A DNA stretch of 64,000 nt from Gemmatimonadales bacterium (GTDB lineage: Bacteria; Gemmatimonadota; Gemmatimonadetes; Longimicrobiales; Gaopeijiaceae). The stretch's first letter is position 1. Every line of letters starts with the position of its first letter. Below, piece after piece: positions 1-64,000 of the stretch. A model generated the notes under the pieces. That model did not search any database, was not told the DNA's origin, and saw nothing but the letters and a program-made list of their open reading frames with translations. Position numbers and translations under genes: made by a program. The DNA lies in NCBI GenBank assembly GCA_007695225.1, contig REED01000173.1:62001-126000 (forward strand), read 5' to 3'.

Positions 1-45
1 TCGAGCCGCGGCGAGGCCGCTGGCTCCCAGGCCAATGATGGACAC
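1..45 (-). CDS. murD: UDP-N-acetylmuramoylalanine--D-glutamate ligase, N-terminal fragment (truncated by window edge)
   Basis: Reverse complement of 1-45 reads GTG TCC ATC ATT GGC CTG GGA GCC AGC GGC = (M)SIIGLGASGLAAAR, a MurD-like Rossmann start directly after mraY in a dcw cluster. Confidence 0.75.
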   Translation of the reverse strand, partial: MSIIGLGASGLAAAR

Positions 46-47
46 CC

Positions 48-1154
48 TCACCGGATCTTCAGCGTGCTGAAGGCCAGCAGGGCACACAGGATTCCCAGGA
101 TCCAGAAGCGGATGACCACCTTGGTCTCGGCCCACCCCAGCTTCTCGAAGTGGTGATGGAGGGGGGCCATCTGGAGCAGTCGGACCCCCTCCCCCCGGGT
201 CCGCTTCGTGTACTTGAACCACCCCACCTGGAGCATGACAGAGAGGGCTTCTGCCACGAACACGCCTCCAACGATGAGGAGAAGGAACTCCGCTTTCAGG
301 AGGATCGCCATGACCGCCAGGGCGCCTCCGATGGCCAGAGATCCGGTGTCGCCCATGAAGACCTCGGCGGGATGGGCGTTGTACCAGAGGAAGCCGATGG
401 CCCCCCCGGCCAGCGCCGCGGCGAAGACCGCCAGTTCCCCGGCTCCGGGGAGATAGAAGAGACCCAGGTACGCCGAGGTATCCACGCGGCCGATGAGGTA
501 GGCGAACACCCCGAAGGTGGCCAGGGCGATAGCCCCCAGTCCGGCGGCCAGGCCATCCAGCCCGTCGGTGAGGTTCACGGCATTGGAGGAGCCGGAGACC
601 ACCATGGCGACGAAGACCACGTAGGCCGGGACCCAGAAGGCCGCCACCCACCCCTCGAAGAAGGGAACCATGGTCCAGGTGGCTGGCATGGGGTGGATGG
701 GCACCATCACGAGGAAGACCCCCAACCCCAGTCCGAAGGACAGCTGTCCCACCATCTTGTACCGGGCCACCAGCCCCCGTGGACGGCCCTGCACCACCTT
801 CAGGTAGTCATCCATGAAGCCGATGGCCCCCATCCAGAGGAAGGCCAGGAGGCTCAGGACCACGTACCAGTTGGTGAGTTGGGCCCAGAGGAGAGTGGAA
901 CCGGTGGCGGCCAGGATGATGAGCGTTCCCCCCATGGTGGGGGTGCCGGATTTCTTCAGGTGAGTCTCGGGACCATCCGTCCGCACCACCTGTCCCACCC
1001 GGAGATGGCGAAGCCAGGAAATGGTCCGAGGCCCCGCCAAGAAGGCGATGAACAGGGCCGTTACCCCCGCCCCTGCCGAACGAAAGGTGAGGAAGTTGAA
1101 GAGATTGAAGATGATGTGGACATCGGCCAGGCGGGGAAGGAAGTGGGAGAACAT
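48..1154 (-). CDS. mraY: Phospho-N-acetylmuramoyl-pentapeptide-transferase
   Basis: GTPTMGGTLII, NAVNLTDGLDGLAAG, MGDTGSLAIGG, APLHHHFEKLGW motifs; start set at MFSHFLPRL, 1-nt overlap with the murF stop. Confidence 0.97.
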   Translation of the reverse strand: MFSHFLPRLADVHIIFNLFNFLTFRSAGAGVTALFIAFLAGPRTISWLRHLRVGQVVRTDGPETHLKKSGTPTMGGTLIILAATGSTLLWAQLTNWYVVLSLLAFLWMGAIGFMDDYLKVVQGRPRGLVARYKMVGQLSFGLGLGVFLVMVPIHPMPATWTMVPFFEGWVAAFWVPAYVVFVAMVVSGSSNAVNLTDGLDGLAAGLGAIALATFGVFAYLIGRVDTSAYLGLFYLPGAGELAVFAAALAGGAIGFLWYNAHPAEVFMGDTGSLAIGGALAVMAILLKAEFLLLIVGGVFVAEALSVMLQVGWFKYTKRTRGEGVRLLQMAPLHHHFEKLGWAETKVVIRFWILGILCALLAFSTLKIR

Positions 1155-2698
1155 CAGGCGGTCCCTCCCCGGGGCCCGAAGGCCTCCTGGAAACGGGGGA
1201 GAAGCTCCTCCAGGGCCACCCCGCGGGAGGCCTTGAGGAGGACCGTCTCTCCTCCGCCGAGGCGAGACCGGAGGAGGGTCCAAGCCCGGTCAGGAGTGTC
1301 GGCACCCACGAATTCGGCCCCCCCATCCGAACCGGGGGCCCCTTCGGAGTCGGAGCTGGCTCGTGGGCTGGCTCCGGACTTCAGGGCCTCCTCGCGGATC
1401 TGCTCCGCGGGCACGGCGAATTCTCCCACGCCCACCACCAGGCGAAGGGGCAGGGTGCGGGCCCATTCCAGGAGGCGGCGGTGGAACGCCTCCGACCCGG
1501 GGCCCAACTCCAGCATGCTCCCGAGCACCGCGACCCGCCCACCGTGCGCCGGAAGATCGGAGAGGAGCTGCAATGCCGCCCGGGTGGACTGTGGATTGGC
1601 GTTGTAGCAATCCACCACCAGGGTGAGGTCCCCGAGACGAAGGAACTCCCCCCGAAGCCCTGGAGCCCGGGCCCTCTCCACTGCGGCGAATCCCCGTTGG
1701 GCCGGCACCCCCAGGAGGTCTCCGGCCGCAAGGGCCAGGAGAGCGTTCCGGACCCCGTGCCGCCCCGGGATTCCGCATCGGAAGGTCCCTGCGGGGATAT
1801 GTACCCGCCAGCGTCCCTCCCCGTCCACGTCCAGGAGCTCCCCCCTCCATTCGGGATCCGCCTGCACCGAGAGTCCAGCGACCCGCGTCGGAATGGAGAG
1901 GGCGCGGGTCCGGTCCGGAAGGGATGACGGCTCATCCCCCACCACCGCCGTTCCTCCTGGCTGGAGTCCCCTCAGAAGAGCGAGTTTCTCCTCCATCACC
2001 CCTTCCAGGTCCCCCAGCCCCTCCAGGTGCGACTCGCTCACCGTGGTCACCATCCCGAGGTCGGGCTCAGCGATCCTGACCAGGGCCGCGATCTCTCCGG
2101 GCTCGCTGGTTCCCACCTCCACCACCACCGCATCGACCTCCTCGGGAGTGGCCAGAAGGGTGAGAGGGACCCCCACCCGGTTGTTGAGATTACCCGAGGT
2201 GGCGTGGACGGAATGGGTGGTGGACAGGACCGAGGTGAGGAGGTCCTTCGCCGTGGTCTTCCCGGAGGAACCGGTAATGGCCATGACGGGGACCTTCAGG
2301 GCGCGACGCCGATACCGAGCCAGGGCCCCCAACGCCTCCAGGGTGTCCGTCACCTCATAGAGGAGAAAATCTTCTACGAGAGCCGCCGGAGAGGGGACAG
2401 CCCCCCGCTCCACTACGGCGCCGGCGGCTCCGGCGGATGCGGCGGCATCCAGGAAGGCATGGCCATCAAAGGACGGGCCCCGGAGCGCCACGAAGAGATC
2501 CCCTTCCCGGAGCGTCCGGGTATCGGTGGACACGCCGGCGAAGGCGCGGCCCTCCCCGGCTCCACCAGACCTGGCTCCACCGGACGCCTCACCCAACGCT
2601 TCCCGGACCCTGCGGTGCGTCCATGGGAAGGCCGTCCCGGTCCCTTCCTTCCCGGGCCCCACCGTCCCACCCCCTGACGTCCCGGCGTTCCCCCTCAC
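1154..2698 (-). CDS. murF: UDP-N-acetylmuramoyl-tripeptide--D-alanyl-D-alanine ligase
   Basis: Mur ligase GSSGKTTAKDL, DCYNANPQS, dcw position. Confidence 0.95.
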   Translation of the reverse strand: MRGNAGTSGGGTVGPGKEGTGTAFPWTHRRVREALGEASGGARSGGAGEGRAFAGVSTDTRTLREGDLFVALRGPSFDGHAFLDAAASAGAAGAVVERGAVPSPAALVEDFLLYEVTDTLEALGALARYRRRALKVPVMAITGSSGKTTAKDLLTSVLSTTHSVHATSGNLNNRVGVPLTLLATPEEVDAVVVEVGTSEPGEIAALVRIAEPDLGMVTTVSESHLEGLGDLEGVMEEKLALLRGLQPGGTAVVGDEPSSLPDRTRALSIPTRVAGLSVQADPEWRGELLDVDGEGRWRVHIPAGTFRCGIPGRHGVRNALLALAAGDLLGVPAQRGFAAVERARAPGLRGEFLRLGDLTLVVDCYNANPQSTRAALQLLSDLPAHGGRVAVLGSMLELGPGSEAFHRRLLEWARTLPLRLVVGVGEFAVPAEQIREEALKSGASPRASSDSEGAPGSDGGAEFVGADTPDRAWTLLRSRLGGGETVLLKASRGVALEELLPRFQEAFGPRGGTA

Positions 2699-4302
2699 GG
2701 GAGGTCTCCCCGGTCCAGAAGCTCCCGTACCACTTCCCGTTCATCGAAGGGACGGGACTCGGTCCCTACGACCTGGTAGGTCTCATGCCCCTTCCCCGCC
2801 AGGAGGATGGCGTCTCCTTCCAGCGCCACCTCAAGGGCCCGGGCGATGGCCTCCCTCCGGTCCACGATCCGCTCGTACGATGCCCCCACCATCCCGCTGA
2901 GGATGTCGTCCACGATCCGATCCGGGTCCTCGGTTCGGGGATTGTCGGAGGTGACGATGGCCAGGTCCGAGCCCCGGGCCGCCACCTCGCCCATTTCCCT
3001 CCGCTTGCTTCGATCCCGGTCCCCTCCGGCTCCAAAGACGACGATAAGGCGACCCGGGTAGAGGGGCCGGAGGGTCTCCAGCACCCGGCGGAGGGCGTCG
3101 GGTGTGTGGGCGTAGTCCAGGATCACGGGGACCGGCCGGGTTTCCACCACCTCCAGGCGGCCCCGGATCCCCGACGCGTGGGAAAGGGCCCGGGCAATGC
3201 GATGGAGCGACATCCCCGCCGCACGGGCCACCCCCGCCGCGCAGAGGGCGTTCTCCACATTGAACCGCCCCAGGAGGGGCAGCCGCACCGCAGCCACCTC
3301 CCCGCGCTCCTCCAGGAGAAACCGGGAGCCTTCCCCGTCGAGGAGGATCTCCCGAGCCGTGAGGTCGGGGAGACGCTCAAGGGCCTGGGGGATCCCGGAG
3401 ACCCCCGATCCTTCCATACGGACCAGGCGGAGTCGACCGGGGATGGTGGGAAGTCGGGCCCACGCCGGGTCCCGGCCATTTACCACCACCACTCCGTCCG
3501 GGGCCAGGAGATCCAGGAGGTGGGCCTTGGAGCCGAGATACGCCTCCATCGTCCCGTGGTAATCCAGGTGATCCCGGGTGAGATTGGTGAAGCACGCCAC
3601 ATCCACCTGCAGTCCATCCAGCCTTCGCTGCTCAAGGGCGTGGGAGGAGGCCTCCAGGGCAACGGCCGTCACCCCCTCCTCCCGCAGCCTGCGGAAGGTA
3701 CGGGCCAGTCCCACCGGCCCCGGCGTGGTGAGCCCGCCCAACCCATCCCGTACCTCACCGGTCGGGCCCACCACTCCAAGGGTTCCCAGTGCAACCGAAT
3801 TCCGGTCATGGGAAAGCAGATGCCGGACGAGAAGGACGGTGGTGGTCTTGCCATTCGTCCCTGTGACCGCGGTCACCAGCATCCCTTCTGCAGGATTTCC
3901 CTCCAACGCCATGGCCACCAGTGCCGCCGCCCGTCGGCCATCGGTGACCCGGATCTGGGGAAGGGACACCCCATGGACCACTTCTTCCACCACCGCCGCC
4001 ACTGCCCCACGGGCCTGGGCGTCGGCCAGGAATGCGTGTCCATCCTGTCGGGTCCCCTTCCAGGCCAGAAAGAGTTCTCCAGGCTGCACCGTCCGGGAGT
4101 CCTGGGCGGCCCCGGTGAGGGCGATGTCCATCACCTCGGGGGACGGGATTTCCGGAGCCCCTTGCGAGCCCTCCCCCGCGACGGCGCCCGGGACCTGACC
4201 GGGGACCTCTTCGGACACCAGGAGGTCGGCGGAGCGCAGAAGGTCGGTGATCCCAGCCAGGGAAAGACTCACAGGGTCCGGAACGGACTCCGCTTCCGTC
4301 AT
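2695..4302 (-). CDS. murE: UDP-N-acetylmuramoyl-tripeptide synthetase
   Basis: TGTNGKTTTV, DYAHTPDALRRVL, SDNPRTEDP motifs; start at MTEAESVPDP gives an ATGA overlap with ftsI. Confidence 0.95.
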   Translation of the reverse strand: MTEAESVPDPVSLSLAGITDLLRSADLLVSEEVPGQVPGAVAGEGSQGAPEIPSPEVMDIALTGAAQDSRTVQPGELFLAWKGTRQDGHAFLADAQARGAVAAVVEEVVHGVSLPQIRVTDGRRAAALVAMALEGNPAEGMLVTAVTGTNGKTTTVLLVRHLLSHDRNSVALGTLGVVGPTGEVRDGLGGLTTPGPVGLARTFRRLREEGVTAVALEASSHALEQRRLDGLQVDVACFTNLTRDHLDYHGTMEAYLGSKAHLLDLLAPDGVVVVNGRDPAWARLPTIPGRLRLVRMEGSGVSGIPQALERLPDLTAREILLDGEGSRFLLEERGEVAAVRLPLLGRFNVENALCAAGVARAAGMSLHRIARALSHASGIRGRLEVVETRPVPVILDYAHTPDALRRVLETLRPLYPGRLIVVFGAGGDRDRSKRREMGEVAARGSDLAIVTSDNPRTEDPDRIVDDILSGMVGASYERIVDRREAIARALEVALEGDAILLAGKGHETYQVVGTESRPFDEREVVRELLDRGDLP

Positions 4303-6497
4303 CGACGGCTCCGCCCTCCATCGGAGATGACGCGAACGGTGTCCCCCCGATTCAGGAGTGCTCCGGGGGCGGGTCGGGTGGATCGAACCAGGCCCTGTCC
4401 CTCCCACTCCACCACCAGCCCAGCGGCGTGAAGGCGGCGGGCCGCCGTCCGGGGGGATAGTCCGGACAGATCCGGCAGCCCCACCACCGGCTTGCTCCCC
4501 GACGCCGCACCGTTCCCCTGGACTCCCGGGGGACCACCCTCCCGCGCTGCGCCAGAAATCGCGTCTCCTCCATTGACCCCCTGCGCCGCATCAGCTCCAC
4601 CGGCCACGTGGATCCGGGGCCGGGGACCGGCCTCCCAGAGCGGATCAGGGGATCTCTCGGGGGAAAGGGCGGACACGGTCCGAGCCGTGGACGGTGTCGA
4701 GGCAAGGACCAGGGGAGGCGACCCCCCGACGTTCGGAGCCTCTCCCCGGGCCACCCGCTGGGCCTCCTGCTCCTGTCGAACGGCCTCCACCCGGGCCTCT
4801 TCCTGGCTCCGGGCGATGGCCGCCAGTGCCCTTCGATCCAGGGGGGGACGACGGGCCGCCAGAACCGCCTCCATGGTGGCTCGGGTCACCGGAGCCGCAG
4901 TGGCGCCTCCGTAGTAGACACCCTGAGGCCGATCCAACTTGACGAAGACCACGAGCTGGGGATCATCCGCCGGGAAGAACCCCACGAAGGAAGAGTAGTA
5001 GGCCCCCACCTCGTAGCCGCCCCCAGGCCCCGTCGCCCGGGAGGTACCGCTCTTCCCCGCCACGGCGAAGGAGGCCAGCCGTGCCCGGGTACCGGTGCCG
5101 TCTTCCACTGCCTCCACCAGCGCCCGGTTCACCTCCTCGGCAACGACAGGATCCACCACCCGGCGGACCACCCGGGGCTCGAAGCGCTCCAAGACCCGAC
5201 CGTCGGGTGACCGAAGTTCCCGGAGAATCCGGGGTTCCATGAGAAGCCCGCCGTTGGCCAATGCTCCGTAGGCCATGGTCATCTGGAGAGGGGTCACGGC
5301 CACTTCGTATCCGATGGCCAGAGAGGCCGGGGACTGGCGGGACCAGGCCCGGGGGTTGCGAAGGGTCCCCGACGCCTCGCCGGGAAGCTGGATCCCCGTC
5401 GGGACCCCGAAGCCGAAGTCCCGGAGGCCCTCGAATTGCTCCTCCGGGCTGAGGCGCTCCGCCACCCGAGCGATCCCCACGTTGGAGGAGACCCGGAGCG
5501 CATGGGCCAGGGAGACCTTCCCCACGGCAGACACATCGGTAATGGTCCGCCCGGCGACTCTCCACCTTCCGTCGGCAGTGTCCACCGAGTCCGCCATGGA
5601 GACCCGGTCCATACGGAGGAGAGAGGCCACCGTGAAGGATTTGAGGGTGGATCCCGGCTCGTAGGGAGTGTTGATTCCCCCCAGGTTATTCGCCGACCCG
5701 TCCTTCAGGGAGACCATCGCCAGGATCTCGCCGGAGCGGGGATCGGTGACGATGAGGTCCCCACCCCGGGCACCCGTCTCCTCCAGCGCGTTCTCGAGCG
5801 CTTCGCGGGCGATCTCCTGGAGGTCCCGGTCCAGGGTCAGGACCACGTCCCCGCCAGGGACAGGGGCGGCCACCACCCAGCTCTCCCCTGGAATGGCACG
5901 GCCCTCCGAGTCCCGTGCCACGATCCGACTCCCCGGTACCCCCCGGAGAAAAGGCTCCAACTCCTGCTCGATCCCCCCGGATCCATTCTCATCCACCACC
6001 GCACCCAGGATCCCCCGGGCCAGGTCGCTGTGGGGATAGGACCGCCGGAGTTCCCGCTCCACGTAGACGCCCTGGGTCCCCTGAAGGGCCTCCCGCGCCG
6101 CCGGCGGATAGCGATCGGGAAGCTGCACCCAGCGTCGGTCCGAGTGAGTGAGTCGCCGGGCCTGGGCGGAGGTGAGGCCCAGGACCTCCATGAGCTGGGC
6201 GGACACCTGGTCCCGGTCCTTGAGTTCATGGGGAGCCACCCCGATCCGGAACGCCTCATGGCTCAGGGCGAGGGGGATCCCGCTCCGATCGAGAATGGAT
6301 CCCCGGGGTGCCGCAACCTCTCCCCGGGCTCTATGCTGCTGCTCCGCCAGGGCCCTCCACTCCTGTCCCTGGACGATCTGGAGTTCGGTGGTTCGGAAGA
6401 GAAGGAATCCTCCGGCCAGGAGCCAGAGGACCAGGAGGCTTCGTCTTCGGACCGGGGGACGATCCAGGACCGGGGTCCGACGTGGCCCGGGCTTCAT
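4299..6497 (-). CDS. ftsI: Peptidoglycan D,D-transpeptidase FtsI/PBP3 with C-terminal PASTA domain
   Basis: Transpeptidase STLKSFT, SSN, KSGTS motifs; C-terminal GLPDLSGLSPRTAARRLHAAGLVVEWEGQG...GALLNRGDTVRVIS is PASTA-like. Confidence 0.94.
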   Translation of the reverse strand: MKPGPRRTPVLDRPPVRRRSLLVLWLLAGGFLLFRTTELQIVQGQEWRALAEQQHRARGEVAAPRGSILDRSGIPLALSHEAFRIGVAPHELKDRDQVSAQLMEVLGLTSAQARRLTHSDRRWVQLPDRYPPAAREALQGTQGVYVERELRRSYPHSDLARGILGAVVDENGSGGIEQELEPFLRGVPGSRIVARDSEGRAIPGESWVVAAPVPGGDVVLTLDRDLQEIAREALENALEETGARGGDLIVTDPRSGEILAMVSLKDGSANNLGGINTPYEPGSTLKSFTVASLLRMDRVSMADSVDTADGRWRVAGRTITDVSAVGKVSLAHALRVSSNVGIARVAERLSPEEQFEGLRDFGFGVPTGIQLPGEASGTLRNPRAWSRQSPASLAIGYEVAVTPLQMTMAYGALANGGLLMEPRILRELRSPDGRVLERFEPRVVRRVVDPVVAEEVNRALVEAVEDGTGTRARLASFAVAGKSGTSRATGPGGGYEVGAYYSSFVGFFPADDPQLVVFVKLDRPQGVYYGGATAAPVTRATMEAVLAARRPPLDRRALAAIARSQEEARVEAVRQEQEAQRVARGEAPNVGGSPPLVLASTPSTARTVSALSPERSPDPLWEAGPRPRIHVAGGADAAQGVNGGDAISGAAREGGPPGVQGNGAASGSKPVVGLPDLSGLSPRTAARRLHAAGLVVEWEGQGLVRSTRPAPGALLNRGDTVRVISDGGRSRR

Positions 6498-6775
6498 GGC
6501 ACTTCTCCTTCCAGCAGGATGATCTCCCCGGCCGACGGAGTACGCATCCCCAGACGCTCCCGCGCCGAGGGAACCACGTGTCCCCGGCTCTCCAGGGTCT
6601 GGATCCGGCGATGGAGTTCTGCGCGCTCCGCCTCCACCAGGGAGAGCGCGCGCTGGACTGCATCCAGGTCCCTCAGGGCCTCGAGCGCCCGGGCCTGACG
6701 CCAGGTGACCAGGCTCAGGGCTGCCAGCAGCGCCACCACTGCCAGGGCGGTCAGGAGCACGCTGTAGGTTCTCAT
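6494..6775 (-). CDS. ftsL: FtsL-like cell division protein
   Basis: Short protein, N-terminal TM plus coiled coil, between rsmH and ftsI; start at MRTYSVLL gives ATGA overlap. Confidence 0.75.
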   Translation of the reverse strand: MRTYSVLLTALAVVALLAALSLVTWRQARALEALRDLDAVQRALSLVEAERAELHRRIQTLESRGHVVPSARERLGMRTPSAGEIILLEGEVP

Positions 6776-7794
6776 GCCGCCTTTCTCCATGCGCGAAGGC
6801 GGGCGCTTCGGGAGCGGGGGTTCCCTTCCACCTCCTTCGGGGTGGGCCGGACCACGGAACGAGTGAGGGTCTCGCCCAGGGCCTCGCCCCGACAAACGCA
6901 GACTGGAATCTCAGGGGGGCAGACGCAGCTTCGGCTCCACTCCCGGAAGGCCTGCTTCACGGGACGGTCCTCCAGGGAGTGATAGCTGATGACCACCAGG
7001 ATTCCCCCGGGCAGGAGGGCGTCCCGGAGGGCCGGAAGGGCCCGTCCCAGGGCCCCCAACTCGTCGTTCACCTGGATTCGCAGGGCCTGGAACACCCGGG
7101 CTCTCTCCTTGATGGCCGGAGGTCGGCGAAACGCTGCCTCCATGGTTTCCAGAAGATCGTCAGCGACCCGGAACGGGATCTCCCTCCTTCGACGGACCAC
7201 CTCCCGGGCGATGAACCTGGCCCGGGGCTCCTCTCCGATCCGTCGGAAGAGTTCCTTCAGCTTCCCTTCCTCCCACTGGTTCAGGATGTCGGCGGCGGTG
7301 AATCCCCCCCCTTCCGCCCCTTCCATCCGCATGTCCAGCGGCGCCCCGGTCCGGAAGGCAAATCCCCGCTCCGAGCGGTCGATCTGCCGGGAGCTGACCC
7401 CCAGATCCAGCAATCCCCCTGAGAGGACGGGACCGGCCAGACTGGCCCCCACGGCCGCCTCATCGAACCGGGCCTTCAGGAATCGCACCCTGTCTCCAAA
7501 GGGAGCCAACCGACCCCTGGCCTCCTCCAGCGCCTCGGGATCCCGGTCCACGGCCAGAATCCGACACCCGGGATAGGTGGAGAGGAGCGCCTCCGCGTGG
7601 CCCCCGCCTCCCACCGTCCCATCCAGGATCTCCCCCTCCCCTGCCGGTTCCAGGATCTTCACGACCTCCTCCACCATGACCGGGTGGTGGTAGTCCGAGC
7701 CATGACGGGCACGGAAGGCATCGGCGGGGCCCTGGTGGCCCCTGTCCTCCAACCGCCCCCTCCCCGACCCCGGCTCTGCCTCTCCATCCACCAT
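6772..7794 (-). CDS. rsmH: 16S rRNA (cytosine1402-N4)-methyltransferase
   Basis: YHHPVMVEEV, DGTVGGGGHAEALL, LGVSSRQID, ISYHSLEDRPVKQAF motifs. Confidence 0.96.
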   Translation of the reverse strand: MVDGEAEPGSGRGRLEDRGHQGPADAFRARHGSDYHHPVMVEEVVKILEPAGEGEILDGTVGGGGHAEALLSTYPGCRILAVDRDPEALEEARGRLAPFGDRVRFLKARFDEAAVGASLAGPVLSGGLLDLGVSSRQIDRSERGFAFRTGAPLDMRMEGAEGGGFTAADILNQWEEGKLKELFRRIGEEPRARFIAREVVRRRREIPFRVADDLLETMEAAFRRPPAIKERARVFQALRIQVNDELGALGRALPALRDALLPGGILVVISYHSLEDRPVKQAFREWSRSCVCPPEIPVCVCRGEALGETLTRSVVRPTPKEVEGNPRSRSARLRAWRKAA

Positions 7795-7798
7795 CGGC

Positions 7799-8239
7799 CT
7801 AACCGAAGATCTCGTGGGTGAGTCCCTCGACGTCCTGACCCGGGTCATCCGCCTCGGTCATTGCGGCATCGAAGGTCACCGGGTCCCAGAGCTCGATGCG
7901 GTCCACATTTCCCGTTACCAAGACGCTCCCCTCCAACCCCACCGCATCCTTGAGCCAGGAAGGGACCAGGATCCGTCCTTGCTTGTCCGGCTCCACATTC
8001 ACAGCCTGGGATGTGATGCGCCGCAGGTGATTGGCCGCCTGGGGCCGGGCCCGGCGCTGTTCCAGGATCCGGGCTTGCATCTCGGACCAGGTTTCCTCGG
8101 GAAAGAGGGTGAGGTGATCGGGCTTCCACCGGAGCAGCACAAAGCGGGACCCATCGGCCTGTCGACGGAAATCCGCCGGAAGGCTGACCCGGCCCTTCGG
8201 GTCCAACTGGTACTCATACCTCCCGAGGAAGCCCGTCAC
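7799..8239 (-). CDS. mraZ: Transcriptional regulator MraZ
   Basis: FLGRYEYQLDPKGRVSLPADFRR and second AbrB-like half DKQGRILVPSWL; GTG start with a GAGGG-like RBS; first gene of dcw cluster. Confidence 0.95.
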   Translation of the reverse strand: MTGFLGRYEYQLDPKGRVSLPADFRRQADGSRFVLLRWKPDHLTLFPEETWSEMQARILEQRRARPQAANHLRRITSQAVNVEPDKQGRILVPSWLKDAVGLEGSVLVTGNVDRIELWDPVTFDAAMTEADDPGQDVEGLTHEIFG

Positions 8240-8251
8240 GCGGCCCTCATT

Positions 8252-8286
8252 GTGGGTTCAGGTGGGGAAGAGTGGGGAGAAGTGGT
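8252..8286 (+). promoter_or_regulatory. Candidate MraZ-binding repeat cluster (GTGGG-type boxes, exact 10-bp period)
   Basis: GTGGGTTCAG GTGGGGAAGA GTGGGGAGAA GTGGT: boxes begin at 8252, 8262, 8272, 8282, just upstream of mraZ. Confidence 0.75.
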
Positions 8287-8298
8287 GACGGCAGGGAC

Positions 8299-8328
8299 AA
8301 CCTATGGGCGCAGGGGGAAGCCGGTCAA
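8299..8328 (-). promoter_or_regulatory. Candidate sigma70-type promoter for the dcw operon
   Basis: Minus strand TTGACC (8328-8323), 18-bp spacer, TAGGTT (8304-8299); predicted TSS falls just upstream of the MraZ boxes. Confidence 0.5.
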
Positions 8329-8412
8329 GAGTCTTGACGCGAGGCGAGAGTCGGATGGAAGCACGTCCCAGAGGGATGGAAGGGGAGGCAAGAAGGAAAA
8401 GGGGGACGGCAA

Positions 8413-8444
8413 AGGGGCGCCGCGGCATGAGCCGCGACGCCCCT
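8413..8444 (-). terminator. Hairpin terminator candidate downstream of the TPR protein gene
   Basis: AGGGGCGcCGCGGCatgaGCCGCGaCGCCCCT inverted repeat. Confidence 0.6.
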
Positions 8445-8522
8445 CGTCGCCTTTATCGAAGTCCGGATCCGGGTCCGTCCCAGATGTCCGGGGGAGGCTG
8501 CGTCAGCCCCCCGGGTCAAGCG

Positions 8523-10274
8523 TTACCGGCGTCCCCCTCTCCGGATGATGGCGTTCTGGATCTCCAGGTACTGATCGGTGGCCTGGATCAACTGCTCGTA
8601 GTTCACACCCTGGGTCCGGTCCGCGTAGCCGCGGGACGCCTGGAAGAGCTGGCGCGCCTCCTGGAACATGGGGAGCGAGCGCTGTGCCGACTCGGCCGTC
8701 TGGGGGTTCTGAGCCTGGATGCCCTGCTGGTAGCGGGCGTACCCATGCCAGAAGTCCAGCTGCTCTCTCCACTCCTCGGAGACCGGAAGCTCCTTGGCCT
8801 GCTGGAGCACCTGGATCCCATGAGGTAGATCGCGGTTCTCCTGGATCCCGTTCTGGTAGGCCTCATTGAAGAGGATCCCAACCATCTGGTCGGCGGTCTG
8901 CTCGCCAGCCTCCACCGCTTCGCGGAGGTACCGTGCGCCTTCGTCGATCCGGCCGGCGCTGATCATGTAGTTGGCCATGCGGGCCCGGGCGTTGGGGAGG
9001 TCGGGGTTGATGGCAACCGCCTGCTCCAGCGCCGCTACCGCCTCGTCCACGTTCCCGCGACGATTCTCCGCCGTGGCCTTCTCGGCCCAGATGGTGGCGT
9101 CCTCGGGGAAGACCTGAAGGCCGCGGTCGGCCGTACGTACGGCCGCATCCAGCTCATTCAGCTGCAGGTAGGCCCGGATGGCGTTGGTGACGTACTGGGG
9201 GCGGGAATCCGCACCCTCCAGCTCCACGACCCTCATGAGCGTCTCGGAAGCTTCCCTGAAGAGCTCCGCCAGATCGGCCGGGAGCGTGGCGTCGGCGTCC
9301 TGACCGGTGGGCCGCATGCTCTGCTGCTCGATGGCGGCCCTGAACGCGTAGGAACCGTAGGCCTCGAGGAGTTCCACATGATCGGGGTTGTCCTCCAGCC
9401 CCACTCGCACGAACTCCATGGCACCCATGGCATCCCCGGCCTGGGCCAGGTCATAGGCCACCCGGATTCGCACCGAAGTGTTGCCGGGGTTCAGCTCCAG
9501 GTAGCGGGTGTAGTAGTCTCGGGCCTTGTCGGTGTCGCCAAGCTGCCCCGCCACCCATGCGGCGTTCTCCAGCACGGTGTCGTCGTAGGGGTCGTTGTCC
9601 AGGAGGGTCTCGAAGTGGTTCAGAGAGACATCGAAGTCCTCGAGCTCCATGTACGTCCGAGCCAGGGCGAAGCGGGCCCCGTGGGAATCAGGTGCCACGT
9701 CCACGGCCTGGGTGCAGTAGTTGAGCGCACCCTCCCAGTTGCTGGAGCCGTATTCCTGCGCGCACCAAGCCACGTACTGGACCTGCTGAACCAGGGCCTC
9801 GAAGCCCGTCAGGATCTGCTCCGCCGCCTGGCGCTCATCCCGCTGCGCCATGGCGAAGGACTCCACCGTGAACTCCTCACCCTCGGGAACCGTGAAGAAG
9901 CGGACATCCACTTCATACTGGTCCCCTACCTCCGTGTATTCGCCGCACATGACGAGGGGCACGTCGATCAGGGCTGCGAGCTGACGGGCCTCGAGACAGC
10001 CGAGGTCCCTCAGCCGCATGTCGTAGTCCCGGGCGGCCCGGTCGATGTCCCGGCCTCCCATGGCGACGTGGGTAGGCAGATCGATGAGGTCCCGGAGGTT
10101 GTTGGCCACTCGCTCACCGAAACGGTCGGCAGCTCCCTCTTGGGGCTGGAGGTTCGGCACCAGCACCCGGAAACGGGCTCCATCCTGCGCTTCCGCCGCC
10201 TGCGGAAGGAGTGGGATGGTCAGGATGGCCGCCGCTGCTACGACGGCGATACTTGCTTTCAGGCGTTCAAACAT
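8523..10274 (-). CDS. Secreted TPR-repeat protein
   Basis: Signal peptide MFERLKASIAVVAAAAILTIPLLPQAAEAQ followed by TPR-like repeats (WEGALNYCTQAVDVAPDSHGARFALARTYMELEDF...). Confidence 0.85.
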   Translation of the reverse strand: MFERLKASIAVVAAAAILTIPLLPQAAEAQDGARFRVLVPNLQPQEGAADRFGERVANNLRDLIDLPTHVAMGGRDIDRAARDYDMRLRDLGCLEARQLAALIDVPLVMCGEYTEVGDQYEVDVRFFTVPEGEEFTVESFAMAQRDERQAAEQILTGFEALVQQVQYVAWCAQEYGSSNWEGALNYCTQAVDVAPDSHGARFALARTYMELEDFDVSLNHFETLLDNDPYDDTVLENAAWVAGQLGDTDKARDYYTRYLELNPGNTSVRIRVAYDLAQAGDAMGAMEFVRVGLEDNPDHVELLEAYGSYAFRAAIEQQSMRPTGQDADATLPADLAELFREASETLMRVVELEGADSRPQYVTNAIRAYLQLNELDAAVRTADRGLQVFPEDATIWAEKATAENRRGNVDEAVAALEQAVAINPDLPNARARMANYMISAGRIDEGARYLREAVEAGEQTADQMVGILFNEAYQNGIQENRDLPHGIQVLQQAKELPVSEEWREQLDFWHGYARYQQGIQAQNPQTAESAQRSLPMFQEARQLFQASRGYADRTQGVNYEQLIQATDQYLEIQNAIIRRGGRR

Positions 10275-10624
10275 GGTGCCGCTCTCCCTGCGGTTGCGCT
10301 CGGCAGGTGGTCCCGCCGGCTCGTCCGTGCGGTTCCGTGATTCCAAGATGTCTACACCGATGATCCGGATCGGGATCCGGACCGAAAAGAACGGGTGGTC
10401 CGGCGTGCGTCAACCATGAACGTTTCGATTCCGGAGGATCTGCCCGGACCCTGTCCCAAACCGCTGGTGGTTGACATGTATCTTTCAATACAAACAGCGT
10501 GGGCGAAAGGGTCCTGTTTCCCCTGGAAGGCTGTCCCGGAGTCACTTCCATCCCCGGAACTCCATCCCCACCCGAAGGGTTTCTGCACCTGCACCTTCTC
10601 CCGCCCCCTACCTGGATCCGCCCC

Positions 10625-11665
10625 ATGGCCATGCCCCTCCTCCCCCCCGACTGGGCCCTCCCCGAATCCAACGTCACTCCCGCTGCCACCTACTGGAGCC
10701 GCCGGCGGTTCCTCCGGGTTGGAGGTGCCGCCGCCATGGCCGTGGGGGTGGGCCTGACGGGATGTCGGGCCAATGGGCACGATACGGAGCGGGGAACGGC
10801 GGGACAGGGTCAGCCCGCCCGACCGGCAGGCCCCCTGGATACGATCCCCGAGACCCCTACCGCCGATCTCTACCCCGCCGCCCCCAGCCCGCAGTGGGCC
10901 GCGAGCGAGCGCCCCCTCACGGACCGGACGGTGGCGGCCACCCACAACAACTTCTACGAGTTCCTGCTGGACAAGGCCCGGGTCTGGGAGAACGTGGGCC
11001 CCTTCCAGGCCCGTCCCTGGACGGTGGAGGTGACCGGAGAGGTGGAACGCCCCGGGGTCTTCGACCTGGACGTGCTGGAGCGGGAGCTGGGGCTGGAAGA
11101 GCGGGTCTACCGCCTCCGCTGCGTGGAGGCCTGGGCCATGACGGTGCCCTGGACGGGCTTCCCCCTGCACCGCCTCCTGGACCGGGTCCAGCCCCTCTCC
11201 TCGGGGAACTATGTCCGCTTCGTCTCCTTCAACCGCCCGGAAGAGGCGGTGGGCCAGAGGACCCAGCCCTGGTATCCGTGGCCTTACTACGAGGCCCTCC
11301 GCATGGATGAGGCCCGCCATGACCTCACCCTCATGGTCACCGGGGTCTACGGGGAGCCCCTCCCCAAACAGCACGGGGCTCCGGTGCGGGTGGTGGTCCC
11401 CTGGAAGTATGGTTACAAGAGCCCGAAGTCGGTGGTTCGCATCGAGGTCACCCGGGAGCGCCCTCCCATCTTCTGGCATGACGTCACCCCGGATGAATAC
11501 CGTTTTTATTCCAATGTGAACCCTGCCGTCCCCCATCCCCGCTGGTCCCAGGCCACGGAGGAGCTCATCGGAGAGGAACGTCGGGTGGAGACCCAGCTCC
11601 TGAACGGATACGCCCCATGGGTGGGGGATCTGTACACGGACGAGATCCTGTCGACCCTATCCTGA
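10625..11665 (+). CDS. msrP: Protein-methionine-sulfoxide reductase catalytic subunit MsrP-like (Moco, sulfite-oxidase fold)
   Basis: Tat motif SRRRFLR; YRLRCVEAWAMTVPWTGFPLHRLLD with Moco-ligand Cys; HGAPVRVVVPWKYGYKSPKSVV; start at MAMPLLPPDW. Confidence 0.9.
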   Translation: MAMPLLPPDWALPESNVTPAATYWSRRRFLRVGGAAAMAVGVGLTGCRANGHDTERGTAGQGQPARPAGPLDTIPETPTADLYPAAPSPQWAASERPLTDRTVAATHNNFYEFLLDKARVWENVGPFQARPWTVEVTGEVERPGVFDLDVLERELGLEERVYRLRCVEAWAMTVPWTGFPLHRLLDRVQPLSSGNYVRFVSFNRPEEAVGQRTQPWYPWPYYEALRMDEARHDLTLMVTGVYGEPLPKQHGAPVRVVVPWKYGYKSPKSVVRIEVTRERPPIFWHDVTPDEYRFYSNVNPAVPHPRWSQATEELIGEERRVETQLLNGYAPWVGDLYTDEILSTLS

Positions 11666-12121
11666 CGGCTCCTGACCCCGCCGCCGGGGAAGGGGCACAC
11701 CCTCGAAGGTCTCGAGCCTCTCGCGAAGCTCGTCGGGAACCGAGATGGAGGCACCGGCCCGGTAGTCGAACATGACCTGGACGGTGCTGGCCGAGACCAG
11801 GAGGCCCCCACTCGCGTCCCGGACTTCATAGTCCATCTCGAAGTGCTTTCGACCCAGGGACACCACCCGGACCCCCACCTGCACCACCCCGGGATAGAGC
11901 ACGCGCTGGTGGTAGCGCAGCCGGGCCTCGGCCATGATGTAGTCCACCGACTCGATCCCATCTCGGCCGGCCACCTCCTTCCAATAGGCCCAACGCGCCT
12001 CCTCGATGTACATGAGGGGGGTGGAGTGATGGGCATGGCCGCCCACATCGATATCCCGGAACCGGACGGTCACCGGATGGACGAAGCGAAACAGGGAAGC
12101 GCTTGGGTCTTCATCGGACAT
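11657..12121 (-). CDS. Acyl-CoA thioesterase (hotdog fold, 4HBT type)
   Basis: VRFRDIDVGGHAHHSTPLMYIEEARWAYWKEV; start at MSDEDPSASL. Confidence 0.85.
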   Translation of the reverse strand: MSDEDPSASLFRFVHPVTVRFRDIDVGGHAHHSTPLMYIEEARWAYWKEVAGRDGIESVDYIMAEARLRYHQRVLYPGVVQVGVRVVSLGRKHFEMDYEVRDASGGLLVSASTVQVMFDYRAGASISVPDELRERLETFEGVPLPRRRGQEPSG

Positions 12122-12251
12122 TGGCGAAACTCCGGAGGGGGTGGTGGAAGCGGGTCGGCGGAGGCGGATCAGCGGACACTGGAGGCGTGCGCCCCCAAGG
12201 ATCCGTTGGTCAGCAGGGAATGGACCGGAACAGCAAAGCTCGGGGAGAACG

Positions 12252-13388
12252 ATGAGCGCAGGCAAGCGCAGGGACCTTGTGGTGGTTGGGGGAGGGGTGG
12301 TGGGGCTCGGAGCCGCTCGAGAGGCTGCGCGACGGGGACTGGGGGTCACCCTCGTGGAGAAGGGCCATCCCGCCCGTGAGGCATCATGGGCCGCTGCCGG
12401 CATGCTCTCCCCGTTCTCCGAGGCCGTGGAGGAGGGACCCTTCCTGGATTTCGGACTGGCCTCCCTGGAACTGTGGCCCGACTGGGTCGGGGCACTGGAG
12501 GCCGAAACGGGCCGATCCGTGGCCTACCGGGAGTCGGGGAAGGTCCGGGTGGCACTGTCCGCCGGAGAGGAGGAACGACTCCAGGCCCGGATCCCCTGGG
12601 CGCAGGGGCGAGGCCTGGCCGTCCACTGGCTTGACAGCGAAGGCCTCCGGGAGTTTGAGCCCCGGCTCTCGAAGGCGGCACGAGGCGGACTCTTGGTGGA
12701 GCGGGACTTCCACGTCGACAACCGACGACTCGGGAGCGCGCTGGAGGAAGGAGCCCACCGGGCCGGGGTGGAGATCCGAGCCGGAACGGCGGCCCGGGAG
12801 GTCCACTCCAGGAAGGGCCGGGTGGTGGGAGTGGAGTTGGAGGATGGCACGTCCATCTCCACCCCCCGGGTCTTGGTAGCCGCCGGGGCCTGGTCCGCGG
12901 GGATCGGGGGCCTCCCGCGACCCCTTCCCATTCGCCCCATCCGGGGCCAGATGTTGGCCCTGGCACCTGCCTCTCTTCCCTCCCCCCGACTCCTGGAGTC
13001 GGAGGAGGTCTACCTGGTTCCCCGGGAGGACGGCCGGCTCCTGGTGGGGGCCACGGTGGAAGAGGTGGGATTCCAGCCAGGAGTTACTGGCGAAGGGGTG
13101 CAGGCCCTCCTGGAGGGGGCGCTTCGCCTGGTCCCGGAACTCGGGAAGGCCCCCCTCATCGAACTCTGGTCCGGGTTCCGACCTGGATCGGAAGATGGAA
13201 ATCCCATCCTGGGCCCAGACCCCGACCTGGAGGGGCTATTCCTGGCCACGGGACACTTCCGTAACGGAATCCTGCTGGCGCCCCTCACCGCCCTCATCCT
13301 GGGGGCGCTCATGGCGGGGGAAACCGCTCCGCCGATCCCCACCCCCTTCCTCCCCGCACGAACCCGGGTCCCCGCACGCTCGGGCTAG
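12252..13388 (+). CDS. thiO: Glycine oxidase ThiO-like FAD-dependent oxidoreductase
   Basis: GGGVVGLGAAREAARRG, AGAWSAGI, IRGQMLAL, GHFRNGILLAPLTA motifs; ATG at 12252. Confidence 0.85.
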   Translation: MSAGKRRDLVVVGGGVVGLGAAREAARRGLGVTLVEKGHPAREASWAAAGMLSPFSEAVEEGPFLDFGLASLELWPDWVGALEAETGRSVAYRESGKVRVALSAGEEERLQARIPWAQGRGLAVHWLDSEGLREFEPRLSKAARGGLLVERDFHVDNRRLGSALEEGAHRAGVEIRAGTAAREVHSRKGRVVGVELEDGTSISTPRVLVAAGAWSAGIGGLPRPLPIRPIRGQMLALAPASLPSPRLLESEEVYLVPREDGRLLVGATVEEVGFQPGVTGEGVQALLEGALRLVPELGKAPLIELWSGFRPGSEDGNPILGPDPDLEGLFLATGHFRNGILLAPLTALILGALMAGETAPPIPTPFLPARTRVPARSG

Positions 13389-13556
13389 CCCTTGCCGGGG
13401 TTGGCTGGATGGGGATGACACCGCTTCGGGCCTTGACCCGACAGAACTCGCGCGGGAGCGCCCGCGAGGCCGCAAAAGCGCGTCCAGAGGTCGGGGAGGG
13501 GCCTTCCGTGCGTTGACAGCGCCCCCTCCCTCGTCCTACCCTTCTGAGAGCCCGTT

Positions 13557-13575
13557 GAAAACGATTCTCATCACC
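13557..13575 (+). promoter_or_regulatory. Candidate Fur box
   Basis: GAAAACGATTCTCATCACC, 13/19 to GATAATGATAATCATTATC by hand count, 8 bp before the ATPase start codon. Confidence 0.5.
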
Positions 13576-13583
13576 GAGGTGAG

Positions 13584-14726
13584 ATGTCTTCTCCTGTCAT
13601 CGCCCTGGAAAATGTACGCAAACGCTTCTGGCCGGGACCGGTGGAAGCGGTGGATGGCGTGTCCCTGGAGGTGAGGGAGGGAGAGATCACCACCCTCCTG
13701 GGGCCCTCGGGATGTGGGAAGACCACCACGCTCCGGCTCATCGCCGGCTTCGAGGTCCCGGACGCCGGAATCATCCGTATCGGACAGCAGACCGTGGCAG
13801 GGCCAAGGCACTGGGTCCCCCCTGAGCGGCGAGGTGTGGGCATGGTCTTTCAGGACTACGCCCTCTTTCCCCACCTGACCGTGGGCGAGAACGTCATGTT
13901 CGGGCTGGACCGCCGTCCTCGACGGGAACGGAGGGGACGGGCCGAAGAGGTCCTTCGAAGCCTGGACCTGGGAACGGCCTTCAGCCGTTATCCCCACGAG
14001 CTTTCCGGAGGACAACAGCAGCGGGTGGCCCTGGCTCGGGCCCTGGCCCCGGAACCGGTGGTGGTCCTCATGGATGAGCCTTTCTCCAATCTGGACGCCC
14101 ACCTCCGCGACCAGGTGCGCGACGAGGTGTTGGGAATTCTCCGACGGGCCGCGGTCACCTGCATCATGGTGAGCCATGACCAACGGGACGCCCTGGCCAT
14201 TTCCGACCAGGTGGCGGTGATGAACCGGGGCCGGGTGGAGCAGGTGGGACCGCCACGAGAGATCTACAAGCATCCCGAGTCGGTCTTCGTGGCCACCTTC
14301 GTGGGACGGACCAACCTCCTCCAGGGAGTAGTACAGAACGAGAACGGGTGCGTCCTCACCGACTTCGGCTCTTTCTGCCGGGTGGACCGGCTGGGGTTCG
14401 CCAACGGTACCCAGGTCATGGTCTCGGTTCGCCCCGACGGTTTCGAGGCATGCGAAGAAGGCTACCTCAGGGGCCGGATCCTCTCCACCGTCTACACGGG
14501 TGCCCACGTTGAGGCGGAGGTGGCCATCCCCTCGGCCCATGGTGGAGACCGGAAGCTGGTGGTCCACCTCCCCCCCTCCCGCCACTACGAAGTAGGGGAA
14601 GAGCTGGCCTTCCGCCTGGTTCCGGAGTTCGCCTCAGTGGTGCGCAACTCGTGTCAGGCGCTGGATTTCTCCTCTCCCTCCTTGCGTCCCACCACCGAGA
14701 CCTCCCCGGCTGTGGTGGAAACGTAG
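13584..14726 (+). CDS. FbpC-like (ferric iron / CysA-PotA family) ABC transporter ATP-binding protein
   Basis: LLGPSGCGKTTTLRLIAG, GMVFQDYALFPHLTV, LSGGQQQRVALARAL, VVLMDEPFSNLD, TOBE-like C-terminus. Confidence 0.88.
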   Translation: MSSPVIALENVRKRFWPGPVEAVDGVSLEVREGEITTLLGPSGCGKTTTLRLIAGFEVPDAGIIRIGQQTVAGPRHWVPPERRGVGMVFQDYALFPHLTVGENVMFGLDRRPRRERRGRAEEVLRSLDLGTAFSRYPHELSGGQQQRVALARALAPEPVVVLMDEPFSNLDAHLRDQVRDEVLGILRRAAVTCIMVSHDQRDALAISDQVAVMNRGRVEQVGPPREIYKHPESVFVATFVGRTNLLQGVVQNENGCVLTDFGSFCRVDRLGFANGTQVMVSVRPDGFEACEEGYLRGRILSTVYTGAHVEAEVAIPSAHGGDRKLVVHLPPSRHYEVGEELAFRLVPEFASVVRNSCQALDFSSPSLRPTTETSPAVVET

Positions 14727-16300
14727 TCCTCGTCCCACTCGGCGCCGCTCCGATCGGGAGCGGCGGCCCTGAGGTGGAAGGCCGCCCGCCAGGCGTGGTA
14801 GGCCAGGCGATCCAACCTCAGAAGCCCATCCACCTTCCGCCGGGTATCGGAAGGATCGTGGCGCCCCTCCACCGCTTCCGCCAAGATCTGCGCGCGCTGA
14901 CGCTTTCGGGCCTGGGAGAAGGTCTCGGCCAGCGAGTGGAGGCCGTCGGCCTCGGGCCCAGGGCCCTCCTCCTCTGAACTCCGGATCCAGTCCCGGAGGA
15001 CCCCAGCCAGGCGATTCCCCATGGGGGGATCCACCCATCGGTCCTCTGCCAGGGCCCGGCGGAACCGGTCCAGGTGATCCGCCGCGTGGAGCACGGAGAG
15101 GTGACGGCGAAAGTGGTCCCCGGATCCGTGGGCGGAGGGTACGTCGGTAAGGAAGGACCGAATCCGCCGGAGCGCCTCCTCGGGGCTCTCCTCCTGTCCC
15201 CCACGGGGATCACGAGCCCGACGTCCCATTGTTGGATCCAGGGCATTGGCTGCTTCATGGAAGAGTTCCCGGGCCACCGCGATTCCGGCTCCCCGGGCCG
15301 CCTCCACCGCTACCGCCGGAACCTCGACCACCGAGGGATGGAGGTTCCGGGTGAGGGTGGGGACGCCTTCGGGAACGAACCGCTCCACCAGGTCGGCAAA
15401 GCGTCCCAGGAAGGGGAAGAGGGCCGCCACCCCCAAGATGTTGAAGCTGGTGTGGAAGATGGCGATGGCCACCGCCGGATCCCCTTCTCCGGCAATCCCC
15501 AAGGCTCCCGCCAAGAGAAGGGGGAGAAGGACCAGGGCCAAGGCCCCGGTGAAGAGGTTGAAGAGGATGTGGGCCAGCGCCGTCCGCCGAACCGGGACCG
15601 ACCCACCCACCGAGGCCAGTGCCGCCTTCACCGTGGTTCCCATGTTCTGGCCCACCACGAGGAGGGCCGCCTGCTCCAGCCCCAGGGTCCCGGTGTGGAG
15701 CCCCGTCAGGGTGGTGGCCACCGCAGCCGATGACGACTGCATCACCACCGTCATCACGCCACCGAGGACCACGAGCAGGACCCGACCTGAAAGCGTAGCC
15801 CCGGGAAAGGCCCCGGGGTCCAGGCGCTCCGCCAACCCCTGCATCCCCAACTGAAGAGTGTCGATTCCGACGAAAATGAGACCGAACCCGGCCAGGGCCA
15901 TTCCACCCTGCGCGACCTTTCCCCGGGCCAAGAGGCGCACCAGGGCACCGATCCCCACCATGGGAAAAGCCACCACCGACAGGCTCACCTTGAGCCCCAG
16001 GGTTGAGACCAGCCATCCGGTGCTGGTGGTCCCCAGGTTCGCTCCGAAGATCACCCCCACGGCCTGGGGGAAGGTGAGGAGTCCCGCGCTGACGAACCCG
16101 ATGGTGGTAAGGGTGGTGGCCGACGACGACTGCACCACCGCCGTCACCCCCGTCCCGGTGCAAAGGGCGGTGAAGGGAGTTCGGGCGAAGCGCTGGAGAA
16201 GGGTCCGAAGCGCCTCCCCGGCTGCGGCCCGGAGCCCTTCGGTGAGGAGGATCATCCCCAGGAGGAAGATCCCCACACCTCCCAGGACTGTCCCGATCAC
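14654..16300 (-). CDS. Na/Pi cotransporter family protein with PhoU-like C-terminal region
   Basis: Repeated QSSSATT / QSSSAAV motifs in TM region, long helical C-terminus. Confidence 0.9.
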   Translation of the reverse strand: MIGTVLGGVGIFLLGMILLTEGLRAAAGEALRTLLQRFARTPFTALCTGTGVTAVVQSSSATTLTTIGFVSAGLLTFPQAVGVIFGANLGTTSTGWLVSTLGLKVSLSVVAFPMVGIGALVRLLARGKVAQGGMALAGFGLIFVGIDTLQLGMQGLAERLDPGAFPGATLSGRVLLVVLGGVMTVVMQSSSAAVATTLTGLHTGTLGLEQAALLVVGQNMGTTVKAALASVGGSVPVRRTALAHILFNLFTGALALVLLPLLLAGALGIAGEGDPAVAIAIFHTSFNILGVAALFPFLGRFADLVERFVPEGVPTLTRNLHPSVVEVPAVAVEAARGAGIAVARELFHEAANALDPTMGRRARDPRGGQEESPEEALRRIRSFLTDVPSAHGSGDHFRRHLSVLHAADHLDRFRRALAEDRWVDPPMGNRLAGVLRDWIRSSEEEGPGPEADGLHSLAETFSQARKRQRAQILAEAVEGRHDPSDTRRKVDGLLRLDRLAYHAWRAAFHLRAAAPDRSGAEWDEDYVSTTAGEVSVVGRKEGEEKSSA

Positions 16301-16340
16301 CCCATTCCCCTACGCCTGATGGAAGGGACCGAAAGAGCGG

Positions 16341-17273
16341 TCATGCACCGCTCTCCACGAGGGCCCGGTATCCTTCGCGAAAGGTGGGGAAGCGGAAGTG
16401 GTATCCACTCTCCCGGAGCCGCCGGTTCGAGCAGCGCTTGTTGGAGCGATCCCGGGTGGATGCCGGATCCACCTGGGGCTCGGGAGCATCCAGCATGGCG
16501 GCCAGTTCCCGGTAGACCTGACACAGGGGGGTGGGAGCGTCGTCCACGCCCAGGTACACGGGATGGGGTTCCTGGAGGCGGAGGAGGTGGGCCAGCGCTC
16601 CGGCACAATCCTCCCGGTGAATCCGGTTGGACCAGATGGGACCGTCGCCGGGGCAGCGGGCCTTCCCCTCCCTCACCCGATCCAGGAGCCGGGTCCGGCC
16701 CGGTCCATAGATCCCCCCCAGGCGAAGGACCAGACCGGGAATGCTGGAGGCGAGCACCGCCTCCTCCCCCTCCAGGACCCTGCTCCCGCGGAAGTTCTCG
16801 GGAATGCAGGGCGTGGCCTCATCCACCCACCCCCCTCCGGCATCTCCGTAGACCGCGGTGGAGGAGACGAAGATGAAGCGCTCCACCGGATCTCCTCGCG
16901 CCGTCAGTGCGGCGAGGAGGCGACCCGGCCCCTCCACATAGGCCCTGCGGTAGGCGTCCTCCCGGGGACCGTCAGCGGCGGCGGCATATACCACCCGATC
17001 CACCTGGGGAAGAACATCCTCCAGGCGGTCTGCCAGCAGGTCCGCAGCCACCGGACGAATGGGGGAAGGTAACTTTCCAGCATTCCGCCGGAGTCCCCAC
17101 ACCGTGTCCCCCTGCGCCGCAAGCTCAAGCCCCAGGGCCGTCCCCACATATCCACACCCTGCGATAAGGACCTGCAATGGCGTCTCCTTTCCATCCATCG
17201 GTCTACCCTCCTTCGCGGCCGCCTGCGCACCCGGGCGATCCTGAACGCAGCCGGGCGCGAGGGTGGAACTCAA
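16341..17273 (-). CDS. NAD-dependent epimerase/dehydratase family protein
   Basis: VLIAGCGYVGTALGLELAAQG Rossmann motif, VSSTAVYGDAGGGWVDE; start could be TTG 17273 (TTGA overlap) or ATG 17198. Confidence 0.85.
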   Translation of the reverse strand: MSSTLAPGCVQDRPGAQAAAKEGRPMDGKETPLQVLIAGCGYVGTALGLELAAQGDTVWGLRRNAGKLPSPIRPVAADLLADRLEDVLPQVDRVVYAAAADGPREDAYRRAYVEGPGRLLAALTARGDPVERFIFVSSTAVYGDAGGGWVDEATPCIPENFRGSRVLEGEEAVLASSIPGLVLRLGGIYGPGRTRLLDRVREGKARCPGDGPIWSNRIHREDCAGALAHLLRLQEPHPVYLGVDDAPTPLCQVYRELAAMLDAPEPQVDPASTRDRSNKRCSNRRLRESGYHFRFPTFREGYRALVESGA

Positions 17274-17791
17274 TCGGTGAAACAGCGCTCGCCCACCCGC
17301 ACCACGGTGAGGGTGCCCGGGAAGCCGGGGTCACTCACAGCGATGCCCACCAGGGAAGTGGGAGACGTCACCGTGAGTTCCAGGGTGAAGGAAGGCGCGT
17401 CCGTGTTTCCCTGGGTGAAGTTCTCCACCTCCAGGGTGAGGGCATCTCCCACCAGGCTCCCTCGATACCGAACCGGCCATAGCTCGGTGGAGTCCGCCCG
17501 CTTTACCGCCCCGTTCCCCTCGACCTGGGTGCCCTCTTGCCCCAGGACCATGCCGAGGTAGGGAAGCTCCACCACCGGCTCACCTCCGCTGCTGATGGTT
17601 CCCTCGGTGCACCATTGCCCGGAGAGCCCTTCAGGGTCGGGGGCGGTGCCCCCCTCGAGACATCCGGAGAGAAGAAGGGTCAGCGCCAGGATCCCTGGAA
17701 GGAAGGACCAAGAAGGACTCCGTTGGGAATGGGGGGCCCCTCCCCGGAGGAGACAGCGGGGGAAGACAGGTCGAAACCGCGAAGAATCCAT
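17270..17791 (-). CDS. Putative lipoprotein, unknown function
   Basis: Hydrophobic segment ending in lipobox LLSGC. Confidence 0.65.
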   Translation of the reverse strand: MDSSRFRPVFPRCLLRGGAPHSQRSPSWSFLPGILALTLLLSGCLEGGTAPDPEGLSGQWCTEGTISSGGEPVVELPYLGMVLGQEGTQVEGNGAVKRADSTELWPVRYRGSLVGDALTLEVENFTQGNTDAPSFTLELTVTSPTSLVGIAVSDPGFPGTLTVVRVGERCFTD

Positions 17792-17891
17792 CGAATACCA
17801 CCTCGACACCTGAAGACAACAAGCACACGGACACGAGCCGGCCGGGACCCGCGAAGGGTCCCCAGAAGGAAGGCTCGAGAGTGGAGGGAAG

Positions 17892-17966
17892 TGGGCGGTG
17901 AGGGATTCGAACCCCCGACCTCCTGTGTGTAAGACAGGCGCTCTGAACCGGCTGAGCTAACCGCCC
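17892..17966 (-). tRNA. tRNA-Val (TAC anticodon)
   Basis: GGGCGGT/ACCGCCC acceptor, D-stem GCTC/GAGC, CCTGT CTTACAC ACAGG anticodon arm, GGTTCGAATCC T-arm. Confidence 0.93.
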
Positions 17967-18223
17967 CGGCTACCCCGACCCCTCATCACGAGGGCGATGG
18001 GAAAGACAATCAGATAGGCCACCACCAGAAGGAGGGGCGCAAGGGTGATGTCTCCCCGAGCCACCAGGGTGAAGCCCCCCACGGCCAGGAGGAGTCCTCC
18101 CCCTCCCACGCCCAGGGACCACGGCGTGAATGCGAACCCCCCGACCGGACCCGTCGTCCCCTCTTCGGGGCGACGACGGCGACCGGGTTCTCCTCCCCGA
18201 CGTTCCCTTCTTCGTGTGGCCAT
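17957..18223 (-). CDS. Small membrane protein (two predicted TM segments)
   Basis: 88 aa; GVGGGGLLLAVGGFTLVARG and LAPLLLVVAYLIVFPIALVM; stop codon lies inside tRNA-Val. Confidence 0.65.
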   Translation of the reverse strand: MATRRRERRGGEPGRRRRPEEGTTGPVGGFAFTPWSLGVGGGGLLLAVGGFTLVARGDITLAPLLLVVAYLIVFPIALVMRGRGSRGG

Positions 18224-18235
18224 GATGAGAGAATG

Positions 18236-19411
18236 CTACCCTCGGGGCCCGGGAGGGTCAACCTCGCCCCGGCGCTCGCCGGGAAATCCTCCGATGGGAG
18301 GGTGGGGGGGCGGGCCCCACCATGCCGGGGTGTCCGGAGGCTCGGTGGCCCGGAGTTGGGCCATCCGCTCTCGGTCCCGCTTCTTCCGGATCCGGAAGAG
18401 GACCAGGAGTGCCATGCCCAGCAGGACCCAGAACACGAAGGACTGGGAAAGCACCAGCACCCACCCGAACCGGCGCTTCACGTGCTCCAGCCACTGCCGC
18501 TCGAAGGTCCCGGTGGTGATCCCGAAGGTCCGACGGAAGGCCTCTTCGAAGCTACCCATCTCCCGCCATCGGGCCAGAAAGAGTTCCAGCCCCCGCTCCC
18601 CGCTCCCTTCCACCAGATAGCTCACCGCGGTGGCCGCCAGGAGATAGGCCAGTTCCGCTTCTCCCCGCTCCCGGGGCCAGGACAGGGAAATGGAGTCCAG
18701 GGGAGGGGCTCCGCCCCCCGCGAGGGAGAGGCGCAATCGCCAAGCCGAGTTGCGGTCCCACCCTCCCGAGGACCACTGGGCATACCCCTCGTCGAACCAT
18801 CGGGGAATCTGAAGTCCCTGGAGGTGGTCGTGGAGCCCCAGATGCGCCCATTCGTGGAGGAGGGTCCGGTCCTCGGAACCCTGGCCCGTCCATGGTTGGG
18901 AGAAGAGGGGGATGACAATGCGGTCACGGGATGGGATGGCCACCCCGGCTCCCCAGTGGGGGACTCTCCCACCGGTGAGGGCATCGAATCGGGCCTGGTC
19001 CGGAGCCAGGAAGATCACAGCTCGTCGGGGCACGTCGGGAGGGAGCCCGGGAAGCCACGGATTCCGCTCCAGTATGGCCAAAGCCCGATTCGCCCTCCCC
19101 TCCCCCCCCGCCCAGTGGACGATGCGCAGGCGGTCGTGAAGTACGGAATCGCCAGGGATCAACACCCGGGCGTCGTCGATGCCCGGGACCTCGGGGGGAA
19201 GGAGGAGGTGCACGGGAAAGGAGCCGGGGCCGGGAGCTTCCGCCTCCTGCTCCTCTCCCTCCGGAAAGGTGTCCGGTCCGGGTGGGACGGCCCCCTCTGC
19301 GTGAAGGGGCGCCAACCCAGGGAGAAGCCCGGAAAGGATGAGCGTCACCGCGAGAGTGAACGACATCCGGCCCCCTCCACCCCGGTCGGTCCCCCGAGCG
19401 GAGGGCGTCAC
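18236..19411 (-). CDS. Peptidase MA-like zinc metallopeptidase with C-terminal TM
   Basis: LLHEWAHLGLHDHL...PRWFDEGYAQW (HExxH + downstream E); signal peptide; C-terminal TM; GTGA overlap with upstream gene. Confidence 0.8.
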   Translation of the reverse strand: MTPSARGTDRGGGGRMSFTLAVTLILSGLLPGLAPLHAEGAVPPGPDTFPEGEEQEAEAPGPGSFPVHLLLPPEVPGIDDARVLIPGDSVLHDRLRIVHWAGGEGRANRALAILERNPWLPGLPPDVPRRAVIFLAPDQARFDALTGGRVPHWGAGVAIPSRDRIVIPLFSQPWTGQGSEDRTLLHEWAHLGLHDHLQGLQIPRWFDEGYAQWSSGGWDRNSAWRLRLSLAGGGAPPLDSISLSWPRERGEAELAYLLAATAVSYLVEGSGERGLELFLARWREMGSFEEAFRRTFGITTGTFERQWLEHVKRRFGWVLVLSQSFVFWVLLGMALLVLFRIRKKRDRERMAQLRATEPPDTPAWWGPPPHPPIGGFPGERRGEVDPPGPRG

Positions 19412-21036
19412 CTGCCTGCCGAGGCCTCGGAGGTTTCCAGGTTCGTCCGGACCACCTCGTTTTGTGGATTCAGTTCCAGCGCCTTCCGCCAGAAGTGGGT
19501 GGCGTTCTCCCGATCCCCGTCCTTGTAGGCCAGGTTGCCCAGTTTCAGGTACACGTCGTCCCCCAGGCGAGCGTCGATCCGCACCGCCCGTTCGAAATGG
19601 GCCCTGGCCCCGGCCTGATCCCCCCGGCGGTAGGCCAGGTCCCCCAGGTTCTTGTGGGCTTGGGCCGGCGTCGGGGACTGGGAAACCGCCCGGAGGTAGA
19701 GGGCCTCGGCGGCGCCGTTCTCACCCCGGTACTCGAGGAGCGCCCCCAGGTTCACCAGCACCGCGCCGTCCTCGGGATACTGGGTCAGACCCTCCCGCCC
19801 AAGCCGGAGGGCCTCCTCCCAATCACCATCCGCTGCTGCCGCGAGGATGGCGAAAGCGTAGAACAGGGACCGCGGGGAAACGCCGTCAGGGAGGGCTGCC
19901 CGCACCCTTCGGAAGGCCTCTCGGGCCCGGCGGACCTTCCGGTCCTTGAAGAGGACAATGCCCCTGGCCAGATGGGCCTCCGGATCTCCGGGGCGCAACT
20001 CCACCGCCCGCTCCAGGAGGAGGAGGGCCTCCTCGTGACGCTCCAGGAGCTCCAGGGCAAAGGCCCGGTTCCGGATAGCCGCGTAGGAATCCCGGAATTC
20101 GGATGGGGAGCCGGCGAAGTGGTCCAGCGCCTCGGCCGGGCGCCCCTCCCGGAGGGCCAGGATGGCCAGACGGCCCCGGGCCGTCCCCTGGCGGGGATCG
20201 ATTTCCAGCGCCGACCGATACTCCCGGGCGGCATCCTCGAGCATCCCGGCTCGCTCGTACGCCGCCCCGAGGGAAAGGTGCTGTCCCATCCCTGCGGCCC
20301 GCCCCTCTTTCCGGGGGGCTTCCCGCTCCCCCACCCGCTGTGCAAATCCGGCCTGTGCCAGGCCATACACTGCCTTTGCCGTATCAAATTCCACCAGACC
20401 GGATTCGGCCACCAGCTCCGCCACCGACCGGCTTCCGTCCAGGAGGGGGAGGATCTTCTCCTGCTCCGGGGTCAACTCCACCCCTTCCTCTTCTTTCGGA
20501 TCCCGCTCCAGCGCGAAGATCAGCTCCATGGAGGAGACCTTCTTCTGGATGAAGGACCACTCATCCACCCGGCGAGCACCCTCCAGGAGAAGGCTCTCGG
20601 TATTGATGCTCACCGGAACCATCCCCTCCTCCTGGGGGAGCTCGTCGGGATCGAAATGGAAGGACCCTCGCTCCCACGCAAAGAGGTGGTAGACGGCCTC
20701 GGCGATCTGGATGCTGATATATCGGACCAGTTCCTCCTCAGTGAAGCTGCCCTGGTCCACAAGGATCCGGCCCAACCGTCGTCCCGGCTCCCGGGCCTGC
20801 TGTTCCATGGCCGCGGAGAGTTCGTCCCGGGTGATGACCCCGTTCCGCACCAGGAGCTCTCCGAGACGATCCGGGCGATTCAGGACGTTGGCATACACCA
20901 CCCTCCCACCGTCGAAATAGATATATCCGAAGCTGGATCGGTCCGTCACAGTGAGACACCCGGTCTTCCTCCCCATGGCCAGGAGTTGGCAGATGTCCGC
21001 CAGACCCACGTCCTCCAGTTGCCCCTCAATCGCCAT
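19408..21036 (-). CDS. DUF4388 (PATAN-type) + MshEN-like + TPR protein
   Basis: IEGQLEDVGLADICQLLAMGRKTGCLTVTDRSSFGYIYFDGGRVVYA; LGELLVRNGVITRDELSAAMEQQ...LGRILVDQGSFTEEEL; C-terminal TPRs. Confidence 0.85.
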   Translation of the reverse strand: MAIEGQLEDVGLADICQLLAMGRKTGCLTVTDRSSFGYIYFDGGRVVYANVLNRPDRLGELLVRNGVITRDELSAAMEQQAREPGRRLGRILVDQGSFTEEELVRYISIQIAEAVYHLFAWERGSFHFDPDELPQEEGMVPVSINTESLLLEGARRVDEWSFIQKKVSSMELIFALERDPKEEEGVELTPEQEKILPLLDGSRSVAELVAESGLVEFDTAKAVYGLAQAGFAQRVGEREAPRKEGRAAGMGQHLSLGAAYERAGMLEDAAREYRSALEIDPRQGTARGRLAILALREGRPAEALDHFAGSPSEFRDSYAAIRNRAFALELLERHEEALLLLERAVELRPGDPEAHLARGIVLFKDRKVRRAREAFRRVRAALPDGVSPRSLFYAFAILAAAADGDWEEALRLGREGLTQYPEDGAVLVNLGALLEYRGENGAAEALYLRAVSQSPTPAQAHKNLGDLAYRRGDQAGARAHFERAVRIDARLGDDVYLKLGNLAYKDGDRENATHFWRKALELNPQNEVVRTNLETSEASAGR

Positions 21037-21099
21037 GGGTCCTCCCTCTCGGAACCGCTCCCGCAGCGGCCGGCGCCCCGCCCCCCCACTTCCGGCGCA

Positions 21100-23154
21100 T
21101 CACGGAAGGGACTCCCGACTCTCATCGTCCACAATCCGCTCGTCGAGTCCGCGCCAGACCCATACCACCTTTTCCGGGGAGGGGAACCAGTGAGTTTCCC
21201 CCTCTTCTTCGACTTCCGCGTCGTCCTGACGGCCGCCTTGGTTCAACGCCTCCTGTACCAACCCAATTGATCCATCGTCGAAGGTGTCCTCCGTTCCTAC
21301 CCCGGCGTATGCCCGGAGGGCGGCCAGGACCTCTTCGCTTCGCCCACCGTCTTCGTCCCTGACCCGCTCTCCCTCTGGAGGAGAAGGCGCGGTGGTAGAG
21401 TGCGGAGAGTGGCGGATGGGATCCGTCCGGTCCGCGGGATCCCGGGAGCCATTTCCGTGTCCCTGTTCGTCTCCCTCCGAATCCCGGGTCCGGGTGGCGT
21501 CCACCTTTGGCGGCTCCGCCCCCGGATCCCCTTCCCCGTCGCTTCCCCGGCCGAGCTCGGTGACGAGGCCACCCTCGAAGCGGGAACGGAGACGATCATC
21601 CACTCCCTGAATGGCCGACGGCCTTCGGTCCGCCGCCAGGAGGACCCGAGCGCCTCTTCGTTTCAGGGCCTCGAAAAGGTGGAAGAACTCCTCCTGTGAG
21701 CGCTCCGTGTTGGACAGGTCCTCCACCCCGTGGAGCAGGAGGAGGTCCACCGTCCACCATCGTTCCCTCCAGGCCCCGGCCACACCATCGGAGATGGCCC
21801 GGATGAACTCATCGGAGAACTGGCGCACCGAGATGAAGCCGATTCGTGCCGAGGGGCGACGGGCCTGGAAGGTGCGGCCGATGGCTTCCAGAAGATACCG
21901 GGCCCGCCCCGGCGTGGGGGAATGGAGATAGAGGGGGTTGTACTCCGGCCGATCCCCCGCCAGGACACGTTCGGCCGCTCGGATGGCCAGTGCCGGGAAG
22001 GTCCCGGAAACCCCCTCCAGCCCTGAGCCCGAGGGGAGATCAGGAAAGGGACGGGCCCGCTCCCGGGCCGACGAGACCAGTGCCTCGGCGTCATCGAGGC
22101 GGTCGGGGTCCCTCAGCACCGCCGCCGCGGCATCGGGCCAGGGGTTCCCCAGGTCGTCCAACTCACGGCGAATGGACCGGACCCGCTCCACGTCGGCATG
22201 GAAAGCGTCCAGGATTACCCTCCACCTCTCGGGTTCCTCCCCCTCCGGCGTCCGCTCCAGGAGTCGGTGTAGGCGATGGGCCGAGAAACCGGCGACCGCC
22301 ACTGCCTCAGCTGCCTCCCGGAATGCCCGACGCCATTCGGGCTCCGCCGCGGCCGTGGATCCCCCGGAAGACAGGGACCCCTGGGATCCGCCCCCCTCAT
22401 GTCCTCCCAGCGCCCTGGCGAATTCTCCCACCCGCTCCTCGTCCCCTCCACCCAGGATGACGGGAAGCTCCTCCACTGCCACCGACCGCTCCTCCAGGTC
22501 CTGGACGGCCAGGATCCGATTCAAGGCACCTTGGAGTTCACGAACGTTCCGGAAAGGGAAACGCGCCATGGCTTGGGCGACTCCTTCCGCCAGATTCCCG
22601 CCACGCTCCTCCACCTTCCGGTGCATGATGGCCACCCGCGTTTCGTAGTCGGGCTGACCGATATCCACGATGAGGCCGCCGGAGAACCGGGAGAGGAGTC
22701 GCTCATCCAGTCCGTCAATCTCGGCGGGAGGACGATCCGAGGCCAGAACCACCTGGCCCTTTCGGGAAGCCACCTCGTCCAGGGTGCGAAGAAGCATCTC
22801 CTGGGCCTGTCCCTGGCCGGTAAGGAACTGCACATCGTCCAGAAGGAGGATGTCGGCGTCGCTGTAGCGGGCCCGGACATCATCCTCCACGCCGCGCTCC
22901 AGGTCCCTCATCAGGTCGTCCAGGTAGCCCTCGAGGGTCTGGTAGACAACCTGGACTCTGTCCTCGGCCCGCAGGGCGTGCTGCGCGATGGCGGAGAGGA
23001 TATGGGACTTTCCCAGCCCCGAGGCGGAATAGAGGAAGAGGGGATTGTAACTGGCGCCGGGAGACTCGGCCGATCGTCGCGCGGCGGCGAAGGCCAGGCG
23101 ATTGGCCGGCCCCACCACGAAGGTCTCGAAGGTCATCCGGGAATCGTGGATCAT
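21100..23154 (-). CDS. Tandem DnaA-like AAA+ protein (second module degenerate)
   Basis: Module 1: FETFVVGPANRLAFAAA, YNPLFLYSASGLGKSH, ILLLDDVQFL, RLLSRFSGGLIVDI. Module 2: YNPLYLHSPTPGRARYLLEAI, VDLLLLHGVEDL, DDRLRSRFEGGLVTEL. Start at MIHDSRMTF. Confidence 0.88.
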   Translation of the reverse strand: MIHDSRMTFETFVVGPANRLAFAAARRSAESPGASYNPLFLYSASGLGKSHILSAIAQHALRAEDRVQVVYQTLEGYLDDLMRDLERGVEDDVRARYSDADILLLDDVQFLTGQGQAQEMLLRTLDEVASRKGQVVLASDRPPAEIDGLDERLLSRFSGGLIVDIGQPDYETRVAIMHRKVEERGGNLAEGVAQAMARFPFRNVRELQGALNRILAVQDLEERSVAVEELPVILGGGDEERVGEFARALGGHEGGGSQGSLSSGGSTAAAEPEWRRAFREAAEAVAVAGFSAHRLHRLLERTPEGEEPERWRVILDAFHADVERVRSIRRELDDLGNPWPDAAAAVLRDPDRLDDAEALVSSARERARPFPDLPSGSGLEGVSGTFPALAIRAAERVLAGDRPEYNPLYLHSPTPGRARYLLEAIGRTFQARRPSARIGFISVRQFSDEFIRAISDGVAGAWRERWWTVDLLLLHGVEDLSNTERSQEEFFHLFEALKRRGARVLLAADRRPSAIQGVDDRLRSRFEGGLVTELGRGSDGEGDPGAEPPKVDATRTRDSEGDEQGHGNGSRDPADRTDPIRHSPHSTTAPSPPEGERVRDEDGGRSEEVLAALRAYAGVGTEDTFDDGSIGLVQEALNQGGRQDDAEVEEEGETHWFPSPEKVVWVWRGLDERIVDDESRESLP

Positions 23155-23158
23155 CCGT

Positions 23159-23698
23159 TCATCCTCCCGACTCCAGGGGACGGGCATCGGAGCGGTTGGT
23201 TTCCGAAAGCGACTGCTGCTTGGCGGCCTCGAGGCTACGCTCCAGGGTGGCCTCGAAGTCCCGGGGGTCATCTACCGACACCGCTGGAGGGGGCAGCTCC
23301 TCCCTGATCCTTTCCACCAGTCGCTCCACGAAGGCACGGGCATGCCGTCGCTCGTCCCCGGTCAGGACCAGGAGGAGAATGAGGGTTCCCGGGCGGGGGA
23401 GAGGCACGAGAAGGAGAGTGCGATCTCCTGCCCCCACTGTGATCCATGCCCTCCCCGGATCGCCGGAGGCCTCGGAGAGCCGGGCGCCGGTGGCGTGCAT
23501 GGCCGCCACCAGGGAGGCCACCTGACGGAGACGGGATGGGTCGTCCAGTCCCCGATTCTCCACAAGGCGCCCCGCCCGGTCCACCAGGACCGCCGACTCC
23601 ACCCCGGGGGCAGTCTCCAGCGGAGGTAGGAGGGGATCCTGCTTGCCCTCCGCCAGGGGCTCCTCCGCTCGACCCTCCTCCCGCCGGGGCATCCTCAA
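23159..23698 (-). CDS. Roadblock/LC7-like domain protein
   Basis: VESAVLVDRAGRLVENRGLDDPSRLRQVASLVAAMHATGARL...LLVPLPRPGTLILLLVLTGDE; TTG start (TTGA overlap) or ATG 23692. Confidence 0.7.
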   Translation of the reverse strand: MRMPRREEGRAEEPLAEGKQDPLLPPLETAPGVESAVLVDRAGRLVENRGLDDPSRLRQVASLVAAMHATGARLSEASGDPGRAWITVGAGDRTLLLVPLPRPGTLILLLVLTGDERRHARAFVERLVERIREELPPPAVSVDDPRDFEATLERSLEAAKQQSLSETNRSDARPLESGG

Positions 23699-24678
23699 CG
23701 ACGCTCCCCACGGGCCCAGCCCGCCACTTCATCCAGATCGGGAGGGAGGGGCGCCTCCCACTTGACCACCTCCCCGGTAACGGGATGACGAAACGCCAGT
23801 CGGTATGCGTGAAGAAACTGCCGCGGGACCCTCCGGGCCAGCTCCCGGGCCCATTCCCGGTCCGGCCCACCCATCCCCCGCTCCCACCCTTCCCCGTAGG
23901 TCGGATCCCCCACCACCGGGTGTCCGCGATGGGCCAGGTGAACCCGAATCTGGTGGGTCCGACCCGTCTCCAGGGAGAGTTCGAGGAGCTCAGCCGCCGG
24001 CCACCGCTCCACCACCCGCGCGTGGGTCACCGCACGCCGACCACCCTCCACCACCCCCATGCGCTTCCGATCCCTGGGGGACCGGGCGATGGGCGCATCG
24101 ATCCGAAGGGGGGACTCGGGGAGGTGGCCCCAGGACGCGGCCAGGTAGAGTCGGCGCACCTTCCGTTTCCGGAGGGCCGCGGAGAGGGCCCGGTGGGTGT
24201 CGTCATCCTTGGCCACCACCAGGAGCCCCGAGGTGTCCCGGTCCAGGCGGTGGACGATCCCCGGGCGGAGGGCGCCACCGATTCCCGCCAGATCCCGGAC
24301 ATGGTGGAGGAGTGCGTTCACCAGGGTCCCGGAGGGGTGCCCAGGCGCCGGATGCACCACCATCCCCGGAGGCTTGTTCACCACGGCCAGGTGAGGGTCC
24401 TGGTAGACGATCTCAAGAGGGAGATCCTCCGGCTCCGTGCTCAGACGCACCGGCGCGGGGACCTCCACCTGGATCCGGTCACCCTCGGAAAGGGGCTCGG
24501 ACTTCCGGGGGGTATCCTCGTTCCAGCGCACCCGGCCCTCCTCCACCAAGCGGGCCACACGGGTCCGGGAGAGATCCAGCGCCTCGGCAAGCCACCGATC
24601 CAGACGCTCTCCAGCTCCTTCCGGAGGAACGATCAACTCCCGGTGATGGGACTGAGGGGATGGTGGCGAGTTGGTCAT
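23695..24678 (-). CDS. rluD: RluA-family 23S rRNA pseudouridine synthase
   Basis: S4-like N-terminus, HRLDRDTSGLLVVAK, LETGRTHQIRVHLAHRGHPVVGD. Confidence 0.93.
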   Translation of the reverse strand: MTNSPPSPQSHHRELIVPPEGAGERLDRWLAEALDLSRTRVARLVEEGRVRWNEDTPRKSEPLSEGDRIQVEVPAPVRLSTEPEDLPLEIVYQDPHLAVVNKPPGMVVHPAPGHPSGTLVNALLHHVRDLAGIGGALRPGIVHRLDRDTSGLLVVAKDDDTHRALSAALRKRKVRRLYLAASWGHLPESPLRIDAPIARSPRDRKRMGVVEGGRRAVTHARVVERWPAAELLELSLETGRTHQIRVHLAHRGHPVVGDPTYGEGWERGMGGPDREWARELARRVPRQFLHAYRLAFRHPVTGEVVKWEAPLPPDLDEVAGWARGERR

Positions 24679-27600
24679 GATCCTGCTCGACGTAGAGCGA
24701 CCCGGACCTTCATTCCGTCCACTTCATCCTCCATCACCTCGGGGAGCGCTTCCACCGCTGCGGCTCCGGCCCCCATTTCCACCGCCAGGGTCTCCCCGGC
24801 GATGAACTCCCCGAAGCGACCGGCCGCTTTTGCCACCTCATCCGGTCCATCCACCGCCAGTACGATCCGGTCGGTGATCTCCAACCCCGACTCCTTTCGA
24901 AGGCGCTGGATGCGGTTCACCAGTTCCCGGGCCATCCCCTCGGTGCGGAGTTCATCGTCCAGACTGGGGTCGAGGGCCGCGGTGTGGCCGTTCTCCGACT
25001 TCACCACCAGATCCCCGGACGCTTCCTCCACCACCTCCATCCAGTCGGGTTCCACGGAGACGGTTTCACCCTCCACCTCCAGGGCCACGGGGTCTCCCCG
25101 ACGGAATCCGGCCAGTGCCTCCTGGGAAAGGTCTCGGAGGGCCGATGCCGCTGCATTGCTCTTCTGCTGGAACCGGGGTCCCAGCACGCGGAAGTTGGGG
25201 CGAGCCACGAGGAACACCAGGGCTTCCGCGGAATCCAGGAAGGCCACCTCCTTCACATTCAACTCATCTTCGAGGAGGGCCAGGACCTCCGCCCGGGGCC
25301 GGCCGAGGCCGGGAAGGACCGCGTGGAGCCGGCGAAGCGGCTGGCGCACCCGGATCCGGACATCCTCCCGGGCCGCCCGCCCCAGGGAGACCAACGTCCG
25401 GACCGACGCCATCTCTGCCTCCAGGGGTTCATCCAGGAGGTTCGGGTCCGCCTCCGGGAAGGGCGCGAGATGGACGCTCGCCCCCCCTGAGAGGGCCCGG
25501 TGGACCCAGTCGGAGAAGAAGGGGGTTACCGGAGCGGTGAGGCGGGCCACCGTTACCAGGGCCTCGTGGAGGGTCCGGAAGGCGGCCCGGGCATCCCGGG
25601 GGTCGGTGTTCCCCCAGAAGCGGGAGCGGGACCGACGGACAAACCAGTTGGAGAGATCCTCGTTTACGAACTCCGTCACCCGCCGATAGGCCCGGGTGAG
25701 TTGGTACCCCTCCAGATCCGACCCCGTCTCCGCCACCACCCGATGCAGTCGGGAAAGGAGCCACCGATCCAGGACCGGACGATCCTGGGGCGATGGATCC
25801 TCCTCCGATGGGGCCCACCCCTCCACGTTGCCGTAGAGGGCGAAGAAACGGTAGGTGTTCAGCACCGTATCGAAGAAACGACGGCTGGACTCCCGAACCC
25901 CTTCGGGATCGTAGCGCTTCGGGAGCCAGGGGTTGGACACGGTGATGAGGTACCAGCGGAGGGGGTCCGCCCCGAACTCCGCGATGGCCTCCCAGGGGTC
26001 CACCGTATTCCCCTTGGACTTGGACATCTTCTGTCCATCGGCGTCGAGGATGAGGCCATTCACCACCACGTTCCGGTAGGCGGGTCCCCGCTCCAGCATG
26101 GTGGAGATGGCCATGAGGGAGTAGAACCATCCCCGGGTCTGATCCAGCCCCTCGCAGATGAAGTCGGCAGGGAAGTGCCGCTGGAACTCGGCGTCGTTCT
26201 CGTGGGGCCAGTGCCACTGGGCGTAGGGCATGGCCCCGGAGTCGAACCAGACATCCAGGACCACCGGATCCCGGCGCATCGTCCCTCCGTCGGGGGCCGG
26301 CCAGGTGACCTCATCGATGAAGGGACGGTGGGGATCGAAGTCGTCAGGGAGCCCCCCGGCCCGCTCCGCCAGCTCCGCCACCGAGCCGATCCACTCCACG
26401 ACCGTGGAATCCCGGTCCGAGACCCACACCGGCAGGGGAGTCCCCCAGAATCGCTCCCTGGAGAGGGCCCAGTCCACGTTGTTGGAGAGCCATTCCCCGA
26501 ATCGGCCTTCCCCCACCTCGGGGGGGTGCCAGGCCACCTCCCGGTTGTTGGCCATCATCTTCTCCTTCAGGGAGGAGGTGGCCGCGAACCAGGAATCCCG
26601 AGCCATGTAGATAAGGGGGGAGCTGCACCGCCAGCAGTGGGGATAGCTGTGGACCATGGATTCGATTCGGAAGAGTCCCCCGGTATCCCGGAGCGCCTCC
26701 ACCAGGGGTGCATCCGCGTCCTTGACGAATTGTCCCCCCACAACGGGGATCTCCTCGCGGAAGCACCCCCGATCGTCCACCGGCCGGAGGAGGGGGAATC
26801 CGTGCCGCTGGCCGGCAGCGTAGTCGTCGGCTCCGAAGGCAGGAGCCATGTGGACAAGTCCAGACCCATCCTCCGCTGAAACGAAGTCCTCGGCCACCAC
26901 CCGCCACCCGGCCGCACGCTCCTCTTCGGTGACGGGGACGTGCTCCAGGGGCCGGCGATAGCGGACCCCCACCAGCTCCTCCCCGCGGTAGCGGCGGAGG
27001 ATCTCGGTGTCCTCGCCGAACAGGGCCCCCACCCGCCCCTCCGCCAGGACCACCCGACGGCCCTCCCACGCCACCTCGGCGTAGGTGAGTTCCGGATGCA
27101 CCGCCAGGGCGGCGTTGGAAGGCACGGTCCACGGGGTGGTGGTCCACACCAGGAAGGTCCGGGCGTCAGGGTCGGGCTTCCCCTCCCCATCCGTCCAGTG
27201 ACAGAGGAAATAGAGAGAGGGATCCTCCACATCCTCGTAGCCCTGGGCCACCTCGTGGGAGGAGAGGGCCGTTCCACACCGGGGACAGTACGGGACGCTC
27301 TTCTGGCCCTGGTAGAGGAGCTTGCGCTCCGCCAGCTCCTTCAGGATGGCCCACACCGACTCGATGTACTCGGTGTGGAAGGTGACGTAGGGACGGGAAT
27401 AGTCCAGCCAGTAGCCGATACGCTCCGAGAGAGCCTCCCAGTCCTCCTTGTAGGTGAAGACCGAGTCCCGGCAGACCTCGTTGAAGCGGGCGATCCCAAG
27501 TTCCTCGATCTCTGGTTTCCCCGAGATCCCGAGCTTCCGCTCCGCCTCGATCTCCACCGGGAGGCCGTGGGTGTCCCAACCGGCGATCCGCGTGACGCTC

Positions 27601-27872
27601 CGCCCCTGCATGGTTCGGTGGCGGCAGACCAGGTCCTTGATCGTCCGGGAGATGATGTGGTGAAGCCCGGGCCGGCCGTTGGCGGTGGGGGGACCCTCAT
27701 AGAAGACGAAGGGGTCACCGGCGGCGGTCTCCTCCATCGTCCGGCGGAAAAGATCCTCGTGGCGCCACGCCTTCAGGAGATCTTCTTCCAGGGAGCGGAG
27801 GGAGGGAGGGGAGTCTGGATAATGCATCGGGATCGGGAGAGCGCTTGATGAAGGGTCGACAGGTCGGGTCAT
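24675..27872 (-). CDS. ileS: Isoleucyl-tRNA synthetase, type 2-like, with GLHH in place of HXGH
   Basis: FYEGPPTANGRPGLHHIISRTIKD, GWDTHGLPVEIE, DGQKMSKSKGN; start uncertain (27872 or 27827). Confidence 0.96.
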   Translation of the reverse strand: MTRPVDPSSSALPIPMHYPDSPPSLRSLEEDLLKAWRHEDLFRRTMEETAAGDPFVFYEGPPTANGRPGLHHIISRTIKDLVCRHRTMQGRSVTRIAGWDTHGLPVEIEAERKLGISGKPEIEELGIARFNEVCRDSVFTYKEDWEALSERIGYWLDYSRPYVTFHTEYIESVWAILKELAERKLLYQGQKSVPYCPRCGTALSSHEVAQGYEDVEDPSLYFLCHWTDGEGKPDPDARTFLVWTTTPWTVPSNAALAVHPELTYAEVAWEGRRVVLAEGRVGALFGEDTEILRRYRGEELVGVRYRRPLEHVPVTEEERAAGWRVVAEDFVSAEDGSGLVHMAPAFGADDYAAGQRHGFPLLRPVDDRGCFREEIPVVGGQFVKDADAPLVEALRDTGGLFRIESMVHSYPHCWRCSSPLIYMARDSWFAATSSLKEKMMANNREVAWHPPEVGEGRFGEWLSNNVDWALSRERFWGTPLPVWVSDRDSTVVEWIGSVAELAERAGGLPDDFDPHRPFIDEVTWPAPDGGTMRRDPVVLDVWFDSGAMPYAQWHWPHENDAEFQRHFPADFICEGLDQTRGWFYSLMAISTMLERGPAYRNVVVNGLILDADGQKMSKSKGNTVDPWEAIAEFGADPLRWYLITVSNPWLPKRYDPEGVRESSRRFFDTVLNTYRFFALYGNVEGWAPSEEDPSPQDRPVLDRWLLSRLHRVVAETGSDLEGYQLTRAYRRVTEFVNEDLSNWFVRRSRSRFWGNTDPRDARAAFRTLHEALVTVARLTAPVTPFFSDWVHRALSGGASVHLAPFPEADPNLLDEPLEAEMASVRTLVSLGRAAREDVRIRVRQPLRRLHAVLPGLGRPRAEVLALLEDELNVKEVAFLDSAEALVFLVARPNFRVLGPRFQQKSNAAASALRDLSQEALAGFRRGDPVALEVEGETVSVEPDWMEVVEEASGDLVVKSENGHTAALDPSLDDELRTEGMARELVNRIQRLRKESGLEITDRIVLAVDGPDEVAKAAGRFGEFIAGETLAVEMGAGAAAVEALPEVMEDEVDGMKVRVALRRAGS

Positions 27873-27987
27873 GGGGCGTCGCTGGGCATGGATTCGGTTC
27901 TGGAATCGCAAGGATCGGGGAGGAGTTCCCGGATCCGGGAGTTCGGATGGTTCCCCTCTCCCATCCTCACACCGGGTCAGGCAGGCC

Positions 27988-28569
27988 TCATATCGATCCC
28001 GAATCCGGTGGGTTGGAAGAGGGACGTTTCCCGTATCGGCCACGGGTCACCTCGTCCAGATCGACGTCGGGGAGCGGCGCCTGCTCCTCCCGGACCCCCA
28101 GGGCATCCATCTCCCGCTCCAGGAGCCCTCGGTATGCCTGAAAAAACCGGGCACGCATCCGCTCCAGTTCCCGGATCTCCTGGCGACGGAGTTCCACCTC
28201 CCGACGGACCTCCCCGTCGGCTTCTCGGGCCTGAGCCAGGACCTCGTCCCGCAGCCGCCGTGACTCCTCCTCGGCCTCCCGCCGGATGAGATCGGCTTCC
28301 CTACGCGCCTGCTCCTGGATCTCCTCCCGGAGGGTCTGGGCAGTTACAAGGGCCTCCTGGACCGCACGCTCCCTCCCGTCCTGGCTCGCCACCCGCTCCT
28401 CCAAGGCATCGCAGCGGTCCCGAAAGGCCAGGTTCTCGCGGACCAACCCGTCCATCCGCTCCGCAACGAGCTCCAGGAAGGCATCCACCTCCTGGGGATC
28501 ATACCCCCGCATTCCCTTCCGGAAATCACCCCGCTTCTTCCGGACATCCAACGGCGTGAGATCGATCAT
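27988..28569 (-). CDS. DivIVA domain-containing protein
   Basis: LTPLDVRKKRGDFRKGMRGYDPQEVDAFLELV followed by coiled coil. Confidence 0.92.
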   Translation of the reverse strand: MIDLTPLDVRKKRGDFRKGMRGYDPQEVDAFLELVAERMDGLVRENLAFRDRCDALEERVASQDGRERAVQEALVTAQTLREEIQEQARREADLIRREAEEESRRLRDEVLAQAREADGEVRREVELRRQEIRELERMRARFFQAYRGLLEREMDALGVREEQAPLPDVDLDEVTRGRYGKRPSSNPPDSGSI

Positions 28570-29276
28570 CTCGTGCGTTCTCCGAAGAGCGCCGAGCCGA
28601 GTCGCACCATGGTGCTCCCCTCCTCGACGGCCAGGGTAAAATCATTCGACATCCCCATGGAAAGCTCCCGACCCTCCCAGGACGGAAGTTCGGCCTCGAG
28701 CCGTTCCCGGACTCCGCGCAGGACCCGGAAACTCTCCCGAAGCACAGCCTCATCTTCGGTGAAGGGGGCCATCGTCATGAGTCCCAGGGGCTGGAGGCTC
28801 TTCATTTCCAGGATCCTTCCCGCACCGTCCAGCACATCCTCCGGGGTGAAGCCGGTCTTGGAGTCCTCTCCAGAGGCATTGACCTGGATGAGCACCGGAA
28901 GGATCGGCGCTCCTTCCTCCCATGTTCGCTCGAGTCTCTCCGCCAACCGGAGCGAGTCCAGGGAATGCAGCAGATCCACCCGTCCCCTCAGCGAGGGAGC
29001 CTGTCGCCGCTGCAAGCGCCCCACCATATGCCAGCGGCAACGTCCGACCTCCACCTCGCGAAGCCGCTCCTCCAAGGCTTCCACCCGGTTCTCCGCCAGA
29101 TCCGTCAAGCCCGCATCGAGGGCCTCATGCACCGCTTGGATCGGATGGCCCTTGGTTACGGCGATGAGGCGCACCTCGCCCGGCTCCCGGCCGGACCGTT
29201 CGGCGGCCCGGGCGATTTCCTCCCGCACGTAAGTCAGCTTCCGGGAAAGGTTCTTATATGGGTTGGTTTCGGCCAT
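28566..29276 (-). CDS. yggS: YggS family PLP homeostasis protein
   Basis: LIAVTKGHPIQAVHEALDAGLTDLAENRVEAL; SMGMSNDFTLAVEEGSTMVRLGSALFG. Confidence 0.93.
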   Translation of the reverse strand: MAETNPYKNLSRKLTYVREEIARAAERSGREPGEVRLIAVTKGHPIQAVHEALDAGLTDLAENRVEALEERLREVEVGRCRWHMVGRLQRRQAPSLRGRVDLLHSLDSLRLAERLERTWEEGAPILPVLIQVNASGEDSKTGFTPEDVLDGAGRILEMKSLQPLGLMTMAPFTEDEAVLRESFRVLRGVRERLEAELPSWEGRELSMGMSNDFTLAVEEGSTMVRLGSALFGERTR

Positions 29277-29372
29277 GGCCTCGTATCATACCCATTGGAA
29301 GCAGGATTAGAAACGGGTCCCCGGCACCCCGAAGGCCCCCGAACTCCGCCTCGAGGGCCGGGCCCCATCCCT

Positions 29373-29651
29373 TAGCAGGCTGTTGAACTACTGGAGGGAC
29401 CACCGCGAAGGGGCCTTGCGTGTCCTGGTCAAGGCGGAGCCCCGACAGCGATGCGGTAGCATCGGTGAGGGGCGCCAACGAAGATCCAGGGGCGCAACCC
29501 CCCTTCGCCCTTCGGGTTGGGGCGACAGGGGGCCGCCTCGGTCGTTGGCTCGCCTCGACGTAGCCACGGCTATGCCCTCGACGAGCCGCCTACGATTCGG
29601 CCCCCCGGCGCTCCCAACGGTGGCGCCCTCCAGTAGTTCAAGAGCCTGCTA
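29373..29651. mobile_element. MITE-like non-autonomous element (26-bp terminal inverted repeats)
   Basis: Left TAGCAGGCTGTTGAACTACTGGAGGG (29373-29398), right reverse complement TAGCAGGCTCTTGAACTACTGGAGGG (29626-29651), 25/26 identical; no coherent ORF inside. Confidence 0.75.
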
Positions 29652-29680
29652 CAAGGCTGTTGAAGAAGCCATAATGAAGA

Positions 29681-29716
29681 GGGCCCCGCCAGTCGAGTCG
29701 TCGACCGGCGGGGCCC
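29681..29716 (-). terminator. Strong hairpin terminator candidate after the TonB operon
   Basis: GGGCCCCGCCAGTCGA gtcg TCGACCGGCGGGGCCC, 16-bp stem with 1 mismatch, 38 bp past the TonB gene stop. Confidence 0.7.
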
Positions 29717-29753
29717 GTGCTCCGCCCAGGCGGAGCGTTCCGGAAGCTTCGGA

Positions 29754-30443
29754 TCAGCGCGTCTGGAAGGTGACGGGGATCTGGATCCACACCGGAACCT
29801 GCTGGTCCCGATTCATGGCCGGCGTGAATTCGAAGACCTGGGCCACCCGGAGAGCGGCATCATCCAGGGCCTGATGGCCGGAAGACTCCGCCACGAGCAC
29901 GTTCTCAAGCTCGCCAGTCTCGTTGATGAAGAAGTGCATCAGCACCGTTCCTCCAATCCCTGCATCCCGGAGGAGCGAAGGATATTCCCGCTCCAGCGCC
30001 CGCCCCACGGCCTGCCGATTGCGTACTTCCGGCGCCACAGTGAAGGGGGTGAAGGTTGGCTGATCCGAGATGTCCACCGCACCTTCTTCCCGGGGCGGGG
30101 GCAGATCGTCGGGAAGATTGTCCTCGAAGGTGGTGGGCGCAATCGTGATGTCCTCGTCGATCTGCGCATCGGTGACCACCGGATTCGCGGGACGCTGGAT
30201 CTGCTCCGGCGGCGGCGGAATCTCGATCTCCGGCGGGAGGTCGATGGCCACGATGTCATCCATGACGAAGGAGAAGTCGGAGGCCGTCAGGTTGGGCCAG
30301 AACGCCAGCACCATGAAGTGCACCAGAGTGGCCGCAACCATCGAACCCCAGAACCAGGATCCGAAGGAGCGCTTGAATCGGTCATTGGCGGTCTCGAAGA
30401 CGTCCACACCCTCTGCAGTCGTCTGCTCGTTCTCAGTACTCAT
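29754..30443 (-). CDS. Energy transducer TonB
   Basis: N-terminal TM, Pro-rich region, C-terminal YPSLLRDAGIGGTVLMHFFINETGELENV...ALRVAQVFEFTPAMNRDQQVPVWIQIPVTF. Confidence 0.92.
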   Translation of the reverse strand: MSTENEQTTAEGVDVFETANDRFKRSFGSWFWGSMVAATLVHFMVLAFWPNLTASDFSFVMDDIVAIDLPPEIEIPPPPEQIQRPANPVVTDAQIDEDITIAPTTFEDNLPDDLPPPREEGAVDISDQPTFTPFTVAPEVRNRQAVGRALEREYPSLLRDAGIGGTVLMHFFINETGELENVLVAESSGHQALDDAALRVAQVFEFTPAMNRDQQVPVWIQIPVTFQTR

Positions 30444-30889
30444 CGTCTCTCCCTCGTCATGCGGCGTTCAAGATCCGTGGCGAACACCACGTAGACCGCT
30501 CCACCGTCCCGGATCTCATTCTGGACCGCGTCAATATACCGATAGGGGGCGCGGGCGTCGGCTCGAAGCGATATCACCAGGCGGCGGCCCGACTCGATCC
30601 AGGCCGGGGCCACCAGGTTGGACACCATCTCCATGGGGATCTGCTGGTCATTCATCCAGACCTGGCCCGTCCGCTCCACCCACACATAGAGGACATTCTG
30701 GCGCTTCTCATCAATCTGCTGGGTGGCCTGCGCTTCGGGCCACTCGATGGGTCGTTCCTGCTCTTCCCGGAAGACCGTCGTGATCATGAAGAAGATGAGG
30801 AGCAGGAAGGCGATGTCCGCCATGGATGAACTCGGAATCTGGTCCGAGGCCTTGGACTTCCGCTGGAATCCGCTGTTCGAAATCGACAT
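30440..30889 (-). CDS. ExbD/TolR family biopolymer transport protein (copy 1)
   Basis: [25 protein letters not shown]. Confidence 0.92.
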   Translation of the reverse strand: MSISNSGFQRKSKASDQIPSSSMADIAFLLLIFFMITTVFREEQERPIEWPEAQATQQIDEKRQNVLYVWVERTGQVWMNDQQIPMEMVSNLVAPAWIESGRRLVISLRADARAPYRYIDAVQNEIRDGGAVYVVFATDLERRMTRERR

Positions 30890-30892
30890 GGA

Positions 30893-31315
30893 TCAACCCT
30901 CCAAGAGCTGGAGCGAGATTCGTTCCGCCCCGGCGACCTGCAAGCCGTCCAGGACCTGAATCATGAGTCGGTGCTCCGCATCCGGGTGCGTCTTCACACC
31001 GGCGATGAGGTTGGGATTCTGGGCCACTTCAATGCGCCAGATCCCCTCCACATCCCTGGGCGACACCGTCTGTTCGTTCTGACTGTCCCCCCTGCGGATC
31101 CGGACCAAACCATCCGGCATGATGTTGATATGCAGGATGTTCCGCTGGGAGATCTCCACCTCCTCAGCCTGCTCTGGGAGCACGATCCGAAGCCCGCGGT
31201 CCTTGGGGAACACGGTGGTCACCAAGAAGAAGACCAGCAGCAGGAACGCAATGTCCGCCATGGACGACGAAGGGATCTCGTCGGTGATCTTCGATTTTTT
31301 GTTAAGAATCGCCAC
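30893..31315 (-). CDS. ExbD/TolR family biopolymer transport protein (copy 2)
   Basis: [26 protein letters not shown]. Confidence 0.92.
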
Positions 31316-31391
31316 GTCTGTTTTCGCTCCGTCCGGGGGGTGACATCTGCATGTTCTACAAACGGATCCGTCCTCAGGTTCCCCTGGGCCG

Positions 31392-32174
31392 TCAGGTGCC
31401 GTCGATGTCCTTCTGATCCGAAGACTCTACCGGCGGGGCCGGCGGGCTCGGGGGCTGCGGGGCTGGATCCCGGACGCCGGTCTGGGGGCGAGACGAAGGG
31501 ACCACCGGGCGTCCGCCAACCACGGTGAGCTGCCCATCCCGCTCCATGTCCCATGCCAAGTTCAGCAGCTGCTGCGTACCCTGCTCCATGTCCACGATAA
31601 GCTTGTCGATGCGGGTCACGAAGAAGTTGTAGGCCACATTCACCGGGATAGCAATGAGAAGCCCGGTGGCCGTGGTGAGGAGGGCCACCTTGATCCCTGC
31701 CGCCACCAGTGTGGGATCCACGTCGCCGGCCGCCTCGATGGAGGCGAAGGCCATGATCATCCCCGCCACCGTCCCGAGGAAGCCCATCAGGGGGGCCACG
31801 TTGGCCACGGTGGCCAGGATCACCAGCCCCCGTTCCAGGAATCCGAGCTCGATGGTGCCGGTGGTGTTCACCGCCTGCTCCAGCTCGGCTTCCCGGATCT
31901 CCCCCTTACGGATCCGGCGAAGGCCGGCCACGAGGATGGCCGCCGCCGGTCCGGGGGTATCCGCAGCCGCCCGAATGGCCTCCTCGATCCGCCCGGCCTC
32001 GGTGAGCTCTTTCACCTCCGCCAGGATCCGGTCGGTGTCCCGGTGGGCGATCCAGAGGGTCCAGGCCTTGGCGATAGTCACCCCCAGCCCCACCAGCGAG
32101 GCCAGGACCAAGGCATACATCATGAGCCCCCCATCGGCGAAGAGGGTCAGCAGATTGTACTCGAATTCGTCCAA
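31392..32174 (-). CDS. MotA/TolQ/ExbB proton channel family protein
   Basis: [70 protein letters not shown]. Confidence 0.95.
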
Positions 32175-32340
32175 ACCAGGCTCCTTTTGGTTCCGTTTCC
32201 TGCCGCAGGGGCCGGAGCTCCCGCCGGAGCGGAGGGTTGCTGGATCTTCAGGGGAGTGAACGCGGCAATCTAGGTGCCCTTCCCGGCGCTGTCAAACCGC
32301 GTTTCGGGCCCCATGCCCGAGAGGGCAACCGAGGGGGGGT

Positions 32341-33144
32341 TCATCCGGCGGAGGGGACCAGGCGGAATCCCCTCCCCCGTTCCGGAAGGGTCCCCTCCAT
32401 GATGGTCCGGAGCCCCTCCACGCCTACTCCAAGCTGAAGTCGTCCCCCCCGGGCCACCGAGATCCGAGAGGTCTCCTCGCTCACCACGATGACCAGGGCG
32501 TCCGTCTCCTCCGAGAGTCCGAGGGCGGCCCGGTGCCGCGTCCCCAAGGTCTTGTCGGAAAGTTGGGTCTGGGTGAGGGGGAGGATGGCGCCGGCGGCCT
32601 TGATGGTATCGCCGCCCACAATGACTGCCCCGTCGTGAAGGGGAGAGAGCGGGGTGAAGATGGTGGTGAGAAGCTCAGCGGAGACCGGGGCCTGCACGGG
32701 ACTCCCAGTGCGAGCGTATTCCTCCAGCCCCACCTCGTTCTCCATGGCGATGATGGCACCGGTCCGGGTCCGGGACAGAATCTCCACCGCCTCCAGGATC
32801 TCGTCCACCACCTTGCGACTCTCGATCTTGGCGAAGATGCGAAACATCTGGGTCTGGCCCAAGCGAGCCAGGGCGGCCCGGAGTTCGGGTTGGAAGACCA
32901 CCAGGGCTGCGATGGCTCCATACTGGAACAGCGTCTCCAGAAGGGTGCGGATCAGGGAGAAATCGAGAAGGCGGGCCATGAAGTAGACGCCGGCCAAGAG
33001 CCCCACACCCAGGATCATGTGCATGGCCCGGGTGCGTTGCAACAGGATCAGGATGCGGTAGAGGAGAAAGGACACGATGGCGATCTCCACCATGTCGCCC
33101 CACCCAGGCCGGAGAAACTGAAACTGCTCCCAGACCGAGCTCAC
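32341..33144 (-). CDS. cdaA: Diadenylate cyclase CdaA
   Basis: N-terminal TM region, DGA motif LHDGAVIVGGD, TRHRAALGLSEETDALVIVVSEETS. Confidence 0.95.
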   Translation of the reverse strand: MSSVWEQFQFLRPGWGDMVEIAIVSFLLYRILILLQRTRAMHMILGVGLLAGVYFMARLLDFSLIRTLLETLFQYGAIAALVVFQPELRAALARLGQTQMFRIFAKIESRKVVDEILEAVEILSRTRTGAIIAMENEVGLEEYARTGSPVQAPVSAELLTTIFTPLSPLHDGAVIVGGDTIKAAGAILPLTQTQLSDKTLGTRHRAALGLSEETDALVIVVSEETSRISVARGGRLQLGVGVEGLRTIMEGTLPERGRGFRLVPSAG

Positions 33145-34172
33145 GTCGCCCCTCTCACCTCGTCGGCCGACATCGACCTCCGCGCCTGCTCTGCCTCCGG
33201 TGACCCTGGCATTCCCAGGACCGAACCGGAAGCGGGATCGCAGGCCTGCACCGCCGTCACCACCGCCAGCGCCTGCAGGGTCGGGCCCACATCGTGGACC
33301 CGGAAGATCCGGGCCCCCTGCAGGAAGGCCAGTGCACAGGCCACCGCGCTACCCATCACCCGATCCCGGGGCCCTACTCCCAGCACCTCGCCGAGGAAGC
33401 TCTTCCGGGAAGGTCCCACCAGGATCGGAAATCCGGTCCCCCGAAGATGAGAGAGATCGCCCAGGAGTTCGAGGCTCTGAGCCGCGGTCTTGGCAAACCC
33501 GATCCCCGGGTCCAGGACCATTGCGACATCTGCCACCCCTCCCTTCCGAGCACGAGCCACCGCACCCAGGAGTTCCGCCGTCACTTCGCCCCCCACATCC
33601 TTGTATTCCGTGCGCGCCCCCATGTCCTCAGGCGTCCCCCGCATGTGCATGAGGACCAGACCGGCACCGGCCTCGGCCACGACCTCGGCCAGACCGGGGT
33701 CGAAGGCGAGACCGGAAACATCGTTCACCACCGAAGCCCCCGCCGCCAGGGCGGCCCTGGCCACCGGGGCCTTTCGGGTATCCACCGAGACCGGGGTAGG
33801 GAAACGACGAACCAGGGCTTCTACCACCGGAACCACCCGGCGAATCTCCTCGGCCACCGGAACCGCGCGCGCGCCGGGCCGGGTGGACTCGCCCCCCACA
33901 TCAAGGAGCGACGCCCCGGCCCGCACCATCCCTTCGGCCCGACGGAGAGCCTCTTCCACCCCAGAGAGCTCGCCCCCGTCGGAGAAGGAGTCAGGGGTGA
34001 GGTTGAGGATCCCCATGACCCGAGGGACATCCAGGGCAAGGGTCTGGTCCCGGATTCGCCAGCGGGTGGCAGGATGGGCGGCCGCGAGGTCCGGGGAGGC
34101 CGGGCGAACCCAGCCGTCTCCAACTCCTTCCGGTCGCCTCGCCGCAGCGGCGGCCGCCGGATCCACCGTCAT
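33141..34172 (-). CDS. folP: Dihydropteroate synthase
   Basis: VMGILNLTPDSFSDGG, DVGGESTRPGA, VNDVSG, GPSRKSFLGE. Confidence 0.96.
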   Translation of the reverse strand: MTVDPAAAAAARRPEGVGDGWVRPASPDLAAAHPATRWRIRDQTLALDVPRVMGILNLTPDSFSDGGELSGVEEALRRAEGMVRAGASLLDVGGESTRPGARAVPVAEEIRRVVPVVEALVRRFPTPVSVDTRKAPVARAALAAGASVVNDVSGLAFDPGLAEVVAEAGAGLVLMHMRGTPEDMGARTEYKDVGGEVTAELLGAVARARKGGVADVAMVLDPGIGFAKTAAQSLELLGDLSHLRGTGFPILVGPSRKSFLGEVLGVGPRDRVMGSAVACALAFLQGARIFRVHDVGPTLQALAVVTAVQACDPASGSVLGMPGSPEAEQARRSMSADEVRGAT

Positions 34173-36319
34173 CCGCGGGAGGTCCCCGCCTCTGCCTCAG
34201 GGCTCCGCCGCACAGGCGCCTCTGCGGCCTCCGGCGCTTCCGCCGGGGCCGGTCCCTCTCCCGGGTCCTCACCCGTCGGTTTCTCCGCCCCGTCCTGAGC
34301 CCCATCATCCGAGGCGGGTCCGCCGTCGTCACCGGAAGGGCCCGCACCACCGTCGCCACCGGTTTCGTCCGAGGCACCCGACGCGGGCGAAGAAAGCTCT
34401 GCCTCGACCTCGGCTGACTCCTGGGGCGGAAGGCGCTTGCCCTCCGCCAGGAGCTCCACGTCGGCCCGGTCCAGCGTCTCCCGCTCCAGGAGCGCTTCGG
34501 CAATCCCCTCCAGGAGGGGCTGCTCCTTCTCCAGCACGTCCCGAGCTCTCTGGTGGGCGTCGTCCAGGATCCGCTTCACCTCCTGGTCCACCAGTTGGGC
34601 CGTGTGTTCGGAAACGTCCCTTCGCTGGTGAATCTCCCGGCCCAGGAAGACCTCCTGGTCCGAGTCACCCACCGCCATGAGGCCCACGACCTCGGACATC
34701 CCGAAGCGGGTCACCATTCGCCGGGCCATCTGGGTGGCCCGCTCGATATCGTTGCCGGCTCCGGTGGTCACCTTCTCAGGCCCGAATACCATCTCCTCGG
34801 CCACCCGACCTCCGAAGAGCATGCAAAGCTGGCCTTCCAGCCAGTCCTTCGTATAGGAATGGCGGTCCTCCTGGGGAAGGGACGCCGTGATCCCCAAAGC
34901 CCGTCCTCGAGGGACGATGGTCACCTTGTGGATGGGATCGAGCCCCGGAACCCGGAGGCCGATGACGGCATGCCCCGCCTCATGGTAGGCGGTGAGCCTC
35001 CGCTCATTCTCCGTGAGGACCATGCTCCGCCGCTCCGTCCCCAGCATGATCTTGTCCTTGGCCTGCTCGAAATCCTGCATGGAGACCTTCTCGGCCTCCC
35101 TGCGGGCGGCCAGGAGGGCGGCCTCGTTACAGATGTTGGCCAGATCAGCTCCGGAGAGCCCCGGCGTCCCCTTGGCGATGGTCTGGAGGTCCACGTCGGA
35201 TTCCAGTGGGAGCTTTCGGGCGTGAACCGCCAGGATCATCTCCCGGCCCTTCACATCGGGGGAATCCACCACCACCTGACGGTCGAAACGTCCGGGACGG
35301 AGGAGGGCGGGGTCCAGGACATCCGGACGATTGGTGGCCGCAAGGAGGATCACCCCTTCGTTGGCCTCGAAACCGTCCATCTCCACCAGGAGTTGATTCA
35401 GGGTCTGCTCCCGCTCGTCGTGTCCGCCTCCCAACCCGGCACCCCGGTGCCGCCCCACCGCGTCGATCTCATCGATGAAGATGATACAGGGAGCATGGGC
35501 CTTCCCCTGCTCGAAGAGGTCCCGAACCCGGGACGCCCCGACCCCGACGAACATCTCCACGAAGTCGGAGCCGGACATCTGGAAGAAGGGCCGCCCCGCC
35601 TCGCCGGCGACCGCCTTCGCCAGGAGGGTCTTCCCCGTGCCCGGAGGCCCCACCAGGAGGACTCCCTTGGGAAGCCGGCCTCCCAGGCGCCCGAAGCGTT
35701 TCGGGTCCTTCAGGAATTCAATGATCTCCTCCAACTCGTGCTTCGCCTCGTCGGCGCCGGCCACGTCAGCGAAGGTGACCTTCGGTGTATCCGGGGAGAT
35801 GAGTTTGGCCTTGGACTTTCCGAACTGGAAGGCCTTGTTTCCCCCGCCCTGCATGGTGCGAAGGAGCCAGAACCAGAAGAGGATGAGGATGATCCATGGG
35901 AGGGCCCCCACCAGGAAGGTCCACCATGGGGTCTCCTCGGGCTCGGCCCGCACCTGGACGCCCTGGTCATGAAGATCCTGGAGAAGAGAGGCGGCCGTCA
36001 CGCCGGGAAGGTTCGCCACCTCGCCGGGGAGGCTGGTGGTGAACTCGGTGTATTCCTCCCCATCCCGGGTCACCGGGGACCGAAGTTCCCCTTCCAGCTT
36101 GAGGCTGGCAATGACCTTCACGGAGTGGATGTTTCCGTCCTCCACCTGGGCACGGAACTCGGTATACGAGAACTCGTAGCGCGGCTCCTCCTGTCCCCGT
36201 AGCAGGGAAATCATGAGGAGGGGGAGGAGAATCAGAAGGATCCAGAAAGACGCCGTCCGGGAAAGACGGGACCATCCGGACCCCTTGGGATCCTGGCGCT
36301 TGGGCTCGCGATCGGCCAT
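34169..36319 (-). CDS. ftsH: ATP-dependent zinc metalloprotease FtsH
   Basis: [21 protein letters not shown] region, HEAGH zinc site; acidic low-complexity C-terminus. Confidence 0.97.
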
Positions 36320-36373
36320 AGGAAAACGGGTTCTGTGCGCGGGCGATTCCGCCCGGAGGGCCCGAGAACGGGC

Positions 36374-36931
36374 TTATAGACTCCCGATGAACGGGAGGTG
36401 CCGAAAATCTTCGGCGTGGTCCAGACCATACCCCACAACGAACTCGTCGGGGCAATCGAAGCCCACCCAGCGGGCTTCCTTTTCCATGGTGACCCGCCGC
36501 TTATGGAGGAGGGCACAGATCTCCAGGCTGCGGGGACGCTTCTCGTTCAGGATGGGGACCAGGTGTTCCAGGGTCGTCCCACTGTCCACGATGTCCTCCA
36601 GAAGGAGCAGGTTCCGCCCCTCGAAGGAGGTGTCGGCGCCGTAGAGGAGCTTCACCTTCCCCGACGAGACCGTTCCGGAGCCATAGCTCGATGCAACCAG
36701 GAAATCCACCTGTAGCGGAAGTTGGAGCGTCCGCACCAGATCCGCCATGAATATAAAGGAGCCCTTGAGGAGCCCCAACACCAGGAGAGATTCCCCTTCC
36801 TGATAATGGGTACTGATGGCCGCTCCGATCTCCCCGACACGCCGGCGGATGTTCTCCTCGGAGAACACCACCCTGCGAAGGTTGGACACCCCCACGCTCT
36901 TCGCCACTCCCTCAGGTGTCGTCGCCGGCAT
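36374..36931 (-). CDS. hpt: Hypoxanthine phosphoribosyltransferase
   Basis: LLLLEDIVDSGTTLEHL PRPP motif, DFLVASSYGSGTVSSG; only the C-terminal 185 aa (from MPATTPEG) of the listed 642-aa ORF is genuine. Confidence 0.93.
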   Translation of the reverse strand: MPATTPEGVAKSVGVSNLRRVVFSEENIRRRVGEIGAAISTHYQEGESLLVLGLLKGSFIFMADLVRTLQLPLQVDFLVASSYGSGTVSSGKVKLLYGADTSFEGRNLLLLEDIVDSGTTLEHLVPILNEKRPRSLEICALLHKRRVTMEKEARWVGFDCPDEFVVGYGLDHAEDFRHLPFIGSL

Positions 36932-38384
36932 CCCGTACTCCAATCGTCCAGGTACTCGTTCCGGCGTCGGGCTCCAGAGCCGGGGATCGCCATCGGCCGG
37001 GAATCCAGAGCACCGTTCCCTCCCGATCCACCAGGATGGGGACTTCCTCTCGTTCACCTCGGGGGATCCGAAGTTCCCCAATAAGCCGCTTGAGCCTCCG
37101 TGTTCCGCCGGGCACACGGATCCTATCTCCGGGCCTTCGCCCCCGAAACTCCAGGGGACTCTCTCCCAGGGGAAGGGTGAGGATGGCGTCCACGCCCGGG
37201 GTATTCCGGGTCTCTCTTCGCTCCGGCGGCGTGCCACCAGTCCTCCAGGAGACCTTGTAGGTCCTGCCTCCCAGACGGAGGCTTCCCTCGTCAGGGGCAC
37301 TCTCCGGGGAGAGATGGAGGGCCTGGTGGTCCCCTTCTCCACCAGGGTGCCGCGCCCCAGGCTCTTGGGACCCGGAGAGCCCGGGCCCGGGCTCGAATCC
37401 CTTCGCCCCTCGTCGCGCCAGGACCAACCACTGGAAGTCCCTGAAGAGGACGATGCCTCCGGAGAGGTCCACGGACTTACCACTGGTGCCCCGACCCATG
37501 AAGGCCAGCGCCGAAGCGGTGGCCCTTTGGGAGAGTCGGATGCCCAGGGAATCCACCAATCGCCGGAGGATCTCGGCCTGCACTTCCGGCGGCCGATCCA
37601 GGAACCGATCCCGGTGGAGGCGGAGGGTGGCATCCTGCCGGTCCTCCACCACTGCGTCGAGATGGGGCTGAAGGAGGTGGGCCATGGCCCGACTTCGCTC
37701 TGCGGCCAGCTTGGCCCCACGGCGGAGGGAGCGCCATGCTCCGGGATGGATGGTCTCCAGGAGGGGGAGGAGCTGGTGCCGGATCCGGTTCCGGGCGAAG
37801 GCCGGGGAGCGGTTCGATGGGTCCTCCCGGGGGCGCAGCGCGAACGCCTCGGCATACCGCTCCAGCTCCTGGCGCCGGAAGGGCAGGAGGGGTCGTCCCA
37901 CTCCGGGCTCCCGCCATTCCGGAATCCCCTGGAGGCCGTCCGGTCCCGTCCCCCGGAGGAACCGGAAGAGGATGGTCTCCACCTCATCGTCTGCGTGGTG
38001 GGCAGTGAGCACCACCCCACCCCCCACCGCCTTCCGGACGCTCTCCAGGAATCGATAACGGAGCTTGCGGGCCTCGGCCTCCTGGGAGGGCGGCGTCTCT
38101 GCCGCCCCCCGGTGGAGGGAAACACCCCAGGCCCGGCACAGGCCCTCGGCCCATGCGGCGTCGTCGGCACTTCCCTCCCGCATCCCGTGGTCGAAGTGGG
38201 CGGCCCGCAGTTCTCTCGGGCCCAACCCCGATGTGAACCGGAGCAGGTGGAGGAGGACCAGGGAATCCATTCCTCCGGAGAACGCCACCACCACGGGAGC
38301 ATCCTCCGTCCACCATTCCCGACTCTCCAGGTGACGTCGAAGCCGTTGGGGGAGGGCCTCCCGGGTCCGGCGCCCCCTCTTCAC
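36912..38384 (-). CDS. tilS: tRNA(Ile)-lysidine synthetase
   Basis: VVAFSGGMDSLVLLHLLR, HFDHGMREGSADDA, LTAHHADDEVETILFRFLRGTGPDGLQGI. Confidence 0.95.
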   Translation of the reverse strand: MKRGRRTREALPQRLRRHLESREWWTEDAPVVVAFSGGMDSLVLLHLLRFTSGLGPRELRAAHFDHGMREGSADDAAWAEGLCRAWGVSLHRGAAETPPSQEAEARKLRYRFLESVRKAVGGGVVLTAHHADDEVETILFRFLRGTGPDGLQGIPEWREPGVGRPLLPFRRQELERYAEAFALRPREDPSNRSPAFARNRIRHQLLPLLETIHPGAWRSLRRGAKLAAERSRAMAHLLQPHLDAVVEDRQDATLRLHRDRFLDRPPEVQAEILRRLVDSLGIRLSQRATASALAFMGRGTSGKSVDLSGGIVLFRDFQWLVLARRGAKGFEPGPGLSGSQEPGARHPGGEGDHQALHLSPESAPDEGSLRLGGRTYKVSWRTGGTPPERRETRNTPGVDAILTLPLGESPLEFRGRRPGDRIRVPGGTRRLKRLIGELRIPRGEREEVPILVDREGTVLWIPGRWRSPALEPDAGTSTWTIGVRDAGDDT

Positions 38385-39250
38385 CCGCTTCCCGGCTCGT
38401 CCCGAGGCTTGAAGGACCCCAGGGCGGGGGGAAGGGGACGCCCGGATTCCCGGTGCAGCACACGGGCCAGGAGATCGGGACGATCGGTCTGGATGGCGTC
38501 GGCCCCCCAGTCCAGGAGGGTCTTCATCCCCTGGGGATCATCCACGGTCCAGACGTGGACCGGCAGGTTCCGTCGGTGCGCCTCGCGGATGAAGCGGGGG
38601 GTGGTCACCTGCCGCCCCTCCCAGACCCAGGGAACCTGCAGGGCGTCGGTGCGGGGACAGTAGGGTCCCCCTCCGGGAAGGCGGTGGAGGAGGTAGAAGA
38701 GCTGGATCTGCCTTCGGGAGGCGGAAACCGGCCCCGGATACCCCAGGCGGTCCCCTCGCCCCCTCTCATGCTCCGAGGCGAAGAGGACGCGGTGCTCGGC
38801 CCCGTGGGCCAGGATGAGCTCAAGGAGCGGGCGGGCCGCCGCAGGAGCTTTGGCGTCCACGTTCATCCGGGTATGGGGGAGGGCTTCCAGGACCTCGGCG
38901 AAGCGGGGGAGCCGGACACCCTTTCCCCGAAACGAGGGGTGACCCTCCAGGTCCAGGAACCGGTAGCCGGCGTCAAGCCGGGAGAGTTCGGTCCAGGTCA
39001 TCTCCGCCACCGCTCCCGAACCGTCGGTGGTGCGGTCCACGGTGGGGTCGTGGATGACCACCAGCTCCCCATCCCTGGAGAGGTGCACGTCCATCTCCAG
39101 CACATCGGCCCCCCAGTCCTCCACCGCCGAACGAAACGCGGCCATGGTGTTCTCCGGAGCCAGCGCCGCCCCGCCACGGTGGGCGAATAGGAGGGGAGCG
39201 CCGGCCAGGTACGGGTGCCCTGGACGCGTATGGAGGGGGCGGGGGGTCAG
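38381..39250 (-). CDS. Glycerophosphodiester phosphodiesterase; probable CTG start
   Basis: Frame read upstream of ATG 39145 gives LTPRPLHTRPGHPYLAGAPLLFAHRGGAALAPENTMAAF; HRGG...PENT is the GDPD active-site start; only CTG candidates precede it, one in a CTGA overlap behind GGAGG. Confidence 0.85.
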   Translation of the reverse strand: MTPRPLHTRPGHPYLAGAPLLFAHRGGAALAPENTMAAFRSAVEDWGADVLEMDVHLSRDGELVVIHDPTVDRTTDGSGAVAEMTWTELSRLDAGYRFLDLEGHPSFRGKGVRLPRFAEVLEALPHTRMNVDAKAPAAARPLLELILAHGAEHRVLFASEHERGRGDRLGYPGPVSASRRQIQLFYLLHRLPGGGPYCPRTDALQVPWVWEGRQVTTPRFIREAHRRNLPVHVWTVDDPQGMKTLLDWGADAIQTDRPDLLARVLHRESGRPLPPALGSFKPRDEPGSG

Positions 39251-39756
39251 CGGTCCTCCAGCGGCCCCGCGTCTTCGGGCTCGATGCCATGGTAGGTCAT
39301 CAGGACCCGGTCCAGGAGCCCATCGGTCATCCGGAGCTCCAGGGCGGCCCGGTCTCCCTCCTCTCCGACACCGCCGGCGGCGGTCTCACGGAGGGAGAGA
39401 ACCCGCCCGGCAAGGAACTCCAGGAAATCCTCCACCACCTCGGGACGGGGCGATGGTCCCACCGGAGAATCGGGAAGCACCTCATCAAGGAGGAGTCCCC
39501 GGACGAATGCCAGGACCCCTGGAAAGGTGAGTTCGGGGATTCCCCCTCCCTCCATCCGCTCCTCCTCGGTGACGTTCTCCCATTCCAGATCGTTCCAGTA
39601 GAGGTCCTGGGCTTCCTCCAGAAGGTACGCCCGCCGATGCGGTTGCAGGGGATCGTTGGTGTCCGAAGTCGGGGTCCGCAGCGTCCGCCCAACGACGTCT
39701 CGGAGGCGGTCCCGACGTTGGGCGATGAGTTGCTTCGGAGAAGGGGCGTTATTCAT
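39247..39756 (-). CDS. Hypothetical protein
   Basis: Start at MNNAPSPKQLIAQRRDRLRD; no family recognised. Confidence 0.65.
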   Translation of the reverse strand: MNNAPSPKQLIAQRRDRLRDVVGRTLRTPTSDTNDPLQPHRRAYLLEEAQDLYWNDLEWENVTEEERMEGGGIPELTFPGVLAFVRGLLLDEVLPDSPVGPSPRPEVVEDFLEFLAGRVLSLRETAAGGVGEEGDRAALELRMTDGLLDRVLMTYHGIEPEDAGPLEDR

Positions 39757-39891
39757 TGTCCCACGGGAAGTGCGGAGAGGGATGGAGTCGGAAGTGGGAG
39801 GAAGATACGGCGGAGGCCGCCTGCCGGCACCCCCCGGTGCCTCGCCCCCTGACCCGGATGGCGGCCCGGCCCGGTGACCCGGTCGTGAAAA

Positions 39892-39915
39892 CGGCCCCTC
39901 CCGAAGGAGGGGCCG
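39892..39915 (-). terminator. Intrinsic terminator downstream of tRNA(CAT)
   Basis: CGGCCCCTCC cgaa GGAGGGGCCG perfect 10-bp stem followed on the minus strand by GTTTTC. Confidence 0.8.
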
Positions 39916-39954
39916 CCGCTCTCGGTGCACTGCGTTTCGGGACCTTCCGTGCAG

Positions 39955-40028
39955 TGCCGGAGGAGGGACTCGAACCCCCGACACGCGGATTATGATTCCG
40001 CTGCTCTAACCAGCTGAGCTACTCCGGC
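39955..40028 (-). tRNA. tRNA with CAT anticodon (probably elongator tRNA-Met)
   Basis: GCCGGAG/CTCCGGC acceptor, GCGGA ATCATAA TCCGC anticodon arm, GGTTCGAGTCC T-arm. Confidence 0.93.
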
Positions 40029-40171
40029 CAAGACGAAAACGCTACCCGCGGACCCGCCCGGTGTCAACCCCATTCAGAGCGGCGGAACAGGCGCTCCCAC
40101 CGGCCTCGGGAGCCCATCCGAAGCGCCGGCCACCGAAGGCGCTCTCAGAGAGGGTATACGCCGTCTCAACG

Positions 40172-40465
40172 TCAACGAGGAAGGGGCTCTTCCTCCGGCT
40201 CAGCAAAGCGGTAGAGGACCTCGCCGTCCCGTATCATCCCGAATCGCTCCCGGGCCAGAGCCTCCAGCGTCCGGGGATCCTCCTCCAGCGCCTCCACCCG
40301 GTTCCGAAGGGAATCCGTCTGGACCCGGAGGGCCTCCAGTTCGGCGTCGGCCACCTGGGCCCGCTGGTGGATTTCCCGCACATCCAGGAGGGTATACTCC
40401 CCACCGAACAGTGCATAGTACGCCGCCAGCCCGACGAGGGCGGGAAAGACGAGCTTTCGAAGCAT
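40172..40465 (-). CDS. FtsB/DivIC-type septum formation initiator
   Basis: N-terminal TM, coiled coil, ALARERFGMIRDGEVLYRF; downstream of eno. Confidence 0.85.
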   Translation of the reverse strand: MLRKLVFPALVGLAAYYALFGGEYTLLDVREIHQRAQVADAELEALRVQTDSLRNRVEALEEDPRTLEALARERFGMIRDGEVLYRFAEPEEEPLPR

Positions 40466-40512
40466 GCGGAACCTCGTCCGATGGGTCGGCCCGTGAAAGG
40501 CGCGCCTCGGGG

Positions 40513-41805
<1,293 letters not shown>

Positions 41806-42621
41806 TCAGTCCTCAGGTCGATGCTCCAGGAACTCCCCTCCTCCGGGGTCCCCTGTTCCTGCTGGATCCTCCTTCCCTTCCTCCTCCTCCGGGGGGCGTG
41901 TCGCCTCCGCCGGTTCCTCCATGAGGGCCGCAACCCGGGCCCTTCCCTCCCGCAACAGTCCATCTCGTTCCGACATGCTCAAGCCGGACACCGGGATGGG
42001 CTCGCCGACCCGGATGCGGATCGTGCCGGAACGGATCTGGAACGAGCCCTTCGGCATGACGGCGTGGCTCCCTGAGATCCCCAGTGGAACCACCGGGACG
42101 CCGGTCTGGATGGCCAGTACAAAGGCCCCCTTCTTGAATTCCTGCAGGCGTCCGTCCGGGGATCGTGTCCCCTCGGGAAAGAAGATGACCGCCAGGCGCC
42201 GATCCCGGATCTCCGTTCCCGCCTCCTCGATGGAAGCCACCGCCTGACTCCGGTCAGATCGGTTCACCGCGATGTGGCCGCAACTCCGCCATGCCTTCCC
42301 GAATATGGGGATCCTGGCCAGTTCCTGCTTGGCCACGAAGCGATACCGAGCTGGAAGATAGGCGGCCAGGGCGAAGACGTCGAACCAGCTCTGGTGATTG
42401 GCCACCACGACGGTGGGGCGGCTCCAGTCCACGGACTCCATTCCATCCATCTCGACCCGGACCCCGGCCAGGAAGAGCAGGACCCGGGACCAGAACCGGG
42501 GGAAGACCTCGCAACAGGTTCGGGTCCCGGGAAGTCGGAGAAGGGCGGAGAGGACGATCCACCCCCCCAGGACCGCGGTGAGGGGTATTCCCACGATGAC
42601 GACGATGGCGCTCCGGATCAT
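41806..42621 (-). CDS. plsC: 1-acyl-sn-glycerol-3-phosphate acyltransferase
   Basis: VVANHQSWFDVFAL (NHxxxxD), FFPEGTRSPDG; start at MIRSAIVV, ATGA overlap with thiL. Confidence 0.9.
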   Translation of the reverse strand: MIRSAIVVIVGIPLTAVLGGWIVLSALLRLPGTRTCCEVFPRFWSRVLLFLAGVRVEMDGMESVDWSRPTVVVANHQSWFDVFALAAYLPARYRFVAKQELARIPIFGKAWRSCGHIAVNRSDRSQAVASIEEAGTEIRDRRLAVIFFPEGTRSPDGRLQEFKKGAFVLAIQTGVPVVPLGISGSHAVMPKGSFQIRSGTIRIRVGEPIPVSGLSMSERDGLLREGRARVAALMEEPAEATRPPEEEEGKEDPAGTGDPGGGEFLEHRPED

Positions 42622-43634
42622 CCCTCTCCCCCTGACTCCCAGGGCATCCCCCGAAAGTGGTCCCACCCGCCCCGCTCCACCCGCATGGGCTCTTCGTTGT
42701 CCCCGTGGAGGATCCACACACCCTCGCCTGCCATCACCTCCCCCACGCGGGTCAGGGAAAGATCGAAGGATCGGCGGAATTCCTCCACCCATGGCTCCAT
42801 CTCCCCCTGCGGCGCGGCCAGGAGAAGCTCATAGTCCTCGCCGCCATGGAGTGCGCATTCCAGGGCCCCACTCCCGTCTCCGTCTGCCTTCCCCTCCCGG
42901 AACCGGGGGTGTACCGGGAGCGTCCCCCCCCGAAGAAGGACCCCGACCCCGGAGGCGGCCGCAAGATGGGCGGCATCCCCAGCCAGCCCGTCGGAGAGGT
43001 CCAGCCCGGCGGAGAGGGCGCAGCGCTCCCGGAGCCATCGCGCTTCCGGAATGCGGGCCCGGGGCCGGGCGAACCGCTCCCGGAACTCCGGGTGAGGCAC
43101 ACCATCGGAGGTCCACGCGGCCACCGCCGCTGCCGCCCCCCCCAGGGTCCCTGTGACCCAGAGCGCATCACCGGGCCGGGCGCCGGCCCGGAGCAGGGGC
43201 GATTCGACCCGTCCCACCACCACCGCATCCAGGATCACGGGCCCCGGCGAACGGGTGAGATCGCCACCCAGGAGAGGGATCCCCATCTCGTCGATGCGCT
43301 CCCGGACGCCCGCCATGAAGGGCTCCGGGCCCGGTCCCGCCTCTGGAACCGCCAGGGATACGAGGACACCGATGGGCTCGGCAGCCATGGCGGCCAGATC
43401 AGAGAGGGCGGCCACCACCGCCCGTCCGCCCGCCTCCTCCGGTGAGATCCAGTCCAGCCGGAAATGGACCCCCTCCACGGTGAGGTCGGTGGAGAGGACC
43501 ACTCCGTCGGACAGCACCGCCGCATCGTCGCCGGGGCCCACCCTCGAACCTGGTTGGGGAGGGAGATCCCGGAGGATGTTCCGGATCCGGTCGAACTCGC
43601 CTCCCGGGCCCAGGGCCGGACCCGCCCCCCTCAC
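42618..43634 (-). CDS. thiL: Thiamine-monophosphate kinase
   Basis: GPGDDAAVLSDGVVLSTDLTVEGVHFRLDW, GGDLTRSPGP, DLSDGLAGDAAHLA. Confidence 0.94.
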   Translation of the reverse strand: MRGAGPALGPGGEFDRIRNILRDLPPQPGSRVGPGDDAAVLSDGVVLSTDLTVEGVHFRLDWISPEEAGGRAVVAALSDLAAMAAEPIGVLVSLAVPEAGPGPEPFMAGVRERIDEMGIPLLGGDLTRSPGPVILDAVVVGRVESPLLRAGARPGDALWVTGTLGGAAAAVAAWTSDGVPHPEFRERFARPRARIPEARWLRERCALSAGLDLSDGLAGDAAHLAAASGVGVLLRGGTLPVHPRFREGKADGDGSGALECALHGGEDYELLLAAPQGEMEPWVEEFRRSFDLSLTRVGEVMAGEGVWILHGDNEEPMRVERGGWDHFRGMPWESGGEG

Positions 43635-45247
43635 CTGGGCGGCCCCAGGTCCAGGAGAACGAATGGGAAGTCCAACTCCGTAGATCCCTCGCCCCGCTCC
43701 TCCAGCGCCATGGGGAGCGCGTCCACCACGTCGGAGGGAAGGAGGGCTTCTCCCCCGCAGGTCGCCATGGCCGCCGCCCGACCGGTGAGGTGCAGGGCCA
43801 CAGTCGCCGCATCCGGGGCCCGGAGTCCCCGAGCCAGAAAGGCTCCTGCCACTCCGGTGAGTACATCTCCCATTCCCGCTCGGGCCAGATCCGAGGTACT
43901 GGTGGGGCTCACCCGGAGGGGGCCCCCTCCGGAGATCGCCACCACCGAGGGGGAGCCCTTGAGGAGGCAGGCCGCTTCCCAGCGCCCCGCAGCGGCACGG
44001 GCAGCGCTCCCGGGGTCGGAGATGGCTTGTCCCGCCTCCCCCTCCACGATCCGGGCCAGCTCCCCGGGGTGTGGGGTGAGGAGGCGCCGATCCGGGGCGC
44101 TGGCCCCGGGAAAGGCGGCAAGGCGCCCCTCCCCCAGGAGGGTCAGGGCATCGGCATCCAGGAGAAGTGCGGGAGGCGCCATCTCCTCCAGAATCCGATT
44201 CAGGCGTCGAGCGGCCGATGCATCCGTCCCCATCCCCGGTCCGGCGGTCAGGGCATCCGATGACTCTGCGGCCAACCGAACGGCCTCGGCGTCATCCATG
44301 TCCACGAAGACGGCCTCCGGAACTGCCATCTGGAGAATGGCCCGGTTTTCCGCCGAGGACGCCACCCGGACGAACCCCACGCCCGCACGGAGCGCGGCTC
44401 GGGCGGAGAGGACCGCGGCCCCGGCCATTCCCGGGCGACCCGCCAGGAGAAGAAGACGTCCTTCGGCGTTCTTGTGCGTCCGGAAGGCCCGCCGAGGCCG
44501 GAGTTCATCCACCCATCCGGGGGTGATGAGCCGCGCTCCAGCTGCATCTTCGGACCAGGGGGGGAACCCGATCTCCACCGCTACCAGGCGTCCGGACCGC
44601 TCCCGCCCCGGGTGGAGGAGGCTTCCCAGCTTGGGGGCCCCGAAAGCCACGGTCACCTGGGCCGAGACCGCCTCCCCCCGGCAGGCGCCGCTTCCAGCCT
44701 CGACGCCGGAGGGGATGTCCAGGGCCAGGACCGGGCGACCGGATCGGTTCACCGCCTGGATCACCCGGTCAAAGGGCGCTCGGGCCGCTCCCCTGATCCC
44801 CGTCCCCAGGAGCCCATCCACCAGGACATCTCCCCAGGCCAGAACGGCGTCAAGTCGGCTCGCGTCGTCGGGAAGGGCTTCCGGGGAGGGGCCGTGACCA
44901 TGGAGGAGGGTCTGGGAGCCGGAACGCCCCACACCCACCAGGCGAACTTCCCGACCAGCGGCCCGGAGAGTCCGCGCAAGGACCACTCCGTCGCCGCCAT
45001 TGTTCCCCCCACCGGCCAGCACCACGACCCGTCCTCGGGGAAAGAGCCGATGTAGAACGAGGGCCGCGCTCCGTCCGGCGTTTTCCATGAGGACCGGCCC
45101 CGGCACCTGCATCGTCTGGATGGCATGCTCGTCGAAGGCGGTTGCTTCGGAGCCGGTTGGGACGGGAACGAACACCCGACCGAAGAGGGGGAGGCGATCC
45201 ATATCGAAGCTCACCCCGCGGGACTCAGGAGAGAGAGCTTGATGCAT
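43631..45247 (-). CDS. nnr: Bifunctional NAD(P)H-hydrate epimerase / dehydratase
   Basis: VLMENAGRSAALVL, LAGGGNNGGDGVVLARTL, LLAGRPGMAGAAVLSARAAL, LTPHPGELARI, GMGDVLTG. Confidence 0.93.
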   Translation of the reverse strand: MHQALSPESRGVSFDMDRLPLFGRVFVPVPTGSEATAFDEHAIQTMQVPGPVLMENAGRSAALVLHRLFPRGRVVVLAGGGNNGGDGVVLARTLRAAGREVRLVGVGRSGSQTLLHGHGPSPEALPDDASRLDAVLAWGDVLVDGLLGTGIRGAARAPFDRVIQAVNRSGRPVLALDIPSGVEAGSGACRGEAVSAQVTVAFGAPKLGSLLHPGRERSGRLVAVEIGFPPWSEDAAGARLITPGWVDELRPRRAFRTHKNAEGRLLLLAGRPGMAGAAVLSARAALRAGVGFVRVASSAENRAILQMAVPEAVFVDMDDAEAVRLAAESSDALTAGPGMGTDASAARRLNRILEEMAPPALLLDADALTLLGEGRLAAFPGASAPDRRLLTPHPGELARIVEGEAGQAISDPGSAARAAAGRWEAACLLKGSPSVVAISGGGPLRVSPTSTSDLARAGMGDVLTGVAGAFLARGLRAPDAATVALHLTGRAAAMATCGGEALLPSDVVDALPMALEERGEGSTELDFPFVLLDLGPPR

Positions 45248-45340
45248 GGGGGGAAGCGCCACGGAGGAAGGAGCGCCTTCGCGAGAGGGCCTGGAAGCAG
45301 AGAGCACGGACGAGGGGACCGGGCATCCCCGTCGCCGGGA

Positions 45341-45538
45341 TCACTTGTAGCTCTGTCCGATGGCGCGGCCGAAGGTGATCTCTCCGTTGTCGATGCGGAT
45401 GTTGAACCCGCAGTCGGGATTCGAGCAGACCCACGCCTTGTACTGGATGGGCGCACCCTCCCGACCGTAGTCGGAGAGGGGGATCAGCAGCCCGGCATCG
45501 CACTTCTGACAACGGGGGAAACGAGTTTGTTCCTCCAT
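45341..45538 (-). CDS. Small zinc-ribbon-like protein, unknown function
   Basis: CQKCDAGLLIPL...WVCSNPDCGFNI, four paired Cys; start at MEEQTRF. Confidence 0.7.
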   Translation of the reverse strand: MEEQTRFPRCQKCDAGLLIPLSDYGREGAPIQYKAWVCSNPDCGFNIRIDNGEITFGRAIGQSYK

Positions 45539-45601
45539 GATCAACCCCTCCCGGCAACGAGAATCCCCACCCACGACCCGACACCTGTCGGCGAGACGTT
45601 T

Positions 45602-45985
45602 CTATTCATCCCCGGCGGTCCAGGGATAGTTCCGCTCGAAGGCCTCCTCGAAGTCGAAGAGCCGCCGGAAGTCCTCCAGGCGGTCCGAGTCATCCTTCAC
45701 CAGGACCCCCGCCTCCACCAGTGCGAAGACGATCTCGCCCAGGTCGTCCGTGGAATGAACCCCCCAGTGTTCCAGCACCGTGCGGGCCAAGGGACCGAAT
45801 TGGTGCATGGCCAGATCCCGCACACCCACTGCCAACTCCACCCCGGTGATGTGGCGAGGCTGATCCATGGACTTGAGGACGTGGTGCAGCGCGGACAACA
45901 GGAACAGGTACGCCTTCCCGTGGAAGCGGGGATTCCGCTCCCTCAGGCGATCCATGATCTCGTCGGCAAACTGCACGTGGGTCAT
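45602..45985 (-). CDS. Minf_1886 family protein, unknown function
   Basis: RNPRFHGKAYLFLLSALHHVL...HITGVELAVGVRDLAMHQFGPLARTVLEHWGV resembles the family from memory. Confidence 0.7.
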   Translation of the reverse strand: MTHVQFADEIMDRLRERNPRFHGKAYLFLLSALHHVLKSMDQPRHITGVELAVGVRDLAMHQFGPLARTVLEHWGVHSTDDLGEIVFALVEAGVLVKDDSDRLEDFRRLFDFEEAFERNYPWTAGDE

Positions 45986-46058
45986 GAGGTGGAATCTGAT
46001 ATGAGGGGGAGGGGGAACGCCAGTCCGGGACGACCCCTTCCTGGAAGCAACGGGATGA

Positions 46059-47363
46059 TCAGCGTCCCGTCAACTCACCCACCAACGGTTCCCCCAGGGG
46101 GTCCCCGGTGAGTTCGCGGTAAAGGGGAAACCGGCTGCACAGCTCCCGGATCTCACCCCGGACCCGGTGACGTGTCGCCTCATCTCCGGGGGCCTCAAGG
46201 ACATCGGCAATCCAATCGCCCACCTGCCGCATCTGGGATTCCGTCATCCCGCGGGTGGTCAGGGCGGGGGTCCCGATCCGGAGTCCGGAGGTGACGAAGG
46301 GGGAACGAGGCTCTCCGGGTACGGTGTTCTTGTTCACCGTGATCCCGGCCTCCTCCAGGGCATGCTCCGCCTCCTTCCCGGTCAACTCCCCCCGGTCCCG
46401 CAGATCAACCAGGACCAGGTGGTTGTCCGTTCCACCCGAAACGAGTTGGAAGCCCCGCTCCATGAGGCGATCTCCCAGCGCCCGGGCGTTGGCCACCACC
46501 TGCCGGGCGTAGTCGCGGAAGGAGGGATCAAGGGCCTCTCGGAAGGCCACCGCCTTTCCGGCGATGACGTGCATGAGAGGACCGCCCTGGGTCCCGGGGA
46601 ATACAGCCTTGTCCACGGCCTTCGCGTGGGCCTCGGTGGAGAGAATGATCCCCCCCCGAGGACCCCGGAGGGTCTTGTGGGTGGTCGTGGTCACTACGTC
46701 CGCATGGGGTACGGGGCTCGGGTGAACCCCTCCGGCCACGAGACCGGCGATGTGGGCCATGTCCACCAGAAGGACGGCGTCCACCTCCCGTGCGATCTCA
46801 CCGAACGCCTGGAAATCCAGGGTACGAGCGTAGGCGCTGGCGCCGGCCACGATCATCCGGGGACGCTCCCGCTTCGCCTGGTCCCGGAGCTGGTCATAGT
46901 CGATGCGCCCGTCGGACTCCCGGACACCGTAGGCGGAGACCTGGTAGAGAATCCCCGAAGCGTTCACCGGAGATCCATGGGTCAGATGCCCTCCATGACT
47001 GAGGTTCATCCCAAGGAGGCGATCCCCCGGCTTCAGGAAGGCCAGGTAGACCGCCATGTTGGCCTGGGCGCCGGAATGGGGCTGGACGTTCACATGCTCC
47101 GCTTGGAAGAGGAGCTTCGCCCGCTCACGGGCAAGTTCCTCCACCTGGTCCACGAACTCGCAGCCGCCATAGTAGCGTCTGCCGGGAAGGCCCTCGGCGT
47201 ACTTGTTGGTCAGAACGGTGCCCACCGCCTCGAGGACGGCGCGGGAGACGAAGTTCTCCGAAGCGATGAGTTCCAGCTGATCGGCCTGACGGCGTCCCTC
47301 GGAGCGGACGGCGTCGGCCACCGCCGGGTCTGCGGCGCGGAGATTCGGGTAGGCTTCAGACAT
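46059..47363 (-). CDS. glyA: Serine hydroxymethyltransferase
   Basis: [48 protein letters not shown]. Confidence 0.97.
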
Positions 47364-47364
47364 T

Positions 47365-48420
47365 TCAGACGTAACTCCGGTGTAGGTGGCGGGCCTTCAG
47401 GACCCGCTCCTGGGCCAGTCGATCCGCGGCGACCGCCGTCGGAACCCCTTCGTTTCCTGCCAGCTCAAAGATCCGGAGGAGCGTCTTGAAGATCTCCTCT
47501 GCCTTCCGTTTGCTCCGCTCGGCACCCCAATCGTGGATCTCGCCGTAGACATTGATGAGCCCGCCGGCGTTGATGACGTAGTCGGGCGCATAGAGGATCT
47601 TCCGGGAATGGAGTTCCTGGCCGTGGCGCGGCTCGGCGAGCTGGTTGTTGGCCGCTCCCGCCACGATGTCCACCCTCAGGACCTTCAGGGTCTCATCGTT
47701 CACCACCGCTCCCAGGGCGCAGGGGGCGAAGATGTCAGCATCGAGGCCATAGATCTCATCCGGAGCCACCACCTGGGCACCGAAGTCATCCCGGACCCGG
47801 GCGACCCGCCCGTCGTCGATGTCGGTGACGGTGAGGCGGGCACCCTCGTCGGCGAGAAAGCCGCAGAGGTGGTAGCCCACGTTTCCCAACCCCTGGACGG
47901 TGACGTGCCGGCCCTCCAGGCTGGGACTGCCGTAGGCCCGCTCGGCACAGGCCCGGATCCCCTGATAGGTTCCGTACGCCGTCACCGGTGATGGGTCACC
48001 GGATCCACCGTAGATCCCCACCACCGAGTCCGTCTCCATCCGGACGAATTCCATGTCGTCCACCGATGTCCCCACGTCCTCCGCGGTGATATAGCGCCCT
48101 GCCAGGGATTCCACTGCCCGCCCGTGGGCCCGGAAAACCATCTCCCGGTCCCGGGTCCGGTTGTCCCCGATGATGACCGACTTTCCGCCGCCCAGGTTCA
48201 CCCCGGCGATGGCCGCCTTGTAGGTCATCCCCTGGGCCAACCGGAGCACATCCGTCACCGCCTCCTCATCGGAGGCATAGTTCCAGAAGCGGGTTCCGCC
48301 CAAGGCAGGGCCCAGCGTGCTGTCGTGGATGGCGATGATTCCCCGGTAGCCCAGTTCGGGCTCAGACCAGAACACCAGTTGTTCGTGCCCTTCCTCGGCC
48401 AGCAGGTCGAAGATCTTCAT
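47365..48420 (-). CDS. Glu/Leu/Phe/Val dehydrogenase (leucine dehydrogenase-like)
   Basis: [49 protein letters not shown]; start at MKIFDLL. Confidence 0.92.
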
Positions 48421-48472
48421 CGGTTTCCCGCTCCTGATCAGGTCATCTATAGGTCCACCGGGTCGGTCGGTC

Positions 48473-49642
48473 TCATCCCTCTCCAGCCTCCCGGATCGCG
48501 TCTCTGGCCACGAGCCAACGGAGAACCTCATTGGTTCCTTCGTAGATCTCCGTGCCCTTGGCGTCTCGCATGAGCTTCTCCACCGGATAGTCCCGCATGT
48601 AGCCGTACCCGCCGAAGATCTGCACCGCTTCATCCGCCACCCACATGGCGGTCTCGCTGGCGGCCACCTTGCTCATGGCCGCCCGGGCGGGAAGGGATCG
48701 GGGGAAGGAACCACCCTGGACCAGCTCCCCTGATTCCACCTCTCCCGCCACCTGCTGGAGGAGCGCTCGGCTCTGGGCGATGCGCTGCGCCATCCCCGCC
48801 AGCTTCTCCTGGATCGCGCCGAACCCCGAAAGGGGGGTCCCGAACTGCTCCCGCTCACCCGCGTAGCGGAGGGAATGCTCGAAGGCGGCCTCCGCCACAC
48901 CCAGGGACTGGGCCGCCACCATGAGGCGTCCCACGACCAAGGCATCGGAGGCCACCTTCCACCCCTCTCCCTGGGCACCCAGAAGCGCGTCCCCTGAAAG
49001 AGCCAGATCCTGGAACCGGAGAGTGATGCTCTCCGAGGCGGAAAGGCCCAGGGTCCGCTCCCGCCCGACCACCTCGATGCCCGGCTGGGATCGGTCGACC
49101 AGGAAGGCTGAGATCCCGTCGCGACCCTCACCCGTTCGTGCGAAGACAAGAAGGAGCCCTGCGCGTTCCCCGTTGGTGACCCACCGTTTCTCCCCGGAGA
49201 GGGTCCAGCCGTCTCCCGAGGGGTGAGCGGCGCAGGCCAGGGCGGAGGGATCACTTCCCGCCTCCTCCTCGGAGAGGGCAAAGGCCCCAATGGCCTCGCC
49301 GGAAGCCAGCTTCGGCAGCCACGTGTCCCTCTGCCCGGGACTTCCGAAGGCCACCAGGGCCCGGGTCACGGGTCCGTTGTGGATGGCCGCCGTCAGCCCC
49401 ACCGAGGCGTCGCCCCAGGAGAGGGCCTCCACCGCCAGAAGGGCGGTGACCAGGTCCAGCTCCAGTCCCCCGTGGTCCTCCGGGGCCCGGAGCCCCAGGA
49501 ACCCCAACTCGGCCAACTTCCCGAAGATCGCCTCGGGAAGGGCCCGGTGGGCGTCCCACGCTTCGACATGGGGCCGGATCTCTCCGGCGGCGAACTCCCG
49601 GGCCATGGCCCGGATCTCCAACTGTTCTGACGTCAACGCCAT
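48473..49642 (-). CDS. Acyl-CoA dehydrogenase
   Basis: FALSEEEAGSDPSALACAA, QIFGGYGYMRDYPVEKLMRDAKGTEIYEGTNEV. Confidence 0.95.
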   Translation of the reverse strand: MALTSEQLEIRAMAREFAAGEIRPHVEAWDAHRALPEAIFGKLAELGFLGLRAPEDHGGLELDLVTALLAVEALSWGDASVGLTAAIHNGPVTRALVAFGSPGQRDTWLPKLASGEAIGAFALSEEEAGSDPSALACAAHPSGDGWTLSGEKRWVTNGERAGLLLVFARTGEGRDGISAFLVDRSQPGIEVVGRERTLGLSASESITLRFQDLALSGDALLGAQGEGWKVASDALVVGRLMVAAQSLGVAEAAFEHSLRYAGEREQFGTPLSGFGAIQEKLAGMAQRIAQSRALLQQVAGEVESGELVQGGSFPRSLPARAAMSKVAASETAMWVADEAVQIFGGYGYMRDYPVEKLMRDAKGTEIYEGTNEVLRWLVARDAIREAGEG

Positions 49643-49645
49643 GGA

Positions 49646-50509
49646 TCAGCCCCGGTAGTCGTGGAATCCGCGGCCCGACTTCCGGCCCAACCAGCCGGCG
49701 GCCACGTACTTGCGAAGGAGGGGGCAGGGGCGGTAACGGTCGTCGCCCAGCTCCCGATGGAGGACCTCCAGAATGTTCAGGCAGGTGTCCAACCCGATGA
49801 GATCCGCCAGCGCCAGGGGTCCCATGGGGTGGTTCATTCCCAGCTTCATGACCGTGTCGATGGCCTCGGGCTCCGCCACTCCCTCCATGAGGGCGAAGAC
49901 GGCCTCGTTGATCATGGGCATGAGGACCCGGTTGGAGACGAATCCGGGGAAATCGTTTACCTCCACCGGGGTCTTCCCCAAGGCCCGGGAGAGCTCCATG
50001 ACGCTAGCGGTGGTGGCGTCGTCGGTGGCCAGTCCCCGGATGACCTCCACCAGCTGCATCACCGGCACCGGGTTCATGAAGTGCATCCCGATGACCTTTT
50101 CCGGCCGGGACGTTCGAGCGGCGATCTCGGTGATGGAGATGGAGGAGGTGTTGGAGGCCAGGATGGCCCCCTCCGGGGTGAGGCGGTCCAGGTCCTGGAA
50201 GAGTTCGTACTTGAGTTCCGCCCGCTCCGGGATGGCCTCCACCACCAGGTCGGCGTCACCGACGCCGTCGCTCCGGTCGGTGGCTGTGCGGATCCGGCCA
50301 AGGGCCTTGGATTTCTCCTCCTCGGAGAGCGCGCCCTTCTTCACCTGCCGATCCATATTCTTGCCAATGGTGGCCAGGGCCTTCTCCAGGAAGGGGGCCT
50401 CCAGGTCCACGAGGGCCACTTCCAGGCCGCTCTGGGCACAGACATGGGCGATCCCGTTCCCCATGGTTCCGCTACCGATCACCGCCACGCGCTTGATCTC
50501 CGTCGCCAT
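49646..50509 (-). CDS. 3-hydroxybutyryl-CoA dehydrogenase
   Basis: VAVIGSGTMGNGIAHVCAQSG, GMHFMNPVPVMQLVEVI, DFPGFVSNRVLMPMINEAV. Confidence 0.95.
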   Translation of the reverse strand: MATEIKRVAVIGSGTMGNGIAHVCAQSGLEVALVDLEAPFLEKALATIGKNMDRQVKKGALSEEEKSKALGRIRTATDRSDGVGDADLVVEAIPERAELKYELFQDLDRLTPEGAILASNTSSISITEIAARTSRPEKVIGMHFMNPVPVMQLVEVIRGLATDDATTASVMELSRALGKTPVEVNDFPGFVSNRVLMPMINEAVFALMEGVAEPEAIDTVMKLGMNHPMGPLALADLIGLDTCLNILEVLHRELGDDRYRPCPLLRKYVAAGWLGRKSGRGFHDYRG

Positions 50510-50594
50510 ATCGCTCCGTCCTTCCGGTTCGTCGTTTGTTTCGGGATCCTCCGGAGCCACCTGCCCGGAATGGGATCCGCTGTGGTCGTGATCC

Positions 50595-50624
50595 GGCCCC
50601 GGTCGTTCCTGGACGACCGGGGCC
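50595..50624 (-). terminator. Hairpin, probable terminator between thiolase and HBD genes
   Basis: GGCCCCGGTCGT tcctgg ACGACCGGGGCC perfect 12-bp stem; no clear U tract. Confidence 0.55.
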
Positions 50625-50724
50625 TCGTTCCCGGAGACCCATCCGTTTGTGGAATCCCCTGCGGTGTCGCGTCTGGAAATGGACCTCGGGACGAGGCCTC
50701 CATCTCCGACCGGCACCGCCGCTG

Positions 50725-51936
50725 TCAGCCCCGCTCCACCGACAGGGCCACCGCGTTTCCGCCGCCCAGGCAGAGCGTCGCGAGTCCCGTCCCCACGTCC
50801 CGATCCTCCATGGCGTGGATCAGGGTGATGAGGACCCGGGCACCGGAGCAGCCGATGGGGTGCCCCAGGGCAACCGCACCGCCGTGGACGTTGACCCGGT
50901 CGGGATCCATCCCGAGCCCCTTCATGTCGGCCAGTGCCTGCACGGCGAAGGCCTCGTTCACCTCGATGAGGCCGTAGTCGCCGATGGAAGCGCCGGTCCT
51001 CTTCATCAGGTTCTGCACCGCAGCGATGGGGGCGAAGAAGAGATCCTGGGGCTCGGTACCGCCGGACGCATAGCCATTGATCCGGGCCCGGACCGTGAGC
51101 CCATGGGCCTGGGCGAAGGCCAGGGAGGTCACCACCAGGGCCGCCCCTCCGTCGTTCAGTCCCGGCGCGTTCCCCGCCGTCACCACCAATTCCTCGATGT
51201 CGGAGGGAGCGTCCTTGGGAAATGCAGGGCGGAGTCGACCCAGCGCCTCGAGAGAGGTGTCCTTCCGGGGCCCCTCATCGGTGTCCACCACCGTGGTCCC
51301 CTTCCGGCCTGCGATCTCCACCGGGACGATCTCGTCGGTGAACTTCCCCGCCTCGATGGCCGCCACCGCCTTCTGGTGGGAGGCCAGGGAGAAGGCATCG
51401 GCTTCCTCTCTGGAGATACCCGCTTTCTGCGCCGTGTACTCGGCATGCCCGCCCATGTGACACTGACCGAAGGCGCACCAGAGCCCGTCATGGATGAGTC
51501 CGTCCTGGAGCTTCTGGTCCCCGAACTTCACCCCGCCCCGGAGGCCCCGGAGGAAGTAGGGGACGTTGGACATGGACTCGAAGCCACCGGCCACTGCGGC
51601 CTGGATGTCCCCGGCCTTGATGGCCTGGGCGGCCAGCATGACGGCCTTCAGCCCCGACCCGCACACCTTGTTCACGGTGACGGCGGGGATGGTGGCGGGA
51701 AGATCGGCGCCGATGGCCGCCTGGCGGGCCGGCGCCTGACCCCCGCCCCCCTGTACCACATTCCCCAGGATCACCTCATCCAGCGCCGACGGATCGATGC
51801 CGGCCCGCTCGACGGCGGCCCGAACGGCCATCGCACCCAGTTCCGGAGCGGAAAGGGGGCTCAGGCCGCCGAGGAATCGACCGATGGGGGTACGTGCGCC
51901 GCTGACGATCACCGGGATGCGGGACGGGTCGCTCAT
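50725..51936 (-). CDS. Acetyl-CoA C-acetyltransferase (thiolase)
   Basis: NKVCGSGLKAVMLAAQAI, NVHGGAVALGHPIGCSGARVLITL, ATLCLGGGNAVAL; start at MSDPSRIPV. Confidence 0.96.
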   Translation of the reverse strand: MSDPSRIPVIVSGARTPIGRFLGGLSPLSAPELGAMAVRAAVERAGIDPSALDEVILGNVVQGGGGQAPARQAAIGADLPATIPAVTVNKVCGSGLKAVMLAAQAIKAGDIQAAVAGGFESMSNVPYFLRGLRGGVKFGDQKLQDGLIHDGLWCAFGQCHMGGHAEYTAQKAGISREEADAFSLASHQKAVAAIEAGKFTDEIVPVEIAGRKGTTVVDTDEGPRKDTSLEALGRLRPAFPKDAPSDIEELVVTAGNAPGLNDGGAALVVTSLAFAQAHGLTVRARINGYASGGTEPQDLFFAPIAAVQNLMKRTGASIGDYGLIEVNEAFAVQALADMKGLGMDPDRVNVHGGAVALGHPIGCSGARVLITLIHAMEDRDVGTGLATLCLGGGNAVALSVERG

Positions 51937-52201
51937 GAAGTGCCTTCTTCCTTTGGGGATTCGTGGATTCGCTTGGTCTGGGATCCTGCCCGGCGGTAAA
52001 CGCCCGACCGGGACCGCCCTGCGGGGACCGCCGAGGCGGGGCGGGTGAGGCATGTGACCGGGGGGTGGTCCCGGAATCGACCGGACCCCGGCTCGCTCGT
52101 TCCGGCTCACCGGGTCCGAGTCGCCGGTTCCGGAGCCCCTGTAGCCCGAGAAAGATAGGAAGAATCGCAGGGGAGGTCACCTTCCCCTTCCCCCTGCCCC
52201 T

Positions 52202-53101
52202 TCAGTCCTCCACGTCCCCGGTTCGAAGGCCGCGCATCTCGGCGTCCAGGCGTCCCCAGGGCGTCCGGGCGTCATGCTCGAAGATGAGGAGCCAGTCCTC
52301 CTGCGCGGCCCGAGACCAGGTGGTCCGCTTGGATTCCAGTGTCACCAGGGGCTCCAGGTCATAGCCCATGATCCATGGGAGGGGAACGTGGGCGGCCGTG
52401 GGACAGAGATCGGCCAGGAAACATGCCGTTTCTCCATCGGACTCCAGAAGGACGGACTGGTGATGAGGGGTATGGCCCGGGGTGGGAAGGAGCCGGATTC
52501 CCTCAGTGAGCTGGGTCTCTCCCTCCACCGTATCCCAGAGCCCCGCACGGGTGACGGGCTCCACATTCTCCGCCAGGTACGATGCCCGAATCCGTTCATT
52601 CTGTATCCCGGCGAAGGCCAGTTCCTTCTCCTGAACCACGTAACGCGCCCGGGGAAAGGCGGGAACCACACGACCGTCCTCGGTTCGCACGGTCCCACCT
52701 CCGGCATGATCGAAGTGGAGATGGGTCATGACCACCAGATCTACGGCATCGGGCTGGAAACCCGCCGCCCGGATCCCGTCTTCGAGTCGGGTGGGCGAGC
52801 CCTGGTTCTGGATCCCGTAGATCTCCCGGAAGCGCGCATCCTCCTTGTTCCCCACGCCGGTATCGATGAGGACGAGGGCACCGGGCGTCTCCACCAGCAG
52901 ACAGCGGAGGCCCAATGGGATCCGGTTCCGGTCATCGGCGGGGATCCGCCGTTCCCACAGGGGCTTCGGCACAACACCGAACATGGCCCCCCCGTCCAGG
53001 CGCTGAAGGCCGGCCTCAATGGCATGGACCCTCAGGGACCCCACCTTACGGGACCGGACCAGGGGAAGCGTCTCGATGGATACGGGGGAAGGTTGGGACA
53101 T
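52202..53101 (-). CDS. MBL-fold metallo-hydrolase
   Basis: VVMTHLHFDHAGGG, LLPTPGHTPHHQSVLLES; start at MSQPSPVSIETL. Confidence 0.9.
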   Translation of the reverse strand: MSQPSPVSIETLPLVRSRKVGSLRVHAIEAGLQRLDGGAMFGVVPKPLWERRIPADDRNRIPLGLRCLLVETPGALVLIDTGVGNKEDARFREIYGIQNQGSPTRLEDGIRAAGFQPDAVDLVVMTHLHFDHAGGGTVRTEDGRVVPAFPRARYVVQEKELAFAGIQNERIRASYLAENVEPVTRAGLWDTVEGETQLTEGIRLLPTPGHTPHHQSVLLESDGETACFLADLCPTAAHVPLPWIMGYDLEPLVTLESKRTTWSRAAQEDWLLIFEHDARTPWGRLDAEMRGLRTGDVED

Positions 53102-53184
53102 GGATCGATGGGGTGGAAGGTGGGAGCCATGGGGAATCTGTCGCCGGGGCCGCGCGGATCGGAGCCGGCAGAGACCCATCCTTT

Positions 53185-53213
53185 CGTACGTCCGTACGTC
53201 CGTACGTCCGTAC
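53185..53213. repeat. Octanucleotide tandem repeat (CGTACGTC) x 3.6
   Basis: CGTACGTC CGTACGTC CGTACGTC CGTAC, 84 bp upstream of the MBL-fold gene start. Confidence 0.95.
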
Positions 53214-53323
53214 ATTCCCAAGATAGGGCCTTCCACCGCCGTGCGGGGGGGGTTACCCCGGGGCTTCCCGATTGAACTCCACTCCCGGATCTTCGCCGCA
53301 CTCCACCCCGCCCCTCCCCTTCT

Positions 53324-54118
53324 TCAACGGCCCTTCAGGAGTCGTTCGAGGCCCGCAAGGTCCGAGGCCCCCCGAACTTCGGCCCGATTCAGCAGGTGAA
53401 GCAGAAGGCGCGCCGTGGCCAGGGCATCGCCGTGGGCACGATGGCGGGCGTGGATGGGGATGGAGAAGTGTCGGGTGAGGGGATCCAGGGCGTAGCTCCG
53501 GAGCCCCGGCACGAGCCTCCGTCCCATGCGAACGGTGCAGAGTCGAGGCTGGGAAAGACCGGTTCCGGAAGCCCTCAGGAGTTCCTGATCGAGGAAACCC
53601 CAGTCGAAGGAGGCGTTGTGGGCCACAAAGACCCGTCCCTCGAGGCGGCGGGCCACATGGGGAGCGACCCCTTCGAAAGAGGGAGCCTCGGCCACCATGG
53701 CGTCGGTGATCCCGGTGAGACCCTGGATTCGCGGTGGGATGGACCGCCCGGGATTCACAAGCGACTCGAACGAGGCCCCTACCTCGCCGTTCCGGACCTC
53801 CACGATGGCTACCTCGGTGATCCGGTGCCCACGCTGGAAACTCCCGCCGGTGGTCTCCACATCCACGACAGCGAAGGTGAGGCGTCGAAGAGGAGGGCCC
53901 GGCGCCTCCCTGGAGGCGAGGCGCCAGATCCCCTCTCCATCCACCTGGAATCGGGGATCGGATCCCAGGAGGGCAAAGACCGCCGCTGACGCGGCTCGGG
54001 GATTCCCCTCCAGTTTCAGGGCCGAGCGCGCAAGCTCCAGGGTATGAAGGGGACCGGTACGAAGGGCCCGGTCTGCTCGCTCCACCAGAGTGGGTCCAGG
54101 GAGGGAACGATCCTTCAA
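53324..54118 (-). CDS. DnaQ-like 3'-5' exonuclease with N-terminal winged-helix-like region
   Basis: VDVETTGGSFQRGHRITEVAIV, VFVAHNASFDWGFLDQEL, HRAHGDALATARLLLHLL; TTG start gives a TTGA overlap with rex. Confidence 0.85.
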   Translation of the reverse strand: MKDRSLPGPTLVERADRALRTGPLHTLELARSALKLEGNPRAASAAVFALLGSDPRFQVDGEGIWRLASREAPGPPLRRLTFAVVDVETTGGSFQRGHRITEVAIVEVRNGEVGASFESLVNPGRSIPPRIQGLTGITDAMVAEAPSFEGVAPHVARRLEGRVFVAHNASFDWGFLDQELLRASGTGLSQPRLCTVRMGRRLVPGLRSYALDPLTRHFSIPIHARHRAHGDALATARLLLHLLNRAEVRGASDLAGLERLLKGR

Positions 54119-54894
54119 GCCGGTCCCTCCTCGCTTCCCAGTGGAGCCCGGGACCCACTCCCGGATCCGCCTCCACCAGGAGACGCACCGAGAGAGCCTG
54201 GACGGCGGGCCAGGGCAAAGGAGAGGGCCTCCATCTCCAGTGCCAGATTCACATCGTTCACCACAACGGTCGCCGGAACCTCCAACCGTACCGGAGCGAA
54301 GTTCAGAATGGCCCGGACTCCCGCAGCCACCAGGCGATCCGTCACCTCCTGGGCCGCGGCGCCAGGCACGGCAAGGATCGCCATCTCCACCCCTTCCCCG
54401 GCCACCATCGTCTCCAACTCCTCCATGGGCCGGATGCGGGTCCCTTCCCATAGAACCCCCACCTTGGCCGGGTCACGGTCCAGGACAGCGACGATTCGGA
54501 AGCCCCGCTCGGCGAAGTGGGGATAGGCATGAAGGGCCGATCCGATCCGACCCGCCCCCACCAGGACCACCGTCCAGGGGCGGGAGAGGCCGAGGATACG
54601 ACGGAGGCCCTGGAGCAGGGAGGAGACCGGATACCCCAGGCCCCGGGTGCCGAACGATCCGAAGGAGGAGAGATCCTTGCGGACCTGGGCGGCGCTGGTT
54701 CCTGCCGTTCGGGCCAACTCACCGCTGGACACGGACTCCGTCCCCCCGACCGCCAGTTCCTCGAGAGCACGGAGGTACAGGGAGAGGCGTCGGACAGTGG
54801 ACTGGGAGATCTTGCGGGAGGCGGTCACCGGTCGTGAGGGCAGCGAGGGAGGACCCATAGGTCCGGGATGGCTTGTGAAGGTTTTCACAAGCAT
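54115..54894 (-). CDS. rex: Redox-sensing transcriptional repressor Rex
   Basis: SQSTVRRLSLYLRALEELA, QVRKDLSSFGSFGTRGLGYPV, VGAGRIGSAL; start may instead be ATG at 54858. Confidence 0.95.
   Translation of the reverse strand: MLVKTFTSHPGPMGPPSLPSRPVTASRKISQSTVRRLSLYLRALEELAVGGTESVSSGELARTAGTSAAQVRKDLSSFGSFGTRGLGYPVSSLLQGLRRILGLSRPWTVVLVGAGRIGSALHAYPHFAERGFRIVAVLDRDPAKVGVLWEGTRIRPMEELETMVAGEGVEMAILAVPGAAAQEVTDRLVAAGVRAILNFAPVRLEVPATVVVNDVNLALEMEALSFALARRPGSLGASPGGGGSGSGSRAPLGSEEGPA
54871..54892. promoter_or_regulatory. Rex operator (ROP-type)
   Basis: GCTTGTGAA GGTT TTCACAAGC, 9-bp perfect arms; core TTGTGAA-N4-TTCACAA matches the known Rex consensus. Confidence 0.88.
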
Positions 54895-54980
54895 CGTCCA
54901 GGAAGGTAGAAAGGGGAGGAAGCCGCCGTCAACACGCCCCGGCCGTTCGGGCGACGGTGTCCGGTGACCTCCCTACCTTT

Positions 54981-55808
54981 TCAGCGGCCTTCCAATTCCC
55001 GGGAAAGGCGGATGAAGGTCTCGGGGGCCAGCGTCTCAGGGCGTGCCCGGAAGTCGACCCCGAGGGAGCCCAGGAGGGCCTCGGCCCCCGTCCGTCCCAG
55101 CGCAATTTCCGGATGGTCTCTGAGAATCTTCCCCATCTGCTTCCGTCGCCACTGAAAGGCGGCGCGGGTGAGTCTCCGTAGGGCCGCTTCCTCGCCGATC
55201 TCCAGGGGAGGGGGGACCAGAGGACGGATTCGGAGCACGGTGGAGTCCACCTTGGGCCGGGGTCGAAACGCACCGGGCGGCACGTGGAGGACCCGTTCCG
55301 CCTGTGCAACCGTCTGCACCCCCACCGATAGCGCCCCGTATTCCTTTCCCCCGGGGGTGGCCAGAACGCGGTCCGCCACCTCACGCTGCACCATGAGGAG
55401 GATTTCCCGGGGGCGGGGACGCTCGAGGAGGTGGAAGAGGATGGGAGTTGTGAGGTTGTAGGGGATATTCCCCACCACCCGGAGTCGACCCGGGTCCGGC
55501 ACAAGTGCCCCCAGGGGGAGATTCAGGATATCATCCTGGATGACCTCCACCGAGGGCCGATCCTGGTAGCGGGCCACGAGGTCGGCCGCCAGATCCCGAT
55601 CCAGCTCCACCAGGAGGAGGTGGTCCACCACCTCGGCCAGGTGCTGGGTGAGGGCGCCCTGCCCCGGGCCGATCTCCAGCACCGTCTCCCCCGGCTCCAC
55701 GCCCACCGCTTCCACGATCTTCCGCTGCAGATTGGGGTCCACCAGGAAGTTCTGCCCCATGGACCGACGGGCCCGATGCCTCCGCTGCGACTCCTCCGGG
55801 GACTCCAC
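54981..55808 (-). CDS. rsmA: 16S rRNA (adenine1518-N6/adenine1519-N6)-dimethyltransferase
   Basis: GQNFLVDPNLQRKIVEAV, VLEIGPGQGALTQHLAE, VVGNIPYNLTTPILFHLL. Confidence 0.96.
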   Translation of the reverse strand: MESPEESQRRHRARRSMGQNFLVDPNLQRKIVEAVGVEPGETVLEIGPGQGALTQHLAEVVDHLLLVELDRDLAADLVARYQDRPSVEVIQDDILNLPLGALVPDPGRLRVVGNIPYNLTTPILFHLLERPRPREILLMVQREVADRVLATPGGKEYGALSVGVQTVAQAERVLHVPPGAFRPRPKVDSTVLRIRPLVPPPLEIGEEAALRRLTRAAFQWRRKQMGKILRDHPEIALGRTGAEALLGSLGVDFRARPETLAPETFIRLSRELEGR

Positions 55809-55811
55809 GCT

Positions 55812-57392
55812 TCAGAGCCGAAGCACGACGGCCGACCGGTCATCCCCCTCCTGCAGGGGGCCACCTCTCTCCAGGGCGAAGAGGGCCTCGACGATGTCCC
55901 GCGCAGGACGATCCCGGAGGTGGCTCGCCGCCTCCACGACCCTCAGTTCCGCCTCGATGCGGGAGTCGGCCTCCAGGGTATCCGAGAGCCCGTCGGTGAA
56001 TAGGAGAAGGAGGTCCCGCCCCGGTGTCCATGCCACCCGCTCCACCTGGTACTCCTCTGCGGAACTGATCCCCATGGGAAGGTCCAGGGCGTCGAGGCGC
56101 TGGTGAGTGCCATCCTCCCGGATGATAAAGGCGTGGGGGTGTCCGGCATTGGCATAGACCAGCTCCCCCCGCTCCGGGTCCAGGACCCCGTAGAAGAGGG
56201 TCAGGTACATCTCGGTGGTCTCGAGCTCGGAGCGCAGGGCCTCCCCCATTTCAGTGAGTACCTGTCCGGGGCTCTCCACCTCGGAGACATAGATGGAGCC
56301 GGCGCTCATGGAGAGGGCCATGATGAGGGCCGCCGGGAACCCGTGGCTGGACACATCCCCGATCATGACGCCGAACCGGCCTCCCGGGAGCCGGAAGAGT
56401 TGATAGAAGTCTCCCCCCACCAGTTCCGCCGGCTCCACCCGGGCACCCACCCGATCCGGGTCGAAGTTGTTGGTGTCGGGGAGGAGCTTCATCTGGAGGT
56501 CGTGGGCCAGTTCCATCTCCCGGCCCACCCGTTCCCGCTCCACCGATTCGTGGATGAGCCGGTTGTTCTCCAGGGCCGCACCCACCTGCGAGGCGATGGC
56601 GCTGAGCAGCTTTTGGTCCGACGCTGTGAATCTCCCGCCCCGACGGCGGCCGATGAGGTTGATGACCCCCACCGCCCGAACGTCTCCCTCGGGGGGAGTG
56701 AAGCGGATGGGAACCGAGAGAACCGAGTCGCCCCGGGGCCCGGCACCCCCTTCGCCGTCGTCATTGGGGCGCAGGCCGTCCCCGGTGAGGATGAGGGGAC
56801 GCCCCTCGGTGAATACCTGGGTGGTGATGGAGGACACGTCAGAGGAAGCCAGGGTCCCCTCCTGCCCGTTCCCCCCGACCGAAGCCACCAGGTTCAGAAG
56901 GTCCTCCTCCCGGGAATGGACCCAGAGGGAGCCCCGGAGGGCTCCCATGACGTCGCAGACCTCGGCCAGGATGAGGCGGGCCGCATCCCGGAGGCGAAGG
57001 ACGGATCCCAGGGTCTCGGAGATGGAGTAGAGGAGGTTGATCTCCTCGTAGCGCTCGGAGACCTCGTAGGTGAAGAACCGGATCTCCTCGGCGTACTGGT
57101 AGAGGCTCTCCAGAGTGGACCGAAGCACATTGGCCGCGTGACGGCCCACCTCGTCCACAGGAAGCCGGACCTCCAGCACCAGATCCGAGCCGTCACGAAC
57201 GGGAACCGAGAGGAGGACGGAATCCGGGCGGGGTTCAATCTCTCCCCCGGATTCGGGAAAAAGATGGAAGGGACGATCCCGCCCCCGGGGAAACCAGAGG
57301 TGGAGATCCAGGTGGAATCCCCTGCCGAACTCGGTGAGCACCTGCGCCACCGCCTCCGGGAGAAGCTCCCGGGCGGTGCGCTCCTGGGTCAT
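55812..57392 (-). CDS. GAF domain + SpoIIE-type PP2C phosphatase
   Basis: GAF-like region INLLYSISETLGSVL; VGGDFYQLF, GDVSSHGFPAALIMA, YANAGHPHAFI, LLLLFTDGLSDT. Confidence 0.92.
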   Translation of the reverse strand: MTQERTARELLPEAVAQVLTEFGRGFHLDLHLWFPRGRDRPFHLFPESGGEIEPRPDSVLLSVPVRDGSDLVLEVRLPVDEVGRHAANVLRSTLESLYQYAEEIRFFTYEVSERYEEINLLYSISETLGSVLRLRDAARLILAEVCDVMGALRGSLWVHSREEDLLNLVASVGGNGQEGTLASSDVSSITTQVFTEGRPLILTGDGLRPNDDGEGGAGPRGDSVLSVPIRFTPPEGDVRAVGVINLIGRRRGGRFTASDQKLLSAIASQVGAALENNRLIHESVERERVGREMELAHDLQMKLLPDTNNFDPDRVGARVEPAELVGGDFYQLFRLPGGRFGVMIGDVSSHGFPAALIMALSMSAGSIYVSEVESPGQVLTEMGEALRSELETTEMYLTLFYGVLDPERGELVYANAGHPHAFIIREDGTHQRLDALDLPMGISSAEEYQVERVAWTPGRDLLLLFTDGLSDTLEADSRIEAELRVVEAASHLRDRPARDIVEALFALERGGPLQEGDDRSAVVLRL

Positions 57393-57829
57393 GCGGAGGC
57401 CTCGTGCACCCTCGTATGGGAATCCGGGAGAAGGAGCACGAGGGTCACGGCGTTGCCCCGCTCGTTGAAGTGGACCTCGTCCATGAGTTTCCGCATGAGA
57501 AAGATCCCCCGACCACCCTCCCTCCGGAGGTTGGCAGGAACCGTGGGGTCCGGGACCCCGTTCGGATTGAAGCCGTCTCCCTGGTCGGTGACCCGGGCCC
57601 TGAGACGATTCCCCTGGACGAAGACCTCCACCCGGACCCGCTTCGACGGATCTCGACGGTTGCCGTAGATCATGGCGTTGGCCAGGGCCTCGGTGAGGCA
57701 GACCCGGAAGTTGAAACGGAGCTTCCGCGCCACGCTTTCACAGGTGGTGCAGCGGTGGACGACGAATTCCACCGCCTCCTCGATGAACTGGAGGTCGTTG
57801 GGAAGTTCGAAGACGAGTTCTCGATCCAT
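57389..57829 (-). CDS. Anti-sigma-type serine kinase (HATPase_c, RsbW-like)
   Basis: CLTEALANAMIYGNRRDPSKRV, VTDQGDGFNP, GGRGIFLMRKLMD. Confidence 0.9.
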   Translation of the reverse strand: MDRELVFELPNDLQFIEEAVEFVVHRCTTCESVARKLRFNFRVCLTEALANAMIYGNRRDPSKRVRVEVFVQGNRLRARVTDQGDGFNPNGVPDPTVPANLRREGGRGIFLMRKLMDEVHFNERGNAVTLVLLLPDSHTRVHEASA

Positions 57830-57899
57830 GGATCCCCCGGGACCAGGCCGTCGTTTCGCCGATGGATCATTCTCATCGGCGGTGGGGGAGGGTCTGGGG

Positions 57900-58232
57900 T
57901 CAGAAGCCCGCCAGCCCCTCCTCCCTTGATCCAGCGATGCGGAACAGGGTGTCCAACTTGGTCAACTCGAAGAGGGTCCGGAGGTCCTCATTCAGGCTGG
58001 AAAGACGAAGCTCACCCCCCTGTTCCCGGATCTTCTTGGAGAGGCTCACCAGGACGCCGAGCCCCGAGGAGTCGATGTAGCCGGTCTCGGTGAAGTCGAT
58101 GAGAATCTTTCGAGCTCCCTGCTCCACCTCCTCCAGAACACGCTGCTTCAGTTCCTGCCGATTCCCAACGATGAGCTGGCCGTCCACGTCTATGACGGTG
58201 ACCTCCCCGTCCCGCTTCACCTGAAACGCCAT
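57900..58232 (-). CDS. STAS-domain anti-sigma factor antagonist
   Basis: VTVIDVDGQLIVGNRQELKQRV, ILIDFTETGYIDSSGLGVLVSLSKKIREQGGELRL. Confidence 0.93.
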   Translation of the reverse strand: MAFQVKRDGEVTVIDVDGQLIVGNRQELKQRVLEEVEQGARKILIDFTETGYIDSSGLGVLVSLSKKIREQGGELRLSSLNEDLRTLFELTKLDTLFRIAGSREEGLAGF

Positions 58233-58413
58233 GGGTGCTCCATTTCCTCGAAGTCCGCAGTCGGAGCTGCGGAGCGTGGGGTCCACCGCAGACTCCGCAG
58301 GTGGACAGGGTTACTGCCGGGCGCACAATCTACCCTACGTTCGGGCGACGCGGCATCAAAAGCTATTCCCGCCGCGCGCCGAGGGGCAAGATGCCATCCA
58401 GGATGGGGGCGGC

Positions 58414-59406
58414 TCAGGGGGCCGCCAGGGAGGTGATACAGGCCACGTTCACGATGTCTGCGGCAGTGGCTCCCCTGGAAAGATCGTTGCAGGGCCGATG
58501 GAGACCCTGGACAATGGGCCCCACGGCCTCTGCCCGGGCCATCCGCTGGACCAGCTTATAGGCAATGTTCCCCGCGTCCAGGTCGGGGAATACCAGGACG
58601 TTGGCCGCTCCCCCCACCGCCGAGTCCGGCGCCTTCCTCCTCGCCACCGCCTCCATGAGGGCGGTATCCGCCTGGAACTCCCCGTCGGAGGGGATCCCGG
58701 GCTCCATGTCCCGAAAGAGGGCCAGGGCCTCCCGCACCCGCTCCACCGAGGGTCCTGCGGCGCTTCCCCGGCTGCTGTAGGAGAGGAAGGCCACCACGGG
58801 CGAATCCCCCACCACCTTTCGACGGGCCCGGGCGGCGGCCACGGCGATCTGGGCCAGCTGAGGGCCGGTGGGGTCGGGAACCACCGCGCAGTCGGTGAAG
58901 GTGAGCACCTCCTCCCCCCGTCCCCGGAACTCGGGAACCACCATGTAGAAGGCCGAGGAGATGGTCCGAATCCCCTCCTCCGGGCCCACGCACCAGAGGG
59001 CCGCACGGAGAACGTCGCCCGTGGCATGGACCGCTCCGGCCACCGACCCATCCGCCTCCCCAAGCGCCACCATGAGGGCGCCTCGGAAGAGGGGGTCGCG
59101 AATCCGAATCCGGGCCTCGGATTCGGTGAGTCCCCGGGCTCGCCGCCGAGCCAGGAGCCGGGTGACGTATTTGCCCGTGTCCTGCATGGAGCGAGGATCC
59201 ACCACCTCCACGGCTCCGGGATCTCCGCCGGCGGCCAGGAGGCCATCCCGGAGGGTGGCGGGGTCCCCCAGGAGGACCGGGTGCAGGAGACCATGGACCT
59301 GGATCTCCGCCGCCGCCGCCAGGGTCCGGGGGTCCTCTCCCTCAGGGAAGACGATGCGCCGGGGACGGTCACGGGCCCGCGTCCGCACTCCCTCTAGGAA
59401 GCTCAC
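58414..59406 (-). CDS. pta: Phosphate acetyltransferase
   Basis: [61 protein letters not shown]. Confidence 0.93.
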
Positions 59407-59912
59407 GCGTCCTCCTCTCCGAAGCGGCGTTCCATCCGGCGCAGGACCGAAGGCGAGACGAAGGGGGAGATGTCCCCGCCGAGGCGCGCCACCTCCCGGA
59501 CCAGGGAAGCAGAGAGGAAGGAGAGGTGGGCGTCAGGTGTCAGGAAGATGAACTCCGCCTCGGGATCCATCTCCCGGTTCATCTGGGCCATCTGGAATTC
59601 GTACTCGAAATCCGAGACCGCCCGGAGACCCCGAACGACGAAGTCCGCCTTCGCCTCTCGGAGAAACCGGACCAGGAGCCCCTGAAACGCGATGCATTCG
59701 ATGCGGGGCTCGTCGGCGAAGACCTCCTGGAGCATCTCCACCCTCTCCTCCAACGTGAAGGCCGGGCGCTTGGCCTGGGTCGCTGTTCCCGCCACCGCCA
59801 CCACCACCCGATCCGCCACCCGCAGGGTGCGGCGGGCGATATCCTCATGGCCCAGGGTGACGGGGTCGAAGGAGCCGGGGTAGAGGGCCACGATCTCTCG
59901 GGTGCGGGTCAT
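59403..59912 (-). CDS. coaD: Phosphopantetheine adenylyltransferase
   Basis: [44 protein letters not shown]. Confidence 0.96.
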
Positions 59913-60436
59913 TCGAGTGCCTCGAGATGGGAAAGGGTGGTGTCCCCGTACCGTCGCTGTCGGAGGCCGGGAAGGTCGGGAAGGGGTTCGGCAGTCCGGT
60001 GCTCCACCCATAGCTCCCGGGCGAAGGGACGGGCCTGGAATCGCTCCAGGAGCCGGGCAGCCAGCCCCTGATCGTAGGGCGGGTCCGCCAGGGCCAGGTC
60101 GAAGGCCAGGGGGTCCACCGAGTCCAGGAAGGGGAAGACGTCGCCGGGTCGGATCTGGGCCCGTTCCCCTGCGTCCAGCTCCTGGACATTGGCGCGAAGG
60201 GCCTTGAGCGCCCCCCGGGCCCGCTCCACGAACACCACCTCTGCCGCGCCACGGGAGAGCGTCTCCAAGCCCAGTGCGCCGGAGCCGGCAAAGAGGTCCA
60301 GGACCCGGGATCCGGGAATCTGCGGGGCGAGGATCGACATCCACGCCTCCCTCACCCGGTCGGTGGTGGGGCGGACGCCGGTCCCGGCGGGGGCCGAGAT
60401 CCGCCGTCCCCCCCATTCACCGGCGATGATCCTCAT
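59909..60436 (-). CDS. rsmD: 16S rRNA (guanine966-N2)-methyltransferase
   Basis: RIIAGEWGGRRISAP, RPTTDRVREAWMSIL, VLDLFAGSGALGLETLSRGA, LADPPYDQGL. Confidence 0.95.
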   Translation of the reverse strand: MRIIAGEWGGRRISAPAGTGVRPTTDRVREAWMSILAPQIPGSRVLDLFAGSGALGLETLSRGAAEVVFVERARGALKALRANVQELDAGERAQIRPGDVFPFLDSVDPLAFDLALADPPYDQGLAARLLERFQARPFARELWVEHRTAEPLPDLPGLRQRRYGDTTLSHLEALE

Positions 60437-60449
60437 GGTGCCTCCCCCA

Positions 60450-62210
60450 TCAGCTGGACGCCTCCGCGGTTGGATCCCGCAGGTCCAGGAGCCGCGCCTG
60501 CAGGGTCCGCCGCCCTCGGTACTCGTTCTCCCGGAGCTGGAAGGCCAGGTCCATCGTGGGTCCCAGGGATCCCACAGGATGGCGTCGGGCGAGCCCGAAT
60601 CCGATGGCGTCCAGTCCCCGTCTCCCATTCCCCAGGCGGAGCTTCAGGTGGTCCTTCCCCACCACTCGGGGTGGATCCGCCACTGGCGCCCCCCGACCAA
60701 GGAAGACGGGGCGGGCGTTGCCGATCCCGAAGGGCCCCAGGTAGCCCAACCAGTGGTGCAGTTCATCGGTGGCCTCCTCCAGGGGGAGCTCGGCATCGAC
60801 CCGGAGAACCGGAGGGGGAATGCCGTCGGTGAGCTGGTCCCCCACCGCGTGGTTGAATGCAGCCCGGAAAGCGGGAAGGTGGAGGGCCTCCAGATCCAGG
60901 CCGGCGGCCTGCCGATGTCCCCCAAAACGGATGAGGTGCTCCCTGCACCGCTCCACGGCGTCGTGGAGGTGGACCTGGGGGATGGAACGGGCGCTCCCCC
61001 TTCCCCGCTCCCCATCCAGCGCCACGAGGACCACGGGGCGGTGGATCCGCTCCACCACCCGGGAGGCCACGATGCCGATAACGCCCGGATGCCAGCCCTC
61101 CCCCGCCACCACTACCCCCAGGTCCCGCTCCGGTCGGTAGTCCCGGGCCAGGGTCTCCAGGGCCTGGTCCAGGGTCCGGCGATCCTCGGCCTTCCGGTGT
61201 CCATTCTCCTCCTCCAACTCCCCCGCCAGTGCGGACGCCTCTACCGGATCCTCTGTGAGGAGGAGGCGCAGGGCCACGCCGGCGTCCCCCATTCGCCCTA
61301 CCGCGTTGATCCGGGGAGCCAACACGAAGCCCACCTGTCCCGCGTCCACCCCCTGCTCCCGGGCGGCGTCCAGTCCTGAGGCGTCCATGAGGGCCTGGAG
61401 CCCCACCTTCTCGGTGTGGGCCAGGTAGCGGAGACCGAAACGGACGAGGATCCGGTTTGCGCCGGTGAGTGGTACCAGGTCCGCCACCGTGGCCAGCGCC
61501 ACCAGGTCCAGGTGGGAGTGGAGTTCCTCCTGGGGAAGCCCCCGCATCCGAGCCAGGAGGCGGGCCAACTGGAAGACCACACCCGTACCACAGAGATCGC
61601 CTGCAGGATGGTGGCAGTCGGATCGGCTGGGATTCACCACGGCGAAGGCGGGAGGGAGTTCGGGCCCCGGCGTGTGGTGGTCGGTGACGATGACGTCCAT
61701 TCCCGACTCCCGGGCCCGTCGTATCGGATCCACCGCCCGGATCCCGGAGTCACAGGTGACGATGAGAGAGGCCCCGGCCTGCCGCGCTGCCTCCAAGCCT
61801 CCTTCGCCCAGGTCGTACCCGTCCCGGAGTCGGTGGGGAACGAAGGGCTCCACCTTCCCCCCCAACCGCCGAAGCCAGCGGGTGAGGAGGGCGGCGGCGC
61901 AGACCCCGTCCACGTCATAGTCCCCGTGGACCAGGATCGTCTCCCCCCCCTCCACGGCCCGGAGGATTCGCTCCGCCGCCTGAGGTGCGTCCGTCAGCGT
62001 CCCCGGATCCGGAAGGTCCTCCAGTCGAGGCCGGAGAAAGCGCCGCGCCACCTCCGGATCGGCATATCCCCGGGCGGCAAGGATCCCGCAGAGCGCGGGA
62101 GGAAGGGAGAGCTCCCCGGTGAGGCGACGGACCAGGTCCGGGTCCGGGGCCTCCCGAAGACGCCACCGGAGCTGGGGGGGGGGCGGGAGTTCCGGTGGGT
62201 CGCTCCCCAT
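60450..62210 (-). CDS. recJ: Single-stranded-DNA-specific exonuclease RecJ
   Basis: ILVHGDYDVDGVCAAALLTRWL, VTDHHTPGPELPPAFAVVNP, FGGHRQAAGLDL; start at MGSDPPELPP. Confidence 0.95.
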   Translation of the reverse strand: MGSDPPELPPPPQLRWRLREAPDPDLVRRLTGELSLPPALCGILAARGYADPEVARRFLRPRLEDLPDPGTLTDAPQAAERILRAVEGGETILVHGDYDVDGVCAAALLTRWLRRLGGKVEPFVPHRLRDGYDLGEGGLEAARQAGASLIVTCDSGIRAVDPIRRARESGMDVIVTDHHTPGPELPPAFAVVNPSRSDCHHPAGDLCGTGVVFQLARLLARMRGLPQEELHSHLDLVALATVADLVPLTGANRILVRFGLRYLAHTEKVGLQALMDASGLDAAREQGVDAGQVGFVLAPRINAVGRMGDAGVALRLLLTEDPVEASALAGELEEENGHRKAEDRRTLDQALETLARDYRPERDLGVVVAGEGWHPGVIGIVASRVVERIHRPVVLVALDGERGRGSARSIPQVHLHDAVERCREHLIRFGGHRQAAGLDLEALHLPAFRAAFNHAVGDQLTDGIPPPVLRVDAELPLEEATDELHHWLGYLGPFGIGNARPVFLGRGAPVADPPRVVGKDHLKLRLGNGRRGLDAIGFGLARRHPVGSLGPTMDLAFQLRENEYRGRRTLQARLLDLRDPTAEASS

Positions 62211-62307
62211 CACGGATGGAACTCCCGGTGGGTGTGCGCGGGAACTGTGGGGCCAGGGGCGCCCCGGGCGGGGCCCGCCCAGAATCCGCCCCTCCGGACA
62301 GGGCGTG

Positions 62308-63123
62308 TCACGCTCCCGGACTCTCCGACTGGGCCGCCTCGGTGTCGGCCGGCTCCATCCCCTCGGACTCGGGCTCGCCGGACTCGGACTGGACGGGCGT
62401 CTCCTCTTCGGGCTCGGGCTCGGCGGTGAGGACCACCCCACAGGCTTCGCAGCGAAGGAGTGTACTTCCCCTTCGGATCTCGTTCTGGAGCTGAAGGGGA
62501 ACCATGCCGTAGCAGGCACCGCAGGCACCGTCCTCCGTGAGGGTTGCCACGACCACCTTCCGTCCCGACCCGTGAAAGCTCTCGTAGACGCGACGCTCGG
62601 CATCACCCAACGTTCCCAGGAGGACATCGCGTCGGGCCCGAAGGCGGGAGAGTCGGTCCTTCAGGGCTCCCCGCTGGGCCAGCATGGCCTCCTGATTCGG
62701 CTCCACCTCCGCCCGGGCCGCCAGCGTTGCCTCCTCCAGCTCCTCGAGGGCGATCTCGGAACGACGGACCTGCTCCAGGAGGGTCATGGCCTCCTGTTCC
62801 TCCGCTTCGATGGCCCTCCGGATGAGATCCAGTTCGGTCCGGACCGCCGCCTCCTCCCGGAGATTGGAGACCTGGTTCAGACGCTCGTCCAGACGCTTCG
62901 CCCGGGCACGCTTGTCCTCGGCGCCCCGTTCCAGACGGCGGGCGTCGGTTCGCATCTGTTCCAGACGGTCGCGATTCTTGCCGAACTCCGCCTCAAGGCG
63001 GAGTGCCGGTTCCTCCACCTCGGCGAGCCGGGGATCGAAGGCTTCGATCTCGGATCGGAGGGTTCGGACCTCTTGGTCGATCTTCTGGAGCTCCCTGAGG
63101 GAGCCCATCATCGTCTTCGTCAT
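62308..63123 (-). CDS. C4-type zinc ribbon domain protein with coiled coil
   Basis: Long coiled coil followed by GACGACYGMVPLQLQNEIRRGSTLLRCEACGVVL. Confidence 0.88.
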   Translation of the reverse strand: MTKTMMGSLRELQKIDQEVRTLRSEIEAFDPRLAEVEEPALRLEAEFGKNRDRLEQMRTDARRLERGAEDKRARAKRLDERLNQVSNLREEAAVRTELDLIRRAIEAEEQEAMTLLEQVRRSEIALEELEEATLAARAEVEPNQEAMLAQRGALKDRLSRLRARRDVLLGTLGDAERRVYESFHGSGRKVVVATLTEDGACGACYGMVPLQLQNEIRRGSTLLRCEACGVVLTAEPEPEEETPVQSESGEPESEGMEPADTEAAQSESPGA

Positions 63124-63184
63124 ACCACTTCCTTGCTCGGAATGATGTCTCCGGGCTCGCGAGGGGATCCCCGCCAGCCTCCCT

Positions 63185-64000
63185 TCACCGGCCGGGACGG
63201 TCCCTGCTCAGCTCCTGCAGTGCCCGTGCGAGGCGTCGCCGCTCCTCGGGATCGGCTTCCGCCTGGAGGCGCGCCATGAGTTCGCCCCTGCGCTCCCGGA
63301 CCTCCCGATCCTGGAGGGACCGGATACAGTCCTCGAAGATCTGGCCGGTGTGATCCAGTTCCTCGGGGCTGGCCAGTAGCTCGTCAAGCCTTCGCGCCTC
63401 CTCCTCGCCCATGTCAGGCGGAGGGGCGGCCAACTCGGGATTCTCAACCAACGCCTGAAAGATGGCCCGCCAGACCGGGTCCCGGAACTCCTCCGGTCCG
63501 ATCCGCTCCAGAGCACGGTCCATCCAGTCCCGGGCCCGGAGCAAGACCAGGAGGAGTGTTCGTTCGGCGCCGAGGGGAGGAATGACCCGGGTCCGATTCC
63601 CACTTCCCCCGACGGTCTTGGCCGTCCTTCCCGGACCACTCCCGGAGCTTTCCGGGGCCCTCGTTCCACCTCTCCCATGACCGTCTCCCCCATTCCCCGG
63701 GGGGGAGCCACCCCCAATGGAGGAAGAGGATGGCCGACTCCGGATCTCCTCCTCCAGCGTTTCCCTCCGCACCCCGGTACGCTCGGCCACCCTGGAAACG
63801 TAGATGTCCCGGAGGGTCGGATCCACTGTGGCCCGGATGGTGGGAAGAAGCTTGTCCACCGCCAACCGGATCCGTTCAATGCTCCCGAAGAAGCCCTTCT
63901 CGTCCAGGAGTTGCAGCTTGCGGTCCATGACATCCAGGGCACCGTCCAGGTACCGACGGAGTCCCTTCGCCCCCTCCTTTCGGATGAGGGTATCGGGGTC
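63185..64000 (-). CDS. dnaG: DNA primase DnaG, C-terminal part (truncated by window edge)
   Basis: Frame open to 64000: DPDTLIRKEGAKGLRRYLDGALDVMDRKL...; C-terminal helicase-interaction-like region. Confidence 0.9.
   Translation of the reverse strand, partial: DPDTLIRKEGAKGLRRYLDGALDVMDRKLQLLDEKGFFGSIERIRLAVDKLLPTIRATVDPTLRDIYVSRVAERTGVRRETLEEEIRSRPSSSSIGGGSPPGNGGDGHGRGGTRAPESSGSGPGRTAKTVGGSGNRTRVIPPLGAERTLLLVLLRARDWMDRALERIGPEEFRDPVWRAIFQALVENPELAAPPPDMGEEEARRLDELLASPEELDHTGQIFEDCIRSLQDREVRERRGELMARLQAEADPEERRRLARALQELSRDRPGR

Follow-up and report, generated by a model that had tools for sequence, protein, structure and literature searches.

A tandem DnaA-derived AAA+ protein of Gemmatimonadota, encoded among polarity-type genes and possibly serving small-GTPase signalling

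The described systems closest to the locus treated here come from two fields. The first are the MglA/MglB polarity systems that include PATAN proteins, among them that of M. xanthus with MglA and SgmX: PATAN genes have been reported near homologues of MglA and MglB, Group 1 MglA is known from Gemmatimonadetes (both PMC4316618), and two PATAN proteins were among the candidates of an M. xanthus pilus study (PMC11580455). The second are the replication initiator DnaA, whose domain III forms head-to-tail assemblies in which each protomer's Arg finger touches the ATP of its neighbour (PMC5742627), and Hda (3bos, 5x06), a DnaA AAA+ domain without domain IV that consists of a single module of about 230 aa and an N-terminal clamp-binding motif. 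The locus discussed below lies in a window of 64,000 nucleotides, the whole stretch of Gemmatimonadales DNA that was analysed. It resembles the Mgl systems in that an MglA-type GTPase, a roadblock protein and a PATAN protein are encoded together in its relatives, and differs from them in that a DnaA-type component, which does not figure in PMC4316618 or PMC11580455, is a fixed member of the cluster. In the literature on DnaA paralogues in Gemmatimonadetes, on DnaA with MglA and on DnaA with PATAN, coverage of which was incomplete, we found no description of such a protein. On balance, we lean towards the view that this DnaA-derived tandem AAA+ protein serves small-GTPase polarity or motility signalling, together with MglA, roadblock, PATAN-MshEN-TPR and Che proteins, and not chromosome replication.

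The protein is encoded by a single open frame of 684 codons and a stop, whose ATG follows a GGGAGG stretch and lies 4 nt past the stop codon of the upstream roadblock gene (Table 1). An earlier note, made from the letters alone, had proposed two DnaA-like AAA+ modules, and this was borne out by Pfam, PDB sequence, AlphaFold and Foldseek comparisons alike, with all the motifs that it quoted being present. Pfam Bac_DnaA matches the protein with 271 bits over two stretches, and in a per-genome search with the same model the scores were 169 bits for module 1 and 110 bits for module 2, both far beyond chance. The AlphaFold prediction is confident for both modules and for the helical linker, with the tail being disordered; module 2 modelled alone reached a pLDDT of 94.6 and superimposed on B. 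subtilis DnaA domain III with a TM-score of 0.92 and 1.7 Å rmsd (Foldseek), which excludes the outcome that the second module is not AAA+. In the Foldseek search of the tandem protein, tandem AAA proteins were listed below DnaA and Hda; these, represented by p97/Cdc48 and Rix7, also carry two AAA+ modules per chain, but belong to another AAA clade, show about 13% identity and low TM-scores to our protein, and stack their own two modules as rings.

Table 1. Features of the tandem AAA+ gene and its neighbours, in window positions (res, residues of the tandem protein)
Feature	Position	Strand	Basis or remark
Peptidase MA-type gene, end of conserved f1 block	18236..19411	(-)	domain match, locus comparison
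PATAN (DUF4388)/MshEN-type/TPR protein, 542 aa, downstream, likely partner	19408..21036	(-)	domain matches; 40/40 loci
Tandem DnaA-type AAA+ protein	21100..23154	(-)	open frame, Pfam, AlphaFold
C-terminal motif WFPSPEKVVWVWRGLDERIVDD, res 656-677	21124..21189	(-)	W656 39/44, W667 41/44
Low-complexity tail, res 541-654, predicted mostly disordered	21193..21534	(-)	pLDDT mostly <55
Module 2, res 384-537, DnaA AAA+ core without lid	21544..22005	(-)	sequence, AlphaFold, Foldseek
Module 2 box VII Arg521 and Arg finger Arg525, kept, res 521-530	21565..21594	(-)	44/44 each
Module 2 Walker B position, degenerate, res 468-480	21715..21753	(-)	reads LLLLHGVE
GVAGAWRERWW, f1-specific near-invariant motif, res 457-467	21754..21786	(-)	f1 alignment
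Module 2 Walker A position, degenerate, res 405-422	21889..21942	(-)	reads SPTPGRARYLL; lost 17/17 f1
Helical linker domain, res 273-367	22054..22338	(-)	conserved even where module 2 absent
Module 1, complete DnaA domain III including lid, res 5-236	22447..23142	(-)	Pfam, NCBIfam, PDB sequence and fold matches
Module 1 sensor 2 RNVRELQGALNR, res 202-213	22516..22551	(-)	R205 (in NVREL) 41/44
Module 1 box VII Arg152 and Arg finger Arg156, res 152-161	22672..22701	(-)	R152 41/44, R156 44/44
Module 1 Walker B ADILLLDDVQF, res 100-110	22825..22857	(-)	D106, D107 44/44 rows
Module 1 Walker A YSASGLGKSH, res 42-51 (GLGKSH = 46-51)	23002..23031	(-)	K49 44/44 rows
Roadblock/LC7 gene, upstream, 179 aa	23159..23698	(-)	PF03259
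RluD-type pseudouridine synthase gene, conserved f1 flank	23695..24678	(-)	profile match

Compared with DnaA, the tandem protein has two modules per chain, a helical linker and a C-terminal motif, and is without domains I and IV. Domain I is absent, module 1 starting within the first residues; the claimed lack of domain IV is confirmed by an alignment to TIGR00362 that covers only positions 105-330 of 437, and Pfam gave no match to the DnaA C-terminal domain. The tail is acidic, as had been noted, and ends in a conserved tryptophan-rich motif, which is found 3-4 residues from the C-terminus in members of families f1, f2 and f4-f6 (f1 being the window's own) and is confined to the tandem protein within the scanned loci. 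Two further features complete the architecture: module 2 lacks the lid/sensor-2 subdomain, and the helical domain between the modules is conserved, with Pfam and PDB profile searches for homologues of this linker returning scattered chance-like matches only.

The two modules differ in how much of DnaA domain III (PF00308; 8bv3, 2hcb, 3r8f) they retain. Walker A, Walker B, Arg finger (within RLLSRF) and sensor 2 are all present in module 1 only, which also shares the fold and box VII, whereas the likeness of module 2 is one of fold and Arg finger (within RLRSRF). The proposed loss of both Walker motifs from the second copy is real, as is the match of its Arg-finger region to that of the first. 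Judged by its alignment, module 2 of f1 is a partner module without nucleotide motifs and with a conserved Arg finger (Walker A in 0 of 17 proteins, R525 in 44 of 44). The dN/dS ratios of module 2 in the three closest f1 pairs (0.10, 0.03 and 0.06) led us to reject decay and indicate that this dead module is under purifying selection. Of the suggestion that an active and an inactive module form a built-in regulatory dimer, what stands is that the pair exists, that selection keeps it and that a regulatory role is plausible; what does not stand is the active-plus-inactive state as the basic design, since in families f4-f6 nucleotide motifs are kept in both modules and several lineages are without module 2. 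An unlikely alternative is that the protein is a structural adaptor only: its AAA+ modules would no longer cycle, it would hold the PATAN-MshEN-TPR protein as a rigid scaffold, and module 2 would be kept for its surface. It would suit the strongest f1-specific conservation in module 2, which falls on a surface-type and not a catalytic motif (GVAGAWRERWW), as well as the loss from module 2 of the nucleotide motifs in f1 and of parts in f2, but it sits poorly with module 1, where K49, D106, D107 and R156 are kept in 44 of 44 sequences and the sensor 2 residue R205 in 41 of 44.

The architecture recurs within the phylum. Dozens of Gemmatimonadota genomes, most of them metagenome assemblies, carry the tandem; the families compared are coded f1 to f11, with record titles giving Gemmatimonadota and in some cases Longimicrobiales. 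A frameshift or artificial gene fusion was rejected as its source, the one-frame tandem recurring in many assemblies. Module 2 varies considerably among the families. Among the 19 f4-f6 proteins tabulated, its Walker A is present (one with Arg for Lys) and its Walker B intact in most, and most f4-f6 members have a lid with a sensor-2 region, absent in L117 and L123; f2 proteins have lost the lid, and 6 of 8 retain an intact Walker A; in f1 both Walker motifs and the lid are gone. Module 2 has disappeared altogether in f3 (L034) and f9 (L183), where module 1, the linker and the C-terminal motif are what is left, and the g87 member of f5 (L186) is likewise reduced. In this last protein (L186:6995-7825, genome G127) module 1 has a shortened stretch between Walker A and Walker B, followed by the linker and the C-terminal motif; it represents an independent loss of module 2. 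In a tree of 103 modules, the first modules form one clade (support 100/99) and the second modules another (100/98), with DnaA between them, so that a single origin of the tandem, ahead of the split of these families, is the simplest account; the dead second module is a derived state. A scan of a genome collection returned Gemmatimonadota records, two ordinary DnaA genes (L114, L116) and one record labelled Gammaproteobacteria (L105), for which wrong binning is the probable cause; the patterns of the scan were narrow, and the f5 genomes, too, escaped them, so that absence from other phyla does not follow from it. A plasmid search listed only brief stretches resembling the AAA+ portion of the protein, mostly annotated as dnaA.

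The intact second modules bear on another alternative, which we regard as highly improbable: that the protein is a DNA- or nucleoid-binding polarity factor whose module 2, by binding either single-stranded DNA or the chromosome, couples polarity to the nucleoid or the cell cycle. Arg245 of E. coli DnaA binds single-stranded DNA (PMC5742627), and at the place of DnaA Lys243/Arg245 module 2 of f4-f6 has, by inspection, GKERTQ, with the equivalent Arg485 kept in f1 (42 of 44). Module 1, however, has lost basic residues of the Lys243/Arg245 type, the protein has no domain IV, and module 2 is wholly absent from some lineages.

The gene neighbourhood speaks for the polarity view. The PATAN-TPR gene follows the tandem gene directly and on the same strand in all 40 loci compared, across six families, and its MshEN-type stretch is visible in the loci where the frame was matched. 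Outside f1, an MglA-type GTPase gene lies directly upstream in 30 of 31 loci, and the position of the tandem gene between mglA and the PATAN-TPR gene is fixed in five of the six families examined (f2-f6). The order there is TPR, PATAN, TPR-roadblock, roadblock, MglA, tandem gene, PATAN-TPR, CheR, CheD, CheB, CheW, TPR and peptidase, with individual loci missing some genes and with the roadblock neighbours named by sequence likeness, Pfam having given the f2 example no score. The tandem gene is placed among MglA, PATAN and Che genes, apart from the true dnaA, and the linkage of MglA, roadblock and PATAN genes that characterizes a Mgl/PATAN/Che polarity-type system is present. The f1 locus is reduced to IleS, RluD, roadblock (in some), the tandem gene, PATAN-TPR and peptidase; IleS-RluD precede MglA in the f5 genera g82 and g135, which suggests that f1 lost the intervening genes in place. 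The window genome itself has a PilB-PilT-PilC cluster on C161. The only MglA gene found in it lies outside the f1 locus (L160:7252-7830, on contig C48 of G000), near dnaX and a pgsA-like gene. In the window, residues ~57-110 of the PATAN-TPR product carry an MshE-related motif of the c-di-GMP-binding type (NF053729, 56.6 bits against a cut-off of 38), and the protein may, from this match, be a c-di-GMP effector.

Co-occurrence within f1 points in the same direction. MglA (at 1e-60) was found in 33 of 37 f1 genomes with the tandem gene against 3 of 57 without it, and at least two PilT-family genes in 34 of 37 against 2 of 57; the 94 genomes are mutually related, the Fisher values are descriptive only, and presence was scored on the best six candidates per genome, so that some absences may be wrong. 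The same contrast for MglA and PilT is seen within single genera, for example g21 (G020 versus G158) and g6. As far as gene content goes, MglA and pilus ATPases co-occur with the tandem gene in f1 as in a polarity-type system, and the PilT part of this pattern may track pili in general. The loci of g60 (L179, L180) and g82 (L185, L188) are similar except that they have no tandem gene, and there the PATAN-TPR protein has lost its MshEN stretch. In G022 (L145:2735-5887) the tandem and PATAN-MshEN-TPR proteins form a single in-frame fusion product of 1051 aa. This natural fusion and the conserved C-terminal motif mark the PATAN protein as the likely partner of the tandem protein. Against the polarity reading count the exception of g135 (L181), which keeps MshEN without the tandem gene, the lack of MglA from the f1 locus, and the confinement of the fusion to one assembly.

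These data also bear on a role in replication. The earlier note had considered both replication control and a non-replicative role; the complete DnaA of the window genome itself (on C194, with a domain IV tail) and the MglA, roadblock, PATAN and Che neighbourhood speak against the former and for the latter. A replication regulator that contacts the cell's own DnaA through head-to-tail AAA+ packing, in the manner of Hda, and reduces initiation or sets its timing is, in our estimate, decidedly unlikely. Such a regulator would fit the DnaA-type interface residues kept by both modules and the presence of Hda among the fold and family matches. Yet the placement as Hda-like fails, with no clamp motif of the Hda (QL) type near the N-terminus of any of 49 proteins, with the Hda model scoring 113 bits, far below its cut-off of 194.8, and with a chain of 684 aa and two modules where Hda has one; the neighbourhood and co-occurrence partners are MglA, PATAN, Che and PilT, and many genomes keep DnaA yet have lost the tandem gene. 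The window protein reaches 368 bits, and an f5 member (L118:5300-7213) 514 bits, against TIGR00362 (cut-off 343.9). Both scores exceed the cut-off of this NCBI DnaA equivalog, so automatic annotation probably names both proteins chromosomal replication initiator; as a practical warning, genomes with the tandem gene are likely to list two genes under the DnaA name, with only one of the two encoding the initiator.

Our best reading is that the tandem protein would be an ATP-switched scaffold of a Mgl/PATAN/Che polarity (type IV pilus) system, and we infer its mechanism as follows. Module 1 would bind ATP and assemble head-to-tail like DnaA. Module 2, expected not to bind nucleotide, would present an Arg finger to the ATP bound in module 1 of the same chain or of a neighbour and so act as a fixed regulatory partner; with box VII Arg and Arg finger kept and nucleotide motifs lost, it would serve only one side of the interface. 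The absence of module 2 from several lineages indicates that the core role can be filled without it. The ATP state may be relayed through the linker and the C-terminal peptide to the PATAN-MshEN-TPR protein, and perhaps also to MglA or roadblock, and the PATAN-MshEN-TPR protein would then set polar type IV pilus activity or motility, as gene order, fusion and co-occurrence suggest. More tentatively, it is possible that duplication of a replication initiator's ATPase, and its recruitment as an ATP-driven switch, preceded the split of the sampled families; the switch would connect the MglA GTPase and the chemosensory proteins, together with a PATAN-MshEN-TPR effector of the c-di-GMP type, to polar type IV pili, and in one family module 2 would have become a dedicated Arg-finger donor.

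With a natural series of two intact modules, one intact and one dead, and one alone, what the second module does becomes open to direct test. If the polarity role is true, the DnaA ATPase has been reused outside replication, in Ras-like GTPase control of polarity and pili, and the tandem protein would represent a type of polarity component in bacteria that has gone unrecognised.
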